From Rheinheimera sp. UJ63 (GTDB taxonomy: Bacteria > Pseudomonadota > Gammaproteobacteria > Enterobacterales > Alteromonadaceae), in NCBI RefSeq assembly GCF_021568285.1, contig NZ_JAKGTQ010000005.1:124001-188000 (forward strand): DNA of 64,000 bases. Direction: 5' to 3'. This document shows positions 1-64,000 of the stretch, in pieces (the stretch's first letter is position 1; the number at the start of each line of letters is the position of its first letter). The notes beneath the pieces are model-generated. The model saw only the letters and a list, made by a program, of their open reading frames with translations. It was not told where the DNA came from and did not search any database. Both the position numbers and the translations under genes were made by a program.

Positions 1-508
1 CACGACGCATATTCCGCTGGCTTACGTTGCTAAAGCGATTACTCGCGAACGCTTACACAAAGTGATCACCATCTTGCATGAAGATTTGCAGCAAAAGTTC
101 GGTATTGCCGAACCTCGCATCTATGTTTGCGGTTTAAACCCGCATGCCGGCGAAGATGGCCATTTAGGACGCGAAGAAATCGAAGTGATCACGCCAGCTT
201 TAGAAGAGCTCCGCGCACAAGGTATGCACTTAATTGGGCCCTTACCTGCTGACACCTTATTTCAACCCAAATACCTGAACGAAGCAGATGCTGTACTCGC
301 GATGTATCATGATCAGGGCCTCCCGGTATTGAAATACAAAGGTTTTGGCCGTTCAGTTAATATTAGCCTAGGCTTACCCTTGATCCGAACATCCGTTGAT
401 CATGGTACCGCTCTAGATTTGGCAGCAACGGGCAAAGCCGATCCTGGCAGCCTGTTTCATGCCGTGACCCAAGCCATTCAATTGGCTCAACGAACCACGA
501 ATCCATGA
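1..508 (+). CDS. pdxA: 4-hydroxythreonine-4-phosphate dehydrogenase, C-terminal part (5' end outside window)
   Basis: This is the C-terminal half of PdxA, which oxidises 4-phosphooxy-L-threonine in pyridoxal phosphate synthesis. The reading frame is open from base 2 ([13 protein letters not shown]) with no stop upstream, so the gene begins before the window. Visible family motifs are NPHAGEDG and MYHDQGLP; the histidines in these two motifs are metal ligands in E. coli PdxA. The stop codon overlaps the rsmA start as ATGA, which indicates translational coupling in a pdxA-rsmA-apaG-apaH operon like that of enterobacteria. Confidence 0.96.
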
Positions 509-1323
509 CAGATAATGTACATCAGGGCCACCGTGCCCGAAAACGCTTTGGCCAAAACTTCTTACACGATCCCCATGTAATTGGCCGAATTGTTAAAGCC
601 ATAGCACCGAAAACGACGGATGTGTTAGTTGAAATAGGCCCGGGACTTGGTGCCTTAACTGAACCGGTCGTTGCTGAAGCCGGTAAGCTTACCGTGGTTG
701 AGCTTGATCGCGATCTTGCAGAACGTTTACGCCAACATCCTGACATGGCTGATAAATTAACCATTTATCAAGCAGACGCCATGAAGTTTGATTTTAGCCA
801 ACTGGTGCAGCCGGGTCAGAAACTCAAAGTATTTGGTAATTTACCGTACAATATTTCTACCCCACTATTATTTCATTTATTTGAATTTGCCGACCAGATC
901 GATACCATGCACTTTATGCTACAAAAAGAAGTCGTTGATCGAATGACTGCGGGGCATGGCAGTAAAGCCTTTGGTCGACTCAGTGTAATGACCCAGTATT
1001 ACTGTCAGGCCATTCCTGTGGTGCAAGTGGGCCCAGGTGCCTTTAAACCTGCACCGAAGGTGGATTCAGCCGTTGTGCGCTTAATCCCGTTTAACATTGC
1101 CGATCGCGCTAAAGTGGATCCCGCAATATTGAACCGTGTATGCCTAGAGGCGTTTAATCAACGCCGCAAGACCTTACGAAATTGTTTTAGTAATTTTGCC
1201 ACTGCTGAGCAATTAACCGCGCTGGGAATTGATCCATCATTACGACCGGAGCAACTCTCCGTTGCAGAATTTGTTAAAGTTGCCCAGTGGCTTGCAGAGC
1301 AGGAAAGTGCTAATGAGCCTTGA
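505..1323 (+). CDS. rsmA: 16S rRNA (adenine1518/1519-N6)-dimethyltransferase
   Basis: RsmA (KsgA) dimethylates the two adjacent adenines of the helix 45 loop in 16S rRNA during late 30S assembly. The 272-residue protein has the usual length. It carries the N-terminal [11 protein letters not shown] signature, the SAM-binding [11 protein letters not shown] motif near residue 45 and the NLPYNIS catalytic motif IV near residue 113. The start overlaps the pdxA stop (ATGA), and the last 11 bases overlap the apaG start, so the operon is tightly packed. Confidence 0.98.
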
Positions 1324-1690
1324 GCAAGAAGTTACCGTATCCGTGGATAGTTTTTATTTAGGCGCTCAGTCTGATCCGGCTGAGCAGCGTTATGTCTTTG
1401 CCTATTGTGTCAATATCACTAACCAAAGCGAACAACAGGTACAACTGTTAAGCCGCTATTGGCAAATTACTGATGGCAATGGCAAACAAACCGAAGTCTC
1501 TGGCGAAGGTGTTATCGGAGTGCAGCCACAATTAGCGCCGGGTGAAACCTACAGTTACACCAGTGGCGCGGTATTAGAAACCCCCGTCGGCACCATGCAG
1601 GGTTACTATGAAATGATTGACCAAAAACAGCAATCATTTCGAACCCCCATCCCCTTATTCAGATTGGCTCAGCCACATATTTTGAACTGA
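1313..1690 (+). CDS. apaG: ApaG-family protein
   Basis: ApaG is a small beta-sandwich (FN3-like) protein usually encoded between rsmA and apaH; its exact role is not settled. I place the start at the ATG inside the end of rsmA, giving 125 residues beginning [11 protein letters not shown], the same length as E. coli ApaG. A longer upstream frame exists but only reads through rsmA out of frame. The typical [11 protein letters not shown] segment is present. The stop overlaps the apaH start (TGATG). Confidence 0.95.
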
Positions 1691-2490
1691 TGGCCACCTA
1701 CGTTATAGGCGATTTGCAGGGTTGCTTTGAACCGCTTCAGCGCTTGCTGGCGCATATTCATTATCAAGCCGAACATGACGAGTTGTGGTTCTGTGGCGAT
1801 CTGATTGCCCGAGGCCCCGACTCTTTGGCATGCCTAGATTTTGTGCGCGGTTTAGGTGCGAAAGCACGCGTCGTTTTAGGCAACCATGACCTCAATTTTA
1901 TCGCCAGCTATTATGGTTTTAGTAAGGTTAAAGCCGCTGATAAACTGACCGCCTTACAGCAAGCGGCACATTTACCGGAATTAATACACTGGCTTTGCCA
2001 ACAACCGCTGATCCAAGTGTGTACTGAGCGCCAGTTGCTGATGGTGCATGCCGGCTTAGCACCCGAGTGGGATATCAGCACCGCTTTGAGTGCTAGCGCC
2101 GAGATCAGTGCCCTGTTACAGCATCAACCCACACTGTTGTTATCTACCATGTATGGTAATACACCGAGCCGTTGGCGCGATGTTGTCACCCAGGAAGATC
2201 GTTGGCGTTTTACTATTAATGCTTGCACCCGTATGCGGTTTTGCCAAGCCGATGGCGCATTAGAACTGCTCACCAAATCGGGCTTAAATAAACAATCAAA
2301 ACTGAAACCTTGGTTTGAGCTATGGCAAGACCATGCACAAATGGATATTTGCTTTGGACACTGGGCTGCGTTAGAGGGTTATAGCCCTATTAAACACATT
2401 CATGCACTCGATACCGGCTGTGTTTGGGGCAATCAATTAACCGCCTATTGCGTTGAAACACGACAAAGGTATAGTGTCGATAACAAATAA
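1690..2490 (+). CDS. apaH: Bis(5'-nucleosyl)-tetraphosphatase, symmetrical
   Basis: ApaH cleaves diadenosine tetraphosphate to two ADP and also removes Np4-type caps from RNA in E. coli. The 266-residue protein shows the metallophosphatase motif series: GDLQGC at residues 7-12, GDLIARGPDS near 37 and GNHD near 65, then GHW and later histidines. It is the last gene of the pdxA-rsmA-apaG-apaH operon and starts on the apaG stop codon. Confidence 0.97.
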   Translation: MATYVIGDLQGCFEPLQRLLAHIHYQAEHDELWFCGDLIARGPDSLACLDFVRGLGAKARVVLGNHDLNFIASYYGFSKVKAADKLTALQQAAHLPELIHWLCQQPLIQVCTERQLLMVHAGLAPEWDISTALSASAEISALLQHQPTLLLSTMYGNTPSRWRDVVTQEDRWRFTINACTRMRFCQADGALELLTKSGLNKQSKLKPWFELWQDHAQMDICFGHWAALEGYSPIKHIHALDTGCVWGNQLTAYCVETRQRYSVDNK

Positions 2491-2565
2491 TAACAAGTAA
2501 CGGCTACACGATGGATCCGCTGCTAGCCGTGACATAGCAGTTAATATGCTTAAATTGGAGTTGTC

Positions 2566-4575
2566 ATGAAGTTAACCGTTAAGTCTCGCGTAATTGGGGG
2601 CTTTAGCATCATTACGGTGCTATTAGTGATTATTGGTATTACTGCTTATATACGCTTAAACAGCGTGAGTAACGCGACCGCCGAAGTTAACACCATCTCG
2701 ATCCCTGCCCTCGAAAACAGTGCCATGATGAAAAGTCAGTTTGTTTTAATGAGCAAAATTGGCGTGCAGGCTTTTCATGTCAACGACAATGCGCAACTCT
2801 CTTTGTTACAACAACAATTTGATAGCCAACTGCAAACCTATAACAGCGCCGCTGCAGCATTAAATAAAACCGTACAGCAGCAACCGACATTACTGGCTGC
2901 TGCACAGCAAGTTACCGCCGCTTTTGACAGTTTCTTACCTATCTCAAAGCAGCTATTTCAACAATTAGCTAATAATATCAGCCTACAAAGTCAGATTGAG
3001 CAGCAAATGAGCGATCTGGAAATGACCGCAGATGATATGGCGTCGTTATTGTTAGATTTTACCGATATCAGTAATGTCCGCAGTAGTTTCCCGCAGGCTT
3101 ACACCGCAGCGACACAAATGGAAACCGGCATTAATAGCTTATTAAATACCGTGGTTGATTTAAACCGCACCAATGACAGCAGCACTGCCGCCACCATTAG
3201 TAATGAAATTGGCTTTCGCTTAGCTGACTTACAAAAGCAGCTTAATGTGATGCAGCAACAAGCCGCCAGCGTATCAATGCCCGCTGAATTAGCCACTAAG
3301 ATGCTTGAACTATCGGCTGGTTTAAATGAACAACAAGGTATACCTGCCAATAAAGCTCGCTTGTTAACCGGTAAAGCCAATGCCAGCCAGCTGCTCGAGA
3401 AAGCCGATTCCGATACCAAAGATGCCATTAGCCGTTTAACTACCTTATTAACAGCGACCACTGCCGCCGCGGAGCAAATTCAGCAACAAAGTAGCAGCAG
3501 TGTACAAAATGCTATCACTACCATCTTTATGGTGATGTTGGGTTCTATTGTTATCGCTATCTTTATTGCGTTTAGTACGGTTAGCGCCATAGTGAAACCG
3601 CTGCAAAAAATTAATGCCATGCTCAGCGTAATGGCAGCAGGGGATCTAACCCAACAATTGCCGCAGCACGCTCAGGACGAATTTGGCGAACTGTCAAAAA
3701 GTATTAATCAGGTTAACCTCAGCTTACAAAGCTTGATCCAAGGGATTATTTCCCGCTCAACGCAGCTAGCGGCAGCCTCAGAACAAACCTCAACCATTAC
3801 CTTGCAAACCACCGAAGCCATACGCGAGCAAAAGTCACAAGTCACGCAAGCCGCTTCGGCCACCACAGAAATGAGCAGTACGGCGCAAGGCGTGCTGCAA
3901 AGCTCGAACGATGCTCTGGCCGAGATTAAAAATGCGGATAGTGAAGCCGAACGCGTAAAAGGCATTTCATTAGAAAATAAAGCTATCATTGTGCAGTTAT
4001 CGAAAGAAGTCGATCACGCTTCTGAGGTGATTAACAAGGTGCATAAAGACAGTGCGGCTATCGGTAGCATTTTAGATGTGATCCGAGGCATTGCCGAGCA
4101 AACCAATTTATTAGCCCTGAATGCCGCCATTGAAGCCGCTCGAGCCGGTGAACAAGGCCGCGGCTTTGCGGTAGTTGCCGATGAAGTTCGCTCGTTAGCC
4201 AGTAAAACACAGGCTTCTACCCAAGAAATTCAAAACATGATCCAAGCGCTACAAAGTGGTGCACAAGCCGCAGTAGAAGCGATGAATAAAGGGAAGAAAC
4301 AAGCAGAAAGCTGTGTCGCAAAAACCGAAGTCGCCACATCAGCTCTCGATAGCATTACGCATGCGGTGCATTTGGCACACGATATGAGTGAACAAATATC
4401 CAGTGCGGCCAAAGAGCAGCATCAAGTAGCCATTGAAATCAGCGGAATATTAGAAGCCATCGTGGCGCTGGCAGAAGAAACCTCAACCGGCGCTGATCAA
4501 ACATCCGCTTCCAGCCATGAGGTGGCCAGCCTAGCCGAAGAATTACGTCGCTCGGTCGATCAATTCAAAGTCTAA
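2566..4575 (+). CDS. Methyl-accepting chemotaxis protein
   Basis: This is a transmembrane chemoreceptor of 669 residues. A first membrane helix (about 10-30) is followed by a long, helical, Gln/Ala-rich periplasmic domain, a second membrane helix (about 316-340), a HAMP domain and a cytoplasmic signalling coiled coil. The conserved hairpin tip is visible ([19 protein letters not shown], then [15 protein letters not shown]). The C-terminus lacks a CheR-docking NWETF-type pentapeptide. The ligand cannot be told from sequence. A good TTGGAG ribosome binding site precedes the ATG, and a strong terminator follows. It appears monocistronic. Confidence 0.96.
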
Positions 4576-4594
4576 TCGCGCAAACTCACGTCAA

Positions 4595-4627
4595 TAAAAA
4601 AGGCCAGCTTGTTAGCTGGCCTTTTTC
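4595..4627. terminator. Bidirectional terminator between the chemoreceptor and folA
   Basis: An 8-bp perfect stem (AGGCCAGC / GCTGGCCT, 4601-4608 with 4615-4622) is flanked by an A-run on the left and a T-run on the right. It can therefore act as an intrinsic terminator for both convergent genes. Confidence 0.9.
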
Positions 4628-4641
4628 TGTCTATGCTTTTA

Positions 4642-5130
4642 TTAGCAGCGCTCTAAGGTGATAAAACGATGAGCTAAGGGGTTGCTATCACTTTGTGGCA
4701 CAACATCCTCACTCGTGATCTGCCAAGGCCCTGCCGCTTGATAATCAGGGAAGAAAGCATCGCCTGGTGTGTCTAAGGCAATTTCAGTCAAATATAAGCG
4801 CTGCGCTAAAGGTAAACACTGGCGGTAAATGTCAGCACCACCAATAATCATCACTTCTGGCACATCGGCTACTAACGCTAAAGCTTGTTCAACGCTATTC
4901 ACCCATTCTACGTTACAGTTAGCCGGTACCGGCTGACGACTGATCACGATATTACGACGCCCCGGTAAAGGACGACCAATGGATTCAAAGGTTTTGCGCC
5001 CCATCAATACCGGCTTACCCGAAGTCATGGCTTTAAAATGCTTTAAATCGGCCGGCAAATGCCAAGGCATCTGATTATTCAAACCGATTACGCGATTGGC
5101 CGCCATCGCTGCGATCATAGCTATTTGCAT
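4642..5130 (-). CDS. folA: Dihydrofolate reductase
   Basis: FolA reduces dihydrofolate to tetrahydrofolate with NADPH and is the trimethoprim target. The 162-residue protein has the normal chromosomal length. It carries the substrate-site segment MPWHLPADLKHFK (the acidic residue of PAD corresponds to E. coli Asp27), GRKTFESIGRPLPGR and the MIIGGADIY motif. It lies 9 bases after obgE on the same strand and is probably co-transcribed with it. No strong Shine-Dalgarno sequence is visible. Confidence 0.97.
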   Translation of the reverse strand: MQIAMIAAMAANRVIGLNNQMPWHLPADLKHFKAMTSGKPVLMGRKTFESIGRPLPGRRNIVISRQPVPANCNVEWVNSVEQALALVADVPEVMIIGGADIYRQCLPLAQRLYLTEIALDTPGDAFFPDYQAAGPWQITSEDVVPQSDSNPLAHRFITLERC

Positions 5131-5139
5131 AAGGCTAAC

Positions 5140-6348
<1,209 letters not shown>

Positions 6349-6387
6349 TCAGTATAACGCATGTCAGACAGTGGAGAAAATTTATAA

Positions 6388-6417
6388 TAAAAAACCCCGC
6401 TCTAGGCGGGGTTTTTT
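6388..6417 (-). terminator. Terminator after rpmA
   Basis: A 7-bp GC-rich stem (ACCCCGC / GCGGGGT, 6394-6400 with 6406-6412) is flanked by A and T runs. On the minus strand it follows rpmA, so it should limit read-through from the ribosomal genes into obgE. Confidence 0.85.
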
Positions 6418-6430
6418 GTAACCATCCAGC

Positions 6431-6688
6431 TTACTCGCTGACGATGCTTACATATCTACGATTGTGCTCGCCTTTCACTTCAAACTTCACTTTACCTTCA
6501 GTTAAAGCGAATAAAGTGTGGTCTTTACCGATACCAACATTGCTGCCTGGGTGGAATTTAGTACCACGCTGACGAACAATAATGCTACCAGATAAAACTG
6601 ATTCACCACCAAAGCGCTTAACACCTAAGCGTTTAGCTTCTGAATCGCGACCGTTACGAGTGCTACCTACACCTTTCTTACTTGCCAT
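6431..6688 (-). CDS. rpmA: 50S ribosomal protein L27
   Basis: L27 sits near the peptidyl transferase centre. The 85-residue protein has the diagnostic [21 protein letters not shown] block near the N-terminus and [20 protein letters not shown] in the middle. Its N-terminus reads MASKKGVGS rather than the commoner MAHKKAGGS, a minor variation. It lies 15 bases after rplU. Confidence 0.98.
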
Positions 6689-6703
6689 GTGTCGATACTC
6701 CTG

Positions 6704-7012
6704 TTACGCGCTGATGCTGGTGATTTTCACTTCAGTGAACCATTGACGATGGCCCATCTGTTTACGTGAATGCTTACGACGACGGAACTTGACGATCTTA
6801 ATCTTATCGCCACGGCCATGGTTGACCACTTCCGCTACTACTTTACCACCTTCAACTAAAGGGGCGCCGATACTGATTTCTTCGCCATTAGCGATCATCA
6901 GTGGGATAAATTCGATTTTTGCGCCGGTTTCTAAGTCTAGTTTCTCTAGACGAAGAGTTTGACCTTCCGTCACACGGTGCTGTTTGCCACCACTTTGGAA
7001 AACCGCGTACAT
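6704..7012 (-). CDS. rplU: 50S ribosomal protein L21
   Basis: L21 is a 50S subunit protein that binds 23S rRNA. I start it at the ATG giving [14 protein letters not shown] (102 residues, matching the family) rather than at a codon seven residues upstream. The C-terminal [16 protein letters not shown] segment is typical. It heads the rplU-rpmA unit, with a clear sigma-70 promoter about 70 bases upstream. Confidence 0.97.
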
Positions 7013-7084
7013 AGTTAACTCCGTACAAAGCACGCCAACGCTTTTAAATTTAAGGGGCGTGTTAATTCAATTCACAGGGCGCGA

Positions 7085-7113
7085 ATTGTACGCAATTTCC
7101 CCCAGTGCCGCAA
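7085..7113 (-). promoter_or_regulatory. Sigma-70 promoter for rplU-rpmA
   Basis: Read on the minus strand, a -35 hexamer TTGCGG (7108-7113) is separated by exactly 17 bp from a -10 hexamer TACAAT (7085-7090). Transcription would begin near 7078, giving a leader of about 65 nt before rplU. Confidence 0.75.
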
Positions 7114-7478
7114 GCACAATTATTAAAAAGATCTGGCTGTGGTCATTCTAACGCAGCAAGGCCTGTTCAGCCAACTTCAAGGCGGTTAGGGCTAGGCGCG
7201 GCATTGCGGGTAGAAAGGGATTATTTTCAGCTGCTGCAACAGCGCATTGGCCGCCTTAGCACCGCCCCAAAAGATCAATTCTGGATGTCGTTACAGGCTT
7301 TTGCGCACCGCTAAAACGACATTTAAAGGCTTAACGTTAGTGCTGTTTACTCGCAAGCCGAACATTTATCAGAAAAGGGGATCCGTACTATCGCCGAAAA
7401 GGATCCAGATTTCATTTTAGCCCGCAGTTTGAATAGTGTAGAATCATCAGCATTCATTACTTTAGCAGTTAGAAGCAG
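7114..7478. other. Intergenic region between the rplU promoter and ispB
   Basis: I see no convincing gene here. A 69-codon frame at 7105-7314 has no ribosome binding site and no recognisable family. A TAGAAT hexamer at 7439-7444 is a plausible -10 for ispB, but the -35 is poor. Confidence 0.5.
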
Positions 7479-8450
7479 ATGACGCTCGACGAAATACAGC
7501 AACTCTCCGCAGACGATATGGCCGCGGTCAATCAGCATATTTTTTCTCAGCTTAGCTCTGATGTGGCGCTGATTAATCAACTGGGTATCTACATTGTAAA
7601 TAGTGGTGGCAAACGTTTGCGGCCGTTATTGGCGGTACTGGCCGCCAGAGCCTTGGGCTACCAAGGAACACAACATCTGAGCATTGCTGCTATTGTGGAG
7701 TTTATTCATACCTCCACTTTGCTACATGATGACGTCGTCGATGAGTCGACTATGCGCCGTGGCAAAGAAACCGCTAATGCACTGTTTGGCAATCAAGCCA
7801 GCGTGTTAGTCGGCGACTTTTTATACAGCCGCTCTTTTCAAATGATGGTTGAGCTGAACAATATGCGCGTAATGCAAGTATTAGCGAATGCCACCAATAT
7901 CATTGCAGAGGGTGAAGTATTACAGTTGATGAACATCAACGACCCTACCACTACTGAAGAAAACTACCTGCAAGTTATCTACTGCAAAACAGCAAAATTA
8001 TTTGAGGCCGCTACCCAACTTGCCGCCATCATCGCTGCACAGCCCGACTCGGTTGAACAAGCCATGAAAGCCTATGGCATGCACCTAGGCACGGCCTTTC
8101 AGTTAATTGATGATGTATTAGATTACCAAGCCGATGCCGCTGAACTGGGCAAAAATATTGGTGATGACCTTGCCGAAGGTAAACCCACACTGCCATTAAT
8201 TCATGCGATGCGTCATGGCTCAGCCATACAACAACAATTGATTAGCGATGCGATTACCGAGCGCAATGGTATGCAGCATTTGCCAGAGATTATGGCCGCG
8301 CTGCACGAAACGGGCGCTTTTGATTACACCCGGCAGCTAGCGCAGCAAGAAGCATTAAAAGCGCAACAGGCTTTAGCCGAGTTAGCACCTTCGCCTTTTA
8401 AGCAGGCTTTAGTTGCCTTGGCAGACATTGCGGTGTCACGCAGCCATTAA
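7479..8450 (+). CDS. ispB: Octaprenyl diphosphate synthase
   Basis: IspB extends farnesyl diphosphate with isopentenyl diphosphate to make the ubiquinone/menaquinone side chain. The 323-residue protein has both aspartate-rich motifs: DDVVDES near residue 86 (FARM) and DDVLDYQ near residue 211 (SARM). It also has the GGKRLRPLL substrate-binding motif. Its divergent position opposite rplU-rpmA is conserved in gammaproteobacteria. Chain length cannot be fixed from sequence alone. Confidence 0.95.
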   Translation: MTLDEIQQLSADDMAAVNQHIFSQLSSDVALINQLGIYIVNSGGKRLRPLLAVLAARALGYQGTQHLSIAAIVEFIHTSTLLHDDVVDESTMRRGKETANALFGNQASVLVGDFLYSRSFQMMVELNNMRVMQVLANATNIIAEGEVLQLMNINDPTTTEENYLQVIYCKTAKLFEAATQLAAIIAAQPDSVEQAMKAYGMHLGTAFQLIDDVLDYQADAAELGKNIGDDLAEGKPTLPLIHAMRHGSAIQQQLISDAITERNGMQHLPEIMAALHETGAFDYTRQLAQQEALKAQQALAELAPSPFKQALVALADIAVSRSH

Positions 8451-8476
8451 GGCTTTATCAGGGCCACTCATCGCAA

Positions 8477-8505
8477 TAAAAAAGGCGCTTTAAGCGCCTT
8501 TTTTA
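8477..8505. terminator. Bidirectional terminator between ispB and mdh
   Basis: An almost perfect palindrome (AAAAGGCGCTT / AAGCGCCTTTT, about 8480-8502) with flanking A and T runs lies between the two convergent genes. Confidence 0.9.
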
Positions 8506-8518
8506 AACTGAGTTAAAC

Positions 8519-9457
8519 TTAGTTTTTGTTGACAAACTCTTCGCCTAAAGCGATGTCTGCTTTTAACGTTCCCAGCATATCGTTCATGGCTTTTTCTTCA
8601 AAAGCACTTAATTGACCGATTGGCAGTAATTGCTCAACGCCGTTTTTACCCAGCACTAATGGCTGAGCGAAGAAACGTGCATGTTCACCCGCACCTTCAA
8701 CGTAAGCATATTCATTTACTGTTTCGCCCTGTAAACCTTTCACTAAAGAAATACAGAAACGCGCAGCGGCCTGACCCATTGATAAGGTTGCTGATCCGCC
8801 ACCGGCTTTTGCTTCAACAACTTCGGTACCCGCATTTTGGATACGCGTTGTTAAGGCTGCCACTTCATCATCGCTGAAGCTCACGCCAGAAACTTGAGAC
8901 AGTAAAGGCAGGATCGTTGTACCGCTGTGGCCACCTATTACTGGCACAGTGATTTCAGTTGGGTTTTTACCTTTTAAGGCTGCAACAAAGGTTTCAGCGC
9001 GGATCACGTCCAGTGTAGTTACACCGAATAAGCGACGTGCATCATAAGTACCGGCTTTCTTGAACACTTCTGCCGCAATGGCCACAGTGGTGTTCACTGG
9101 GTTAGTGATAATACCGACTAACGCTTTAGGGCACTGCACAACGATAGCTTCAGCTAATGTTTTCACGACGCCAGCATTGATGTTGAACAGATCAGAACGA
9201 TCCATACCCGGCTTACGTGGCATGCCCGCAGGGATCATCACGATGTCGGCACCGGCTAATGCCGTGTTCAGATCTTCTTTACCATAACCCGTTACGTTTA
9301 CTGCTGTAGGAATGTGGCTCAGATCAACCGCAACACCAGGAGTAACAGGAGCCAGATCATATAAGGCTAAGTCTGTGCCGGCAGGTAAATCTAACTTCAG
9401 TAACAACGACAGTGCCTGGCCAATACCACCGGCAGCACCTAATACGGCAACTTTCAT
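8519..9457 (-). CDS. mdh: Malate dehydrogenase (NAD)
   Basis: Mdh interconverts malate and oxaloacetate in the TCA cycle. The start giving [16 protein letters not shown] is chosen because it yields 312 residues, as in E. coli, and has GGAGAG just upstream; a codon four residues earlier is unlikely. The Rossmann glycine motif, [11 protein letters not shown] with substrate-binding arginines, and the catalytic [10 protein letters not shown] histidine are present. It is divergent from argR, as in enterobacteria and vibrios. Confidence 0.98.
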
Positions 9458-9633
9458 GCTTCTCTCCAATTATACAGTTCAGAATAACCGCGCCAACAAT
9501 ACTGAAATGACGCTCAAAATACAAATGTCTTACGCCTAAAGTCTAAGCCTTTTTTCAGATAAAGTAGACAGATGTCACCTACCGCAGCTTAACCAAGCTA
9601 TTTTAGCGCAGTCACTGCTATTGTGGCGTTAAA

Positions 9634-9648
9634 TTTGATAGTATCAAA
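9634..9648. promoter_or_regulatory. Perfect 15-bp palindrome upstream of argR
   Basis: The sequence TTTGATAGTATCAAA is a perfect inverted repeat about 30 bases upstream of the argR start, in the mdh-argR spacer. It does not match the ArgR box consensus well. It could be an operator for argR or mdh; the binding protein is unknown. Confidence 0.4.
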
Positions 9649-9676
9649 CACAGTAAATATTGCTGAACCGAGAGCC

Positions 9677-10144
9677 ATGACCAAACAAAACCGCCAAGAA
9701 GCCCTGATCCATGCCTTTAAAGCCTTGTTAAAAACAGAAAGCTTCGGCTCTCAAGGTGAAATTGTTGATGCCCTCAAGCATGATGGCTTTGACAATGTAA
9801 GCCAATCAAAAGTCTCGCGCATGCTGAGTAAATACGGCGCGGTTCGTACCCGTAATGCCAAACAAGAAATGGTTTACACCTTACCGCCTGAACTGGGCGT
9901 ACCGACGACCAAAAGCCCATTGCGTCAGCTGGTACTGGATATTGAACATAACGATGTGATGATTATCATCCGTACCAGTCCCGGTGCCGCACAACTTATT
10001 GCGCGCTTGCTGGATTCTGTTGGCAAAGCCGAAGGCGTATTGGGTACTATCGCTGGCGACGATACCATTTTTATCGCGCCGATCAGCGTGAAAAATATCG
10101 ATTTTACCTTACAAAAAGTCACCGAATTATTCGAGAAGGTGTGA
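9677..10144 (+). CDS. argR: Arginine repressor
   Basis: ArgR is the hexameric, arginine-responsive repressor of arginine biosynthesis genes. The start [14 protein letters not shown] gives 155 residues, close to E. coli ArgR; an upstream in-frame extension has no family match. An N-terminal winged helix (about 1-75, containing [19 protein letters not shown]) is followed by the oligomerisation and arginine-binding domain with [10 protein letters not shown]. The last 18 bases overlap the end of the convergent peroxidase gene. Confidence 0.97.
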
Positions 10145-11083
10145 TGATTGCGCCGTAAATTCACCGCGGGCGGCGGCTTCCATAAAAGTGATTGAAGGGA
10201 CAAAAAACGCCGCTGCAAGATCAATACGGCAAAAATCGAGTAAGCCATCGTAAATACCCGATTGCTGTAAACCCAATTTACTGCGCCAGAGCCGACTAAA
10301 AACATCACTTTCGGCACTAAAACATACTTGTAATGCACCTTGCGTATGCAAACTGGCATAAGGCATGTTTTGCTCGAGCAACATCGCATTATTTGGCGCT
10401 AATACCACATGTTGTGCCGTTAAATGACTACTACGGATTTCAGCATCCGCTGCGCACTTTTTACCATCGAGCTTTTGATAACCCATGATGGCTTCTTGTT
10501 GCTCCGTGCTTAATTGTAACCAATGTTTTTGATCTAACTGTAATCGATAAAAATAAAGATAACTGCCACCAGCAAAAACAGGTTCGTTAAGCGGATCCAC
10601 AAGCGCCGCTTTGCGCCGCTTGATGCCGCGTGGATTCGTTGGGGCATCGATAAAGCCCGTTAATTGCCGACCGTCCAGATAGCGGAACCCTGATAAATTT
10701 TCGACAATTTCGACATTAGGACTAATCAACTGATAGATTTGTTGCAGCGCGATGTAATTAACATCAGTCCGATCTGAGCGCACTTGGATGAATAAATCCG
10801 CCATACTGTGGCTCACTTGAAAATGCTCTGAGCGAAACTCGGGAAACGCACTAAGACCGGCCGGCCGCTGCCAAGGATACAGGCTATCCCAAAAATGACT
10901 ACTAATGGCGACCACACCGCTGAGCATGGCTTCGGAGAAGTGATCGGCTAAACGATTTATTATCTGCGGCAGCCGCGTTAGTTTTTGCCGCAGCATGGCT
11001 TCTTGGCCATCTAACACATTGATGAGCAGATAACTGCCATGTAAATTCGCTTCTGCACAAATTCCTAATTGTTCGCGTGCCAT
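10127..11083 (-). CDS. DyP-type peroxidase (YfeX-like) with altered distal haem-pocket residues
   Basis: This is a 318-residue ferredoxin-like haem protein of the dye-decolorising peroxidase family, closest in length and layout to E. coli YfeX. Visible family features are GFIDAPTNP at 143-151 (family GxxDG), the [13 protein letters not shown] segment near 172, and SSHL near 218-221, whose His220 should be the proximal haem ligand. Two departures matter. The second glycine of GxxDG is Ala147. The position of the distal arginine (RQSLPYG in YfeX) reads EQNMPYA, with Glu237. Asp146 is kept. No signal peptide is seen, so it is probably cytoplasmic. It may not be a conventional peroxidase. Confidence 0.85.
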
Positions 11084-11167
11084 GTCGTTCCTTCAGTGTT
11101 TTCTGTCACCATTATCGCTTGCTAAAGTAGAAGGTCAATCCCCAGTGTGACTAATCGCCTGCCTTTG

Positions 11168-11185
11168 TGTGCGAGATCTCTCACA
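11168..11185 (+). promoter_or_regulatory. GacA/UvrY binding site upstream of csrB
   Basis: The 18-base near-palindrome TGTGCGAGATCTCTCACA closely follows the GacA/UvrY consensus TGTAAGAGATCTCTTACA. It lies about 170 bases upstream of the predicted csrB start. BarA/UvrY (GacS/GacA) activation of csrB-type RNAs through such a box is established in gammaproteobacteria. Confidence 0.8.
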
Positions 11186-11237
11186 AAGCAGGTAGCCAAA
11201 GCGCTTTATATCTGCACGAATTAGAAAGCTTTTAATT

Positions 11238-11250
11238 TAAACTATTGATA
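11238..11250 (-). promoter_or_regulatory. Candidate IHF site upstream of csrB
   Basis: On the minus strand, TATCAATAGTTTA fits the IHF core WATCAANNNNTTR exactly. It lies in an AT-rich stretch between the UvrY box and the promoter, where IHF bending would bring the activator to RNA polymerase. Confidence 0.5.
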
Positions 11251-11353
11251 TTAAATATCTATTTTTGATTTTCACTTTATTGCAAAGATAAGACAATTTT
11301 TCCAATTACAGAAAACCCCTCCTGTTTTATGCTGATAAAGGCATAATGAACAC

Positions 11354-11790
11354 ATCGAAGGAACGATAGCTGAAAGGATTTCAGTTGCAGCAAGGTCGCG
11401 GTACAGGATGTTCCCGGTAATGGATATTACCAGATGCAGGATAGCACAGGGACAGCATTAGGACATCTTCAGGATGAAGAAAACTCGGCAGGATGAAAGA
11501 GTAAGAACGGACAGCCTTGGATGGCAATATTTCGCTTGTAGCTGCAGGATGCGGCCAGGCAGACAGTAATAGGGATAACGCTATTGTCGCGGGATCAGTC
11601 ATCGGAGATGACGGCAGGATGCACCTTCACACCGCGGATTTTAGTGTGACAAGGACACTGACATGATGTCAGCGAGTAATGGATACGCTTGCAGGATGCA
11701 GCACGGAAGCACTTTTCAGTCGATTAAGGAATGATCACTGCAATGGATGCAAAATTGAAACTGGGCCGCACTTGTGCGGCCTTTTTCTTT
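11354..11790 (+). ncRNA. csrB: CsrB-type regulatory RNA that sequesters CsrA
   Basis: This roughly 430-nt transcript has no credible open frame but about 23 GGA triplets. Six are in the exact CsrA-binding context CAGGATG (11404, 11470, 11489, 11545, 11615, 11692) and one is CAGGATA (11437). CsrB/RsmZ RNAs bind many CsrA dimers through such motifs and so relieve CsrA repression. A -10 hexamer CATAAT lies at 11342-11347 with a poor -35, as expected for an activator-dependent promoter. The 3' end is a strong terminator. The 5' end is estimated from the -10 position. Upstream UvrY and IHF sites support the call. Confidence 0.9.
11764..11790 (+). terminator. csrB terminator
   Basis: A perfect 8-bp stem GGCCGCAC / GTGCGGCC (11764-11771 with 11774-11781) is followed by TTTTTCTTTT. 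Confidence 0.92.
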
Positions 11791-12239
11791 TATGCTATTG
11801 GCCATCTTAATCTATTACTCAGCAGAAATTGTCTGGCTTAGCCTGCCCCCTTTATGCACTTTTCCGCGGTCTCATCGCACAACAGGTTCAATCTGCTACT
11901 ACCGCAACCCCCTTACTTTTAGCACGATGACAGACTGACTATTCACGCTCAGTTTGTTGTTATCAAACGTTCTCAGCCCATGCTGTTAAATACGAAACCG
12001 GGTAACCCTGCTTAGTAAACATGCAGCATGGCCCTACTGAATTAAAGCACCTTTACGTTGTTAATCGCGTTTCTTGCACATAAAAAAACCCCGCTGCCAG
12101 TAGCAACGGGGTGTCAAATAGGACAAAGGACAAGGATAGACAGAGGTGGGTCACGTTTAGTGTTGCTGGCTAGAAACTAAGTTTACTGATGCCAACAACA
12201 CAGGCTCTTGGAGGGTGCCACCGACACCCGCCAAGCTGC
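11791..12239. other. Intergenic region between csrB and amtB
   Basis: No gene is visible. Next to the amtB stop lies a stable hairpin, CTTGGAGGGTG / CACCCGCCAAG with one mismatch (12207-12217 with 12225-12235), lacking a T-run. Further along is the T-tailed amtB terminator. The remainder shows nothing I can name. Confidence 0.5.
12082..12112 (-). terminator. Terminator of glnK-amtB
   Basis: On the minus strand an ACCCCGTTGC / GCAGCGGGGT stem (12088-12097 with 12103-12112, one mismatch) is followed by seven Ts. Confidence 0.85.
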
Positions 12240-13508
12240 TTACTTTACCGAGGCAACAAACTCAGGGTAGGCTTCAATACCACACTCAGAGCTGTCAACG
12301 CCTTCATATTCTGCTTCTTCGCTAACTCGAATACCCATAACCAGTTTCAGGACATACCAAGCGATGAAGCTTGTTACGAATACCCAAACGAAGATGGTTA
12401 AAGCACCAATGATCTGGCCACTGAACGTGCTGTCAGAGTTCGTGATAGGCACTAACAACAAACCAAACAGACCGATAACACCGTGTACAGAGATAGCACC
12501 GACTGGATCATCAATTTTTGCTTTATCTAACGCCAGGATTGAAGCAACCACTAACACACCAGCAACAGCACCGAATAAAGTGGCTTGTAATGGCGATGGA
12601 GTAGAAGGTTCAGCCGTAATCGCTACCAGACCCGCTAAGGCACCGTTTAAGGCCATGGTTAAATCAGCTTTACGGAATAACAGCACTGAGGTAATCAGCG
12701 CGGCAACAGCACCAGCAGCAGCAGCGGCATTGGTATTTAAGAACACCATAGCAACACTGTGAGCATTGGCAATATCACCCAGTTTTAATACTGAGCCACC
12801 GTTGAAACCAAACCAACCCATCCACAATACTAAAGTACCTAAGGCTGCCAAAGGCATGTTGGCGCCAGGGATAGCGTTGACTTTACCGTCTTTACTGTAT
12901 TTGCCTTTACGAGCACCTAACAAAATAACACCCGCTAAAGCTGCAGCAGCACCCGCCATATGTACAATGCCCGAACCCGCAAAGTCAGAGAAACCTAAGT
13001 CGCCCAAGTTGTATAAACCAAATACGTCTTTACCGCCCCAAGTCCAGCCACCTTCAATAGGGTAGATCACGCCGGTCATCACAACCGCGAACACTAAGAA
13101 AGCCCATAACTTCATCCGCTCAGCAACGGCGCCTGACACGATTGACATGGCAGTAGCAACAAACACGACTTGGAAGAAGAAGTCAGATGCACCAGAGTAA
13201 ACTGAGTCACCCGTAAAATCATTTTGTTCTGCAAAAGAGGCTAAGGTGGCATCGACGTCGATTTCTGCAATACCTTGTAAGAAGATACCGCCATCGTACA
13301 TAAAGTAGTAACCACACACTAAATACATAATGCAGGCAATAGAATAAAGCGCGACGTTTTTAGTTAAAATTTCAGTGGTATTTTTAGCACGGACTAAACC
13401 CGCTTCTAGCATGGTAAAACCGGCGGCCATCCACATGACCAACACCCCACAAATTAAAAAGTAGAAGGTGTCCATGGCAAACTGTAAGTGATAAATTTGT
13501 TCTTGCAT
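12240..13508 (-). CDS. amtB: Ammonium transporter
   Basis: AmtB is a trimeric inner-membrane ammonium channel that is blocked by GlnK when nitrogen is sufficient. The 422-residue protein has about eleven hydrophobic helices and the pore twin histidines in GIVHMAGAAAALAG and ISVHGVIGLFG. Unlike E. coli AmtB it shows no obvious cleavable signal peptide and begins directly with MQEQIYHLQFAMDTFYF. It follows glnK by 11 bases with an AAGGAG ribosome binding site. Confidence 0.96.
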   Translation of the reverse strand: MQEQIYHLQFAMDTFYFLICGVLVMWMAAGFTMLEAGLVRAKNTTEILTKNVALYSIACIMYLVCGYYFMYDGGIFLQGIAEIDVDATLASFAEQNDFTGDSVYSGASDFFFQVVFVATAMSIVSGAVAERMKLWAFLVFAVVMTGVIYPIEGGWTWGGKDVFGLYNLGDLGFSDFAGSGIVHMAGAAAALAGVILLGARKGKYSKDGKVNAIPGANMPLAALGTLVLWMGWFGFNGGSVLKLGDIANAHSVAMVFLNTNAAAAAGAVAALITSVLLFRKADLTMALNGALAGLVAITAEPSTPSPLQATLFGAVAGVLVVASILALDKAKIDDPVGAISVHGVIGLFGLLLVPITNSDSTFSGQIIGALTIFVWVFVTSFIAWYVLKLVMGIRVSEEAEYEGVDSSECGIEAYPEFVASVK

Positions 13509-13519
13509 GTTAAGGCTCC

Positions 13520-13876
<357 letters not shown>

Positions 13877-13904
13877 CTAATTTTTGTGATTGCACCGTTA
13901 TATA

Positions 13905-13921
13905 AGAAAACCTTGTGCCAA
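13905..13921 (-). promoter_or_regulatory. Sigma-54 promoter of glnK-amtB
   Basis: Read on the minus strand, TTGGCACAAGGTTTTCT matches the -24/-12 consensus YTGGCACGNNNNTTGCW, with the invariant GG kept and TTTC in place of TTGC. Transcription would start near 13894, about 35 bases before glnK. Confidence 0.75.
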
Positions 13922-13976
13922 CTTTTATTTACTGATAAAAAACAATAACTTAAGCAGTTATCGCCAAATTCAAAGC

Positions 13977-14000
13977 AAAAAAAAGCACCATAATGGTGCA
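13977..14000 (-). promoter_or_regulatory. NtrC enhancer site, also the likely yacL terminator
   Basis: GCACCATAATGGTGC (13985-13999) matches the NtrC consensus TGCACCNNNNNGGTGCA at all ten fixed inner positions. It is about 90-105 bases upstream of the sigma-54 start, a usual enhancer distance. On the minus strand the same bases form a 6-bp hairpin followed by eight Ts immediately after yacL, so the element also looks like an intrinsic terminator. Confidence 0.75.
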
Positions 14001-14032
14001 TTTATTCCCGTAGACTGTGCAGCTCTCTTCGC

Positions 14033-14422
14033 TTAACCGCCGCTTAAAAACTGCTGCCAGGCCTGTAGCAGTTTCACAAAATCTTCCAAACCACATTGGG
14101 TTTGCATGCCATGATCATCCAGCGATAACGCTTCTTCATCAAGCTCGGCTGAGGTATGTTGCCTCGTGTCCCCCGCTTCATAAAATAGGGTGTTATGCCT
14201 TAAGGTCACCTCGGCATGTTCCACTTCGAGTAGATATTCTTTTCCTTGGTAGCGCAAAGTGTCATAGGCTTTTAAGGCCTGCAATTGGCTTAACAGCGGT
14301 TGATAGGCCGAAGCTTGCTGGCCAAATTCGTCCAATAAAAAGCGCGCTAACACATCGTGTTCAGCACTGAGTTTTAAGCTAAATTGCCGGGTGGCCCGAT
14401 CATAAGTAAAGTCGTATTCCAT
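14033..14422 (-). CDS. yacL: YacL family protein (UPF0231)
   Basis: This is a 129-residue acidic cytoplasmic protein of unknown function. It begins MEYDFTYDRATRQFSLKLS and ends with the family-typical LSLDDHG and CGLEDFVKLLQAWQQF segments, matching E. coli YacL (MDYEFLRD start, LSLCGVEDFLQ end). Its position after acnB on the same strand is conserved in enterobacteria. Confidence 0.88.
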   Translation of the reverse strand: MEYDFTYDRATRQFSLKLSAEHDVLARFLLDEFGQQASAYQPLLSQLQALKAYDTLRYQGKEYLLEVEHAEVTLRHNTLFYEAGDTRQHTSAELDEEALSLDDHGMQTQCGLEDFVKLLQAWQQFLSGG

Positions 14423-14725
14423 GCACTATTCCGTTAACACGCACTGTCAGAGCGCCCGCGGCACAAGCCACAGCAGTTAGGCGTATCGTATTTGTTTGAG
14501 GCGAAGAATTTTACCTGATTTCATGCGGCTTGGTTGGCTAAATAGCAGGTTTTATGCGCTAAGCCAGTCAATAGCGGCAGTTAGCACAGTACTGATTAAG
14601 TCGACAGGATAACCGACACGGCTCAGCAGCCTTGTCACCCAGTGCGATTTCAGCCGTGACTTTGTAGGAAGATTGCGTATAAAAAAGGCCTGCATTCAGC
14701 AGGCCTTGTGCAAACAGTTTGCTGA
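14423..14725. other. Spacer between acnB and yacL
   Basis: This 303-base stretch contains the acnB terminator (14680-14707) at its right end and presumably the yacL promoter. I see no gene or other clear element. Confidence 0.5.
14680..14707 (-). terminator. acnB terminator
   Basis: A perfect 9-bp stem AAGGCCTGC / GCAGGCCTT (14685-14693 with 14699-14707) is followed on the minus strand by a T-run. Confidence 0.92.
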
Positions 14726-17323
14726 CTACACAGCTTGCTGAATAATCACGTTGTCTGCTTTTTTAGTGTATTGCGACATCTTATGGAAGTTCAGGTAACG
14801 ATAAGTATCGGCTGCCGTAGCATCGATCTGTTTCGCGTACTCTAAGTATTCCGCTACTGTCGGTAACTTACCGATAATAGAAGCGACCGCAGCTAACTCG
14901 GCTGATGCTAAATAAACATTCGCACCCTGACCTAAACGGTTCGGGAAGTTACGAGTAGACGTTGAGACGACTGTCGACTTCTCAGCTACGCGAGCTTGGT
15001 TACCCATACACAGTGAGCAACCTGGCATTTCAGTGCGCGCACCGACTTTACCGAAGATGCTGTAGTAACCTTCTTCCGTTAACTGTGCTTGGTCCATCTT
15101 AGTCGGCGGAGCGATCCATAACCGCGTGGGCAACTGGCCTTTATATTTGTCCAGTAATTTACCCGCAGCACGGAAGTGACCAATGTTGGTCATACAAGAA
15201 CCGATAAACACTTCATCAATCTTGTCGCCTGCTACTTCAGACAATAAACGCGCATCATCTGGATCGTTTGGTGCGCATAGTACCGGCTCTTTAATGTCAG
15301 CGAGGTCAATTTCAATCACTTCAGTATATTCTGCATCAGCATCAGCAGACATTAACTGTGGATCTTTCAACCAAGCTTGCATCGCTTGAATACGGCGCTC
15401 GATAGTACGAACATCACCATAGCCTTCAGAAATCATCCACTTCAACATCACGATGTTTGATTCAAGATATTCGGCAATGGATTCTTCTGACAACTTAATA
15501 GTACAACCGGCAGCAGAACGCTCCGCAGACGCATCTGATAATTCAAAAGCTTGCTCTACCGTTAAGGTTGGTAAGCCTTCAATTTCTAAAATGCGGCCAG
15601 AGAAGATATTCTTCTTACCTTTCTTATCTACCGTTAACAGACCTTTTTGGATCGCCACGTACGGAATGGCATGCACTAAGTCACGTAAGGTAATGCCTGG
15701 CTGCATTTCGCCTTTAAAGCGGACTAATACCGATTCAGGCATATCAAGCGGCATAACACCCGTTGCCGCAGCGAAAGCGACTAAGCCTGAACCCGCTGGG
15801 AACGAAATACCAATTGGGAAGCGTGTATGCGAATCACCACCCGTACCCACTGTATCCGGCAGTAACATGCGGTTTAACCAGCTGTGGATAATACCGTCAC
15901 CTGGGCGCAGTGCCACACCGCCACGATTCATAATGAAATCTGGCAGCGTATGGTGGGTGTCAACATCAACGGGCTTCGGATACGCGGCCGTGTGACAGAA
16001 AGACTGCATAGTTAAATCGGCGGTGAAGCCTAAACAGGCTAAGTCTTTTAATTCATCACGGGTCATGGGGCCAGTCGTGTCTTGCGAACCTACGGTGGTC
16101 ATTTTCGGTTCACAGTAAGTACCGGGACGCACGCCTTTCACGCCGCAAGCTTTACCTACCATTTTCTGCGCTAAGGTGAAGCCTTTGCCAGAATCTGTTT
16201 TGGGTAAGGGACGACGGAATTTGTCTGAATGACCTAATTTTAAAAACTCACGAGCACGGTCAGTTAAACCACGACCGATAATTAATGGAATACGGCCACC
16301 GGCACGAACTTCATCAATTAAAACGTCAGTTGCTAAGCTGAACTCGGCTAATACTTCGTCAGTGCCATGGCGAACCACTTTGCCTTCGAATGGCAGAATA
16401 TCGATCACATCGCCCATTTCTAACTTGCTAACATCGACTTCGATAGGTAATGCGCCAGAGTCTTCCATGGTGTTGAAGAAGATAGGAGCAATTTTGCCAC
16501 CTAACACAAAACCACCGCCACGCTTGTTTGGCACGTAAGGAATATCATCACCCATAAACCACAATACCGAGTTAGTGGCAGATTTACGTGATGAACCCGT
16601 ACCCACTACGTCACCAACATAAGCCAGTGGGTAGCCTTTTTTATTCAGTTCTTCTAGCTGCTTAATTGGGCCAACAGTACCTGGCTCATCCGGGTTGATG
16701 CCTTCACGGGCATTTTTCAACATGGCTAAAGCGTGCAGTGGGATATCTGGACGTGACCAAGCATCTGGTGCTGGTGATAAATCATCCGTGTTGGTTTCGC
16801 CAGACACTTTAAATACGGTAACCGTAATTTTCTCAGCTAAAGCCGGTTTTGCTTCAAACCACTCGGCATCGGCCCAGCTTTGAACGACTTGCTTCGCATA
16901 CTCGTTACCCGCATCGGCTTTGTCAGTAACATCATGGAAAGCATCAAAAATCAGTAAGGTGTGCGATAACGCTTTAGCAGCGATCGGCGCGAGCTTGGCA
17001 TCATCTAATAAACTGATTAGTGGCTCGATGTTGTAACCACCCATCATGGTACCTAACAACTCGGTAGCACGCTCAGCGTCGATTAACGGGCTGGTTGCTT
17101 CGCCTTTAGCGAGTGCGGCTAAAAAGCCCGCTTTTACATAGGCAGCTTCATCAACACCTGGTGGTACGCGGTTGATAAGCAAATCTAAAATGAATTCTTC
17201 CTCACCTTTTGGTGGGTTTTTCAAAAGCTCAATTAAGGCAGCTACTTGCTCTGCGTTTAACGGCTTGGCAGGGATCCCTTGTTCGGCGCGTTCGGCCACG
17301 TGTTCACGATATTCTTGTAGCAC
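14726..17323 (-). CDS. acnB: Bifunctional aconitate hydratase 2 / 2-methylisocitrate dehydratase
   Basis: AcnB is the main TCA-cycle aconitase and also binds its own and other mRNAs when its cluster is lost. The 865-residue protein is full length, beginning [16 protein letters not shown]. It carries the [4Fe-4S] ligand cysteines in [10 protein letters not shown] and CSLCMGNQ and the [18 protein letters not shown] swivel-domain segment. The start codon is GTG, supported by AGAGGA seven bases upstream and by alignment with E. coli AcnB. The gene is flanked by strong terminators on both sides. Confidence 0.98.
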
Positions 17324-17522
17324 AGTAATGTCCTCTCAGTCGTTGCTTTGCAGTCTGGTCACTGCAACGTCATGCTGTTGAATGTATGGGCTCAATTATA
17401 AGAAAGATCAAGGCAAAAGCCTAATAGCATAATAACTGACCTGCTTATACTGATTATAACTTTGCTGAATACAAAGGGTCAGTCATACTCATTTTATTTA
17501 TAGTGGACCGACCAAACATACT

Positions 17523-17576
17523 AAAAAGCTGCGCCTGTCATACCTTGCCTCTTGCAAAGATCGAACAGGTCGCAGC
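17523..17576 (-). terminator. Terminator after the M13 peptidase gene
   Basis: On the minus strand GCTGCG(A)CCTGT pairs with ACAGGCGCAGC (17565-17576 with 17528-17538, one bulge). The loop contains an inner hairpin, and CTTTTTAG follows. The rest of 17324-17620 holds the acnB upstream region without a gene. Confidence 0.75.
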
Positions 17577-17620
17577 CGCAGTGTAGCAGAAGTATGCTGA
17601 CTTTGCTTAAGCGCGAGTGG

Positions 17621-19690
17621 TTACCAAATTTTTACGCGTTGCGCTTCTGGCAGATACATCGCATCGCCTTCTTTAATATCAAATGCCGTATAAAACTCAG
17701 GCATATTCGGCAATACACCAATTACCCGATAATGCGCAGGTGAATGCGGGCCGGTGCTTAATTGCCGACGTAACGCCTCTTCACGGAACTTAGTACGCCA
17801 TACCTGCGCCCAGCTAATAAAGAAGCGTTGTTCACCGGTAAAGCCATCTAAAGTTGGCGCGTCTTTACCCGCTAATGACAACTGATACGCTTTTAACGCG
17901 ACGGTCATGCCGCCTAAGTCACCGATGTTTTCGCCTAAGGCCACAGCACCGTTCACATTGACACCGGGTAAAGGTTCAAAGTTGTTGTACTGACCAATCA
18001 GCTTAGCACCCCGTGCTTGAAATTGTGCTTTATCTTGTTCAGTCCACCAGTTACGTAAGTTACCGTCGCCATCGTACTTTGCGCCTTGGTCGTCAAAACC
18101 ATGACCAATTTCGTGACCAATCACCGCACCGATACCGCCATAGTTGACGGCGTCATCCGCTGCCATATTGAAAAATGGCGGCTGTAAAATAGCCGCTGGG
18201 AACACAATTTCGTTGTTCACAGGGTTGTAGTAGGCATTAACAGTTTGCGGCGTCATAAACCATTCGTCTTTATCGATAGGCTGGCCTAACTTGCTGGTCA
18301 TCTCTGCATAAGCCCAATGACTGGCTCTAACAAAGTTACCCACTAAATCATCTGCTTTAATCTCTAAGGTGGAATAATCTTTCCACTTGTTTGGGTAACC
18401 AATTTTTGGTGTGAATTTGCTCAGTTTATCCAGCGCAGCAACTTTGGTTTCTTCGCCCATCCACTCCAGGTTTTTGATGGAGACTTCATAGGCTTTAATG
18501 ACATTGGCCACCAGCTGTTCCATCCGCGCTTTGGCTTCTGGGCTAAAATGCTGTTCAACATACAACTTACCGGTTAACTCACCTAAAACCTGATCAGCCG
18601 CGTCTACCGCACGTTTCCAGCGTGGCTGTTGTTCTTGAATACCGCTTAAGGTTTTGCCATAGAACTCAAAACGACGATCAGCAAAGTTGCTGCTGAGTTT
18701 GTCAGCAAAGCCATTAATCGTTTTGCTGGTTAAATAATCTTGCCAGCTTTGCAGATCTGTCTGTGCAATCACTTTAGCTAATCCAGCAAAGTAAGACGGC
18801 TGACGCACAATCAGCTCATCCACGTTGTTTAACTGCATGGCCTTGGCATAGGCCTGCCAATCAAAGCTGCCCACTAAGCTGTCTAATTCGCTGGCGGCAA
18901 TTTTATTGTAAGTTTTGTCGGCATTGCGATTATCTAAACGTGTCCAGTGATGTTCCGCCAAAGCTTTTTCTAGGTTATATACCCGCATCGCCGCTGCTTT
19001 TGCATCAGGTGCGCCAGCAAGCGCAAACATATCGGTTAAATAGGTTTGATATTGATTGATGATCGTCAGCGAGGCTTCATCGTCTTTAAAATAGTAATCA
19101 CGATCCGGTAAACCTAAACCACCTTGATTGAGGTAAACCGCATATTCGGTAGAGTTTTTTGCATCATTATTGATAAACCAACCAAAAGGAATACTAACGC
19201 CATCACGCTGTAAACTCGCGAATAATTCAGCTAACTGCGCTTTCTCTTTTAACCCTTTAATCGCGTCTAATTGTGGTGTTAAGGGGGATAAACCTAATTC
19301 CTCAATCACGCTTTCATTCATAAAGCTATTGTAAAAACTGCCCAGTTTCTGCTCATCAGAGCCAGCAACTAAATCGGTTTTCGCTGCAACTTGATCGATA
19401 ATATCTTTGACCGCTTGTTGTGAGCGATCGGCTAATACGTGAAAAGAGCCATAAGTTGCTTTATCTGCAGGGATCGGGGTTTCGGCTAACCATTTACCAT
19501 TAACCGCTAAAAAGAAGTCTTGGCTAAAAGCGACGTTTTCATCAAAGTTTTGTTGATCAATACCAGACACCAAAGGTGCTGCGGCAACTTGGCTTTGTGT
19601 CGTTGTTTCTGGCGTTGTCGGCTGTTTACTGCAAGCCGTTAAACCTAATGCTAGCGCAACAGCGCCAGCAACGAGTGTACATTTTTTCAT
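17621..19690 (-). CDS. pepO: M13 family zinc metallopeptidase, lipoprotein
   Basis: This neprilysin/PepO-type oligopeptidase has 689 residues. A lipoprotein signal (GLTAC, Cys20) with Ser-Lys after the cysteine suggests outer-membrane anchoring. The M13_N domain (about 45-430) precedes the catalytic domain with GHEIGHGFDDQGAKYD (HExxH zinc site), NAYYNP upstream and GENIGDLGG supplying the third ligand. The C-terminus KIW is typical of neprilysin-type enzymes. AGGATA precedes the ATG. It probably degrades short peptides at the cell envelope. Confidence 0.95.
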   Translation of the reverse strand: MKKCTLVAGAVALALGLTACSKQPTTPETTTQSQVAAAPLVSGIDQQNFDENVAFSQDFFLAVNGKWLAETPIPADKATYGSFHVLADRSQQAVKDIIDQVAAKTDLVAGSDEQKLGSFYNSFMNESVIEELGLSPLTPQLDAIKGLKEKAQLAELFASLQRDGVSIPFGWFINNDAKNSTEYAVYLNQGGLGLPDRDYYFKDDEASLTIINQYQTYLTDMFALAGAPDAKAAAMRVYNLEKALAEHHWTRLDNRNADKTYNKIAASELDSLVGSFDWQAYAKAMQLNNVDELIVRQPSYFAGLAKVIAQTDLQSWQDYLTSKTINGFADKLSSNFADRRFEFYGKTLSGIQEQQPRWKRAVDAADQVLGELTGKLYVEQHFSPEAKARMEQLVANVIKAYEVSIKNLEWMGEETKVAALDKLSKFTPKIGYPNKWKDYSTLEIKADDLVGNFVRASHWAYAEMTSKLGQPIDKDEWFMTPQTVNAYYNPVNNEIVFPAAILQPPFFNMAADDAVNYGGIGAVIGHEIGHGFDDQGAKYDGDGNLRNWWTEQDKAQFQARGAKLIGQYNNFEPLPGVNVNGAVALGENIGDLGGMTVALKAYQLSLAGKDAPTLDGFTGEQRFFISWAQVWRTKFREEALRRQLSTGPHSPAHYRVIGVLPNMPEFYTAFDIKEGDAMYLPEAQRVKIW

Positions 19691-19786
19691 TCTTATATCC
19701 TGTTCTACATGGAGGTTGTGCGCATCATCTTACGCGCTATGTTCAGTGTTGCCAATTTGCGCCAATGACTAAGTTGTAACAAGGTA

Positions 19787-20920
19787 TTAAACCGATGGCT
19801 CAGTCGACATCGCATGCTCTCCCAGTTCGAAAATCACACTGGCCCGCCCCACTAATAGCGGATCGGGCGCACAAGCCACTTCGGCATTGCGATTATGATA
19901 CGGCAAGCATTGCAATACATAACGCAACGCATTAAGCCGTGCCCGTTTTTTACAATCTGACTTAATAACTGACCAAGGGGCGTAGGACGTGTCAGTGTTG
20001 GCAAACATGGCTTCTTTTGCATGGGTGTACTCATGCCATTTGTCTAACGAGGCAAGATCGACCGGGCTCAGTTTCCACTGCTTAAGCGGATGCGCTTCAC
20101 GCTCGGTAAAACGACGCCGTTGCTCGTCTTGACTGACCGAAAACCATAACTTTATTAAATGAATACCACTGCGCACTAAATGCCGTTCGAACTCGGGCGC
20201 TTGTATCATAAATTCTTGATACTCATCATTGCTGCAAAACCCCATAACATGCTCAACGCCTGCACGGTTATACCAAGAGCGGTCAAACAACACGATTTCA
20301 CCCTTTGTGGGCAACTCAGCCACATAACGTTGAAAATACCATTGGCCTTGCTCTGCCTCACTGGGCTTGTCTAACGCTACAACCCGAGCACCACGTGGAT
20401 TTAAATGTTCCATAAAGCGTTTAATGGCGCCGCCTTTCCCTGCCGCATCGCGCCCTTCAAATAAAATCACCACCCGCTGCCCGGTTTCTTTCACCCAACG
20501 CTGCAACTTCAGTAATTCGACTTGTAAATGATATTTTTGCTTTTCATAGGTTTTACGATTTAAGCGATTGACATATGGATAACCGCCTTCGCGCCAATTG
20601 GAGGTTAACTCGGTATCGGCTTTTTCACGGCGTTTTTCACTTAAGATTGATTCTCCACGATTCAAGGCTTTGCTTAATTCAGCTAAATCGTCCGGCGAGA
20701 CCCCTTCTAACATCGCCAGTAAATGCTCAGACAATTTGTCCATATCACCGGCAGCTTGAGCGGCAATAATATCTTCTATTGCCACGGCTTTTGCTTGTTG
20801 GCTGGCGGTGAGCCGTTGCTCTACTTGCTCGGCAAGCACGTCATGCTGGGCCGCGGTAGTGGTGTCTGGTTGCACTTTTTTAGGGGGTGGCGTTGCGGCC
20901 ATCTGTGGTTTTTTGCTCAT
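19787..20920 (-). CDS. ppk2: Polyphosphate kinase 2
   Basis: PPK2 enzymes use polyphosphate to phosphorylate nucleotides (GDP or ADP). A long hydrophilic N-terminal extension of about 110 residues leads into the PPK2 core. The core has Walker A GRDAAGKGGAIKRF, the FDRSWYNRAGVEHVMGF Walker B/lid region and ERHLVRSGIHLIKLWFSVS. A single domain of this type indicates class I; GDP versus ADP preference cannot be read from sequence. The N-terminus is Pro/Thr/Gln-rich and may be flexible. Confidence 0.93.
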   Translation of the reverse strand: MSKKPQMAATPPPKKVQPDTTTAAQHDVLAEQVEQRLTASQQAKAVAIEDIIAAQAAGDMDKLSEHLLAMLEGVSPDDLAELSKALNRGESILSEKRREKADTELTSNWREGGYPYVNRLNRKTYEKQKYHLQVELLKLQRWVKETGQRVVILFEGRDAAGKGGAIKRFMEHLNPRGARVVALDKPSEAEQGQWYFQRYVAELPTKGEIVLFDRSWYNRAGVEHVMGFCSNDEYQEFMIQAPEFERHLVRSGIHLIKLWFSVSQDEQRRRFTEREAHPLKQWKLSPVDLASLDKWHEYTHAKEAMFANTDTSYAPWSVIKSDCKKRARLNALRYVLQCLPYHNRNAEVACAPDPLLVGRASVIFELGEHAMSTEPSV

Positions 20921-20953
20921 GCTAAATCCTTTGTTTCTGCATAACGTTGCGCT

Positions 20954-22465
20954 TTATTTCGTGAGCGCAGGGCATTGATAGCAACTTGGAGAGCGAGGGC
21001 AACTACCTCCTCTGGCACAGATTAATTGTGCTGGTTTGCTCATGCTGCGACTAACCCAATTAATATTTAAGATATTGGCTACCCGTTTTAATGTGGTCTG
21101 GATCGACTGCGGCACCACGGCCGCACCACCATATTGCTGACACCGCGCTTTCATATCTTGTGCTAAGGCCGCAGCATCCAGCCCTTGCGCATTAAGCGCG
21201 GGGTTGAGATCAATGCCAGCACACAACACATGCTGATTGCCGGCTAAGTCTTGTACCTTGGTCGATTCGCAACAATAGATCCGTGGCTCACCTTGCACAT
21301 CTAACAGCGATAATTGCGCCGAACTGCCACTGTCTTTAACCTCAAACATGCGAAACACGGCCCAATGCTGGCAAGGGTCGACCACTTGGCGCATATTGCC
21401 CCAAGGCAGAGGGATGCCATTACCACGATACACCGCCTTTAATTTACCGGGGCTGTATGCATCAAAGTAATGCCAATGCGGATAAGGTGACACCGCGGTC
21501 ATGCGGCGCATCGCCACCGAAGCCGATACCTCGGCTTGCAAATGACTGGCAATTTCATAACCACGCCGCTCTAATAATTGCCGAAACGCTTGCTTTGGAC
21601 ACAACAAGGCGCCAGCAAAAAAGCTCGATTCAAAGTCACGCCACGCATGCAAAATATCTTGCGGTGCCATAGTGCTACTATCGGCAAACACATCATCATG
21701 CGCCCCGCCTACCGCCATCGCGTTTTTTACGCCATCTTTGTTATGTAAAACGGCATGGCCAATATGCACAGCTAATTCATACTTTAAGCGAGTAGGCCAC
21801 TGCTGCAAAATACGATTTAAATGTAAGCTATTGGGCGGTACAAAAAAGGAAGTACCAATATTATTAGATTTCACACCTAATTCATCAACGAGCTCGCGTG
21901 GCACTTCATCAAACCACTGAATTTTTAAGCCTAACTGCTGCACTATCGCCATGAGCTCATCGACAGATAAAGGTAGACGTTTTTGCCCTACCTCTTCGGC
22001 GGCACGCTCTAATTCCGGAAAATGATTCTGGTGATGCTCCTGATGCGCCCGAATCAACAGTTGCGCAAACTGCCGACCACTGGTACCAGTTTGTGACAAC
22101 ATTTCTGGGATAGCAATTTGCAAAATATCGGGGCTGAATAAAAAGCTCGGCTCTAATGGCATACCATTAAGGCCACCTTTTGCGGTCTTGGGCAGCACTA
22201 AATCTTGCTCTTCAGCCTCACCGTCTAAAAACCAATCTAAGTCTTTTTGAAAAACCTGCGCGATAACTTCCAGCATTTCGATACTGGGAACCCGTTTACC
22301 ACGCTCGATCATCGATAAATACGATACCGACGGCGCCGACTCAGGATTAACACGCACACAACGTGTCGACAGATCTTCTATCGTTAAGTTATTGCGTTTT
22401 CTCAGGTTTCTAATTTTAGTGCCCAAGAAATGTGATTTTCGGATCAAGCTTTTATTTATTTTCAT
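20954..22465 (-). CDS. HTH-XRE transcriptional regulator of the DUF3612 / short-chain fatty acid regulator type
   Basis: This 503-residue protein has an N-terminal Cro/CI helix-turn-helix (about 10-80, LGTKIRNLRKRNNLTIEDLS and SYLSMIERGKRVPS). A middle region resembles ImmA/IrrE, but its motif is AVHIGHAVLH, so the usual HExxH glutamate is missing. The C-terminal part resembles regulators such as RamB/ScfR. The last 25 residues carry four cysteines spaced C-x5-C-x5-C-x2-C, a possible metal or Fe-S site. I recall the DUF3612 family from Vibrio and Shewanella; the assignment is from memory. It is divergent from the malate-synthase-like gene, with palindromes between them. Confidence 0.8.
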   Translation of the reverse strand: MKINKSLIRKSHFLGTKIRNLRKRNNLTIEDLSTRCVRVNPESAPSVSYLSMIERGKRVPSIEMLEVIAQVFQKDLDWFLDGEAEEQDLVLPKTAKGGLNGMPLEPSFLFSPDILQIAIPEMLSQTGTSGRQFAQLLIRAHQEHHQNHFPELERAAEEVGQKRLPLSVDELMAIVQQLGLKIQWFDEVPRELVDELGVKSNNIGTSFFVPPNSLHLNRILQQWPTRLKYELAVHIGHAVLHNKDGVKNAMAVGGAHDDVFADSSTMAPQDILHAWRDFESSFFAGALLCPKQAFRQLLERRGYEIASHLQAEVSASVAMRRMTAVSPYPHWHYFDAYSPGKLKAVYRGNGIPLPWGNMRQVVDPCQHWAVFRMFEVKDSGSSAQLSLLDVQGEPRIYCCESTKVQDLAGNQHVLCAGIDLNPALNAQGLDAAALAQDMKARCQQYGGAAVVPQSIQTTLKRVANILNINWVSRSMSKPAQLICARGGSCPRSPSCYQCPALTK

Positions 22466-22467
22466 TT

Positions 22468-22504
22468 TGTAAAATTTACACTGTGAAATTTTTATTGTGA
22501 AATT
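22468..22504. promoter_or_regulatory. Candidate operators between the regulator and the malate synthase-like gene
   Basis: A perfect 13-bp palindrome TGTAAAATTTACA (22468-22480) adjoins two direct copies of TGTGAAATT (22482-22490 and 22496-22504). All lie within 40 bases of the regulator start codon. The arrangement suits autoregulation and control of the divergent gene. Confidence 0.55.
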
Positions 22505-22607
22505 ATGCTTAAATTTAATCTAGACTGTTTTTCAAGCGATAGCAAAACTATCTGCAATAAAAGCCTTATCAGAGGCTCCACACTTCGTACCCGATGAGGA
22601 AATAATT

Positions 22608-23102
22608 ATGACGACGTTAGCCACTTCAACACAGCCGATACAAATCGATCACGATATTACGATGATCACGCAACTGAACGACAGCCATGTAAAACAGATC
22701 ATGGATTACTCTAAAGGCTTTTTGGATAAAACCTTTCCTTTGGCTCACGGTTCGCACAAGGCAGTAGCCAGCTATGTCGTATATTACCAACAGTTACTGG
22801 CCTTTTTCGTGGATGGCAGCACCAGTGGCCTAGCGGATCCAGCGCAATTTATTGGCTTAAATGGTCACCGTGAAGCACCTGAGTCGTTGTTACTGCAAAA
22901 CCAAGGTCGCCATGTTGAGTTGATTTTGAATAAAAGTGGCAGCCAAGGTCAGCGTGACCTAGCGGGTATTGATGATATTCAATTACAAACCACCGATCCG
23001 GTATGTCATTGGTTTAGCATGATCACCGGCCGGCAAGTCAGTTGTCGTTGCCGTGGTGATAAAAGCTTCACCGCCAAAGATGGCAGTACTTATCAAATTT
23101 AA
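22608..23102 (+). CDS. Stand-alone malate synthase G insertion-domain protein, non-catalytic
   Basis: This 164-residue protein resembles only the inserted beta domain of malate synthase G. Residues about 39-128 (FLDKTFPLAHGSHKAV, DPAQFIGLNGHREAPE, LLLQNQGRHVELILN) track E. coli GlcB segments FLDESLPLENGSYQDV, TPAQFVGYRGDAAAPT and LLKNNGLHIELQID. The tail DKSFTAKDGSTYQI resembles GlcB DRHYTAADGSEISL, with the intervening catalytic-barrel segment deleted. No TIM barrel or catalytic residues remain, so it cannot be a malate synthase. A regulatory or binding role is inference. A GAGGA ribosome binding site precedes the ATG. Confidence 0.75.
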   Translation: MTTLATSTQPIQIDHDITMITQLNDSHVKQIMDYSKGFLDKTFPLAHGSHKAVASYVVYYQQLLAFFVDGSTSGLADPAQFIGLNGHREAPESLLLQNQGRHVELILNKSGSQGQRDLAGIDDIQLQTTDPVCHWFSMITGRQVSCRCRGDKSFTAKDGSTYQI

Positions 23103-23120
23103 CGCCACATCATGACCAAA

Positions 23121-23141
23121 AGCGCAGCAAATTGCTGCGCT
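23121..23141 (+). terminator. Hairpin after the malate synthase-like gene
   Basis: A strong inverted repeat AGCGCAGCAA / TTGCTGCGCT lies just past the stop codon. The T-tract after it is weak, so termination is likely but unproven. Confidence 0.5.
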
Positions 23142-23240
23142 GCGTGTTTCTAGCTTCAGGCAGCCTATTCAAAAAATTGACCACCCCTGCCAGCACTGCT
23201 ATTAATAAACAATTATTTTTCAAGTTGGCAACTTTGTGAG

Positions 23241-23909
23241 ATGACGATGCGTAAATCACTGCTTTGGGTATTGCTTGCACTAATCGCTATATTCAGTGCC
23301 TTTCAGGCGGGAAAGTGGATAGGTAAAAATATGGCGCTGCCAGTGCCAGAACATTTACCGGCACCAACAACCGCAATCGAAACTGAAGCAGCCATCTCCA
23401 GTTCTGCTTTAGCAAGCACCGTTAAGGCCTTGCCCGACACGGTAAATAAAACAACGGATACACCTGAAACTACTGAGGGAAGTCACGATTTTACCGGCAC
23501 TGTAGAACCGTTCGATTTACGCCAAGTGCTGCCACAAACAGACGGCAGTGCTTCGATTGAGCTGAACCAGGCTTTTTTATCGCTGAGTAAAGCACAGTTA
23601 CAAGAGGCGATGTGGCTACTAGAGCAACACGTTACTCATACCAGCAGTTATGATCGCCAAAAACGACTACAGCAACAATTACAAGCCGTACAGTTGGGGC
23701 AACTGCAGCAGCTCAATTGTTCCGACTCACTTTGTGTTGCCTTGTTAACCTTTAACGATGCGTCAGCGCAAAAAGCAGCAAACCTGACACTGGGTTTGCT
23801 TAGCTTGCAGGAACAAGGGCAATCCACTTTATTACAAAAAAATACTTCGCAGCATTATGCCAGCTTCTTACTGTTATACGGCTGGCCATCACCCAAAAAA
23901 AACGCCTGA
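23241..23909 (+). CDS. Hypothetical single-span membrane-anchored protein
   Basis: I do not recognise this 222-residue protein. It has an N-terminal hydrophobic anchor (about 6-26, LLWVLLALIAIFSAFQAG), a Thr/Ala/Pro-rich linker, and a Gln/Leu-rich soluble domain that should lie in the periplasm. Two cysteines (CSDSLC, near 153-158) could form a disulphide. An alternative ATG lies two codons in; neither has a clear ribosome binding site. The stop codon sits inside the terminator stem that follows. Confidence 0.65.
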   Translation: MTMRKSLLWVLLALIAIFSAFQAGKWIGKNMALPVPEHLPAPTTAIETEAAISSSALASTVKALPDTVNKTTDTPETTEGSHDFTGTVEPFDLRQVLPQTDGSASIELNQAFLSLSKAQLQEAMWLLEQHVTHTSSYDRQKRLQQQLQAVQLGQLQQLNCSDSLCVALLTFNDASAQKAANLTLGLLSLQEQGQSTLLQKNTSQHYASFLLLYGWPSPKKNA

Positions 23910-23925
23910 CACTAAGCCAGGCGTT
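23895..23925 (-). terminator. Terminator between convergent hypothetical genes
   Basis: The stem AACGCCTG / CAGGCGTT (23901-23908 with 23918-23925) is followed on the minus strand by eight Ts, so it mainly serves the leftward gene. Confidence 0.8.
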
Positions 23926-23943
23926 GTTTGTAGCAAACTCAAG

Positions 23944-24462
23944 TTATTCTGCCGTTTGCATTGCGATTTCTTGACCTTCATTGATACTGAAGGTTAAACG
24001 CTCTAAGTTAGCCGCTGTTAAAGCGGAATCGTTTAAACGTACTGCTAGCATAAAGTCTTGTAATGCCGCCACTTTGTCACCGGCTAATAACTTAATCACA
24101 CCACGGTTGTTTAACGCTAAAGCGCGCATTTCACGTTTAGCTGAGCCCGTAACCGCTTTTAAGGTTGCGGCACGATATACGGCGTTGTCACACGCTGTGG
24201 CGGCTAAGTCTAATTCGTTCATCCGGCTATAAGCGACACATAGACTAACTTGGCCATAAAACGACTCAGTGTCAGCCTGCGACGGCGCTTGGGCGGAAGC
24301 AATGGCTTTGTCATACTGACCTGCCTGAATAAATTCAGCGCCAGGTGCATTGTCAATTAAAGCCATCTTGTAGCCCGTGCTCGCGGCAGAAGCGAGTAAT
24401 GGACTTGACGACAACAGTACCACCGCCATACGGGTAATAAATTTACGAGTTGAAATAGTCAT
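23944..24462 (-). CDS. Exported TPR-like hypothetical protein
   Basis: This 172-residue protein has a signal peptide (about 1-27, ending LLASAAS) and helical repeats resembling tetratricopeptide units (QAGQYDKAIASAQ, MNELDLAATACDNAVY, NNRGVIKLLAGDKVAALQDFMLAVRLN). The start is set at MTISTRKF because AGGAGAG lies seven bases upstream; a codon six residues earlier lacks such a site. It is probably a periplasmic scaffold; no specific function is assigned. Confidence 0.75.
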   Translation of the reverse strand: MTISTRKFITRMAVVLLSSSPLLASAASTGYKMALIDNAPGAEFIQAGQYDKAIASAQAPSQADTESFYGQVSLCVAYSRMNELDLAATACDNAVYRAATLKAVTGSAKREMRALALNNRGVIKLLAGDKVAALQDFMLAVRLNDSALTAANLERLTFSINEGQEIAMQTAE

Positions 24463-24579
24463 GTCTGGTCTCTCCTGCAAAATTAATTTGATGTGCCGTT
24501 ATTGCTGGGCACGTAATAAAGTTACAAGATCCTGTAAGTTCCGACAAACGAGAAGAAATGAATGAATAGATTAATTAAA

Positions 24580-24741
24580 TTAATCTATAATAGAAAATTT
24601 CAAGAACGCTTTATCATGAAAAATATAAACCAATAAAATCAATACAATAAAGACATACCACAACAAGTGGAAGTAAGTGGCATTTAGGTTATCCATAATT
24701 AAAGCAATACGAAAATTAATAAAAATGTAATTTAATTTCAT
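24580..24741 (-). CDS. Possible small membrane protein
   Basis: A 53-codon AT-rich frame beginning MKLNYIFINFRIALIMD contains one strongly hydrophobic helix (YVFIVLILLVYIF). It lies directly after the patatin gene on the same strand. The frame is also open from a TTG that overlaps the patatin stop. No convincing ribosome binding site is present, so the gene may not be real. Confidence 0.25.
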   Translation of the reverse strand: MKLNYIFINFRIALIMDNLNATYFHLLWYVFIVLILLVYIFHDKAFLKFSIID

Positions 24742-24767
24742 TTTTATCGGGCTATATAGCCGCTTGC

Positions 24768-25604
24768 TCAAAACAATTTTGGAAGTTTTTTCGGTACAAT
24801 CGCCATGGCAGTGCTATAGCCCTGTTCATATAAGCGCTGTTTTTGTAACGTGCTTAAATCAAAATTGACCGCAGAAATATTGCCGGTATTGACCACTATC
24901 GTGTTGTGCCAATACTCAGCGTGGACATATTCTCGCGATACCGCATTCATAAAGGTTTGAATGAGCATCTGTAAATAAGAGATGATGGGTAAGAAACGCC
25001 GTTGCTGAATGGGCCGATAGCCTGCTTCACTTTTTAAGCGAAAACTGACTAAGGGTATCCCCCGACCAGACCAATCGCGATGCAAGGCATCTTCTGACAA
25101 GATCACACCATCGGTAAGGACATGCTCTCCATAACGTTTAAATGAAAAAAATATCGGTATCGACATCGAAAAGCGGATGGCTTTAGCTACTTTAAGATCA
25201 GGTGTTAACTGGCGATTAAAGACGACCGGCCCACCGCCACTGATATCGGTAGCGAGCACATGCAAATCAATCGCCAAGTCAGCGAAAGTACGGCCCTCTA
25301 GTTGCTGATCGAGCCAGTCTTCAAACCGATCGCCATTACATAACCCCCCAGTGCGCAGTAAGGTGGTAATAGAAACCCCCTTAAACACCCGAAAATCGGT
25401 ATCTAAAGCCAATTGCGCAATACGCTCTAGCGGCCAACCTGCGGCACAAAAAGCAGCAACCACACTGCCACCGGAAACCCCCACCAGATGCCGATAATGT
25501 AACTGCATATCCGCTAAAGCTTGTAATACGCCTATATGACAACTTAATCGGGTTCCCCCGCCGGAGAGGATAGGTACAATTTCATTCTTATGTTCATCAG
25601 GCAT
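24768..25604 (-). CDS. Patatin-like phospholipase
   Basis: This 278-residue serine lipid acyl hydrolase has the patatin elements: oxyanion loop SGGGTRLSCHIGVL (14-27), nucleophile elbow GVSGG with Ser44, and catalytic dyad aspartate in LTDGVI (Asp165). No signal peptide is seen, so it acts in the cytoplasm or at the inner membrane, like RssA-type proteins. It stands alone with AT-rich flanks. The substrate is unknown. Confidence 0.9.
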   Translation of the reverse strand: MPDEHKNEIVPILSGGGTRLSCHIGVLQALADMQLHYRHLVGVSGGSVVAAFCAAGWPLERIAQLALDTDFRVFKGVSITTLLRTGGLCNGDRFEDWLDQQLEGRTFADLAIDLHVLATDISGGGPVVFNRQLTPDLKVAKAIRFSMSIPIFFSFKRYGEHVLTDGVILSEDALHRDWSGRGIPLVSFRLKSEAGYRPIQQRRFLPIISYLQMLIQTFMNAVSREYVHAEYWHNTIVVNTGNISAVNFDLSTLQKQRLYEQGYSTAMAIVPKKLPKLF

Positions 25605-26045
25605 ATACGCTTAACCTCACCACTATGCTGTTGAGTATGGCGCATTAGACTAGGCTGTCCAGTGCAAATCAACATAGCCCTCTTCATCTGCTAATACCAA
25701 ATAACTAGTTGATATTGTACTAGCTGCGCTTTCTTTAGATTCAATTAGCTCTCCAAATAAAAATTCTATAACTATTTAGAATAAAACCTCCATGTTACAA
25801 AATATTTACAGTTTCAATTAAACAGGCGTAACTTATGACTTGTTCCTTTTTTTATTATGCTAAAAAAAGACCTTTTTTGGGGCCGCATACCGCTACAGCT
25901 ACATAAGCAGCTCATTTTATACAGATTTTGCTGATTTACAGCTACGCCAAGTTTGTCCTATTAATAATAGCGGTGTTGCGAAGTTGTCATTTTTTCGCAT
26001 CACCGTACATCCAGGTAATAACGATATTATAAAAAAGGTCAAACC
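25605..26045. other. AT-rich intergenic region upstream of the S8 protease
   Basis: This 441-base divergent spacer has no credible open frame. It presumably carries the promoters for the patatin and protease genes. I could not identify a specific hexamer pair or operator with confidence. Confidence 0.5.
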
Positions 26046-27800
26046 ATGCTTACTCAGAAGTTTAAATTAACGGCAATAGCCGTGCTTTGTTTACCCGGCG
26101 CGTTATTCAACGCCGCAGCGCTCGCTGATCAGGATAGCGACACTTCAACTGGCCCTGTTACCCGCGTGATCATCAAATATAAAGAAACCAACACCGATAC
26201 CATGCTACAGAGCTTGCCAGCCACCATGGCTCAGCAACGCAAAGCCGAACGGATGCAAGCAAAAGCCGAGCGCTTTAGTCAACGCGCGGGTGAAAAAATA
26301 AAATTTGTGCGCGAAACGGCCTTAGAAAAACATGCCGTGTTCAGTGCCGAGCGCCGCTTATCCGCCGCGGAGACTGAGGCATTACTCCATCAATTGGCTC
26401 AAGATGATGATGTAGAACTGGCCGAAGAAGACATGTTACTGCAACCGACCCTTGCACCTAATGACACCCAATATGCGAACCAATGGCATTATTATGAAAA
26501 CACCGGCGGCATCCGAGCGCCAGCCGCTTGGGACAATGCAACAGGCCAAGGCGTGGTGGTGGCGGTACTGGATACCGGCTATCGGCCTCATGTGGATTTA
26601 AATGCCAACCTCTTACCAGGCTATGACATGATCTCTGATGCCTTTATTGGTAACGATGGTAATGCCCGCGACAGCGATGCCCGCGATCCGGGTGATTGGA
26701 CGAATGTCGGCGAGTGTGGCGGTGGTCAACCAACGTCATTTAGAGCGTCCAGTTGGCATGGCACCCATGTTGCCGGTACTGTGGCCGCAGTCAGTAATAA
26801 TAATACTGGCGTTGCCGGTGTTGCCTTTAACGCTAAAGTGGTGCCGGTTAGAGTCTTAGGTAAGTGTGGTGGCTACACCTCCGATATCGCAGACGGCATT
26901 ATCTGGGCATCAGGGGGCACGGTGTCTGGTGTACCCGCCAATGCGAACCCTGCCAGCGTCATTAACATGAGCTTGGGTGGCTCTGGCAGCTGTAATAGCA
27001 CCACCCAAAACGCCATTAACCAAGCGCGCAGCCGCGGTACGGTAATAGTGGTTGCCGCTGGCAATGACAATGGTAATGCCAATAATTTTAACCCAGGTAA
27101 TTGTACTGGTGTGGTCAATGTTGCTTCAACTAACCGCCAGGGTGGACGCGCTTACTACTCCAACACTGGCAGCAGTGTCGATGTCGCTGCACCGGGTGGC
27201 GCTATGTCCTCTTCCAATGATCCGAGTGGCGTCTTATCTACTTACAACAGCGGTTCAACGACACCTGCCAATGACAGCTATGGGTACAGCCAAGGCACAT
27301 CGATGGCCGCACCACATGTTGCCGGTATCGCCGCGTTAATCAAGCAAGCCAAACCGAACGCCACCCCGGATCAAATTGAAGATATTCTGAAAACCTCAGC
27401 CCGTAGTTTCCCTGCAAGCTGCTCAGGTTGTGGTGTCGGCTTAGTTGATGCCAATGCCGCGGTGCTTGCCGCAACAGGCTCGGGATCAGGCGCCACAGGC
27501 AGTAGCAGTACGTTGCCAAATCTGTCTGCTAGTCGCAATAACTGGTTGCATTACACCATCGACATACCGGCCGGCATGCAGAATTTTACTGCCAGTATCG
27601 CTGGCGGAACGGGGGATGCCGATCTGTACGTCAGACGCGGCGCGCGGCCAACCACCAGCAGCTTTGATTGTCGTCCCTATTTACAGGGAAACAATGAAAC
27701 CTGCAGTATCAGCAACCCCGCCGCGGCAACTTGGCACATCAGCATTCGTGCCTATAGTACTTTTAGTGGCGTAACCTTAAACGTCAGTTACAATCCTTAA
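26046..27800 (+). CDS. Secreted S8 subtilisin-like serine protease with C-terminal PPC domain
   Basis: This is a 584-residue exoprotease. A signal peptide (about 1-27) and an I9-type propeptide (to about 135) precede the catalytic domain. The triad is Asp176 (VLDTGY), His238 (WHGTHVAG) and Ser419 (GTSMAAPHVAG), with oxyanion Asn340 in AAGNDNG. The catalytic domain is followed by a PPC (bacterial pre-peptidase C-terminal) beta domain at about 500-584. Several cysteines in the mature part suggest disulphides. It is typical of alteromonad extracellular alkaline proteases. Confidence 0.96.
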   Translation: MLTQKFKLTAIAVLCLPGALFNAAALADQDSDTSTGPVTRVIIKYKETNTDTMLQSLPATMAQQRKAERMQAKAERFSQRAGEKIKFVRETALEKHAVFSAERRLSAAETEALLHQLAQDDDVELAEEDMLLQPTLAPNDTQYANQWHYYENTGGIRAPAAWDNATGQGVVVAVLDTGYRPHVDLNANLLPGYDMISDAFIGNDGNARDSDARDPGDWTNVGECGGGQPTSFRASSWHGTHVAGTVAAVSNNNTGVAGVAFNAKVVPVRVLGKCGGYTSDIADGIIWASGGTVSGVPANANPASVINMSLGGSGSCNSTTQNAINQARSRGTVIVVAAGNDNGNANNFNPGNCTGVVNVASTNRQGGRAYYSNTGSSVDVAAPGGAMSSSNDPSGVLSTYNSGSTTPANDSYGYSQGTSMAAPHVAGIAALIKQAKPNATPDQIEDILKTSARSFPASCSGCGVGLVDANAAVLAATGSGSGATGSSSTLPNLSASRNNWLHYTIDIPAGMQNFTASIAGGTGDADLYVRRGARPTTSSFDCRPYLQGNNETCSISNPAAATWHISIRAYSTFSGVTLNVSYNP

Positions 27801-27808
27801 AAAGCTAG

Positions 27809-27832
27809 GCGACGGTGCAAGCCGTCGCTTTA
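27809..27832 (+). terminator. Terminator after the S8 protease
   Basis: A 7-bp stem GCGACGG / CCGTCGC (27809-27815 with 27822-27828) is followed by a short TTTATT. Confidence 0.6.
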
Positions 27833-27836
27833 TTGA

Positions 27837-29036
27837 TTAATCTGCAAAACTGATTTTGCCCATGCTAATACTGGGAAAGCCGGTTGCCGCGTCGGCAAAG
27901 GGCTGCTCGCCTCCGGCGATACATTCGTTGGCTAATAAAGCAAATAACACAGCTTCTTTCGCATCAGGATGAATCGTTAACGCGGCGGTGGTCGCAAAAC
28001 GAAAACCGGGTAAACCGTCTGCTAATTGTTGCATTAATAATGGGTTATGAATGCCTCCGCCACTGGCATAAATGACACAATTATTTGGCAGAATAGCGTG
28101 TCGGATCGCATTAATAATAGTGTCGGCACTGAAACGATTTAACGTTGCCATCACATCGGCAGCCGCTAAATTTAGGGTGTTACTTTGTTGTTGAGCTTGG
28201 TACAAGTAGCCCAGATTAAATAACTCAGGGCCAGTGGTTTTTGGCATAGCCGCAGCAAAGAATGGCGCTTGTTGCAACGCGTTTAATAAGGGCTCAGACA
28301 CCTTCCCTTGATAAGCTAAATGCGCACCTTCGTCATATTGCACCGAGGGCTGCTGCTGCCGGATATAAGCGTCCATCAGCGTATTACCTGGGCCGATGTC
28401 ACTGCTAAAGACTTCTGTTGCCCGTAAATTGGCGGGTAACCAGGTTAAATTAGCGATACCCCCGATATTGAGCATAATGCGATTTTCATCAGCGGCACTA
28501 AATAACAAATAATCACCGTACACGGCTAAAGGTGCGCCTTCTCCTCCTGCCGCGATATGCTTTTGCCGAAAGTCACTGACAGTGGTAATGCCGGTTGTTA
28601 CCGAAAGATGATCAGCATCACCAATTTGTAAGGTGCCATTGCCCCAACGTGGATCCTGATGTTGCCGCTGAGGACAATGAAAAATGGTTTGGCCATGGCT
28701 GGCAATTAAATCAATATCAAGCGGGGTTAATTGCCACTGCGCCAAGCACTGCTTTACCATCTCACCATGTTGTTGGCCGATCCAGGCGTTGAGTAAGGTC
28801 ACATGTTGCAGGTCAACATCCCGTTTTGAAAAAACCGCGCGTACTCGCTCACGATAATCGTCTTGGTAATTCAGTGTGGTATGTTGCTCTAACACTAATT
28901 TCGTTTGAAGCCCTGCACCACTGACACGGCATAACGCCACATCTAAACCATCTAATGAAGTACCACTCATTAAGCCAATAATGCGCCGCTCTGTTTTCGC
29001 CGCGCTCTGATAGAGTTTTTTGATATGGTTGTGCAT
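27837..29036 (-). CDS. anmK: Anhydro-N-acetylmuramic acid kinase
   Basis: AnmK hydrolyses the 1,6-anhydro ring of anhMurNAc and phosphorylates it to MurNAc-6-phosphate during cell-wall recycling. The 399-residue protein carries MSGTSLDGLDVAL (ATP-binding loop), SHGQTIFHCP and SSDIGPGNTLMDAYI. Its product is the substrate of MurQ, encoded 26 kb away at 54809. AGGTAAAG precedes the ATG. Confidence 0.96.
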   Translation of the reverse strand: MHNHIKKLYQSAAKTERRIIGLMSGTSLDGLDVALCRVSGAGLQTKLVLEQHTTLNYQDDYRERVRAVFSKRDVDLQHVTLLNAWIGQQHGEMVKQCLAQWQLTPLDIDLIASHGQTIFHCPQRQHQDPRWGNGTLQIGDADHLSVTTGITTVSDFRQKHIAAGGEGAPLAVYGDYLLFSAADENRIMLNIGGIANLTWLPANLRATEVFSSDIGPGNTLMDAYIRQQQPSVQYDEGAHLAYQGKVSEPLLNALQQAPFFAAAMPKTTGPELFNLGYLYQAQQQSNTLNLAAADVMATLNRFSADTIINAIRHAILPNNCVIYASGGGIHNPLLMQQLADGLPGFRFATTAALTIHPDAKEAVLFALLANECIAGGEQPFADAATGFPSISMGKISFAD

Positions 29037-29132
29037 ACTTTACCTGCTATAGATCTGCTAAATATAAGCGCACTAAAAGGCTATGGTGCGAAGCTCACGA
29101 AAAAAGATTGACCACGAACGCTAGCCTTTGGT

Positions 29133-30119
29133 TTAGCGCAATTGTGTAGCAGGAATTAACGCTAACCATTGTTGCACCCATTCGTGTTCTTGCTGGCTAA
29201 TCACACTCATCAAAGCATGATGACGATCCGCAACTTGCTGTACATGAAATTGTGGCTCTTGCCAGCCAGCATAAAATTGATAAGGGGCAATTAAATCGTT
29301 ATCTGCCGTTAAGATCAATGTTGGCATTGTGAAATGGGCTTTATAATGTTGTAGATCGGTTTGCGCCACGCTAACTCCGGCTTTAGCCAAGGCGAGCTTA
29401 GCAGCCTCAACGAGCTGCTGCTCTGAGAAAACCTTGCGATACCAACGCTCACTCATGGCAACATAACCTTGCAAAGCCATATCAAAAGACTGCATCGGCG
29501 CTTGTAGCATGACGCCAGCAACCTCTTGTTTGCTTGCCAATAAATGAGCGGCACTAAGTGCGCCCATCGAGTTCGCTACAATAAGTAAAGGGCCATCACT
29601 TCTGCGCTTTGCTGTCAGTTGTTGTAAAAATGCAGCATCCGCTACGCCAAAGGCAACATCACCATCACTTTCGCCATGCCCCAGCAGATCAGGCACCAAA
29701 ACTTCAAAGCCTAAATACTGAAAATATAACGCACTTAATGCTAACCATTCCTTACTGCCTCGATAACCATGTAACAATAACACGGTACCTTGGCGCGGTA
29801 TCAGGTCGGCTCGATTAATCTCTAATGCTAAAACACTTTTCGCCGCATTGACTTCGGCATTCATACTGAACTTTAACCGCTCGGCGGGTTCAGCCACAGG
29901 CTGTATTTGCCAATAACGCATACAAAGCTCACTGCCAACGCAGATCTGTTGCAACTTAGGATTTAGCCGCTGCAATACTTCAGGTTTAATAGCTGGGGCA
30001 GCGTAACTTTTACTTTGATGAATACGCTGCGCTAATACCTGTGCACAACCGGCTAAACTACTAAGCCCTAGTAATAGCAAAGCCATTTTGGCGTAAGGTG
30101 TGATATGCGCTTTTAACAT
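29133..30119 (-). CDS. Alpha/beta hydrolase lipoprotein
   Basis: This 328-residue lipoprotein has the lipobox SLAGC with Cys25. The hydrolase fold is shown by LLLHGYRGSKEW (oxyanion region), a nucleophile elbow VANSMGALSA (Ala replaces the first Gly of GxSxG), the acid-residue candidate ADNDLIAPY and His in ADRHHALM. It resembles serine aminopeptidase S33 / lysophospholipase-like proteins. An AAAGGAG ribosome binding site is present. The substrate is unknown. Confidence 0.88.
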   Translation of the reverse strand: MLKAHITPYAKMALLLLGLSSLAGCAQVLAQRIHQSKSYAAPAIKPEVLQRLNPKLQQICVGSELCMRYWQIQPVAEPAERLKFSMNAEVNAAKSVLALEINRADLIPRQGTVLLLHGYRGSKEWLALSALYFQYLGFEVLVPDLLGHGESDGDVAFGVADAAFLQQLTAKRRSDGPLLIVANSMGALSAAHLLASKQEVAGVMLQAPMQSFDMALQGYVAMSERWYRKVFSEQQLVEAAKLALAKAGVSVAQTDLQHYKAHFTMPTLILTADNDLIAPYQFYAGWQEPQFHVQQVADRHHALMSVISQQEHEWVQQWLALIPATQLR

Positions 30120-30239
30120 GCAAACTCCTTTGCGGTATATCCGTACGTAAGATGCTTTTACATTAACCGATACCGCCTAAAAATAGCAAAGCAGCCAAAG
30201 ATGCGCATTGGGCTCGTGGTCGCTCTAGCATGATCGCCT

Positions 30240-31130
30240 TTAAGTTTGTGTTTGCGCCGCTAGTGCTTGGCGAAAAGCCGGTAGCGGACGCCTAACAAAC
30301 CAGCGGCCTGCCTGCCACAATAAATATAACGATAACAACGGAAAAATAAGGGTTTGCAAACTGTATAACACGATCAGTTGAATGAGTTTTTCGACCATAC
30401 CATCGGAGAAGTTTTTCACCGCATTAAATAGGTCATTCGCATTGGCGGCTAATTGTTTTAACCAAGCCAAAGCACCGCTATCGGGTGCGCCTAGCGGTTG
30501 CTCCACTTGCTGCAAAGGGGCGGTTTCGGTGGTGAGCGCTAGCTCAACAACTTGACGTTGTGGTTCTATAACCCAATCTGATAACTTTGCTACCCCCACG
30601 GCGGCCATTGGCACGCCGAGACGGACCAACAATAACAAAGCTAAAAAGATCCTGAATAAATAGGTTGCTGCCTCGCGCCAGCTGCTCGGCCCAAACAAAC
30701 GCACAACAGCACTGAGTAAAACACCACTACCAAATAACGGTAACGCTGCGAGCTTGCCAAACTCTAATAAAAATAACTGCAAGCCAATCGACGTCATCGC
30801 CAACACCATTAAATCGGAATAACGTACTGCCATATCCTGCAGCGGCTTTAGCATTTGTCCGGGTTTAATACTGGCCACACCCACACTGAATTGCGCTTCT
30901 GATACAAACGCAATTCCGCGGTCGATTAAACGCGCGGTGGCAAAAGAAGCACTGCTTAATAACAGGCTTCGTTTTAATAATTGCTGCGCTTGTTGATCAA
31001 GTGGCGCCAATACTGGATTGACTAACTGCTGCTGTAAGCTGCCAGTGTAGAGCAAAGCCGCAAGGGCAAGCAGCAAAAACAAGGCAGCAAGCCGTTGTTG
31101 CAGCCGGCTTAACGAAGTCCAAAAACGCAT
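30240..31130 (-). CDS. Hypothetical multi-span membrane protein
   Basis: I do not recognise this 296-residue protein. It has an N-terminal membrane anchor (about 13-28), a periplasm-type helical stretch, a group of hydrophobic helices at about 105-180, a polar region and a final helix near 250-272 followed by a basic tail (RWFVRRPLPAFRQAL). AAGGACA precedes the ATG. It appears monocistronic. Confidence 0.7.
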   Translation of the reverse strand: MRFWTSLSRLQQRLAALFLLLALAALLYTGSLQQQLVNPVLAPLDQQAQQLLKRSLLLSSASFATARLIDRGIAFVSEAQFSVGVASIKPGQMLKPLQDMAVRYSDLMVLAMTSIGLQLFLLEFGKLAALPLFGSGVLLSAVVRLFGPSSWREAATYLFRIFLALLLLVRLGVPMAAVGVAKLSDWVIEPQRQVVELALTTETAPLQQVEQPLGAPDSGALAWLKQLAANANDLFNAVKNFSDGMVEKLIQLIVLYSLQTLIFPLLSLYLLWQAGRWFVRRPLPAFRQALAAQTQT

Positions 31131-31358
31131 AGGGTGTCCTTATCAAGTCGCCTTGGCGAATACTGCTCACTATAGCCTGATCTGCCTTACAGCTATAGCG
31201 ACCTCAGCAGAATATTATGGCCATCGTCTACACTTAGCGAGTTGCGATAAGTCTTAGATACATTAGCAAGCATTTAATTAAATAAGCTGTGCACTATTTT
31301 AGGGGGCTTAACGTATGATGTTCAGTGATTTCCCATTAACGAAAATTTGGAGCTATAC

Positions 31359-31730
31359 ATGATCAGTTACATCACTTTAGGCGTTAGTGATTTGAGCGCA
31401 GCCAAAGCATTTTATAGCGAGTTACTTGGCGAGCTAGGCGCTAAACCCTTGATGGATATGGAACGCATCGTTTTTTTCGGCAAAAGCATGGCACAACCGA
31501 TGCTGAGCATTTGCGTACCATTTAATAAAGAAGCACCACACCCAGGTAATGGCAATATGGTGTCTTTGTCGCCGGGCTCAAAAGAGCAAGTCGATGCGCT
31601 GTATCAGAAAGCCATTAGCTTAGGCGCCCACTGTGACGGTGCACCGGGTCAACGCATCCCAGGCAAGTTCTACGGTGCCTATGTGCGTGATGCTGATGGT
31701 AATAAACTGTGTTTCTGTCATTTCGGGTAA
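31359..31730 (+). CDS. VOC family (glyoxalase/bleomycin resistance-like) protein
   Basis: This 123-residue single VOC module begins MISYITLGVSDLSAAKAFYSELL and ends with the usual DADGNKLCFCHF strand. The ATG is chosen because TTTGGAG lies just upstream; a TTG four codons earlier sits inside that ribosome binding site. The cupin gene starts 6 bases later, so the two are probably co-expressed. The substrate is unknown. Confidence 0.9.
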   Translation: MISYITLGVSDLSAAKAFYSELLGELGAKPLMDMERIVFFGKSMAQPMLSICVPFNKEAPHPGNGNMVSLSPGSKEQVDALYQKAISLGAHCDGAPGQRIPGKFYGAYVRDADGNKLCFCHFG

Positions 31731-31736
31731 TACCTG

Positions 31737-32423
31737 ATGCAAGTGAATAACGACTTTAGTCAACGGGTGGTGATGCGACCAAGCGATTATCGTTTTGTCG
31801 CTTCGCCGCTCGCCGGCGTCAGCCGTATGATGTTGGATCGCGCCGGTGCTGAAGTGGCCAGAGCAACCAGCATTGTGCGTTATGCTGCAGGCGCAGGTTA
31901 CACTAGCCATCGGCATGATGGTGGCGAAGAAATCTTTGTGCTGGAAGGGATTTTTAGCGACGAGCACGGCGACTACCCTGTGGGGACTTATCTTCGCAAC
32001 CCACCCGGTTCATCCCATCAACCCTTTTCGCGCGAAGGCTGCACTTTACTGGTAAAACTTTGGCAATTTGCCGCCGACGATACCACACAACTGGTTAAGC
32101 AAACAGCCTCAGCCAGCTGGTATCAAGGCATGGTTCCCGGTTTATCTGTATTGCCACTGCATGAACATGACGGCATTAACACCGCTTTAGTACGCTGGGG
32201 CCCTAACACACAATTTAACCCGCATACCCATCCAGGTGGCGAAGAAATTTTGGTGTTAGAAGGCTTATTCTGTGATGAACACGGCGAATACCCTGCCGGT
32301 AGCTGGCTACGTAATCCACGCTACAGTACCCACAGCCCTTTCACCCGTGAAGAGGGCGCGCTGATTTACGTTAAAACCGGCCATCTTGGCGCCAACTTGC
32401 TAGGTGATCGTTTTATCGAATAA
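31737..32423 (+). CDS. Double cupin protein, ChrR-like cupin type
   Basis: This 228-residue protein has two similar cupin modules. The first has SHRHDGGEEIFVLEG and DEHGDYPVGTYLRNPP; the second has PHTHPGGEEILVLEG and DEHGEYPAGSWLRNPR. Each conserves His/Glu metal ligands. These resemble the C-terminal cupin of the anti-sigma factor ChrR, but the zinc anti-sigma domain is absent, so it is more likely a metal-dependent enzyme or sensor. It is paired with the VOC gene upstream. Confidence 0.85.
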   Translation: MQVNNDFSQRVVMRPSDYRFVASPLAGVSRMMLDRAGAEVARATSIVRYAAGAGYTSHRHDGGEEIFVLEGIFSDEHGDYPVGTYLRNPPGSSHQPFSREGCTLLVKLWQFAADDTTQLVKQTASASWYQGMVPGLSVLPLHEHDGINTALVRWGPNTQFNPHTHPGGEEILVLEGLFCDEHGEYPAGSWLRNPRYSTHSPFTREEGALIYVKTGHLGANLLGDRFIE

Positions 32424-32437
32424 CCCAGCCCCCTAAA

Positions 32438-32515
32438 CTGCTCTTCCTGCCTACCACACTGGTCCGACCGCACTCCGGTACAGGTATGACCACACTCAGA
32501 GACAGGTAAGAGCAG
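32438..32515. repeat. Large imperfect hairpin after the cupin gene
   Basis: CTGCTCTT (32438-32445) pairs with AAGAGCAG (32508-32515). Shorter nested pairings lie within, including GGTC/GACC. The element has no T-run, so it is not a simple terminator. It could be a REP-like or structured RNA element. Confidence 0.4.
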
Positions 32516-32590
32516 TCAATTCGAAATAGGGCTTTACAGCACGGGGTTATATCTGCTGTTATAAGTCATCATTTCTTCAGTTTTAACACT

Positions 32591-33304
32591 ATGCTTATTT
32601 TTTGTCGTAAGCTACATAATTGGCTTGGTTTACTGTTAGCGGTGCAAATAACGCTATGGTTTTTAAGTGGTTTAGTGATGGCTATCCTACCCATCGAGCA
32701 AGTACGTGGTGAGCATTTACGGCTTAACATAAGCGCAGATTGGCATCACGCCCAAGTAAGCCCTGCAGAACTATTACAGCAGCATAGTAACGAGGCTAAC
32801 CTGAGCTTAAGCCAGCATCTTAGCCTGCAACAGCAAAAGCTAATGGCACTCCCCGTTTATGTTGTCGCCGAGCAAGATCAGCTTTTTCGCTATAGCGCGA
32901 TCGACGGTGCAGTATTGCCGCCATTAACCGAAACACAGATCCGTCAGGTTGCGCTTGCGCAGTATCACGGTACGGGTCAGTTGCAAAGTGCAGAATTACT
33001 GTTAACGCTGCCCCAAGAAGTGCAACAACTGCATCCCCCGCTTTGGTTGGTAAGGTTTGATGATCAGGACAACAGCCGTTTTTATCTCGATCCCGCCTCG
33101 GGCGCTATTAGTCGTGTTCGTACAGACAGTTGGCGCCTGTTCGATTTTTTCTGGATGCTGCATATTATGGACTATCAAGAACGCAGTAACTTTAACACTC
33201 CGTTGTTGATCGGCTTTTCTGGCAGTGCGTTACTCCTTGGCTTGACCGGTTTTGTCTTACTATGGCAGCGATTTCGACCACGTAAAGCGCTGCCACGCTC
33301 GTAA
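32591..33304 (+). CDS. PepSY-domain membrane protein
   Basis: This 237-residue protein has an N-terminal RKLHNWLGLLLAVQITLWFLSG helix typical of PepSY-associated membrane proteins. A periplasmic region contains a PepSY-like segment (WLVRFDDQDNSRFYLDPASGAISRV), and a C-terminal helix near 205-225 ends in a basic tail. The family is often linked to iron reduction or siderophore uptake; nothing nearby confirms that here. Confidence 0.8.
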   Translation: MLIFCRKLHNWLGLLLAVQITLWFLSGLVMAILPIEQVRGEHLRLNISADWHHAQVSPAELLQQHSNEANLSLSQHLSLQQQKLMALPVYVVAEQDQLFRYSAIDGAVLPPLTETQIRQVALAQYHGTGQLQSAELLLTLPQEVQQLHPPLWLVRFDDQDNSRFYLDPASGAISRVRTDSWRLFDFFWMLHIMDYQERSNFNTPLLIGFSGSALLLGLTGFVLLWQRFRPRKALPRS

Positions 33305-33389
33305 ATGCATGAACTACGCGCCACTGGCATAGGCTCTTTTTGGTCAATCGCCGAATGCGCATATTCTAATAACAACAGGAACTGTCCCT

Positions 33390-33980
33390 ATGGCTTTTAT
33401 CCCCCCTCTACCCGCCGATGCTAACCCCGACGTTGCTGAGTTAGCCGCGTTTTTTAATGAAACACTGGGTTTTTGCCCTAACTCGGTGCTGACCATGAGC
33501 CACCGTCCTGCCATTGCTAAAGCGTTTATCCAATTAAATATGGCGGTAATGGCGAATCAAGGCCGGGTAACCTCTGCACTGAAGCGCTTAATTGCTTATG
33601 TATCGAGTAACGCTACCGGTTGTCGTTATTGCCAGGCCCATACCATTCGTGCCGCAGAGCGCTATGGTGCCGCTGAAGAACAACTTGAAAATATCTGGGC
33701 ATTTCGCAGCCATCCGGCGTTTTCAGCGGCTGAGCGTGCCGCTCTTGAGTTATCACTCGCCGCCTCACAAGTGCCTAACGCGGTTGATGAGGCTATCCAA
33801 ACTGAAATGAAAAAACATTGGGATGACGGCGAAATTGTGGAAATGATGGGCGTCATTGCATTGTTTGGTTATCTTAATCGCTGGAATGACTCCATGGCAA
33901 CAACACTAGAAGAAGGCGCGATTGCCTCTGCTACAGCCTTACTCGCCTGCGATAATTGGACGGTAGGCAAACATCAATAA
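33390..33980 (+). CDS. Carboxymuconolactone decarboxylase / AhpD-like protein
   Basis: This 196-residue all-helical protein carries the AhpD-type redox motif CRYCQAHT (CxxC with a nearby His) near residues 73-80. It belongs to the peroxidase-related group of the family. An ACAGGAAC ribosome binding site precedes the ATG. Role and partner are not determined. Confidence 0.88.
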   Translation: MAFIPPLPADANPDVAELAAFFNETLGFCPNSVLTMSHRPAIAKAFIQLNMAVMANQGRVTSALKRLIAYVSSNATGCRYCQAHTIRAAERYGAAEEQLENIWAFRSHPAFSAAERAALELSLAASQVPNAVDEAIQTEMKKHWDDGEIVEMMGVIALFGYLNRWNDSMATTLEEGAIASATALLACDNWTVGKHQ

Positions 33981-34199
33981 TCGAACAGTGACAGCAGCAC
34001 TTAACGCCAGGCTCGACGTTATGCTGCTGGCGTAACGAACTTACCTAACAAAGATAAAGCAGATAACCCATAGCGATTATTGTGGAGTCATCACCACCGC
34101 AACTTACCCTAATGGCTTCTACCGCCTGAATTGTTTGCCATACTCATTATCCAATACTGTGTTACATTAAATGTTGTCTTAGCCGCAGGAGCAGCAAGT

Positions 34200-35372
34200 A
34201 TGGACATCCTGACCCTGAATTACGTCAATCTGTTTTTAGGGATCGCCGCCAGCTTCCTGCTTATTCTGTTATACAAACAAAATAAGCAGCTGTTTTTACT
34301 GTATTGGTTTTTTGCGAGCAGCTGTTTATGGATAAACTCAACAATTGGTATTTTCAGCCGTTCCGGTTTTGATCTGCCCTATTGGCTCAACCCTGCTATA
34401 CCCAACACCTGTTACATGGGTATCTATTTATTTTTGTTGGCCGGGCTTTACGAACAAACACAACGCAAATTTAAGGTTGGCTGGTTACTCGCTATTGTCA
34501 TTTTAACCTATGCCATCAACCTAACCGAATTGGCACAAGCCTCTTCGGCCAATCGCTTATTGCTCAATTTGCCCATTAGTATTGTGTTAAACGTTATGGC
34601 GCTTCGATTATTAATTCGCCAGAAAAACCGTGAGCTGCGCGCTGTATATATCTGTTTTAGTATGGCTTTTCTTTTTAATATTATTCAGCTTTGCAGCCGT
34701 TACATTCTGTTTTCACTCGATTTATCAGGCATATTTACGCAACATTCCAGCCAAATAATGATTGGTCTTGGCTACTTTGCTATCACCGCTTTTAGCCTGC
34801 TAACCTTTGGTAGTTGTCTGTATTTAGTCTATCGACAGCAGCATATCGCTTTGCAGCACATTGCTGATCGCGATGCCTTGACCGGTGTGTTTAACCGTTG
34901 GCTGCTGAACGAAAAATTACAAACCGAACTACAACGTAGCCAACGTCTGAAGCAATGTTGTAGTATCGTTATGTTAGACATTGATCATTTTAAACAGGTC
35001 AATGATCTCTTTGGCCATGTCGCCGGTGATAAGGTGATTGCACATATCGCTTATGTCGCACAATCGGAACTGCGTGGTTATGACTCCATTTTTCGCTATG
35101 GCGGCGAAGAGTTTTTAATCTGTTTACCGAATACCGATAGTCAGGCCGCATTACACATTGCTGAGCGCATCAGAATACAAGTGGAACAAAGCTGCGCCAT
35201 TGACTGCCCGCAAGCGAAAGCCACTGTTAGTGTTGGTGTTAGCACTTATGCTGATGGTGAGCCAGACTGGCAGCATCTCATCACCCAAGCAGATAACGCG
35301 CTGTATCAAGCGAAAAAGCAAGGCCGTAACCAAACCCAACACTATCAACACCTTGTCACTCAAGCCCTTTAA
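34200..35372 (+). CDS. Membrane-bound diguanylate cyclase
   Basis: This makes c-di-GMP from two GTP. An N-terminal block of about six or seven membrane helices (5-225) is followed by a GGDEF domain with GGEEF at about 301-305. The RGYD motif five residues before it is an intact product-inhibition I-site. I choose the ATG giving MDILTLNYVN because AGGAG lies eight bases upstream; a TTG 23 codons earlier is less likely. The membrane sensor type is not recognised. Confidence 0.9.
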   Translation: MDILTLNYVNLFLGIAASFLLILLYKQNKQLFLLYWFFASSCLWINSTIGIFSRSGFDLPYWLNPAIPNTCYMGIYLFLLAGLYEQTQRKFKVGWLLAIVILTYAINLTELAQASSANRLLLNLPISIVLNVMALRLLIRQKNRELRAVYICFSMAFLFNIIQLCSRYILFSLDLSGIFTQHSSQIMIGLGYFAITAFSLLTFGSCLYLVYRQQHIALQHIADRDALTGVFNRWLLNEKLQTELQRSQRLKQCCSIVMLDIDHFKQVNDLFGHVAGDKVIAHIAYVAQSELRGYDSIFRYGGEEFLICLPNTDSQAALHIAERIRIQVEQSCAIDCPQAKATVSVGVSTYADGEPDWQHLITQADNALYQAKKQGRNQTQHYQHLVTQAL

Positions 35373-35500
35373 TGTTGAATTTCAGCGAGTTGACGTTAGC
35401 AACTGCCCGACAAAAGTTTAATCTGCAGGCTAATCATTTTAATCTTTGAATAATTTAAGATATTCTTAATGTTAATCGCAGTAATAAAACAGGAATAAGC

Positions 35501-37051
35501 ATGCTTGAGGCAATTTGGATAGGATTTGCTTTTTCACTTGGCCTTGTGGTTCGGGCTATTGGTTTGCCTCCTTTAATAGGGTATTTAGTGGCAGGTTTCG
35601 CTATCTCCGCTACGGCTACCGATATCAGTATGCCACCAGAAGGCCCTTCAATTATCCACCATATTGCCCATCTGGGCGTATTACTGCTGTTATTTACGGT
35701 AGGTTTAAAGCTTAATGTCCGCAGTTTAAGCAAACCTGAAGTACTCGGTGGCAGCACCTTACACTTTGCGTTATCTATCGTACTCATCCTGCCAGCAACG
35801 CTGTTTATCTTTGACGTGAGCTGGTATCAAGCACTGATGCTGGCAGTGGCTTTAGCCTTTTCTAGCACCGTACTTGCCGCTAAAGTGTTAGAAAGTAAAC
35901 GTGAACTACGTGCTTTTCATGGTCGCGTGGCTATCGGTATCTTAATTGTTCAAGACTTACTGGCCCTGTTAGTGATGAGTCTAGCCAGTGGCACCACCCC
36001 CTCACCTTGGGCACTACTGGTCTTTGGCTTACCGCTGTTACGTCCAATACTGTATAAACTGCTAGACGCCAGCGGCCATGAAGACTTACTGATTTTATTT
36101 GGCTTACTTTTAGCTTTAGTGATTGGTGGGCAAGGCTTTGAATTGGTCGGATTAAGCTCTGAGCTTGGTGCGCTGGTATTTGGTGCCATGTTAGCCAAAC
36201 ATCCTCGGGCCGGCGAGTTGTCAAAGTCACTGTGGAGTATTAAAGAGTTTTTCCTTGTTGGCTTCTTTTTACAAATAGGCATTGATGGCTTACCAGACGC
36301 AAATGCTTGGTTATTTGCCGGGGTCATGACCTTACTGTTACCGCTGAAAGCCATTCTGTTCTTCTTACTGCTAGTGATGTTCAAACTCAGAGCACGCAGT
36401 GCTTTTTTAACCAGTATCAGCCTAACTAACTACAGCGAATTCGGCCTAATTGTCGCCAGTGTGGTGTTACCCGAATGGTTGATCCCGCTGGCCCTTACGG
36501 TGGCATTATCTTTTGTTATTTCTGCACCGCTGAATCGTATTGCGCACCCGTTATATGACAAACTATGCCGTCAGTTACTTAAATTTGAACGTAACAGCCA
36601 CCACCCCGATGAGCAACCGGTGTCGCTCGGCGATGCCGAAGTGCTGATTATGGGCATGGGCCGCACCGGCACCTCGGCCTATAGCTACTTAATTAATTCA
36701 CACAAAATTATTGCCATGGACTCCGATCCCGCCAAAGTGGCAGCTCATCAGAAAAAAGGCATTCATATTTTTTACGCTGATGCTGAAGACCAAGTGTTCT
36801 GGCAGGGGTTAGATTTTGGCCAAGTCAAAGCGGTGATCCTCAGCATGAACGACGTTGAGGCCAAATCTATCGCTGCGAAAAAACTCCGTGATACAGGTTT
36901 TAGTGGTTTTATCGTTTCGCACAGCATGCATGATGATGAAGCGAAAAACATTATCAGCGCAGGTGCTGATCAAACCTACTTAACCATGTCTGAAGCCGGT
37001 GTAGGTATTGCAGAGCACGTGAAGCAGCATTGTTTTGCGGTAAACAACTAA
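35501..37051 (+). CDS. Kef-type cation:proton antiporter (CPA2) with TrkA-N domain
   Basis: This 516-residue protein has about 12 membrane helices, including the CPA2 segments LLLFTVGLKLN and LAFSSTVLAAKVLE. A cytoplasmic Rossmann (RCK/TrkA-N) domain from about 380 carries GMGRTGTSAYSYL. It resembles E. coli YbaL/KefB relatives. The C-terminal domain suggests control by nucleotide or glutathione adducts; ion specificity is not determinable. Confidence 0.9.
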   Translation: MLEAIWIGFAFSLGLVVRAIGLPPLIGYLVAGFAISATATDISMPPEGPSIIHHIAHLGVLLLLFTVGLKLNVRSLSKPEVLGGSTLHFALSIVLILPATLFIFDVSWYQALMLAVALAFSSTVLAAKVLESKRELRAFHGRVAIGILIVQDLLALLVMSLASGTTPSPWALLVFGLPLLRPILYKLLDASGHEDLLILFGLLLALVIGGQGFELVGLSSELGALVFGAMLAKHPRAGELSKSLWSIKEFFLVGFFLQIGIDGLPDANAWLFAGVMTLLLPLKAILFFLLLVMFKLRARSAFLTSISLTNYSEFGLIVASVVLPEWLIPLALTVALSFVISAPLNRIAHPLYDKLCRQLLKFERNSHHPDEQPVSLGDAEVLIMGMGRTGTSAYSYLINSHKIIAMDSDPAKVAAHQKKGIHIFYADAEDQVFWQGLDFGQVKAVILSMNDVEAKSIAAKKLRDTGFSGFIVSHSMHDDEAKNIISAGADQTYLTMSEAGVGIAEHVKQHCFAVNN

Positions 37052-37306
37052 CACTTCGATTAACCAGAGCCGCTGAATTCGGTCTGGTTAATTTTGTAGC
37101 CGAATACCAAAGCGAAAATATTGATTGGAAAGTGACGTTAGTGTGGTTTTCGTCAGGTTTATTTACACTTTGCCGGCAACACCCAACATACAAAATTTTA
37201 AGCTATTGTTTTTTAAATTAAAAAAATAAAGGCATAATTATTGCACCTTAATACTATTGCACTATGCAACCAGTTTATAAGCATATCCATGTTAAGGAGA
37301 TGTACT

Positions 37307-38041
37307 TTGAATTTTAAATCAATTAGTAAAAAATTTAGCCTAGCACTAACCGCTATGACTTTATTCGGTGCCGTTAGTACAACTTCGTATGCAGCGCCTA
37401 TCATTCCCACTTATGACAGTTTTGGTTATCTGAATACAGAATTTGGCGGTGATGGCATCCCAAATAGTTTTGTAGCCATCACTAACTTTAGGGGCTTTAC
37501 TTTAGGTTTATCTTCTCATGGCCGCTATGAAAATTTATCTGAAGGTAATGATGGTGCTGGTACTTTTTTTGCCTCTCCCGGTCAAAACACACCACCAAGT
37601 TCATCACTCGCAGGTGCGACTTGGAATTTTAACTTTTATGTTAGTATTACAGATAGCTCTATGCTAAATGATTATGTCTTTAATTTGTTTTACGACTTTG
37701 ATCCAGCAGCAAACAATGATCAGTCTACCCACGGCCTAATTAATCTTAGTGCGTTTCTTGCCCCTAATAACCTCACAGCACAAGGGTCGCAGAATTTACT
37801 TTTTTCGTTTTTAAGTGGCAGCCCTACATTGCCGTTTATAACCCCACCACCAAGTCCTTTTAACCCTAATGCAAATGGTGAATACACCTTCGCACTTACT
37901 GCTTCTGATGCGCAAGGAGAAGTAGCTCGATCCGCAATAAGAGTGGTTGTCGGCACTCCTAATGTTGCCGTACCGGCACCTGCCACAGCGCTGTTATTAG
38001 CCGGCGGTTTGCTGTTGTTAAGATTGCGTCGTCGTAATTAG
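37307..38041 (+). CDS. Exported protein with PEP-CTERM-like C-terminal sorting signal
   Basis: This 244-residue protein has a signal peptide (ending SYAA) and a beta-rich middle. The C-terminus runs VPAPATALLLAGGLLLLRLRRRN: a VPxP motif, a hydrophobic helix and an Arg cluster, the layout recognised by exosortases. The motif is VPAP instead of VPEP. I set the start at a TTG because AAGGAG lies seven bases upstream, whereas the nearer ATG is out of frame. Its likely fate is surface attachment or exopolysaccharide association. Confidence 0.78.
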   Translation: MNFKSISKKFSLALTAMTLFGAVSTTSYAAPIIPTYDSFGYLNTEFGGDGIPNSFVAITNFRGFTLGLSSHGRYENLSEGNDGAGTFFASPGQNTPPSSSLAGATWNFNFYVSITDSSMLNDYVFNLFYDFDPAANNDQSTHGLINLSAFLAPNNLTAQGSQNLLFSFLSGSPTLPFITPPPSPFNPNANGEYTFALTASDAQGEVARSAIRVVVGTPNVAVPAPATALLLAGGLLLLRLRRRN

Positions 38042-38052
38042 TTTTAGCGAGA

Positions 38053-38084
38053 CACAAAAAAGGCGCCGAACGGCGCCTTTTTTA
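38053..38084. terminator. Bidirectional terminator between the PEP-CTERM-like gene and lpdA
   Basis: The stem AAAAAAGGCGCCG / CGGCGCCTTTTTT is perfectly symmetric with a short loop and serves both convergent genes. Confidence 0.92.
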
Positions 38085-38096
38085 GTGAAGAAGCAA

Positions 38097-39509
38097 TTAC
38101 TTCTTCTTCGCTTTCGGATTGGGCAAGTCGGTGATTGAACCTTCGTAGATCTCTGCCGCTAAACCGATAGACTCGTTTAAGGTTGGGTGAGCATGAATAG
38201 TTAACGCGATATCTTCCGCATCAGCACCCATTTCAACCGCTAAACAAATTTCGCCTAACATTTCACCGGCATTGATACCGACAATAGCGCCACCGAGGAT
38301 ACGGTGCGTTTCTTTGTCGAAAATCAGCTTAGTGAAACCTTCAGTACGCGCTGAGGCAATCGCCCGGCCAGAAGCCGCCCAAGGGAAGGTCGCCGTTTCA
38401 ACTTTTAAGCCTTGCTCTTTCGCTTCTTTCTCAGTGACACCTGTCCAGGCCATTTCTGGGTCGGTATAGGCTACTGATGGGATGCAGCGTGGGTCAAAGA
38501 AGTGTTTTAAACCAGAAATGACTTCAGCCGCTACATGACCTTCATGTACCGCTTTGTGCGCTAACATCGGCTGACCAATGACATCACCGATAGCATAAAT
38601 ATGGCCAACGTTAGTGCGCAGTTGCTTATCAACATTAATAAAGCCACGCTCGTCAACATTAACACCGGCTTTTGCTGCATCAACTAAGTTACCGTTAGGC
38701 TTACGACCTACCGCAACTAAGATTTTGTCGTAACGTACTGGGTCTTTCGGTGCGTTTTTACCTTCGAACGTGACATACAAGCCATCATCTTTGGCTTCAA
38801 CCGCAGTCACCTTGGTCGACAACATGATATTGAAGTTTTTGCTGTTGTACTTGGTGTACGCTTTAACGATATCGGCATCTGCTGCAGGCACTAACTGATC
38901 AGCAAACTCAACCACAGACACTTTAGAACCTAGCGCACGGTAAACAGTACCCATTTCTAAACCGATGATACCGCCACCTAATACCAGCATTTCACCAGGA
39001 ATATCTTTTAATTCCAGTGCGCCAGTAGAGTCGATCACACGGTCGTCATTTTTTGGAATAAAGGGTAATGCCACTGGCTCTGAACCGGCAGCAATAATCG
39101 CCTGTTCAAATGTAATGGTGGTGTCGCCAACTTGTAAGGTATTTGCGCCCGTGAACTTACCGTAGCCGTTCACTACTTTTACTTTACGCATTTTTGCCAT
39201 GCCACCTAAGCCATTGGTCAATTGACCAATCACTTTGTCTTTCCACGCACGGATTTTATCTAAATCGATTTCTGGTGCCCCAAAGGTCACACCATGAGAT
39301 GCCATATCACGTGCATCATCAATTACTTTTGCAACGTGTAACAGCGCTTTAGACGGAATACAGCCAACATTTAAACACACGCCACCTAAGGTGCTGCGTG
39401 CTTCAACTAACGTCACTTCTAAGCCTAAATCTGCCGCACGGAAGGCCGCAGAGTAACCGCCAGGGCCAGCGCCCAGCACTACCACTTGGGTTTTAATTTC
39501 GTTGCTCAT
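38097..39509 (-). CDS. lpdA: Dihydrolipoyl dehydrogenase (E3)
   Basis: E3 reoxidises dihydrolipoamide of the pyruvate, 2-oxoglutarate and glycine cleavage complexes with FAD and NAD. The start MSNEIKTQVVVLGAGPGG gives 470 residues, close to E. coli Lpd; an adjacent ATG and one six codons upstream are alternatives. The redox disulphide GGVCLNVGCIPSK, the NAD motif LGGGIIGLEMG and the HAHPTLNESIG active-site histidine are present. It follows aceF after 185 bases. Confidence 0.98.
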   Translation of the reverse strand: MSNEIKTQVVVLGAGPGGYSAAFRAADLGLEVTLVEARSTLGGVCLNVGCIPSKALLHVAKVIDDARDMASHGVTFGAPEIDLDKIRAWKDKVIGQLTNGLGGMAKMRKVKVVNGYGKFTGANTLQVGDTTITFEQAIIAAGSEPVALPFIPKNDDRVIDSTGALELKDIPGEMLVLGGGIIGLEMGTVYRALGSKVSVVEFADQLVPAADADIVKAYTKYNSKNFNIMLSTKVTAVEAKDDGLYVTFEGKNAPKDPVRYDKILVAVGRKPNGNLVDAAKAGVNVDERGFINVDKQLRTNVGHIYAIGDVIGQPMLAHKAVHEGHVAAEVISGLKHFFDPRCIPSVAYTDPEMAWTGVTEKEAKEQGLKVETATFPWAASGRAIASARTEGFTKLIFDKETHRILGGAIVGINAGEMLGEICLAVEMGADAEDIALTIHAHPTLNESIGLAAEIYEGSITDLPNPKAKKK

Positions 39510-39694
39510 CATTTTACCTTTTATCATCGGGTCGGTTTTCTGACAGCGCGGTGTAGGGCACGGCTATCAGGCGAAAAAAGTGGCTGAATTTTAACATTCG
39601 TGCCGCACATTGTCGCGCTACTTTTGGCTAAAGCGGCATTTTTAGCCGCCTAAACCGCGACAACAGCGTGTTTCAACGCTGCTGCCGCACGCTG

Positions 39695-41608
39695 TTACAT
39701 GATTATCTGACGTATATCAGCCAGATAACCCGCCAAAGTGGCCGTAAAACGCGCCGCTAACGCGCCATCAATCACGCGATGGTCGTAAGAAACGGATAAA
39801 GGCAACATTAGCTTCGGTTCGAACTCTTTACCGTTCCATTTCGGTTTAATCTCAGATTTTGAGACACCTAAAATGGCCACTTCCGGCGCATTAACAATAG
39901 GCGTAAACGCCGTACCACCAATGCCACCTAAGCTAGAGATAGTAAAGCAACCCCCTTGCATATCGCTTGAGGTTAACTTGCCTTCACGTGCTTTCACCGA
40001 AATCTCTTGCAGCTCACGCGACAGCTCAATCACGCCCTTCTTGTTCACATCACGCACTACCGGCACCACCAAACCATTGGGTGTATCAACGGCAATACCT
40101 AAGTGAATGTACTTCTTCATGATTAAGCTAGCGCCATCTTCAGACAGCGAGCTGCAGAAGGTGGGGAATTCTTCCAGAGCTTTCGCTACGGCTTTCATGA
40201 TGAAAACTAACGGCGTGTATTTAACACCCATTTTCTTCTTATCAGCCAGCGCATTTTGCTCTTTACGGAATTCTTCTAAGCCTGTGATATCCGCTTCATC
40301 AAACTGTGTAACATGTGGAATGCGCACCCAGTTACGATGCAAGTTAGCACCCGACAATTTCTGAATACGTGATAGCGGCTTCGCTTCCACTTCACCAAAT
40401 TTGGCAAAATCGACTTTTGGCCAAGCCAATAAATCGAAGCCCATATTGTTGCCGCCAGGGGCTGCACCGCTACTCGCTGCGCTACCGCTTTCTGCTTGTT
40501 TCACCAGTTGCTTAACGTAGTTCTGCACATCTTCTTTAACGATACGGCCTTTACGGGCAGAACCTTTCACCTTGGCTAAGTTAATGCCAAATTCGCGAGC
40601 TAAACGGCGGATCACCGGTGAAGCATGGGCATAGGCACTGTTTTCTACAAAGCCATCGTTGCTTGCTGCAGGTGTACTAGCCGCAGCTGGGGCTGAACTG
40701 GCAGGAGCCGGAGCGGGTGTAGCCGCTTTTTCAGCCGCAGGTGCACTGGCTGCAGGCGCTTTACCGGCCACTTCAAACACCATCACCAAACTACCGGTTT
40801 TAACTTTGCTACCGGCTTGAACTTTGATTTCTTTTACCACACCGGCAAACGGGGCTGGCACTTCCATCGCCGCTTTATCACCTTCAACGTTAAGAATAGA
40901 TTGATCTGCTTTTACGCTATCACCTACTTTCACCATCACTTCGGTAACTTCAACTTCATCACCGCCGATATCCGGCACTTGCACGTCTTTTAACTCATTG
41001 GCAGCCGGTGCTGCAGCAGGCTCGGCCTTGGCTGGCGCTGCCGTTTCAGCTTTCTCGGTACTTGCACCGCTAGCTGCCACTTCAAACACCATAATCAGGC
41101 TACCGGTTTTCACTTTAGCGCCAGTTTGTACCTTGATTTCTTTCACCACACCGGCAAAGGGTGCTGGCACTTCCATCGCGGCTTTATCGCCTTCAACGTT
41201 AAGCAGTGATTGATCCGCTTTTACGCTGTCGCCTACTTTCACCATCACTTCGGTAACTTCAACTTCATCACCGCCGATATCGGGCACTTGTACTTCTTTT
41301 AATTCGCTAGTGGCAGCGGATTCTTTTGCTGCTGCGGGTGCCGGCGCTGATTCTGCTTTGGCGGGTGCTGCGGCAGCCGCACTTGCAAAGCGCATTATCA
41401 GACTACCGGTTTTCACCTTGTCGCCTACTTTTACTAAAATCTCTGCGACTTCACCTGCTTGCTCAGCAGGTACTTCCATAGAAGCTTTGTCACCTTCCAC
41501 GCTTAGTAGCGATTGGTCGGCAGCGACTTTATCGCCCACCTTCACCAGGATCTCGGTAACTTCAACTTCATCTGCACCGATATCCGGTACCTGAATTTCA
41601 ATCGTCAT
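39695..41608 (-). CDS. aceF: Pyruvate dehydrogenase E2, dihydrolipoyl acetyltransferase, three lipoyl domains
   Basis: E2 forms the core of the pyruvate dehydrogenase complex and transfers acetyl groups to CoA. In order there are three lipoyl domains (about 2-75, 106-180, 209-283; lipoyl lysine in EGDKA, Lys41 in the first) joined by Ala/Pro-rich linkers. The E3-binding domain follows (about 330-365, [16 protein letters not shown]), then the catalytic domain ending [15 protein letters not shown]. Lipoyl domains two and three are nearly identical. It starts 11 bases after aceE. Confidence 0.98.
40780..41309 (-). repeat. Tandem near-identical lipoyl-domain repeats inside aceF
   Basis: Two roughly 220-base segments (about 40780-41000 and 41089-41309), offset by 309 bases (103 codons), are highly similar at the nucleotide level. 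They encode lipoyl domains three and two. The first lipoyl domain is clearly more diverged. Confidence 0.8.
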
Positions 41609-41619
41609 GACAAATCCTC

Positions 41620-44286
41620 TTATGCGTACAGCGGGTTGGTTTTGTCGGCGTCGATGCCAAATTTCTTAATGGCCTCGGCCACTACCGCTTTTTTCAACTC
41701 GCCTTGCTTCGCCAATTCATTTAACGCGGCAACCACGATATAACCGGCATTCACTTCGAAGTGACGACGCAGGTTTTCACGGCTATCCGAGCGACCAAAA
41801 CCATCTGTACCCAACACTTTATAAGCATTAGCAGGGACAAAAGCCCGGATCTGGTCAGCATAGTTTTTCATGTAATCCGTGGCAGCAATGGCCGGTGCTT
41901 TGTTCATTACCGTGGCAACATAAGGCACTTTTTCTGCCGCATCAGGATGCAGCATGTTAAAGCGCTCACAATCTTGGCCATCACGGGCTAATTCGTTAAA
42001 CGAGGTGACCGAGTAAACATCTGAGGCGACGTCATAGTCTTTGCTCAAAATATCTGCCGCTTTACGCACTTCATTTAAGATGGTGCCTGAACCTAACAAC
42101 TGCACCTTACCGCGACCGCCGTTAAAAGATTCTAACTTGTAGATACCTTTACGAATGCCTTCCTCAGCGCCTTTTGGCATTGCTGGGTGGTGGTAGTTTT
42201 CATTCATTACCGTGATGTAGTAATAAATGTTTTCTTGCGCTTCACCGTACATGCGACGAATACCGTCTTGCAGGATAACCGCGACTTCATAGGCATAAGT
42301 TGGATCGTAAGAAATACAATTAGGTACTGTGCTAGCCAGAATATGGCTGTGACCATCTTCGTGCTGTAAACCTTCACCGTTTAAGGTAGTACGACCGGCA
42401 GTGGCGCCTAATAAGAAACCACGTGCTTGCTGATCGCCTGCTAACCACGCCATATCACCAACACGTTGGAAACCAAACATCGAGTAGTAAATATAGAATG
42501 GGATCATCGGTAAATCGTTGGTGCTATAAGAAGTGGCCGCAGCAACCCATGAAGACATGGCGCCCAGCTCATTAATCCCTTCTTGTAATACCTGACCACC
42601 CACGTCTTCTTTGTAATAACTGACGACCGAGCGATCTTCTGGCGTGTAGTTCTGACCACCTGGGTTGTAAATACCAATTTGACGGAATAAGCCTTCCATA
42701 CCAAAGGTACGGGCTTCATCGGCAATAATAGGCACAATTTGCTGACCAATATTTTTGTCTTTTAACAAAATATTTAGCGCACGCACGTAAGCCATGGTGG
42801 TAGACACTTCACGTTTTTGCTCTTCTAACAGGCTGTCAAAAGCAGACAGTTCAGGTAGCGTAAGTGGCTTGGTGAAGTTCGGTAACCGCACCGGCGTATA
42901 ACCATGTAAGGCTTTACGACGCGCGTGTAAGTATTCCAACTCAGGCGAGCCTTCTGGCAAGGTGATGTAAGATAACTCGTTCACTTTTTCTTCAGTGATG
43001 TAGTCTTCTAAACCCAGGCGCTTACGTAATTGCAGCACGTGCGTCATGTCCATCTTTTTCACTTGGTGAGCGATGTTTTTACCTTCAGCGGCATCACCCA
43101 TACCATAGCCTTTCACCGTTTTCGCTAAGATAACCGTAGGTTTATCGGTACACTCTTGCGCGGCTTTAAAGGCAGCATACAGTTTTGATGGCTCGTGACC
43201 GCCACGCTTCAGTGCAAAGATTTCTTCATCGGTCATATCTGCCACTAAAGCAGCCGTTTCTGGATAACGTCCGAAGAAATGTTTACGCACATAGGCGCCG
43301 TCATTCGCTTTATACGTTTGGTAATCACCGTCAATGGTTTCGTTCATTAACTGTAATAATTTACCGGTGGTATCTTTTGCCAGTAATTTATCCCAGCCAC
43401 GACCCCAAACCACTTTAATCACGTTCCAACCCGCGCCTCGGAATAAACCTTCCAATTCTTGGATGATTTTACCGTTACCCATAACCGGGCCGTCTAAGCG
43501 CTGTAAGTTACAGTTCACTAAATAGCATAAGTTGCCCAGCTTCTCACGGGCGGCAAAGCTGATTGCACCGCGTGATTCTGGCTCATCCATTTCACCATCA
43601 CCTAAGAAGGCATAAACGCGCTGTGCACTGGTATCTTTTAAACCACGGCCGTGCAAATACTTTAAGAAACGGGCTTGGTAAATAGAAGCGATTGGGCCTA
43701 AACCCATTGATACTGTTGGGAATTGCCAGAATTCCGGCATTAATTTCGGGTGTGGGTAGCTGGATAAACCGTTGCCATCGACTTCTTGGCGGAAACCATC
43801 CAGTTGCTCAGCCGTTAAACGGCCTTCCACAAAGGCGCGCGCATAGATACCCGGTGAAATGTGGCCTTGGTAATACACCAAATCGCCGCCATCTTTTTCA
43901 TTTGGTGCACGGAAAAAGTGGTTAAAACAGGTTTCGTAAAACGCCGCTGAAGATTGGAACGACGCCATGTGGCCACCGAGTTCCAGATCTTTTTTCGAGC
44001 CACGCAGCACGATCATGATAGCATTCCAACGGATCACCGAACGAATACGTCTTTCCAAGTTAACATCGCCAGGGTAAGCCGGTTCCTGCTGTGGTGGGAT
44101 AGTATTGATATAGTTGGTGGTCACACCGGTAGGCATATCCACACCATCCAACCGAGCTTGCTCTAGCACTTGCTCCAGCAAAAACTGCGCCCGCTCTACC
44201 CCTTCGGTACGCACCACTGACTCCAACGCTTCCAGCCACTCTTTGGTTTCTAAAGCGTCGATGTCAACCTTACTGACTTCAGACAT
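41620..44286 (-). CDS. aceE: Pyruvate dehydrogenase E1 component, homodimeric
   Basis: E1 decarboxylates pyruvate with thiamine diphosphate and acetylates the lipoyl groups of E2. The 888-residue length and the single-chain form are typical of gammaproteobacteria. The ThDP/Mg motif [20 protein letters not shown] leading to [10 protein letters not shown] is clear, as are the N-terminal TNYINTIPP and [12 protein letters not shown] segments. It lies between pdhR and aceF in the standard operon order. Confidence 0.98.
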
Positions 44287-44332
44287 ATCGAGGTTTCCTA
44301 TGGTTAATCACGCCCGTGGCGTGCTAAAAAAA

Positions 44333-45091
44333 TTATGCTTGCTGTGAACGGCGCAAAGAACGTTCTATCCGCGAACGTTCTTTGCCGACTTCTAACAAAG
44401 CTTCTTCAATAAAGGCTAAGTGACCATTACTGGCCTGACGCGCCAATTCCGGCTCGCCATTTATCACCGCTTGCATTAACCGTTGCCGATGCTCATTAAG
44501 CTTTTCGGCAATGCCTTCACTGTGCTGCAAGGCGGCTAAATTTAAACGGACATTTTGCTCAACTAACGGCGTTAAGCCACGAACAAGATGAAGCAATACG
44601 ACATTATGTGATGCTTCAGCGACTGCTAAATAAAACTGCCCGACCGCCATGGCCTGAGCATCTATATCTTGCTGCTGTTGCGTTCGACAAATATCTTCGT
44701 ATAAGGTTTTGATTTTTATGTGATCAGCCTCAGTACCCCGTAACGCTGCATAATAGGCACTGATGCCTTCTAGGGCATGCCGAAATTCTAGCAGATCGAA
44801 TTGTGATTCAGGGTGTCGGCTAATCAGCTCAAATAGCGGATCCGTTAAGCCCACAGCCAAGGTATCTTTGATATAGGTGCCGCCACCTTGACGCCGACTC
44901 ACTAAACCTTTGGCTTCTAGTTTTTGAATGGCTTCACGTAATGAGGGGCGTGACACATCAAACCGCTCGGCTAACTCACGCTCAGAGGGCAATTTTTGAC
45001 CTGGCGAAAAGCTGCCTTCAAGCAACAGGTTCTCGAGTTGCTCGACAATGCGATCGGACAATTTTGCCGGCTTAATTTTTAAATCAGTCAT
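44333..45091 (-). CDS. pdhR: Pyruvate-responsive GntR-family repressor
   Basis: PdhR represses the pyruvate dehydrogenase operon until pyruvate binds. The 252-residue protein has an N-terminal winged helix (LPSERELAERFDVSRPSLREAIQKLEAKGLVSRRQGGGTYI) and a helical FCD effector domain. The next genes are aceE, aceF and lpdA, and a perfect PdhR operator lies in its own promoter, implying autoregulation. Confidence 0.97.
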   Translation of the reverse strand: MTDLKIKPAKLSDRIVEQLENLLLEGSFSPGQKLPSERELAERFDVSRPSLREAIQKLEAKGLVSRRQGGGTYIKDTLAVGLTDPLFELISRHPESQFDLLEFRHALEGISAYYAALRGTEADHIKIKTLYEDICRTQQQQDIDAQAMAVGQFYLAVAEASHNVVLLHLVRGLTPLVEQNVRLNLAALQHSEGIAEKLNEHRQRLMQAVINGEPELARQASNGHLAFIEEALLEVGKERSRIERSLRRSQQA

Positions 45092-45137
45092 TGCGAGTCA
45101 AACGTTCTGCTACCTGTTTACGGCAAGCTGCCGCATT

Positions 45138-45160
45138 ATTGTAAATTGGTATTACCAATT
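45138..45160 (-). promoter_or_regulatory. PdhR operator within the pdhR-aceEF-lpdA promoter
   Basis: The 17-base palindrome AATTGGTATTACCAATT (45144-45160) contains the PdhR consensus ATTGGTNNNACCAAT. On the minus strand it is immediately followed by a -10 TACAAT (45138-45143), so it occupies exactly the 17-bp spacer between -35 and -10. Binding would block RNA polymerase directly. The -35 itself is weak. No gene is visible elsewhere in 45092-45419. Confidence 0.88.
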
Positions 45161-45337
45161 CTTCATTATTATGCGCTAGGCTATCAGTTTCACACCAGTA
45201 TGTAAATAAAGCAGAGATTGCAAGGAATAGCAAAAGCAAAAATATTTAGAGTTTTAGCTCGATAAAATGTGGCACCAATCGGTACTAAGCTAAATGGTCT
45301 GACAAGTTAACGGGCAACCAGATAAGGCTTTACGCAT

Positions 45338-45397
45338 AAAAAAAGGCGCCAGTACAATATTGTCAGACTGAACACTGACCCTATTGCGCTGTGCGCC
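45338..45397 (-). terminator. Possible terminator of ampE
   Basis: On the minus strand GGCGC (45393-45397) can pair with GCGCC (45345-45349), followed by seven Ts. The intervening 43 bases hold smaller hairpins. The outer stem is short, so this is tentative. Confidence 0.4.
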
Positions 45398-45419
45398 CTG
45401 CTTAGCAAAACACTTACGA

Positions 45420-46346
45420 TTAACTAATCCATCCGCTTAATGTCAAAATAGCGGTAAAAGCTAAAAAGAACAGCATATTGCGTTTTGCGAGTTGCACCAT
45501 ACTACTGGTGTCATCACTGACTTGCTGAGGTACATCAACGATCGGCTCGGCCGCTTTAGCCACATCAGTAATCACTTGCTGATTATCTGCGGTAAAGTCG
45601 AGGAAATAGCCTAACAGCGCATTGGAAGCACGCGAGAAATGCCCTACTAGCGCAAAACCTAAACCGAATAAACGCGCAGGGAACCAATCTGCCCAAAACA
45701 GTAAATAATGCACCGCATCTTTTGGCGTTGCTTCAGCATTGTCAGCGTTGACAGAGCTGTAGTTGTCGGTGGCCGCGGTTTCGCTTTCATCTAAGGCATC
45801 AACCGTCTCGACCTGATCATCGCGCTCATCTTTCAGCTGAGGTTGCTCTTGTACATGACGTAATAATGCATAAGTCACGGCACCAAAAGCACCCAGTACT
45901 AAAAACCAGAACACAACCGCCGCGTAATAGCGAAAGTTTAACCAGACCAACAGTAAACCGTTGCTGTCATCCACTTTGCTGGCACTGTCTTGACGAATTT
46001 GCTGCATAGCTAAATAAGCCGCTTCATCATCGCCACGTTCTTGCGCATTCAAAAACTGCTTATACAGTTGCCGATAATGCCAACAGCCAATCGCCACTAA
46101 CAACACTAGGGTATTCACTATTAAGCTGATTAAACGGCTATCCACAAAATGCAAGATCAATGCAATGACTAACCCTGGTAATAGCAGCCACAGGTAACGA
46201 CCTAAGCTATGCTCGGCTAATTTGCTTAATCCTGAGCCTGCAGTCAGTTTTAAATATGCCTGACAGTAAGGTCGGGCTTGCCATGCATCACTGCGTACGG
46301 CAAGCCGTTCAATAATTAATGCCAGTAACATACTAATTAAAGTCAT
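45420..46346 (-). CDS. ampE: AmpE inner-membrane protein
   Basis: AmpE is a membrane protein encoded with ampD; its biochemical role is unclear. The 308-residue protein opens LISMLLALIIERLAVRSDAWQ, has four or more hydrophobic helices (for example VIALILHFV and VVFWFLVLGAFGAV), and an acidic Asp/Glu-rich segment near 180-200. The start overlaps the ampD stop by four bases. Confidence 0.9.
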   Translation of the reverse strand: MTLISMLLALIIERLAVRSDAWQARPYCQAYLKLTAGSGLSKLAEHSLGRYLWLLLPGLVIALILHFVDSRLISLIVNTLVLLVAIGCWHYRQLYKQFLNAQERGDDEAAYLAMQQIRQDSASKVDDSNGLLLVWLNFRYYAAVVFWFLVLGAFGAVTYALLRHVQEQPQLKDERDDQVETVDALDESETAATDNYSSVNADNAEATPKDAVHYLLFWADWFPARLFGLGFALVGHFSRASNALLGYFLDFTADNQQVITDVAKAAEPIVDVPQQVSDDTSSMVQLAKRNMLFFLAFTAILTLSGWIS

Positions 46347-46909
46347 GCCTTGTTCTCCTTTAGCGCTTGTTTATAACGCTGCCAATCAAAAGCGGCTCCG
46401 GGATCGGTCTTGCGGCCTGGTGCAATATCACAATGGCCAACAATCCGCTCCAGGGTTATCGCTGGATACTGCTGCAGCAAACTCCGTGTTAACCGCAGCA
46501 AACTACTATATTGCTGTTCATTATAGGGTATCTCGTCCGTGCCTTCTAACTCAATACCTATCGAATAGTCATTACATCTTGGCTGACCGGCAAAACTGCT
46601 TTGACCGGCATGCCAGCCTCGCATCTCAAAAGGCACGTATTGGAAAATTTGTCCGTCGCGCCAAATCACGCAATGGGCCGCCACGCGCAGTCCCTGCAAA
46701 TCAGCAAAACTAGGATGCGCGCGACAATCCAAGGTGCCACTAAATAAGGCATCAACATAACTGTGGCGCGGATCCTGACAAAAATGACCGGCGGGTAAAC
46801 TAATATTGTGGATCACCAGTAAGTTTATTTCAGTATCATCCGGTCGTGCATCAAAATGACTGCATGGCCGTTGAATTAAATGGGGCATGGGGCTTGCAAA
46901 GCGACTCAT
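46343..46909 (-). CDS. ampD: 1,6-anhydro-N-acetylmuramyl-L-alanine amidase
   Basis: AmpD is the cytoplasmic zinc amidase that removes peptides from anhydroMurNAc, lowering the inducer of AmpR-type regulators. The zinc and catalytic residues are in VIHNISLP (near residue 34) and GHCDIAPGRKTDPG (His near 155, Asp near 165). The ATG giving MSRFASPMPHLIQRP is chosen (188 residues); a much longer upstream frame reads into the divergent protease gene. A second ATG seven codons in is possible; neither has a clear ribosome binding site. Confidence 0.94.
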   Translation of the reverse strand: MSRFASPMPHLIQRPCSHFDARPDDTEINLLVIHNISLPAGHFCQDPRHSYVDALFSGTLDCRAHPSFADLQGLRVAAHCVIWRDGQIFQYVPFEMRGWHAGQSSFAGQPRCNDYSIGIELEGTDEIPYNEQQYSSLLRLTRSLLQQYPAITLERIVGHCDIAPGRKTDPGAAFDWQRYKQALKENKA

Positions 46910-46978
46910 GGGGAATTTTTGCCTTTTTACGGCTGTCTCAGTAAGCTGTTGGGCTATTGTCAATGCTGGATTACATTT

Positions 46979-47497
46979 ATGCAAGCACCTGAAGTCAGTT
47001 CTGCATTTGGTAAATTTTTTACGTTGATCACTTGGCTGCTGCTGGCGGGTGCGTTGTTTTGGTTTTTTCAAGATTATCTGAGTAAGCAACAAAACCCGAA
47101 CCAACAACTGCAAAGCAGCGTTTCTGCCAATGAAATCACCACAAAATTAGCACGAAACCGTGCAGGGCACTATTTAGGTGTCGCTTTGATCAATGGCAAA
47201 CCCATCGATTTTTTACTGGATACTGGCGCCACCACGGTAGCGATCTCCGCCAGTGCAGCGGCAGAATTAGGCTTGCCTAAGGGCGCCGAGATGCGCGTCG
47301 CCACGGCTAACGGTGTCACTACCGCCTGGCGCAGCGAAATTGCCGAACTAAAGCTTGGCCTAATAACCTTACATAATGTGCCAGCCAGCATAGTACCTAA
47401 TTTAGCCGGCTCAGAGATTTTGTTAGGTATGAGCGCCCTAAAACAGTTAGAATTCCGGCAACAAGGCAATGAACTCACACTGATCCAGCGCATTTAA
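46979..47497 (+). CDS. Membrane-anchored retropepsin-like aspartic protease
   Basis: This 172-residue protein has an N-terminal membrane helix (about 14-31, LITWLLLAGALFWFF) and a clan AA aspartic protease domain with LLDTGATTVAIS and a later GSEILLGMSAL flap/strand motif. It fits the bacterial TIGR02281-type family of single-domain retroviral-like proteases. The ATG MQAPEVSSAF is used because the longer frame overlaps the divergent ampD. nadC starts 3 bases downstream. Confidence 0.9.
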   Translation: MQAPEVSSAFGKFFTLITWLLLAGALFWFFQDYLSKQQNPNQQLQSSVSANEITTKLARNRAGHYLGVALINGKPIDFLLDTGATTVAISASAAAELGLPKGAEMRVATANGVTTAWRSEIAELKLGLITLHNVPASIVPNLAGSEILLGMSALKQLEFRQQGNELTLIQRI

Positions 47498-48382
<885 letters not shown>

Positions 48383-48450
48383 ACAATGTTGGCCGTTTCT
48401 GCTACACTGATCCTTATACAGCCATTTGCTGGGTCAGTGAGGTGTAGTTG

Positions 48451-49107
48451 ATGCAACTGACAGGCAAGGTCGTTTTCTGGCAAGACAAAAAAGGCTTTGG
48501 TTTTTTGTTTTGTGAGCAAACGAACCAGAAACTTTTTTTTCATATCCGCGATTTTGCTCAGCCAAAACACCGGCCTGCTGAGGGTGATCTGCTGCGTTTT
48601 GACCTGGGTACAGATAAAAAAGGTCGGCCAATTGCGGTTAGCTTAAGCATCGACAGTAGCGCAACAATTGCCCCCCCCAAAGAACGTCTTGTTATCCCGA
48701 AAAATACCGTCGACTTAGAGTATGCTAAAGATCTGGCGCTGTATTTTCGGGCGGCCTTTTTAATGCTGGTGATTATCAGTTTATTGTTTGGTACCTTGCC
48801 GTATATCTTACCGATCCTTTATATCGAGGTCAGTATCTTTACTTATTGGTTATATCAAGCGGATAAAAACGCGGCCATTGCAAGGCAAAGTCAGCGCTTA
48901 CCTGAAGAAAGCTTACAAATGTTTAGCTTAATTGGCGGCTGGCCAGGGGCGTTATTTGCCCAGAAAAAACTCGCACACAAACGCAGTAAGCCACTGTTTC
49001 AGCGTGAGTTTTGGCTCATCGTATTAGCCAACTGCATTTTATTGCTCTGGCTACTGTCAACACCAGGTCAACAGCTGTTATCCCGCGTGGCATTTCTTAC
49101 ACCTTAA
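48451..49107 (+). CDS. Cold-shock-domain protein with DUF1294 membrane domain
   Basis: This 218-residue protein has an N-terminal cold-shock fold (about 1-68) with the RNA-binding motifs KGFGFLF and LFFHIRDF. A DUF1294 membrane region with about four hydrophobic helices follows (about 97-210, including LIGGWPGALFAQKKLAHKR). GAGGTG precedes the ATG. The pairing suggests an RNA-binding head tethered to the inner membrane; function is unknown. The end overlaps the convergent acyltransferase-like gene by 11 bases. Confidence 0.88.
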   Translation: MQLTGKVVFWQDKKGFGFLFCEQTNQKLFFHIRDFAQPKHRPAEGDLLRFDLGTDKKGRPIAVSLSIDSSATIAPPKERLVIPKNTVDLEYAKDLALYFRAAFLMLVIISLLFGTLPYILPILYIEVSIFTYWLYQADKNAAIARQSQRLPEESLQMFSLIGGWPGALFAQKKLAHKRSKPLFQREFWLIVLANCILLLWLLSTPGQQLLSRVAFLTP

Positions 49108-50287
49108 AAATAAAACCGCGCCGATACAAAGCCAACATGCCCAGATACGCTATCGCTAAAAAGCACAACGCAAAGGCTAACGAACCATTGTAATTACCGA
49201 ATAACGGCTGAAAAACTTCCCGAAATAAGCTATTCCCCAAAGTCGTCCCTGCCACTGGCAGCATGGATAAGATGCGAGCTGCCACCCCCGCTAACATAAA
49301 AAACAAAATAGCATTAACGCCAAACACCACTAACGGTGCCCCCCACAAGCGATAACGTTTAATCTCGGTAAGCCAAAGAATCACCGCCAGCAATAACGCG
49401 GTGTAACCGGTGCTCAACAACACAAAGGTGGGGGTCCATAGCATTTTATTAATGGGTAACAGCGGATGGGCGAGTTCGGCAATCCATACCATCGCCACGC
49501 CGGCTAAAGCCAGTAAACGAATTTTAAACGCGAGAGGCTGGTCACTTTGTAAAAGTTGCGCCATCACCACGCCCAGTAAACAGCTGCTGATGGCCGGTAA
49601 AGTGCTTAATAAGCCTTCGGGATCAAACGCAAAGGGGGTAGCGCTTCGAAAAAACACATGCTGCGCGCCGAGTATCTGATGATCCAGCCAGGCGGCAAAA
49701 TTATTGCCAAATTGCCAAAGCCCAACAAATTGTTGCCCTTGCGCGTCCTGATACGGCATGTATTGCATCAAAGCGAGATAAACTACACATAAGCCCACCA
49801 GCCACAGCACTCGCGCTCGGGTGCCGCAATACAGCACAATTAATAAGGTACAAAAGTACACCAAGGCAATGCGTTGTAATACACCAAACCAACGTACTGT
49901 TAGCAGTTTTTGCTGCAGATAACTGTAAGCCGGATCGCGAAAGTTATAATAAAACAGCACCAAGAATAGCCCCAGCAAATACAGTTTTAATGCACGTAGT
50001 GCGCCGGCTTGAATGACCTCCAGCTTGGTTTGCGCTATTTTTTGCCGCAAGCTCAGCTGGATCGACATGCCGACCATAATGATAAAAGCCGGAAAGATCA
50101 GATCGGTCACGGTCCAGCCATGCCATTCGGCATGGCGTAGCGGCGCATAGATATATTGCCAACTGCCTGGGTTATTCACCAATACCATGGCCATAATGGC
50201 CAAGCCGCGCAATATATCCAGCGCCAACAAACGGCCCGCGGGCTGTTGCGCCAAAATGGCTTGGCAGTGTTGGCGCACACCAAACAT
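49097..50287 (-). CDS. nagX: NagX-like membrane protein (HGSNAT-related, DUF5009/DUF1624)
   Basis: This 396-residue inner-membrane protein has about ten to eleven helices and begins RLLALDILRGLAIMAMVLVNNPGSW, followed by WTVTDLIFPAFIIMVGMSIQLS. The family is related to heparan-alpha-glucosaminide N-acetyltransferase and often sits in GlcNAc/chitin loci, where the name NagX is used. A transport or acetyl-transfer role is inferred. It starts 2 bases after nagZ, so both are probably one transcript within the amino-sugar locus. Confidence 0.82.
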   Translation of the reverse strand: MFGVRQHCQAILAQQPAGRLLALDILRGLAIMAMVLVNNPGSWQYIYAPLRHAEWHGWTVTDLIFPAFIIMVGMSIQLSLRQKIAQTKLEVIQAGALRALKLYLLGLFLVLFYYNFRDPAYSYLQQKLLTVRWFGVLQRIALVYFCTLLIVLYCGTRARVLWLVGLCVVYLALMQYMPYQDAQGQQFVGLWQFGNNFAAWLDHQILGAQHVFFRSATPFAFDPEGLLSTLPAISSCLLGVVMAQLLQSDQPLAFKIRLLALAGVAMVWIAELAHPLLPINKMLWTPTFVLLSTGYTALLLAVILWLTEIKRYRLWGAPLVVFGVNAILFFMLAGVAARILSMLPVAGTTLGNSLFREVFQPLFGNYNGSLAFALCFLAIAYLGMLALYRRGFIFKV

Positions 50288-50289
50288 GC

Positions 50290-52176
50290 CTATTGGCCCG
50301 CCGTGACCGCAGGCATACTCAGCGGCAACGTGACCGGTAATTGGCCCGTGGCTTGGCGCTGCCCCACCAACACTTCGGCCAGAGCCTGATAAATTGGGCT
50401 GACTAAGCTACCATCTTGCTGTTGCCAGTTATGGTAGGCATAAGTCGCGATGGTGCGCTGCACTAAGGGTGCATACAGGCTGATTTCGTAAGGTGAGCGC
50501 AAACTGACAAAGGTCTGATCTTTCTTTAACGCGGCACCATATTGCAATAACTGATAAAAATAACGCTGCTGCTTTTGATACGCCTCAGCCAAATTCGTAT
50601 TCGCAGCAAGATCGTCCATACCGCCCATTTCAGCTAAAGATTGCATCGGTGAAATAAAGGCAGCAATGACCTGATCAGCTGCGGCAATCTGTTGCTTGGC
50701 CTGATCTAAATTAAGCTGCACTAAACTGATCACCGTGATATCAGCGCTATTCGCGCCAAGTTGCTGCAAATGTTGCTGCAACACTCGGCCCTTACTGGTA
50801 TCAGGCATTAACAAGACGGTTTTTTTACCCGCAAAGGTTAACGGTAACGCCGTTGACCCTTTTACCACGGTGACGGCAGCTCGGGCTAAGGCCAACTCAG
50901 CGGCGCGATGCTCTGGGTTAGCTAAGGTTTTTGTCGCCTGCGCGAGACTGGGCTGACTTAACGCTTTTAGGCTCTGTTTAGCCTTAACAATACGTTGATA
51001 AGATGCTTGTAATTCTTGCTTATCTAAATGCCCTTGCGCCACTGCCGCGCTTAATTCATCTAATAAAGCGGCCAGTTGGGGTAACTCAGCTGGGCTTTGT
51101 AATTTCACTGGCATCAAGGCAATATCAGCCCCCGCAGCAAAGGTTTCAATCACGGCTTGAGGTACGGTAAAGAAATGACTAATACCGGCCATATCCAAGG
51201 CGTCAGTAACAATCAGCCCTTTATAACCCAGCTGTTGGCGCAATACGCCATGCAAAATATTCCGCGACAATGTCGCTGGCTTTAACATGGTTTCGCCATT
51301 TTTGCTAACGAACACGCTGTCGTCTAAAGCCGGAAACTGAATATGCGCAGTCATGATCATCGCCGGATCATATTGCTGAATAATCTTCGCAAAGGGGTAT
51401 AAATCGGTATTGGCAATTTGCTCCGCGCTATGATCAACAAGGGGTAAACCCAAGTGGCTGTCAACATGCGTATCGCCATGTCCTGGAAAGTGCTTTAGCG
51501 AAACTAACAAGCCCGCTTGCTGCATCGCGCCTGTCATCGCCCCACCCAGCTCTGCCACTTGTTTGGCATCTTCACCAAAAGAACGGACATTAATCACCGG
51601 GTTTAAGGGATTTACATTCACATCAACCGTGGGCGCAAAGTTAACGTTAATGCCCAAACTTAACAGCTCATTCGCCAGAACCGTACCTACTTGGCTAGCA
51701 AAGGCGGTGCCATGCACGGGATAAGTGGCACCGATAGCCATATTACCGCTAAACGAGGTTGATTGTTGGCGGGGTAAACGCGCCACGCGACCGCCTTCTT
51801 GGTCGATACCGATAAAAAGCGGTAAATGATGTCCTTGCGCTTGAGCTGCCGCCTGCAACTGCTCGGTTAATTGAATAATCTGCTGTGGTTGTTGCACGTT
51901 TTCTGCAAACAAAATAACGCCGCCAATCTGATAGTGTTGAATTAACTCGGCTAAAGCCGCAGGTAATTGCGTCATCGGCGTTCGACATTGCCCCGCCGCT
52001 ACGGGCGTGTCACAGTAATAACGTAGATCCAACATCAATTTTTGTCCCAACATGTGGGGCACATCTATTGCCGGCTTGCGCGCAGCAGCATTTATATCCA
52101 TAGCAGTCCAAAACAGTGAAGTTGACAGCATTGCTAGCAATACTTTGCGGTAGCAACCAAGGCGAGCAGTAGCCAA
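50290..52176 (-). CDS. nagZ: Secreted long-form GH3 beta-N-acetylhexosaminidase
   Basis: NagZ removes non-reducing GlcNAc from muropeptides. The motif KHFPGHGDTHVDSHLGLP and the nucleophile aspartate in VTDALDMAG identify the GH3 NagZ group. At 628 residues it has a second, GH3 C-terminal-type domain (about 420-628), like Bacillus NagZ and unlike the 340-residue cytoplasmic E. coli enzyme. A TTG start is supported by AAGGA seven bases upstream and gives a signal peptide (about 1-32). It should therefore act outside the cytoplasm. It is divergent from the symporter operon. Confidence 0.92.
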   Translation of the reverse strand: MATARLGCYRKVLLAMLSTSLFWTAMDINAAARKPAIDVPHMLGQKLMLDLRYYCDTPVAAGQCRTPMTQLPAALAELIQHYQIGGVILFAENVQQPQQIIQLTEQLQAAAQAQGHHLPLFIGIDQEGGRVARLPRQQSTSFSGNMAIGATYPVHGTAFASQVGTVLANELLSLGINVNFAPTVDVNVNPLNPVINVRSFGEDAKQVAELGGAMTGAMQQAGLLVSLKHFPGHGDTHVDSHLGLPLVDHSAEQIANTDLYPFAKIIQQYDPAMIMTAHIQFPALDDSVFVSKNGETMLKPATLSRNILHGVLRQQLGYKGLIVTDALDMAGISHFFTVPQAVIETFAAGADIALMPVKLQSPAELPQLAALLDELSAAVAQGHLDKQELQASYQRIVKAKQSLKALSQPSLAQATKTLANPEHRAAELALARAAVTVVKGSTALPLTFAGKKTVLLMPDTSKGRVLQQHLQQLGANSADITVISLVQLNLDQAKQQIAAADQVIAAFISPMQSLAEMGGMDDLAANTNLAEAYQKQQRYFYQLLQYGAALKKDQTFVSLRSPYEISLYAPLVQRTIATYAYHNWQQQDGSLVSPIYQALAEVLVGQRQATGQLPVTLPLSMPAVTAGQ

Positions 52177-52190
52177 TTGGAAATCCTTAG

Positions 52191-52204
52191 CCTAATTCAT
52201 TAGG
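52191..52204. promoter_or_regulatory. Palindrome in the nagZ leader
   Basis: CCTAATTCATTAGG is a perfect inverted repeat with a 2-base centre, 15-28 bases upstream of the nagZ start. It lies in the divergent nagZ/symporter spacer and could be an operator. No known consensus is recognised. Confidence 0.35.
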
Positions 52205-52366
52205 GTTAAACATAAATTATTCATAAAAAATACGCAAACAAGAATATTTTAGTCTATTCACATTCTATAACTTATGCTTTACTGCAGCTAGCAATTGCCA
52301 GCAACCCCATCACAACAATGTGCTGCGGGGTGGGTTTGGCGCATTAATTTCGACAGGCAAAGCGTA

Positions 52367-53938
52367 ATGCAGCTCACCTTATTAGATTGGCTGGTCTTTT
52401 GCAGCTACTTTTTGATCCTTGGTTTATTGGCATGGTGGGTCAACCAACAAAAATCGAAGAACAGCAGTGATTACTTCTTAGCGGCTAATTCAATGCCCGC
52501 ATGGCTGGTGGCCATTTCTGTACTTGCCACGTCGCAATCTGCGGCCACTTTTTTAGGTGGCCCCGATATGGGCTTTCGCGGCAATTTAACCTATTTAGCC
52601 AGCTCTTTTGGCGCCATTTTGGCGGCCTGGTTTGTGATTAAATGGCTGATCCCTCGCTATTACCAGCTAAAAGTCACCACCGTATATGAGTTATTAGAAC
52701 AGCGCTTTAGTGCCAGCGCGAAAAATCATGCTGGGCAAATGTATTTATTTGGTCGGGTGTTTGCCAGTGGCGCGCGCTTATATATGGCGGCTTTAGCGGT
52801 CTCAATGCTGCTGTTTAATCATATCAACGCCAGCGGTATTGTGGCCGCAGTCGCGTTATTGGCCGTGATCGGTTTACTTTGTACCATGATGGGCGGTATC
52901 CGCTCGGTCATTTATACCGATGCATTACAGTGCTTTGTCTATGTTAGTGCCGCCTTGCTGGTTTTGTTTTATTTATACAGCAGCCTCGATCTCCCCTGGC
53001 AACAAGTTGTTGAGGCTTTACGTTATCCGCCAGAGCAAGCCCGTTCTAAATTGTTGTTATTCGATTTCCATCTGGATTTTAGCTCGGCTGGCGTCTTTAA
53101 TGTCTGGTCAGCGCTTACCGGCTTTGTCTTATTAAATATTGCGGCCTTTGGTTTAGATCAAGATATGACGCAGCGCGTATTGACCTGTAAAACACCGGCG
53201 AAAGGCGCGCAAGCGCTGCTCTCTTCAGTGTTATTAGTTATCCCAGTGATGTTAGTGTTTATTGTTATTGGATTTTTATTGTACTTGTTTTATCAACGGC
53301 CAGATTTAGCGGCGGGCACACAGGTATTACAAGACAGCTTTCAAGGCGAGAAAATCACCGTCTTTATGTACTATGTGCTAAATGAATTACCATCTGGCTT
53401 ACGGGGTTTGGTGGTGGTCGGCGTGATTGCCGCAGCGCTTTCAACCATTACTTCTGGGCTAAACTCCATGGCCTCGGTACTGGTTGCGGATCTCTATCAG
53501 CCTTGGCGCTTACGCCGCCAACCAACTACCGAAGCCAAACATTTTGTCCGTGCCGGACAATACGCCATGCTGCTAACGGCTATCGCGTTATCCTTAATGG
53601 CCATCTTATGTTTTTACTGGCAACAGTATTCCGATATGCCGCTACTGGCCTTTGCGCTAAGCGTAATGGTGTTTTCTTACAGCGGTTTACTCGGCGTATT
53701 TTTTACCGCGTTATTTACTCGGCGCGGTAATCGATATAGTGTGACGGCCGCCTTGTGTGTTGGCTTTGTTACTTGCTTAGTATTGCAACCCTATGTATTA
53801 AAGCAGCTTAGTCCAAACTTAGCGGCTTTAGATTTAGGCTTCACCTGGCAGTTATGTATCGCCACGCTTTTGGCCTTTTTAACCTGTTATAGCGGCAGCG
53901 CACAGCAAACCACGTCTGCGCATGCCAAGGAGGCTTAA
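52367..53938 (+). CDS. Sodium/solute symporter family transporter, probably amino-sugar uptake
   Basis: This 523-residue SSS-family protein has about 13-14 membrane helices. The ATG giving MQLTLLDWLVFCSYF is chosen over a TTG 24 codons upstream. The family segments SSDYFLAANSMPAWLVAISVLATSQSAATFLG and ALSTITSGLNSMASVLVADLY are clear. It is first in a symporter-kinase-murQ-namZ operon, so MurNAc and/or GlcNAc are the likely substrates by context. Its stop overlaps the kinase start (TAATG). Confidence 0.92.
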   Translation: MQLTLLDWLVFCSYFLILGLLAWWVNQQKSKNSSDYFLAANSMPAWLVAISVLATSQSAATFLGGPDMGFRGNLTYLASSFGAILAAWFVIKWLIPRYYQLKVTTVYELLEQRFSASAKNHAGQMYLFGRVFASGARLYMAALAVSMLLFNHINASGIVAAVALLAVIGLLCTMMGGIRSVIYTDALQCFVYVSAALLVLFYLYSSLDLPWQQVVEALRYPPEQARSKLLLFDFHLDFSSAGVFNVWSALTGFVLLNIAAFGLDQDMTQRVLTCKTPAKGAQALLSSVLLVIPVMLVFIVIGFLLYLFYQRPDLAAGTQVLQDSFQGEKITVFMYYVLNELPSGLRGLVVVGVIAAALSTITSGLNSMASVLVADLYQPWRLRRQPTTEAKHFVRAGQYAMLLTAIALSLMAILCFYWQQYSDMPLLAFALSVMVFSYSGLLGVFFTALFTRRGNRYSVTAALCVGFVTCLVLQPYVLKQLSPNLAALDLGFTWQLCIATLLAFLTCYSGSAQQTTSAHAKEA

Positions 53939-54795
53939 TGCGTTACTTGTTAACCTTAGATGGCGGTGGCACCAAAACGGATGGCCTATTGCTGTGTCAA
54001 CAAAGCGGTCAACGCTGGACGGCTCGCGCCGGTGCTGCCCAGCTGACCAACGATTTTGCAGCAGCCATTCATCATGTGCGTGAGCTCAGCCTGCAGCTTT
54101 GCCAACAAGCCAATGCCAGCCCTGCTGACGTCAGTGCTATATTCGGCTTAGCGGGCGCGGGAAATCCACAGTTAGCCGAAGCATTTAACCAAGCCCAGCA
54201 AATCCCTTTCGCCCACTGGCAGCTGACAACGGATGCGCGTACCTCTTTATATGGTGCGAACTTAGGCCAACCCGTGGTGGTGGTGGCGATTGGTACCGGT
54301 TCCGTGGGTATGCGCTTGCAACAGGATGGCACTGAACACCAGGTAGGCGGCTGGGGTTTTGGTATTGGCGATGAAGGCGGTGGCGCTTGGCTGGGTCAAC
54401 AATTAGTACGACAACTGTTATGGCAATTAGATTGGCAACGGCCACTTAGCCCATTACTGACTGCGGTTAGTCAGCAATGTGGTATCGATGCCGAGCAGTT
54501 GCTGCCTTGGTTGAAACAAGCCAAAGCTCATGATTTTGCCAAACTGGCGCCTTTGGTCTATCACTATCAGGATGCGCTCAGCCAGCAATTACAGCAACAG
54601 CAAGGTGCTGCCATTGCTACCTTGGCTAAGTGCGCGCTCAACCAGCAAAATTTGCCCTTGGTGTTATTAGGTGGCTTAGCCACGCATTGCCAGCCTTGGC
54701 TTTGCGATAACTTACAAGCACAATTACAACCTGCCCGCGGTGATGCATTAGCGGGCGGTTTAGTTCTAGCGGCCAAATTGGCCGCTTCTTCTTAA
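53938..54795 (+). CDS. BadF/BadG-type N-acetylhexosamine kinase, candidate MurNAc kinase
   Basis: This 285-residue ASKHA-fold kinase has phosphate-1 DGGGTKTDG (8-16), a catalytic-aspartate segment TTDARTSLYGA near 98, phosphate-2 AIGTGSVG near 119 and GIGDEGGGAWLG near 140. BadF-family kinases include human GlcNAc kinase and clostridial MurK, which phosphorylates MurNAc and GlcNAc at O6. Being directly before murQ, MurNAc phosphorylation is the best inference; GlcNAc is also possible. Confidence 0.9.
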   Translation: MRYLLTLDGGGTKTDGLLLCQQSGQRWTARAGAAQLTNDFAAAIHHVRELSLQLCQQANASPADVSAIFGLAGAGNPQLAEAFNQAQQIPFAHWQLTTDARTSLYGANLGQPVVVVAIGTGSVGMRLQQDGTEHQVGGWGFGIGDEGGGAWLGQQLVRQLLWQLDWQRPLSPLLTAVSQQCGIDAEQLLPWLKQAKAHDFAKLAPLVYHYQDALSQQLQQQQGAAIATLAKCALNQQNLPLVLLGGLATHCQPWLCDNLQAQLQPARGDALAGGLVLAAKLAASS

Positions 54796-54808
54796 GACAG
54801 GCAAGACA

Positions 54809-55729
54809 ATGCACACAGAACAATTATTAGCCCAACTGGCCAACATGAGCACCGAAGCACGTAATAGCGACAGTGCCAATATCGATCAACTGAATAGCTT
54901 GCAACTGGTGTCGTTAATTAACCAAGCCGACCAAGGGATTGCGCAGCACATTACTCCGGCTTTACCGCAAATCGCTGCGGCGGTTGATCAGATTGTTAAA
55001 GCCTTTACGCACGGTGGTCGCTTAATCTACTTGGGCGCAGGAACCAGTGGTCGCTTAGGGATCTTAGATGCGGTGGAATGCCCACCGACTTATAGCGTGC
55101 CAGATCAGCAAGTGATCGGCTTAATTGCTGGGGGTGATAAAGCGATCTATAAAGCCGTTGAAGGCGCAGAAGATAACCCAGAGCTAGGTGCTGCCGACTT
55201 ACAACGCATTCAATTTAGCGCTAAAGATGTGCTGGTGGGCATTGCCGCCAGCGGTCGCACACCTTATGTGCTTGGTGGGCTGGCCTACGCGCGCTCACTT
55301 GGCGCCAGCACCGTGGCCATTAGTTGTAATGCCCAAGCCCCACTGCTACAAGCTGCCGATATTGCCATCTGCGCTGAAGTTGGGCCAGAAGTGGTGACCG
55401 GTTCAACCCGGATGAAAGCCGGCACCGCACAAAAAATGATTTTAAATATGCTCAGTACCGCCGCCATGGTGCGTACCGGCAAGGTTTATCAGAATTTAAT
55501 GGTCGACCTGCATGCCAGCAACCAAAAATTAGTCGCTCGCGCCATTCGTATAGTGATGCAAGCCACCGATTGCACTGCGCCAGTGGCGGAACAAGCCTTA
55601 CAAGACAGCCAAATGAACGCCAAGCTGGCTATTTTACATTTACTCAGTGGCCAACCGATTGCCCGTTGCCGTAAGCAATTAACGGCACAACAGGGCTTCG
55701 TGCGCCAAGCATTGGAGGCGATGCAATGA
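54809..55729 (+). CDS. murQ: N-acetylmuramic acid 6-phosphate etherase
   Basis: MurQ cleaves the lactyl ether of MurNAc-6-phosphate to give GlcNAc-6-phosphate and D-lactate. The 306-residue protein shares the SIS-domain segments GGRLIYLGAGTSGRLGILDA, ECPPTY, VGIAASGRTPYV and the GSTRMKAGTAQK motif with E. coli MurQ. Here its substrate can come both from the adjacent kinase and from AnmK. The stop overlaps the namZ start (ATGA). Confidence 0.98.
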   Translation: MHTEQLLAQLANMSTEARNSDSANIDQLNSLQLVSLINQADQGIAQHITPALPQIAAAVDQIVKAFTHGGRLIYLGAGTSGRLGILDAVECPPTYSVPDQQVIGLIAGGDKAIYKAVEGAEDNPELGAADLQRIQFSAKDVLVGIAASGRTPYVLGGLAYARSLGASTVAISCNAQAPLLQAADIAICAEVGPEVVTGSTRMKAGTAQKMILNMLSTAAMVRTGKVYQNLMVDLHASNQKLVARAIRIVMQATDCTAPVAEQALQDSQMNAKLAILHLLSGQPIARCRKQLTAQQGFVRQALEAMQ

Positions 55730-56895
55730 AATCCGTCTGGCACCTTGCGCTCACGTTTCTCGTTTGGTTTAGCCCGCTAGCTTTGGCCAATAGTGCCGCT
55801 CCCGTGCTGCTGACCGGCGCTGAGCAACCGGCTAAATACTTGCCGCTACTAAAAGGTAAACGCGTTGGCTTGTTAGTTAATCAAACCTCGGTAGTGGGTG
55901 AACAACATCTGGTTGACTTTTTACTGGCGCAAAACATTCAGGTAGTCGCGATTTTCGCGCCAGAGCATGGTTTTCGAGGGAATCATGACGCCGGCGCCGC
56001 TATCGCTAATGGCACAGATAGCCGCACTGGTTTACCGGTTTGGTCAATGTATGGCGCCAGCAAAAAACCCAGCCCCGAGCAAATGCAAGCACTGGATATT
56101 ATCCTGTTTGATATTCAGGATGTTGGCGTACGTTATTACACCTATATCAGCTCGATGCACTACATGTTAGCGGCGGCAGCCGAATTTTCGAAACCGATGC
56201 TGGTGCTGGATCGGCCTAATCCGAATGGCGCCTATGTGGATGGGCCCGTGCTCGACTTAGCTTTTCAGTCATTTGTGGGGATGCACCCCATTCCATTATT
56301 ACATGGTATGACCGTTGGTGAGCTAGCCCTAATGATTAAAGGCGAGGGTTGGATAGCTCAAGCTGATAAATTAACGCTGACCGTGATCCCAGTGGCGAAC
56401 TATCAACGCCAGCAAGCTTATACCTTACCGATCCCACCAAGCCCCAACCTGCCGAATCAACAAGCGATTAAACTCTATCCTTCACTTGGCTTTTTTGAGG
56501 CGACACCGCTCAGTGTTGGTCGTGGTACTGCCTTTCCGTTCCAAGTGATTGGTTATGATAAGTTTGCCACCGACGGCTTTGCTTTTACCCCGGTTAGCAC
56601 ACCGGGTGCCGCATTAAAACCGCCCTTAATGGACCAATTGTTACATGGTGAAGATTTACGCCACGTGCCGGCTGGCGGCTTAACGCTGAGTTATTTGATG
56701 CGCTGGAATCAGTTATTTGATAGCCATGCGAAAACGTTATTTAGCGCGCCCGAGTTTATGGATAAATTAGCCGGCACCGATCAATTGCGTCTGCAAATCG
56801 CAGCCGGTTTAAGTGAGGCGCAGATCCGCGCCAGTTGGCAACCACAGCTACAGCTGTTTTTAAAACAGCGTCAAGCCTATTTGCTTTATCCGTAA
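55726..56895 (+). CDS. namZ: Exo-beta-N-acetylmuramidase (GH171, DUF1343)
   Basis: NamZ (YbbC in Bacillus subtilis) releases MurNAc from non-reducing ends of peptidoglycan glycans. The 389-residue protein has a signal peptide (about 1-21, ending LALANS). The DUF1343 segments GKRVGLLVNQTS, APEHGFRGNHDAGA, LFDIQDVGVRYYTY, VLDRPNPNG and SVGRGTAFPFQ are clear. It is translationally coupled to murQ. A periplasmic or extracellular site would match the secreted NagZ. Confidence 0.93.
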   Translation: MKSVWHLALTFLVWFSPLALANSAAPVLLTGAEQPAKYLPLLKGKRVGLLVNQTSVVGEQHLVDFLLAQNIQVVAIFAPEHGFRGNHDAGAAIANGTDSRTGLPVWSMYGASKKPSPEQMQALDIILFDIQDVGVRYYTYISSMHYMLAAAAEFSKPMLVLDRPNPNGAYVDGPVLDLAFQSFVGMHPIPLLHGMTVGELALMIKGEGWIAQADKLTLTVIPVANYQRQQAYTLPIPPSPNLPNQQAIKLYPSLGFFEATPLSVGRGTAFPFQVIGYDKFATDGFAFTPVSTPGAALKPPLMDQLLHGEDLRHVPAGGLTLSYLMRWNQLFDSHAKTLFSAPEFMDKLAGTDQLRLQIAAGLSEAQIRASWQPQLQLFLKQRQAYLLYP

Positions 56896-56901
56896 AGCCT
56901 G

Positions 56902-58308
56902 TTAAGTGCCTAACGGGTTGTGAATAACACCGCTGGGCACGCTAATTAATTGGCCATTTAATACGGCTTGCACAACCTCGCCTTGCGTATTGACCAATAA
57001 AAACGTGGCACCTTGCCAAAGTTGTGGCGAGCCTTGTGTCGGGCGTAACGGATTTAGCAGCACGGGTAAACGGCTGCTTGCTTGCAACAAAGCCTTATCA
57101 CCCGAAAAATGGGTATAACCTTGCTGCAGTAAATCTAGATGTGCCTCAGTGTCTAAAGACAAGGCCGTGTTAAGCGGGTAAGCCTGCCCAGCTTTAAAAG
57201 CTAAACCTTGCACCGAAAATTGATGAAAAGCGCTAAACAAGGATAAGTCACCTAGCTCATCGATACGCGCGCGCCGATCGCCAGTAAGAGCCAAATTAAT
57301 GGCCAGATCCACAGTAGCCGTCGTGTCGCCGATGCTCACGGTTAACCCTTGTAGCAACACATCTTTCATGCCGCCGCTACGATTAAATGGGATGGCGTTA
57401 TACAACGCCACATCAGCCTGCTGATAGCTATCACTGGCAATCGCAGCTAACCAAGCCACATAGAGTTGAAAATTCAGCCGCCGCGCCACTTGCCGATTGT
57501 CATCACCACGATAAGCGCCCGACTCCACTAACACCGTACTAATACCCATCGCCGCAAACGTATCGCCAAAAGAGCGGGCCGACCAATCATCGGCATAACG
57601 ACCGATATGCTGCGGGATCTGCTGCTCAAGCCAAGGTTGGACATGTGCAATTAACTGCATCGCAGCTCGGCGGCTAGCATTAATCTCACGTTCGGCATTA
57701 TAAGCCGGCGCTAACAATGAAATGGTTGCGGGGTTAGGATAAGGACCTGCCGCATGAAAACGGTTTTGATCATGCAAGTTAAAAGCAAAATGCGGTTTAA
57801 TCTGCTTCGCTGCCGCCATTAACAACTGCCCTTCTGGGCTTTGTAAGGCCAGGGCATCACGATTAATATCGATACCTTGAGCATTGACTCGGCTGCGCTT
57901 AGCGGCACCATCCGGATTAAGCATTAGAATAATATACAGCGTTATGTCGGCAAATAACTGCTCGCGCCACGCCGCCTGCTCTGGTGCCTGTAGATAATTT
58001 AATAAATCAAACAGGGCCGCGGTGGCGGTAGATTCATCGCCGTGCATTTGCGACCAAGCCAATACTCGCTTGTCACCTTGGCCTAATTGAAGTTGATAAA
58101 TGGGTTGCTGCTCCACCGAACGCCCCAGTTCGGTTACCGTTAGCCATGGCTGCGCTTGGTAATGCTCGATTAACGGCGCAATGTCGCTAAATTGCAGTTG
58201 CGGTTTATTTAAATGCGCTTGTTGATACGGGTGATAATCAGGAATTGTCATTGCTTTGGCCATTATTACGCTGCTGACTGCCAGTATCAGGAAAACCAAT
58301 TTATTCAT
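56902..58308 (-). CDS. Secreted M14-family zinc carboxypeptidase
   Basis: This 468-residue protein has a signal peptide (about 1-19) and an M14 domain. It shows the zinc motif QMHGDESTATA, a DINRD segment, NLHDQ with the third ligand candidate, and a catalytic glutamate in VLVESGAYRGDDN. A C-terminal domain of about 150 residues follows. It converges on the MurNAc operon, so trimming of murein peptides is possible, but protein or peptide substrates are equally compatible. Confidence 0.88.
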   Translation of the reverse strand: MNKLVFLILAVSSVIMAKAMTIPDYHPYQQAHLNKPQLQFSDIAPLIEHYQAQPWLTVTELGRSVEQQPIYQLQLGQGDKRVLAWSQMHGDESTATAALFDLLNYLQAPEQAAWREQLFADITLYIILMLNPDGAAKRSRVNAQGIDINRDALALQSPEGQLLMAAAKQIKPHFAFNLHDQNRFHAAGPYPNPATISLLAPAYNAEREINASRRAAMQLIAHVQPWLEQQIPQHIGRYADDWSARSFGDTFAAMGISTVLVESGAYRGDDNRQVARRLNFQLYVAWLAAIASDSYQQADVALYNAIPFNRSGGMKDVLLQGLTVSIGDTTATVDLAINLALTGDRRARIDELGDLSLFSAFHQFSVQGLAFKAGQAYPLNTALSLDTEAHLDLLQQGYTHFSGDKALLQASSRLPVLLNPLRPTQGSPQLWQGATFLLVNTQGEVVQAVLNGQLISVPSGVIHNPLGT

Positions 58309-58487
58309 GATTAGCCCATTTAAACTGCAATACTTATACAGATCCTAATACAAACGCATGAAAAGACAATAGGATATTTTAATTAGTTTCTGGGTAAAGC
58401 CGCAGGTTTCGCGCTTGCAGAAGGCGCAGTTAGCCTGTATAAAATCATACATTATCCAAACTGCGATGAACCCAGCGCCTGAGCGTT

Positions 58488-59924
58488 ATGGCCGAAATCA
58501 TCCAGCAGATCCCGCATAAAACGGAGAACATCTTGGCAAATTGGCTCACCCTGTTACCGGCAATCGTAGCGATTGCGGTTGTGCTCTGGCGTAAAGAAGT
58601 GATCTTAGCGCTGTTGTTATCTCTTTGTACCGCCGAACTGCTGATTTTCATGCAGCAAGGACAAGGCATTGGTGCGGGTTTGCTGCTTGATGGCAGTATT
58701 CAAACCTTAGAGCGTATTGTCGCGGTTACCGCTGATGATGGTAATGCTCGGATCTTAATGTTTTCCTTGTTAGTCGGTGGTTTATTAGCTTATTTACGCC
58801 TCTCTGGCGGTGTTACCGCAACGGTAGATTTTTTAGTACGAAAAGGCATTGCCCGCACTGGCCGCCAAGCCGGTTTACTGACCTTTGGTATCAGCTTTTT
58901 TACCTTTATTGAATCGAACCTCAGCTCGTTAACCAAGGGGATTAGCACCCGCGGTTTATTTGATAAATTTCAAATGAGCCGTGCTCGGCTTGCCTATATC
59001 ATCGACAGTACCAGCTCGCCTATTTGTATTATCATTTTACTCAATGGCTGGGGGGCTTATGTGCTCGGTTTATTAAGTACTTACGAGTTACCGGTGCCGG
59101 CCATTTCAGTGCTGTTAGGCAGTATTCCGCTGAATTTTTATGCCTTATTTACGCTAGCCGTGGTGCTGTATACCATTATCAGTGGCAAAGTATATGGCCC
59201 GTTAAAACGGGTAGAACAGCGCGCCAGCGAGCAATTACCGCAAACAGAAATTGAAACGCCGGCCAGCCATCCGGCGTTTATGCTGTTACCACTTTTAACA
59301 TTAGTCGGTTCAATGATTGGCTTTATGTTTTTAACCGGTAATGGCGAGTTAGTGCAGGGCTCGGGTTCGCGCTCGGTGCTATATGCCACCGTGTTAGCCT
59401 GTTTAGTGGCGTATGCCATGATGATTATCAGCCGTCGCTTCCAACATCAGCAGTTAGTGGATATTGGCTTTAAGGGCATGTCTGAATTACTGCCGGTAGT
59501 GACTATTGTGCTACTGTCGATGGCGCTAGGCAGCAGCTTAAAAGTATTAGGCACCGGCACCGTGATTGCCGGTATGGTCGATCAAAATATCCCGCATTTT
59601 TTAATCCCAGCCTTGCTGTTTTTAGCCGGTTCTTTAATGTCAGTCACCACCGGTACTAGCTGGGGTACTTTCGCCATTTTAATTCCCATCGGCATCCCTA
59701 TGGTGACCTTATTAAATTTACCCCCCCAATTGGTATTAGCGGCCATTCTGAGCGGCGGGATTTTTGGCGATCACTGCTCGCCTATCTCTGACAGTACCGC
59801 GGTAAGTTCCGTCGCCGCGGGCTGTGATTTGCTCGAGCACGTTAAAACGCAATTGCCCTATGCGCTGTTTTGCGGTGCACTGGCCTTAAGCGCTTTTGCC
59901 ATTAGCGGTTGGCTGATGATTTAA
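58488..59924 (+). CDS. nhaC: NhaC-family Na+/H+ antiporter
   Basis: This 478-residue protein has about 11-12 membrane helices. It shows NhaC-family segments TFGISFFTFIESNLSSLTKG, IIDSTSSPICIIILLNGWG, TTGTSWGTFAILIPIGIP and GGIFGDHCSPISDSTAVSS. Some relatives exchange malate or lactate with Na+/H+. Next to a D-lactate-generating pathway, lactate export is conceivable but unsupported. The exact start among N-terminal methionines is uncertain. Confidence 0.88.
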   Translation: MAEIIQQIPHKTENILANWLTLLPAIVAIAVVLWRKEVILALLLSLCTAELLIFMQQGQGIGAGLLLDGSIQTLERIVAVTADDGNARILMFSLLVGGLLAYLRLSGGVTATVDFLVRKGIARTGRQAGLLTFGISFFTFIESNLSSLTKGISTRGLFDKFQMSRARLAYIIDSTSSPICIIILLNGWGAYVLGLLSTYELPVPAISVLLGSIPLNFYALFTLAVVLYTIISGKVYGPLKRVEQRASEQLPQTEIETPASHPAFMLLPLLTLVGSMIGFMFLTGNGELVQGSGSRSVLYATVLACLVAYAMMIISRRFQHQQLVDIGFKGMSELLPVVTIVLLSMALGSSLKVLGTGTVIAGMVDQNIPHFLIPALLFLAGSLMSVTTGTSWGTFAILIPIGIPMVTLLNLPPQLVLAAILSGGIFGDHCSPISDSTAVSSVAAGCDLLEHVKTQLPYALFCGALALSAFAISGWLMI

Positions 59925-59949
59925 CCCAGCTGCAATACTTACGGTAAAG

Positions 59950-59993
59950 ATACTGACGGTTATGGATTGCCAGATCCCGTCAGTATTGTTATT
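59950..59993 (+). terminator. Terminator after nhaC
   Basis: The 10-bp perfect stem ATACTGACGG / CCGTCAGTAT (59950-59959 with 59977-59986) has a 17-base loop and is followed by TGTTATTTA. Confidence 0.6.
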
Positions 59994-60122
59994 TAGTGAA
60001 TACCTATATTGCGCTATGCGTAAGCAACACCTCTATCCATGCTTTAGTTGTGCTAAATCAAATTCCTGTTCTGGCTGTTTTGTTACTCTGTGCATAATTG
60101 CGCCACGCGAGTTGGAAAGTTG

Positions 60123-62666
60123 ATGTCTACGGTAAACCCTCCTAACGAATTTCTTCAGCATGAACCCATTATTGCTGATCTGATTAAACGCCCGCTGTTA
60201 ACTTGCGCCGCTAACGATACTCTGCAAACCGCGGCACAACTGATGCGCCAACATAATGTTAGCTGTATTTTAATCAAAGAAGGCGACAGCATTAGCGGCA
60301 TTTGGTCTGAAGCGGATACGCGCAAACTCGACTTCAATCAAATCGATCCGACAAGCATTACCGTGGGCAGTTTAATGTCATCACCGGTGATCAGCGCCAG
60401 TGAACTGACCAGTATTAATGGCGCAGCCAGCTTAATGCTGAATCATAATATTCGCCGTTTATTGGTGGTAAACAGTGCTCAGCAACCGGTCGGTTTACTC
60501 ACCCAAAGCGATATCGTACGTCAGCAGCAAATTGAGTTTTATTTACGTTTTCGGGAAGTGGCCGGCTGTATTGAAAAAGCCCCGGTATTTTTAGATAGCA
60601 CGATACCTTTAGCCGAAGCCGTGCAGTGTTTGCGACAAGCCAAAACCGACGCCGCCATTGTTAATTTTGCTGATCAGCATCAAGGGTTAATCACTGAGCG
60701 GGATTTAGTACAACTGCTGGCTGATGGCCGTAACTGTCAGCAAGTTGCTGACATCGCGACAAAAAAATTGTTAGTCGTGCCACCTAACATGAGTGTATTA
60801 GATGCCGTGACGCTGCTCAATCAGCATAATATTCGTCACTTAGTGGTAAAAGAACAACAGCAAATTCTGGGGTTATTGTCTTTTAACGATATCCTGCGAA
60901 ATGTTGAATACAGCTACATCGAACAATTAAAAACCGCCTTACAAGATCGCGATCTTGCTCTGCGTACCTCGGCTGATTACCTGCGCTTAGCACACAAAGT
61001 GATTGATGCCTCTATGGATGGCATTATGATCACCGATCAACATGGCTTTATCCAATCGGTTAATCCCAGCTTTACCAAACTCACCGGTTATAGCCAAGCC
61101 GAGGCACTGGGTAAAACACCGCGTTTACTCAGCTCAGGCTTACATCCAGCAGAGTTTTATCGCCACATGTGGCACACCATTTTAGAAACCGGCCATTGGC
61201 AAGGTGAGGTGTGGAATAAACGCAAAAATGGCGAGATTTATCCGCAATCACTAAGTATTACTGCTATTCGCTCGGAATCTCAGCAGATTACCCAGTATGC
61301 GGCAATTTTTAGTGATATTACCGAGCGTAAACAACAAGAAGAAAAAATTCATCAACTGGCTTATATCGATGAATTAACCGGCTTGGCCAATCGCCGGATG
61401 TTTTTCGATCGACTACAACTGGCACTAGCCAATGCACAGCGCCATCAACATGCCCTCGCAGTGTTGTTTTTAGATTTAGACTTGTTTAAACGCATCAATG
61501 ATACCCTTGGTCATCATGCCGGTGACCAAGCCTTAAAAGAAGTGGCCAAACGCTTACAAAACACCTTGCGCGTAGGTGAGTCTGTTGCCCGCTTAGGCGG
61601 CGACGAGTTTATTATTTTAATCCCCGAAATCAAAGTTTGTGATTCACTGCAAGCATTAGCGCAGCGTTTAATCGCGCAGTTTGAACGGCCAGTGCAATTA
61701 TTAGGGCAAGATTTCTTTTTAACCACCAGTATTGGCATCAGTTTATTTCCCAAGGATGGGCATACAGCGGAAATGTTGGTGAAACATGCTGATGTCGCAA
61801 TGTATCAGGCAAAAAATGCGGGGCGTAATCAATACCGCTTTTATGACGCGAGCCAAGGCCAACAAAACGTCGATGAACTGAAGTTAGAGCAAGCGTTACG
61901 ACAAGCACTGCGTCTGCAATTACTTGAGGTGCATTATCAACCTAAATTCAGCATAAAAACCCAAGAGGTCATTGGTTTTGAAGCCTTGTTGCGTTGGTCA
62001 GATCCAGAGTTAGGCCCACTGTCGCCCGCCTTGTTTATCCCGTTGGCGGAAAAACTCGGGCTGATTCATCAGTTAGGCGAATGGGTGTTGCGCCAAGTCT
62101 GTTTTCAGTTAAAGCAATGGCAAGCATCCGCTCTGCCTGTTTCCATTAATATTTCAGTGTTGCAATTAATGGAGCTGGATTTTCTACCACGCTTTCGCGC
62201 TATTGTCACGCAAGCCGCAATTCAGCCACGTTTGATAGAGTTAGAACTGACTGAAAGCTGTTTTATACCCGAGCATTCGGCTTATATTTTAAATGTACTA
62301 ACCGAACTGAAAAAGCTGGGGCTACGCTTATCCATTGATGATTTTGGGACAGGCTATTCATCCCTGTCTTACTTACGCCGTTTGCCAATCGATGCTTTGA
62401 AAATTGACCATAGCTTTATTCGTGAATTACCGGCCAATGAAAGTGATCGGCAAATCACTTTGGCCATTATTGCCATGGCTAAAGCCTTGGGTTTAGAAGT
62501 GATTGCCGAGGGTATTGAACACACCGCTCAGTGTGAATTTTTACTGCAAGCCGGCTGCGATACCGGCCAAGGTTATTTCATCTCGCCAGCATTACCAGCA
62601 GCCGACATCACTAAAAAGTGGCTAAAAACCACACCCAGTACATCCGCTGAACATGACACGGTCTGA
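60123..62666 (+). CDS. CBS-CBS-PAS-GGDEF-EAL cyclic-di-GMP protein
   Basis: This 847-residue cytoplasmic protein has two CBS-domain pairs (about 10-270), a PAS domain (about 290-415), a GGDEF domain with RLGGDEFIIL near 500 and an EAL domain from about 590. The EAL domain keeps FEALLRW, ELTESCF, DDFGTGYSSLSYL and AEGIE, so phosphodiesterase activity is expected. GGDEF is intact, but the I-site position reads RVGE instead of RxxD. CBS pairs usually bind adenine nucleotides, suggesting energy-state control. The ATG MSTVNPPNEF is favoured over a GTG eleven codons upstream. Confidence 0.93.
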   Translation: MSTVNPPNEFLQHEPIIADLIKRPLLTCAANDTLQTAAQLMRQHNVSCILIKEGDSISGIWSEADTRKLDFNQIDPTSITVGSLMSSPVISASELTSINGAASLMLNHNIRRLLVVNSAQQPVGLLTQSDIVRQQQIEFYLRFREVAGCIEKAPVFLDSTIPLAEAVQCLRQAKTDAAIVNFADQHQGLITERDLVQLLADGRNCQQVADIATKKLLVVPPNMSVLDAVTLLNQHNIRHLVVKEQQQILGLLSFNDILRNVEYSYIEQLKTALQDRDLALRTSADYLRLAHKVIDASMDGIMITDQHGFIQSVNPSFTKLTGYSQAEALGKTPRLLSSGLHPAEFYRHMWHTILETGHWQGEVWNKRKNGEIYPQSLSITAIRSESQQITQYAAIFSDITERKQQEEKIHQLAYIDELTGLANRRMFFDRLQLALANAQRHQHALAVLFLDLDLFKRINDTLGHHAGDQALKEVAKRLQNTLRVGESVARLGGDEFIILIPEIKVCDSLQALAQRLIAQFERPVQLLGQDFFLTTSIGISLFPKDGHTAEMLVKHADVAMYQAKNAGRNQYRFYDASQGQQNVDELKLEQALRQALRLQLLEVHYQPKFSIKTQEVIGFEALLRWSDPELGPLSPALFIPLAEKLGLIHQLGEWVLRQVCFQLKQWQASALPVSINISVLQLMELDFLPRFRAIVTQAAIQPRLIELELTESCFIPEHSAYILNVLTELKKLGLRLSIDDFGTGYSSLSYLRRLPIDALKIDHSFIRELPANESDRQITLAIIAMAKALGLEVIAEGIEHTAQCEFLLQAGCDTGQGYFISPALPAADITKKWLKTTPSTSAEHDTV

Positions 62667-62675
62667 CGCCCCCTA

Positions 62676-62701
62676 AGCGGCTATTTGCTATAATAGCCGC
62701 T
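62676..62701. terminator. Hairpin between convergent genes
   Basis: The perfect 10-bp stem AGCGGCTATT / AATAGCCGCT lies just after the c-di-GMP gene. It has no T-run, so it may terminate poorly or protect the 3' end. Confidence 0.45.
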
Positions 62702-62740
62702 CAGTTACCTGCGCGTGTTTGGTTAACCGCACCCGCACGG

Positions 62741-63250
62741 CTAATAGCGGTATTTCGCAAGCAAGATCTGTTCACGCTGTTTGTCAAATTGGTTATGCGC
62801 CACTTCTACTTGATGTGCAAACTTATCATAAGCTCGTTCAACTTTACGTTGATACGCTTGTCTTGCTTTGCTCTTTTGTTTGGGTTTGGCTTTGTGATGA
62901 CTGTGCTGATAAGCATCAGATAATTGCGCTAATTCGCGATCAAGCTGACGTTCTAACGACACCAGATGACGCTGATGTTCATGGGCTAACTGCTGTAATG
63001 CTTGGCGCTGCTTGGCAACAATACGCGGTGTTGCATGCTTAACCTTGTAATATCGGCTATAGCCTTGTTGCACCGGATCGATGCGGGCCACTCTAACTAA
63101 TTCATCGGCAGCCCGTCTTAAGGTATACACCAACACATCATGACCTACTCGCTCAATGGCAACGGGCGACGCTTGATGCGCGAGCACTGGCAGTTGTACC
63201 AGTGTTAACAAAGAAACAGCAAACAGGGTTTTGGTGATTGTTGTGGCCAT
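62741..63250 (-). CDS. Hypothetical periplasmic coiled-coil protein
   Basis: I do not recognise this 169-residue protein. It has a signal peptide (about 1-25, ending VLAHQ). The remainder is Gln/Arg/Lys/His-rich and predicted helical or coiled-coil (HEHQRHLVSLERQLDREL, QRKVERAYDKFAHQVE), giving a strongly basic mature chain. The start MATTITKTL is preceded by GGAG at good spacing; a codon four residues earlier overlaps that site. Confidence 0.7.
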   Translation of the reverse strand: MATTITKTLFAVSLLTLVQLPVLAHQASPVAIERVGHDVLVYTLRRAADELVRVARIDPVQQGYSRYYKVKHATPRIVAKQRQALQQLAHEHQRHLVSLERQLDRELAQLSDAYQHSHHKAKPKQKSKARQAYQRKVERAYDKFAHQVEVAHNQFDKQREQILLAKYRY

Positions 63251-63367
63251 AATCGGCTCCACTTTCTGCTAAACACCCGTTAATCTTGCACTGTACAACT
63301 GAACCACTGCTGAAAGCTTTTTCGGCATTTTGATTAAAAAAGTCAACTTACCCTGCCCTATGCCGAT

Positions 63368-64000
63368 TTATACTACCTTGGAATAACGTTGCTGACTTTG
63401 CGTTAAATAGGCATCGAAGCAGGCACAAATACTGCGAACCCATAGCCGACCTAAGACAGTCACTGTTAACTCACTGTCATTGGCTACAAGTAAACCATCG
63501 GTGATAAACGGCTGCAACTGCGGCACCGCATCGGCAAAATATCCCCAAAAATCGATTAACTGCCATTGCTGGCAAAAAGCAGTGATATCCAATTTGAAGT
63601 GACAAATGAGTTGGCTAATCAATGCAGCGCGCAGCCGATCATCCCCACTTAAACTCAAGCCACGCTCAACTGGGCGCTGTTGTTGCTGTAAGGCAGCATA
63701 ATAATCGGCTAATACCTTACTGTTTTGCCACAATACACCGTTGATTTGGCTAATACTTGACACCCCCAGCCCCAACAACGCATCTTGCCCGGCTGTGGTA
63801 TAGCCTTGAAAATTACGCTGCAAACGGCCTTGCTGCTGCGCTATCGCCAGTGGATCACTGGCTTTAGCAAAGTGATCCATGCCAATAAATTGATAACCGG
63901 CTCCTACTAACGCCGTGATCGCCAATTGCAATAACTGCAGCTTTGCAGGTGCAGCCGGTAAACTGTCGTCGGGAATTTTACGCTGCGCGGCAAAGCGCTC
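63368..64000 (-). CDS. hemN: Oxygen-independent coproporphyrinogen III dehydrogenase, C-terminal part (5' end outside window)
   Basis: This is the C-terminal 210 residues of the radical-SAM enzyme HemN of anaerobic haem synthesis. The frame stays open to the window edge (ERFAAQRKIPDDSLPAAP). It matches E. coli HemN segments GYQFIGMDHFAKASDPLA, RNFQGYTTAGQDALLGLGVSSIS and the end VTVLGRLWVRSICACFDAYL. The N-terminal radical-SAM cysteines lie outside the window. Confidence 0.95.
   Translation of the reverse strand, partial: ERFAAQRKIPDDSLPAAPAKLQLLQLAITALVGAGYQFIGMDHFAKASDPLAIAQQQGRLQRNFQGYTTAGQDALLGLGVSSISQINGVLWQNSKVLADYYAALQQQQRPVERGLSLSGDDRLRAALISQLICHFKLDITAFCQQWQLIDFWGYFADAVPQLQPFITDGLLVANDSELTVTVLGRLWVRSICACFDAYLTQSQQRYSKVV

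Follow-up and report, generated by a model that had tools for sequence, protein, structure and literature searches.

Malate synthase G (MSG; GlcB) is represented by the models TIGR01345, PF01274 (the TIM barrel) and PF20658 (MSG_insertion). In trigger enzymes and regulatory pseudoenzymes, a protein derived from an enzyme keeps a non-catalytic role, and what survives in the pseudoenzymes is a dead catalytic fold. Among regulators of the ScfR/IsaR group, PrpR binds both CoA and an Fe-S cluster and the cluster motif of the group is C-X2-C-X4-C (PMC6765138), while RamB binds CoA esters, controls the glyoxylate cycle and in Paracoccus recognizes an operator of two boxes 18 bp apart (PMC10370305), according to the portions of these reports available to us. 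The locus described here, from a 64,000-nucleotide stretch of Rheinheimera DNA (the window), shares features with each of these systems. It encodes the entire MSG insertion domain in the same fold, but the protein lacks the barrel, the N-terminal clasp, the C-terminal plug and the barrel motifs that we looked for, so that, unlike in a pseudoenzyme, only an accessory domain is left. The domain gene is divergent to a DUF3612 regulator that, by its predicted fold, resembles PrpR.

The domain gene (22608..23102, + strand) is an intact frame of 164 codons. A Shine-Dalgarno-like GAGGAA (22596..22601, + strand) can be read six bases ahead of the ATG at 22608, and an intrinsic-terminator-like hairpin (23121..23141, + strand) lies 3′ of the stop codon, where nine pairs are followed by GCGTGTTTCT. 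The hairpin is a match to a consensus, of which there are four in the 64-kb stretch compared to 1.0 in shuffles; with it after the stop codon, the domain gene may be monocistronic. The 5′ leader of the gene contains an inverted repeat, AGCCT-TATCAG-AGGCT (22562-22577), and two Alishewanella loci (L063 and L064) have the string GCCTTATCAGAGGC in their leaders as well, with extra sequence ahead of it in L064. Neighbors between 17621 and 29036 include, by eye, an M13-type peptidase, a PPK2-like kinase, a patatin-like protein, an S8 serine protease and an anmK-like kinase, none of which looks tied to glyoxylate metabolism.

The only Pfam match of the 164-residue product is to PF20658 (76.9 bits, cut-off 24.8, E = 1.4e-21), and a Pfam search finds no match to PF01274. 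As the preliminary description had proposed, the protein follows E. coli GlcB: phmmer aligns it to residues 153-262 of the E. coli enzyme (7yqm, 1d8c; E = 1.6e-15), and a second piece at residues 305-326 is not significant on its own. An AlphaFold model (pLDDT 87.4, pTM 0.78) shows a helix at residues 9-42 followed by a beta-rich domain built from both MSG segments. Its best Foldseek matches in the PDB are malate synthase G structures (5vfb, 1.8e-11; 1p7t, 6.2e-11; 1d8c, 1.8e-10), as are all other matches listed, with 158-177 columns aligned. The TM-scores by query of these alignments are 0.65-0.71 and the rmsd values 5-10 Å, such that the placement of some parts may differ. A chance resemblance to MSG is ruled out by the concurrence of the Pfam, phmmer and Foldseek matches, and the comparison with the GlcB insertion domain proposed earlier as a structural check thus returned the expected fold.

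The barrel motifs DxEDS, GIMDEERRT and NTGFLDRTGDE, which we take to hold the catalytic residues of MSG, are all gaps in the row of the window protein in the MSG alignment, in agreement with the earlier statement that no catalytic residue is kept. That statement was coupled to a jump over a deleted barrel segment. A segment is indeed cut: seven residues lie between the two domain segments (residues 127-135), compared to 27 in all 46 aligned full-length MSGs, where they form a barrel strand carrying the DxEDS-type motif. However, the jump is a small one, and HWFSMITG, which lies just past the shortened strand, is retained. What remains of MSG in this protein is its alpha/beta insertion domain, stripped of catalytic motifs.

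The sequence family is already known, since the 190-position NCBIfam subfamily model NF006511/PRK08951 describes it under the name "malate synthase". The window protein scores 168 bits (cut-off 173, E = 2.1e-49) over profile positions 18-183 of 190, and the model matches all 18 stand-alone or partial proteins of our set A2 (best 8.8e-88). The name given to this same stand-alone family is that of an enzyme activity which its members cannot have and is thus a misnomer; genes so labelled are not the enzyme. In the public records of Pseudoalteromonas xiamenensis and Vibrio parahaemolyticus, the two genes are labelled "DUF3612 domain-containing protein" and "malate synthase"; in V. tritonius, the label beside DUF3612 is "hypothetical protein". 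Open-access text yielded no function for DUF3612, PRK08951 or the stand-alone domain, and combined "trigger enzyme" with malate synthase in Candida work only. VCA0957 may be a V. cholerae member. The available part of one paper lists this gene as blue-light responsive.

The domain gene is not a peculiarity of one strain. The window genome has a single copy and no further MSG match, and the stand-alone form is present in 29 of 30 congeners, divergent to DUF3612. The remaining congener (G020) lacks both genes and keeps a malate synthase barrel, so the module is dispensable. The divergent pair is widespread among aquatic bacteria and was seen in Rheinheimera, Shewanella, Glaciecola, Psychrosphaera and Vibrio. 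Matches to PF20658 occur in 79 and DUF3612 in 44 of the 118 genomes searched, the window's own included; DUF3612 is found in six of 369 genomes drawn from the class (again with the window's own among them) and, among 394 genomes sampled from the order, exceeds its cut-off in 95. All of these 95 carry PF20658, compared to 49 of the other 299, and in those 49 genomes every one of the 53 matches lies in a frame of 573-795 amino acids, none of them stand-alone. The 573-residue frame (G602:C1:4047690) is shorter than other MSGs.

An insertion-domain gene is adjacent and divergent at 79 of the 80 named DUF3612 loci that were retained out of 528; the exception (L101) begins within DUF3612 at a contig edge. 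The pair is present in 20 of the 22 loci listed with all their genes, and the genes around it are mostly different, apart from synteny between close relatives. The 131 loci that were classed comprise 97 S (short), 22 F, 8 I and 4 N, where L192, among the I rows, is a full MSG whose frame is broken. The loci come from two collections, so that some genomes are represented twice (as with L077/L201, L096/L202 and L133/L199) and L001 repeats the window. Extra copies also exist. One genome (G799; L257, L258) has two tandem stand-alone copies by DUF3612, each with its own operator (see below), and a third copy with an operator elsewhere. Six Vibrio-like genomes (L213, L214, L215, L216, L262 and L263) have an extra stand-alone copy with an operator, located between TRAP-type and BCCT-type transporter-like genes (named by eye).

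The divergent DUF3612 regulator (20954..22465, − strand) is a protein of 503 amino acids composed of a helix-turn-helix (HTH), an IrrE-like middle part and DUF3612, and is 63-91% identical to the aligned DUF3612 proteins of other pairs. The N-terminal HTH matches PF01381 (46.4 bits, cut-off 23), and the middle part reaches 18.8 bits with Peptidase_M78 (IrrE-like; PF06114), below the cut-off of 22. Sequence-profile searches of the PDB recover HTH proteins only. Foldseek searches with the model of the protein (pLDDT 70.9, pTM 0.62) return Mycobacterium tuberculosis PrpR as the best match (6cz6, 3.2e-10; 6d2s, 1.2e-8), followed by IrrE. The regulator is like RamB and PrpR in its HTH and effector parts, may share their IrrE-like part and the fold of PrpR, and also has a predicted multi-box operator and, in the full-length form of the locus, glyoxylate-cycle genes. 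Unlike these proteins, it lacks C-X2-C-X4-C and instead carries C483-X5-C489-X5-C495, which is invariant in both alignments made and may be a metal site; for this reason we do not assign DUF3612 to the Fe-S clade. The target also differs, being a fragment of an enzyme.

A shared predicted operator (22465..22504, no strand assigned) abuts the DUF3612 start codon. It was recognized by its conservation and consists of three TGTRAAATT-type boxes in a 14-bp register, whereas the boxes of the Paracoccus RamB operator are two in number and 18 bp apart. The consensus, or a close variant of it, is TTTTGTAAAATT-NACAN-TGTRAAATT-TTTAT-TGTGAAATT, and the matrix match in the window spans 22462-22511 (76.7 bits). 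All 125 intergenic regions (duplicates included) have the operator, 103 with boxes in register and 22 by matrix at 56-70 bits. Of another 37 DUF3612 loci, 35 carry it too, with weak matches in the distant L176-L178; the two misses are a distant relative (L179) and a contig-edge fragment (L180).

A scan of 54 chosen genomes with up to three mismatches uncovered 60 operator sites in 47 genomes, while a reversed control pattern gave none in the same genomes. Each of the 46 DUF3612 genomes has one site at its DUF3612 locus, and 13 more sites, spread over 12 genomes, each lie ahead of an extra stand-alone domain gene. The last site, with three mismatches, lies ahead of a full MSG (L264) in G098, where DUF3612 was not found in a fragmented assembly that is 92% complete; the other seven of the eight scanned genomes without DUF3612 have no site. 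Every one of the 60 sites therefore precedes a gene with the MSG insertion domain. This confinement, as judged from sequence matches in the 54 chosen genomes, is a new finding, and it suggests that the visible targets of DUF3612 are its own gene and insertion-domain genes at a stringency that would miss weaker sites.

Direct control of AceB and isocitrate lyase (ICL) genes by DUF3612 through the same operator is not supported. The best two-box scores ranged from −27.6 to 2.2, the maximum being 42.9, in 17 upstream stretches representing 14 different genes, 9 from DUF3612 genomes, with 50 shuffles each. Two stretches outscore their shuffles: AceB of L032 (2.2 against 0.2), a result that did not recur for the same gene in L221, whose shuffles reached 3.5, and ICL of L221 (−7.7 against −13.4). 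A very degenerate site before AceB or ICL is possible.

Other lineages have a full-length MSG opposite the same regulator and operator, and it is through these linked enzymes that the stand-alone domain is tied to malate synthase G. The linked MSG is followed by ICL in L103 and, by coordinates, likewise in G052, G073, G081 and G105. In the outgroup L178, a DUF3612-like gene is divergent to a gene that looks by eye like isocitrate lyase, followed by MSG, and the operator match is weak (31.9 bits). We infer that the full-length form came first and was truncated later. The E427-type motif is present in 21 and the D455-type motif in all 22 of the DUF3612-linked full MSGs; text patterns for R338 and D631 missed nearly all full-length rows, linked and unlinked, and are uninformative. 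One linked MSG (L192, G663) is split into two frames, one of 445 amino acids and an open frame of 294, through a sequencing error or early decay.

Truncation happened more than once. A regulator tree of 77 of the 131 loci requires eight changes between full-length and other forms, at least three of which are forced by starred branches, and a smaller tree of 58 rows requires four; both are quick searches on rows picked from the 131 loci. A single truncation giving rise to all truncated forms is rejected (p-AU 0.002), while the short forms by themselves are compatible with one clade (p-AU 0.105). Because the single clade is rejected, the barrel must have been lost at least twice, in the Glaciecola group and in the rest. 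Seven proteins of the Glaciecola group (247-403 amino acids) keep additional MSG sequence and lack the three later barrel motifs.

Loss of the barrel is accompanied by the presence of another enzyme. The sole malate synthase barrel of the window genome, at C16, belongs to an AceB-type gene of 533-538 amino acids, with an ICL gene 1.2 kb further. The gene is truncated in 98 of 124 DUF3612 genomes, and all 98 encode a barrel elsewhere. In 20 others the linked MSG is the sole malate synthase barrel (one of these, G663, with the broken frame), and in six it coexists with another. The split between full-length and truncated forms was recomputed from coordinates for 80 genomes with the same result. 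The association is strong (Fisher 4e-18, ignoring kinship), although it is partly expected because a truncated form without another enzyme would leave no shunt at all. Thus, catalysis became redundant and the domain did not: the barrel was lost at least twice with the domain retained, and among the genomes covered only where a further malate synthase is present, which constitutes a second new finding. Some genomes combine the module with an AceB-type malate synthase and others with MSG, and there are two forms of ICL, so the module is not tied to any single enzyme isoform. One congener (G010) has the pair and a malate synthase with no PF00463 match for ICL, which may reflect an assembly gap.

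Conceivably, the domain has nothing to do with glyoxylate metabolism and is a binding protein that the regulator co-opted, such as one carrying an acyl-CoA or an iron-stress signal. The resemblance of DUF3612 to PrpR, described in the accessible text as a binder of CoA and an Fe-S cluster, would suit such a carrier, as would the transporter-like genes (named by eye) that adjoin some extra copies. However, a malate synthase barrel is present in all 124 DUF3612 genomes, and the full-length version of the locus encodes MSG itself, together with ICL in several cases; we regard an unrelated carrier as unlikely. Among the 118 relatives, the 44 DUF3612 genomes likewise all fall within the 93 that have a barrel, and DUF3612 is found in none of the 25 that have none.

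Purifying selection is evident on the domain gene. The median NG86 dN/dS of the domain gene is 0.049 (range 0.008-0.229) in a Rheinheimera/Alishewanella set, from 60 of 630 pairs, and also 0.049 in a mostly Shewanella stand-alone set (L102-L141), from 13 of 630 pairs, where the pairs used have dS of 0.1-1.2 in both genes. The corresponding medians for DUF3612 are 0.033 and 0.022. In 35 domain proteins from several genera, 24 columns are invariant. These values bear on the view of the gene as a decaying MSG remnant whose frame is open by chance. Although the barrel was lost and the Glaciecola-type forms of 247-403 amino acids do resemble partly eroded enzymes, decay is contradicted by the low dN/dS, by the presence of the gene in congeners and several genera and by the loss, on at least two branches, of everything except the insertion domain while the operator was kept. 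This view is highly improbable.

The insertion domain also appears to be under unusual constraint within the full-length enzymes. At equal barrel identity, it is more conserved in the 22 DUF3612-linked full MSGs than in 24 unlinked ones, with identities in the three best-filled bins of 0.562 versus 0.417, 0.583 versus 0.426 (barrel identity 0.65-0.70; 102 linked and 124 unlinked pairs) and 0.602 versus 0.453 (barrel identity 0.70-0.75; 84 and 31 pairs), where the unlinked MSGs are a hand-picked sample, the sequence pairs are non-independent and the linked set may be one MSG branch. Thirteen signature columns (K36, F43, V53, V58, Y59, L64, A65, F67, G74, P78, A83, G111 and Y162) are at least 80% fixed in stand-alone and linked full-length proteins and at most 50% in unlinked MSGs, such that these residues of the stand-alone domain are rare or absent in the latter. 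Stand-alone proteins have lost nine columns that linked and unlinked full MSGs both conserve. Common descent accounts for part of the signature but is a poorer explanation of why conservation is higher when barrel identity is matched. The domain therefore seems, from these comparisons, to have been special already inside the DUF3612-linked enzyme before the barrel was lost. That a full-length MSG opposite the same regulator and operator already carries the stand-alone signature in an unusually conserved domain is a third new finding.

The preliminary description had argued from the compact intact frame, its own ribosome binding site and the divergent regulator that the gene has a selected function and is not decaying, and had named a recent truncation restricted to one strain as the outcome that would overturn this. 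The frame, GAGGAA and DUF3612 gene are all in place, and a search for stand-alone PF20658-like domains and their neighbors extended the arrangement to several genera, with an insertion-domain gene adjoining nearly every named DUF3612 locus. Together with the low dN/dS, the constant pairing, the operator and the repeated loss of the barrel, these results make it very probable that the domain gene is a selected, non-catalytic module of a DUF3612 circuit. The pair looks like a closed circuit of regulator and effector. Sensing or protein binding in acetate/glyoxylate metabolism, the role suggested earlier, would fit the ancestry of the domain and the nature of its regulator. A toxin-antitoxin reading was dropped by reasoning alone.

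The best overall explanation, which we hold to be an even call, is that the domain is the dedicated output of a DUF3612 switch of the acyl-CoA type and acts on the glyoxylate node. In the ancestor, MSG would have been the regulated enzyme of a DUF3612-MSG-ICL locus, and freeing of the insertion domain from MSG would have left a non-catalytic protein. By analogy with PrpR/RamB-type regulators, DUF3612 may sense short-chain acyl-CoA, perhaps with a metal or Fe-S site, and through the predicted operator would control both the domain gene and its own. In the least certain step, the domain as output would act in trans at the glyoxylate node, where it would bind either a protein or a metabolite, as it may have done in cis in the ancestral enzyme. 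A trans-acting effector at this node is a tentative proposal in its own right. So is the broader picture of a PrpR/RamB-type sensor-regulator whose visible regulon is one accessory domain, which would have turned into a regulatory module while still within the DUF3612-linked enzyme and then outlived repeated loss of the barrel as a free effector of that node. To each of the two we would give slightly less than even weight.

A circuit whose sole visible target is the domain gene equally suits feedback on DUF3612. The domain could be a co-regulator that binds DUF3612 or brings its ligand and thereby tunes autoregulation, in which case the ancestral MSG would have been a trigger enzyme touching the regulator via its insertion domain. 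The strict co-occurrence of the two genes, with no stand-alone form in the order genomes that have PF20658 and lack DUF3612, is consistent with this possibility, as are the operators of extra copies distant from DUF3612 and the extra constraint on the domain in linked MSGs. However, a pure feedback pair would lack an output, given that the scan of 54 genomes showed no target of another kind for the operator. An effector of the glyoxylate node is favored, and feedback, its main rival, is the less probable of the two, at perhaps one chance in three in our judgment. The locus as it stands retains an enzyme's accessory domain with its operator and regulator after catalysis passed to another gene, and offers a handle on the role of the MSG insertion domain and on what DUF3612 regulators sense and control. 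If the effector proposal is true, that domain gains a testable role and the locus is a case of an enzyme reduced to a regulatory domain.

Published expression data may already include members of the family. A "malate synthase-related protein" is among the highly expressed genes of a marine metatranscriptome in the available part of that report (PMC7546218), and by this name may belong to the stand-alone family. In V. vulnificus, a "glcB" gene annotated as "malate synthase-related protein" (VV2_1647) increases in expression together with aceA and aceB in stationary-phase cultures in a defined medium, termed iron-limited by the authors, with a protein-level change reported, according to the sections accessible to us (PMC10014275). 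The published VV2_1647 primers encode LGCHKG and LETRTT in one frame. Among 23 loci tested, the best matches of the two primers lie 59 nucleotides apart inside the stand-alone gene in five (L051, L193, L194, L224 and L226), and the pair fits none of the four full-MSG loci. The closest fits are L194 (four and three mismatches) and L224 (four and four), and it appears from these matches that the study measured a stand-alone family member as glcB.
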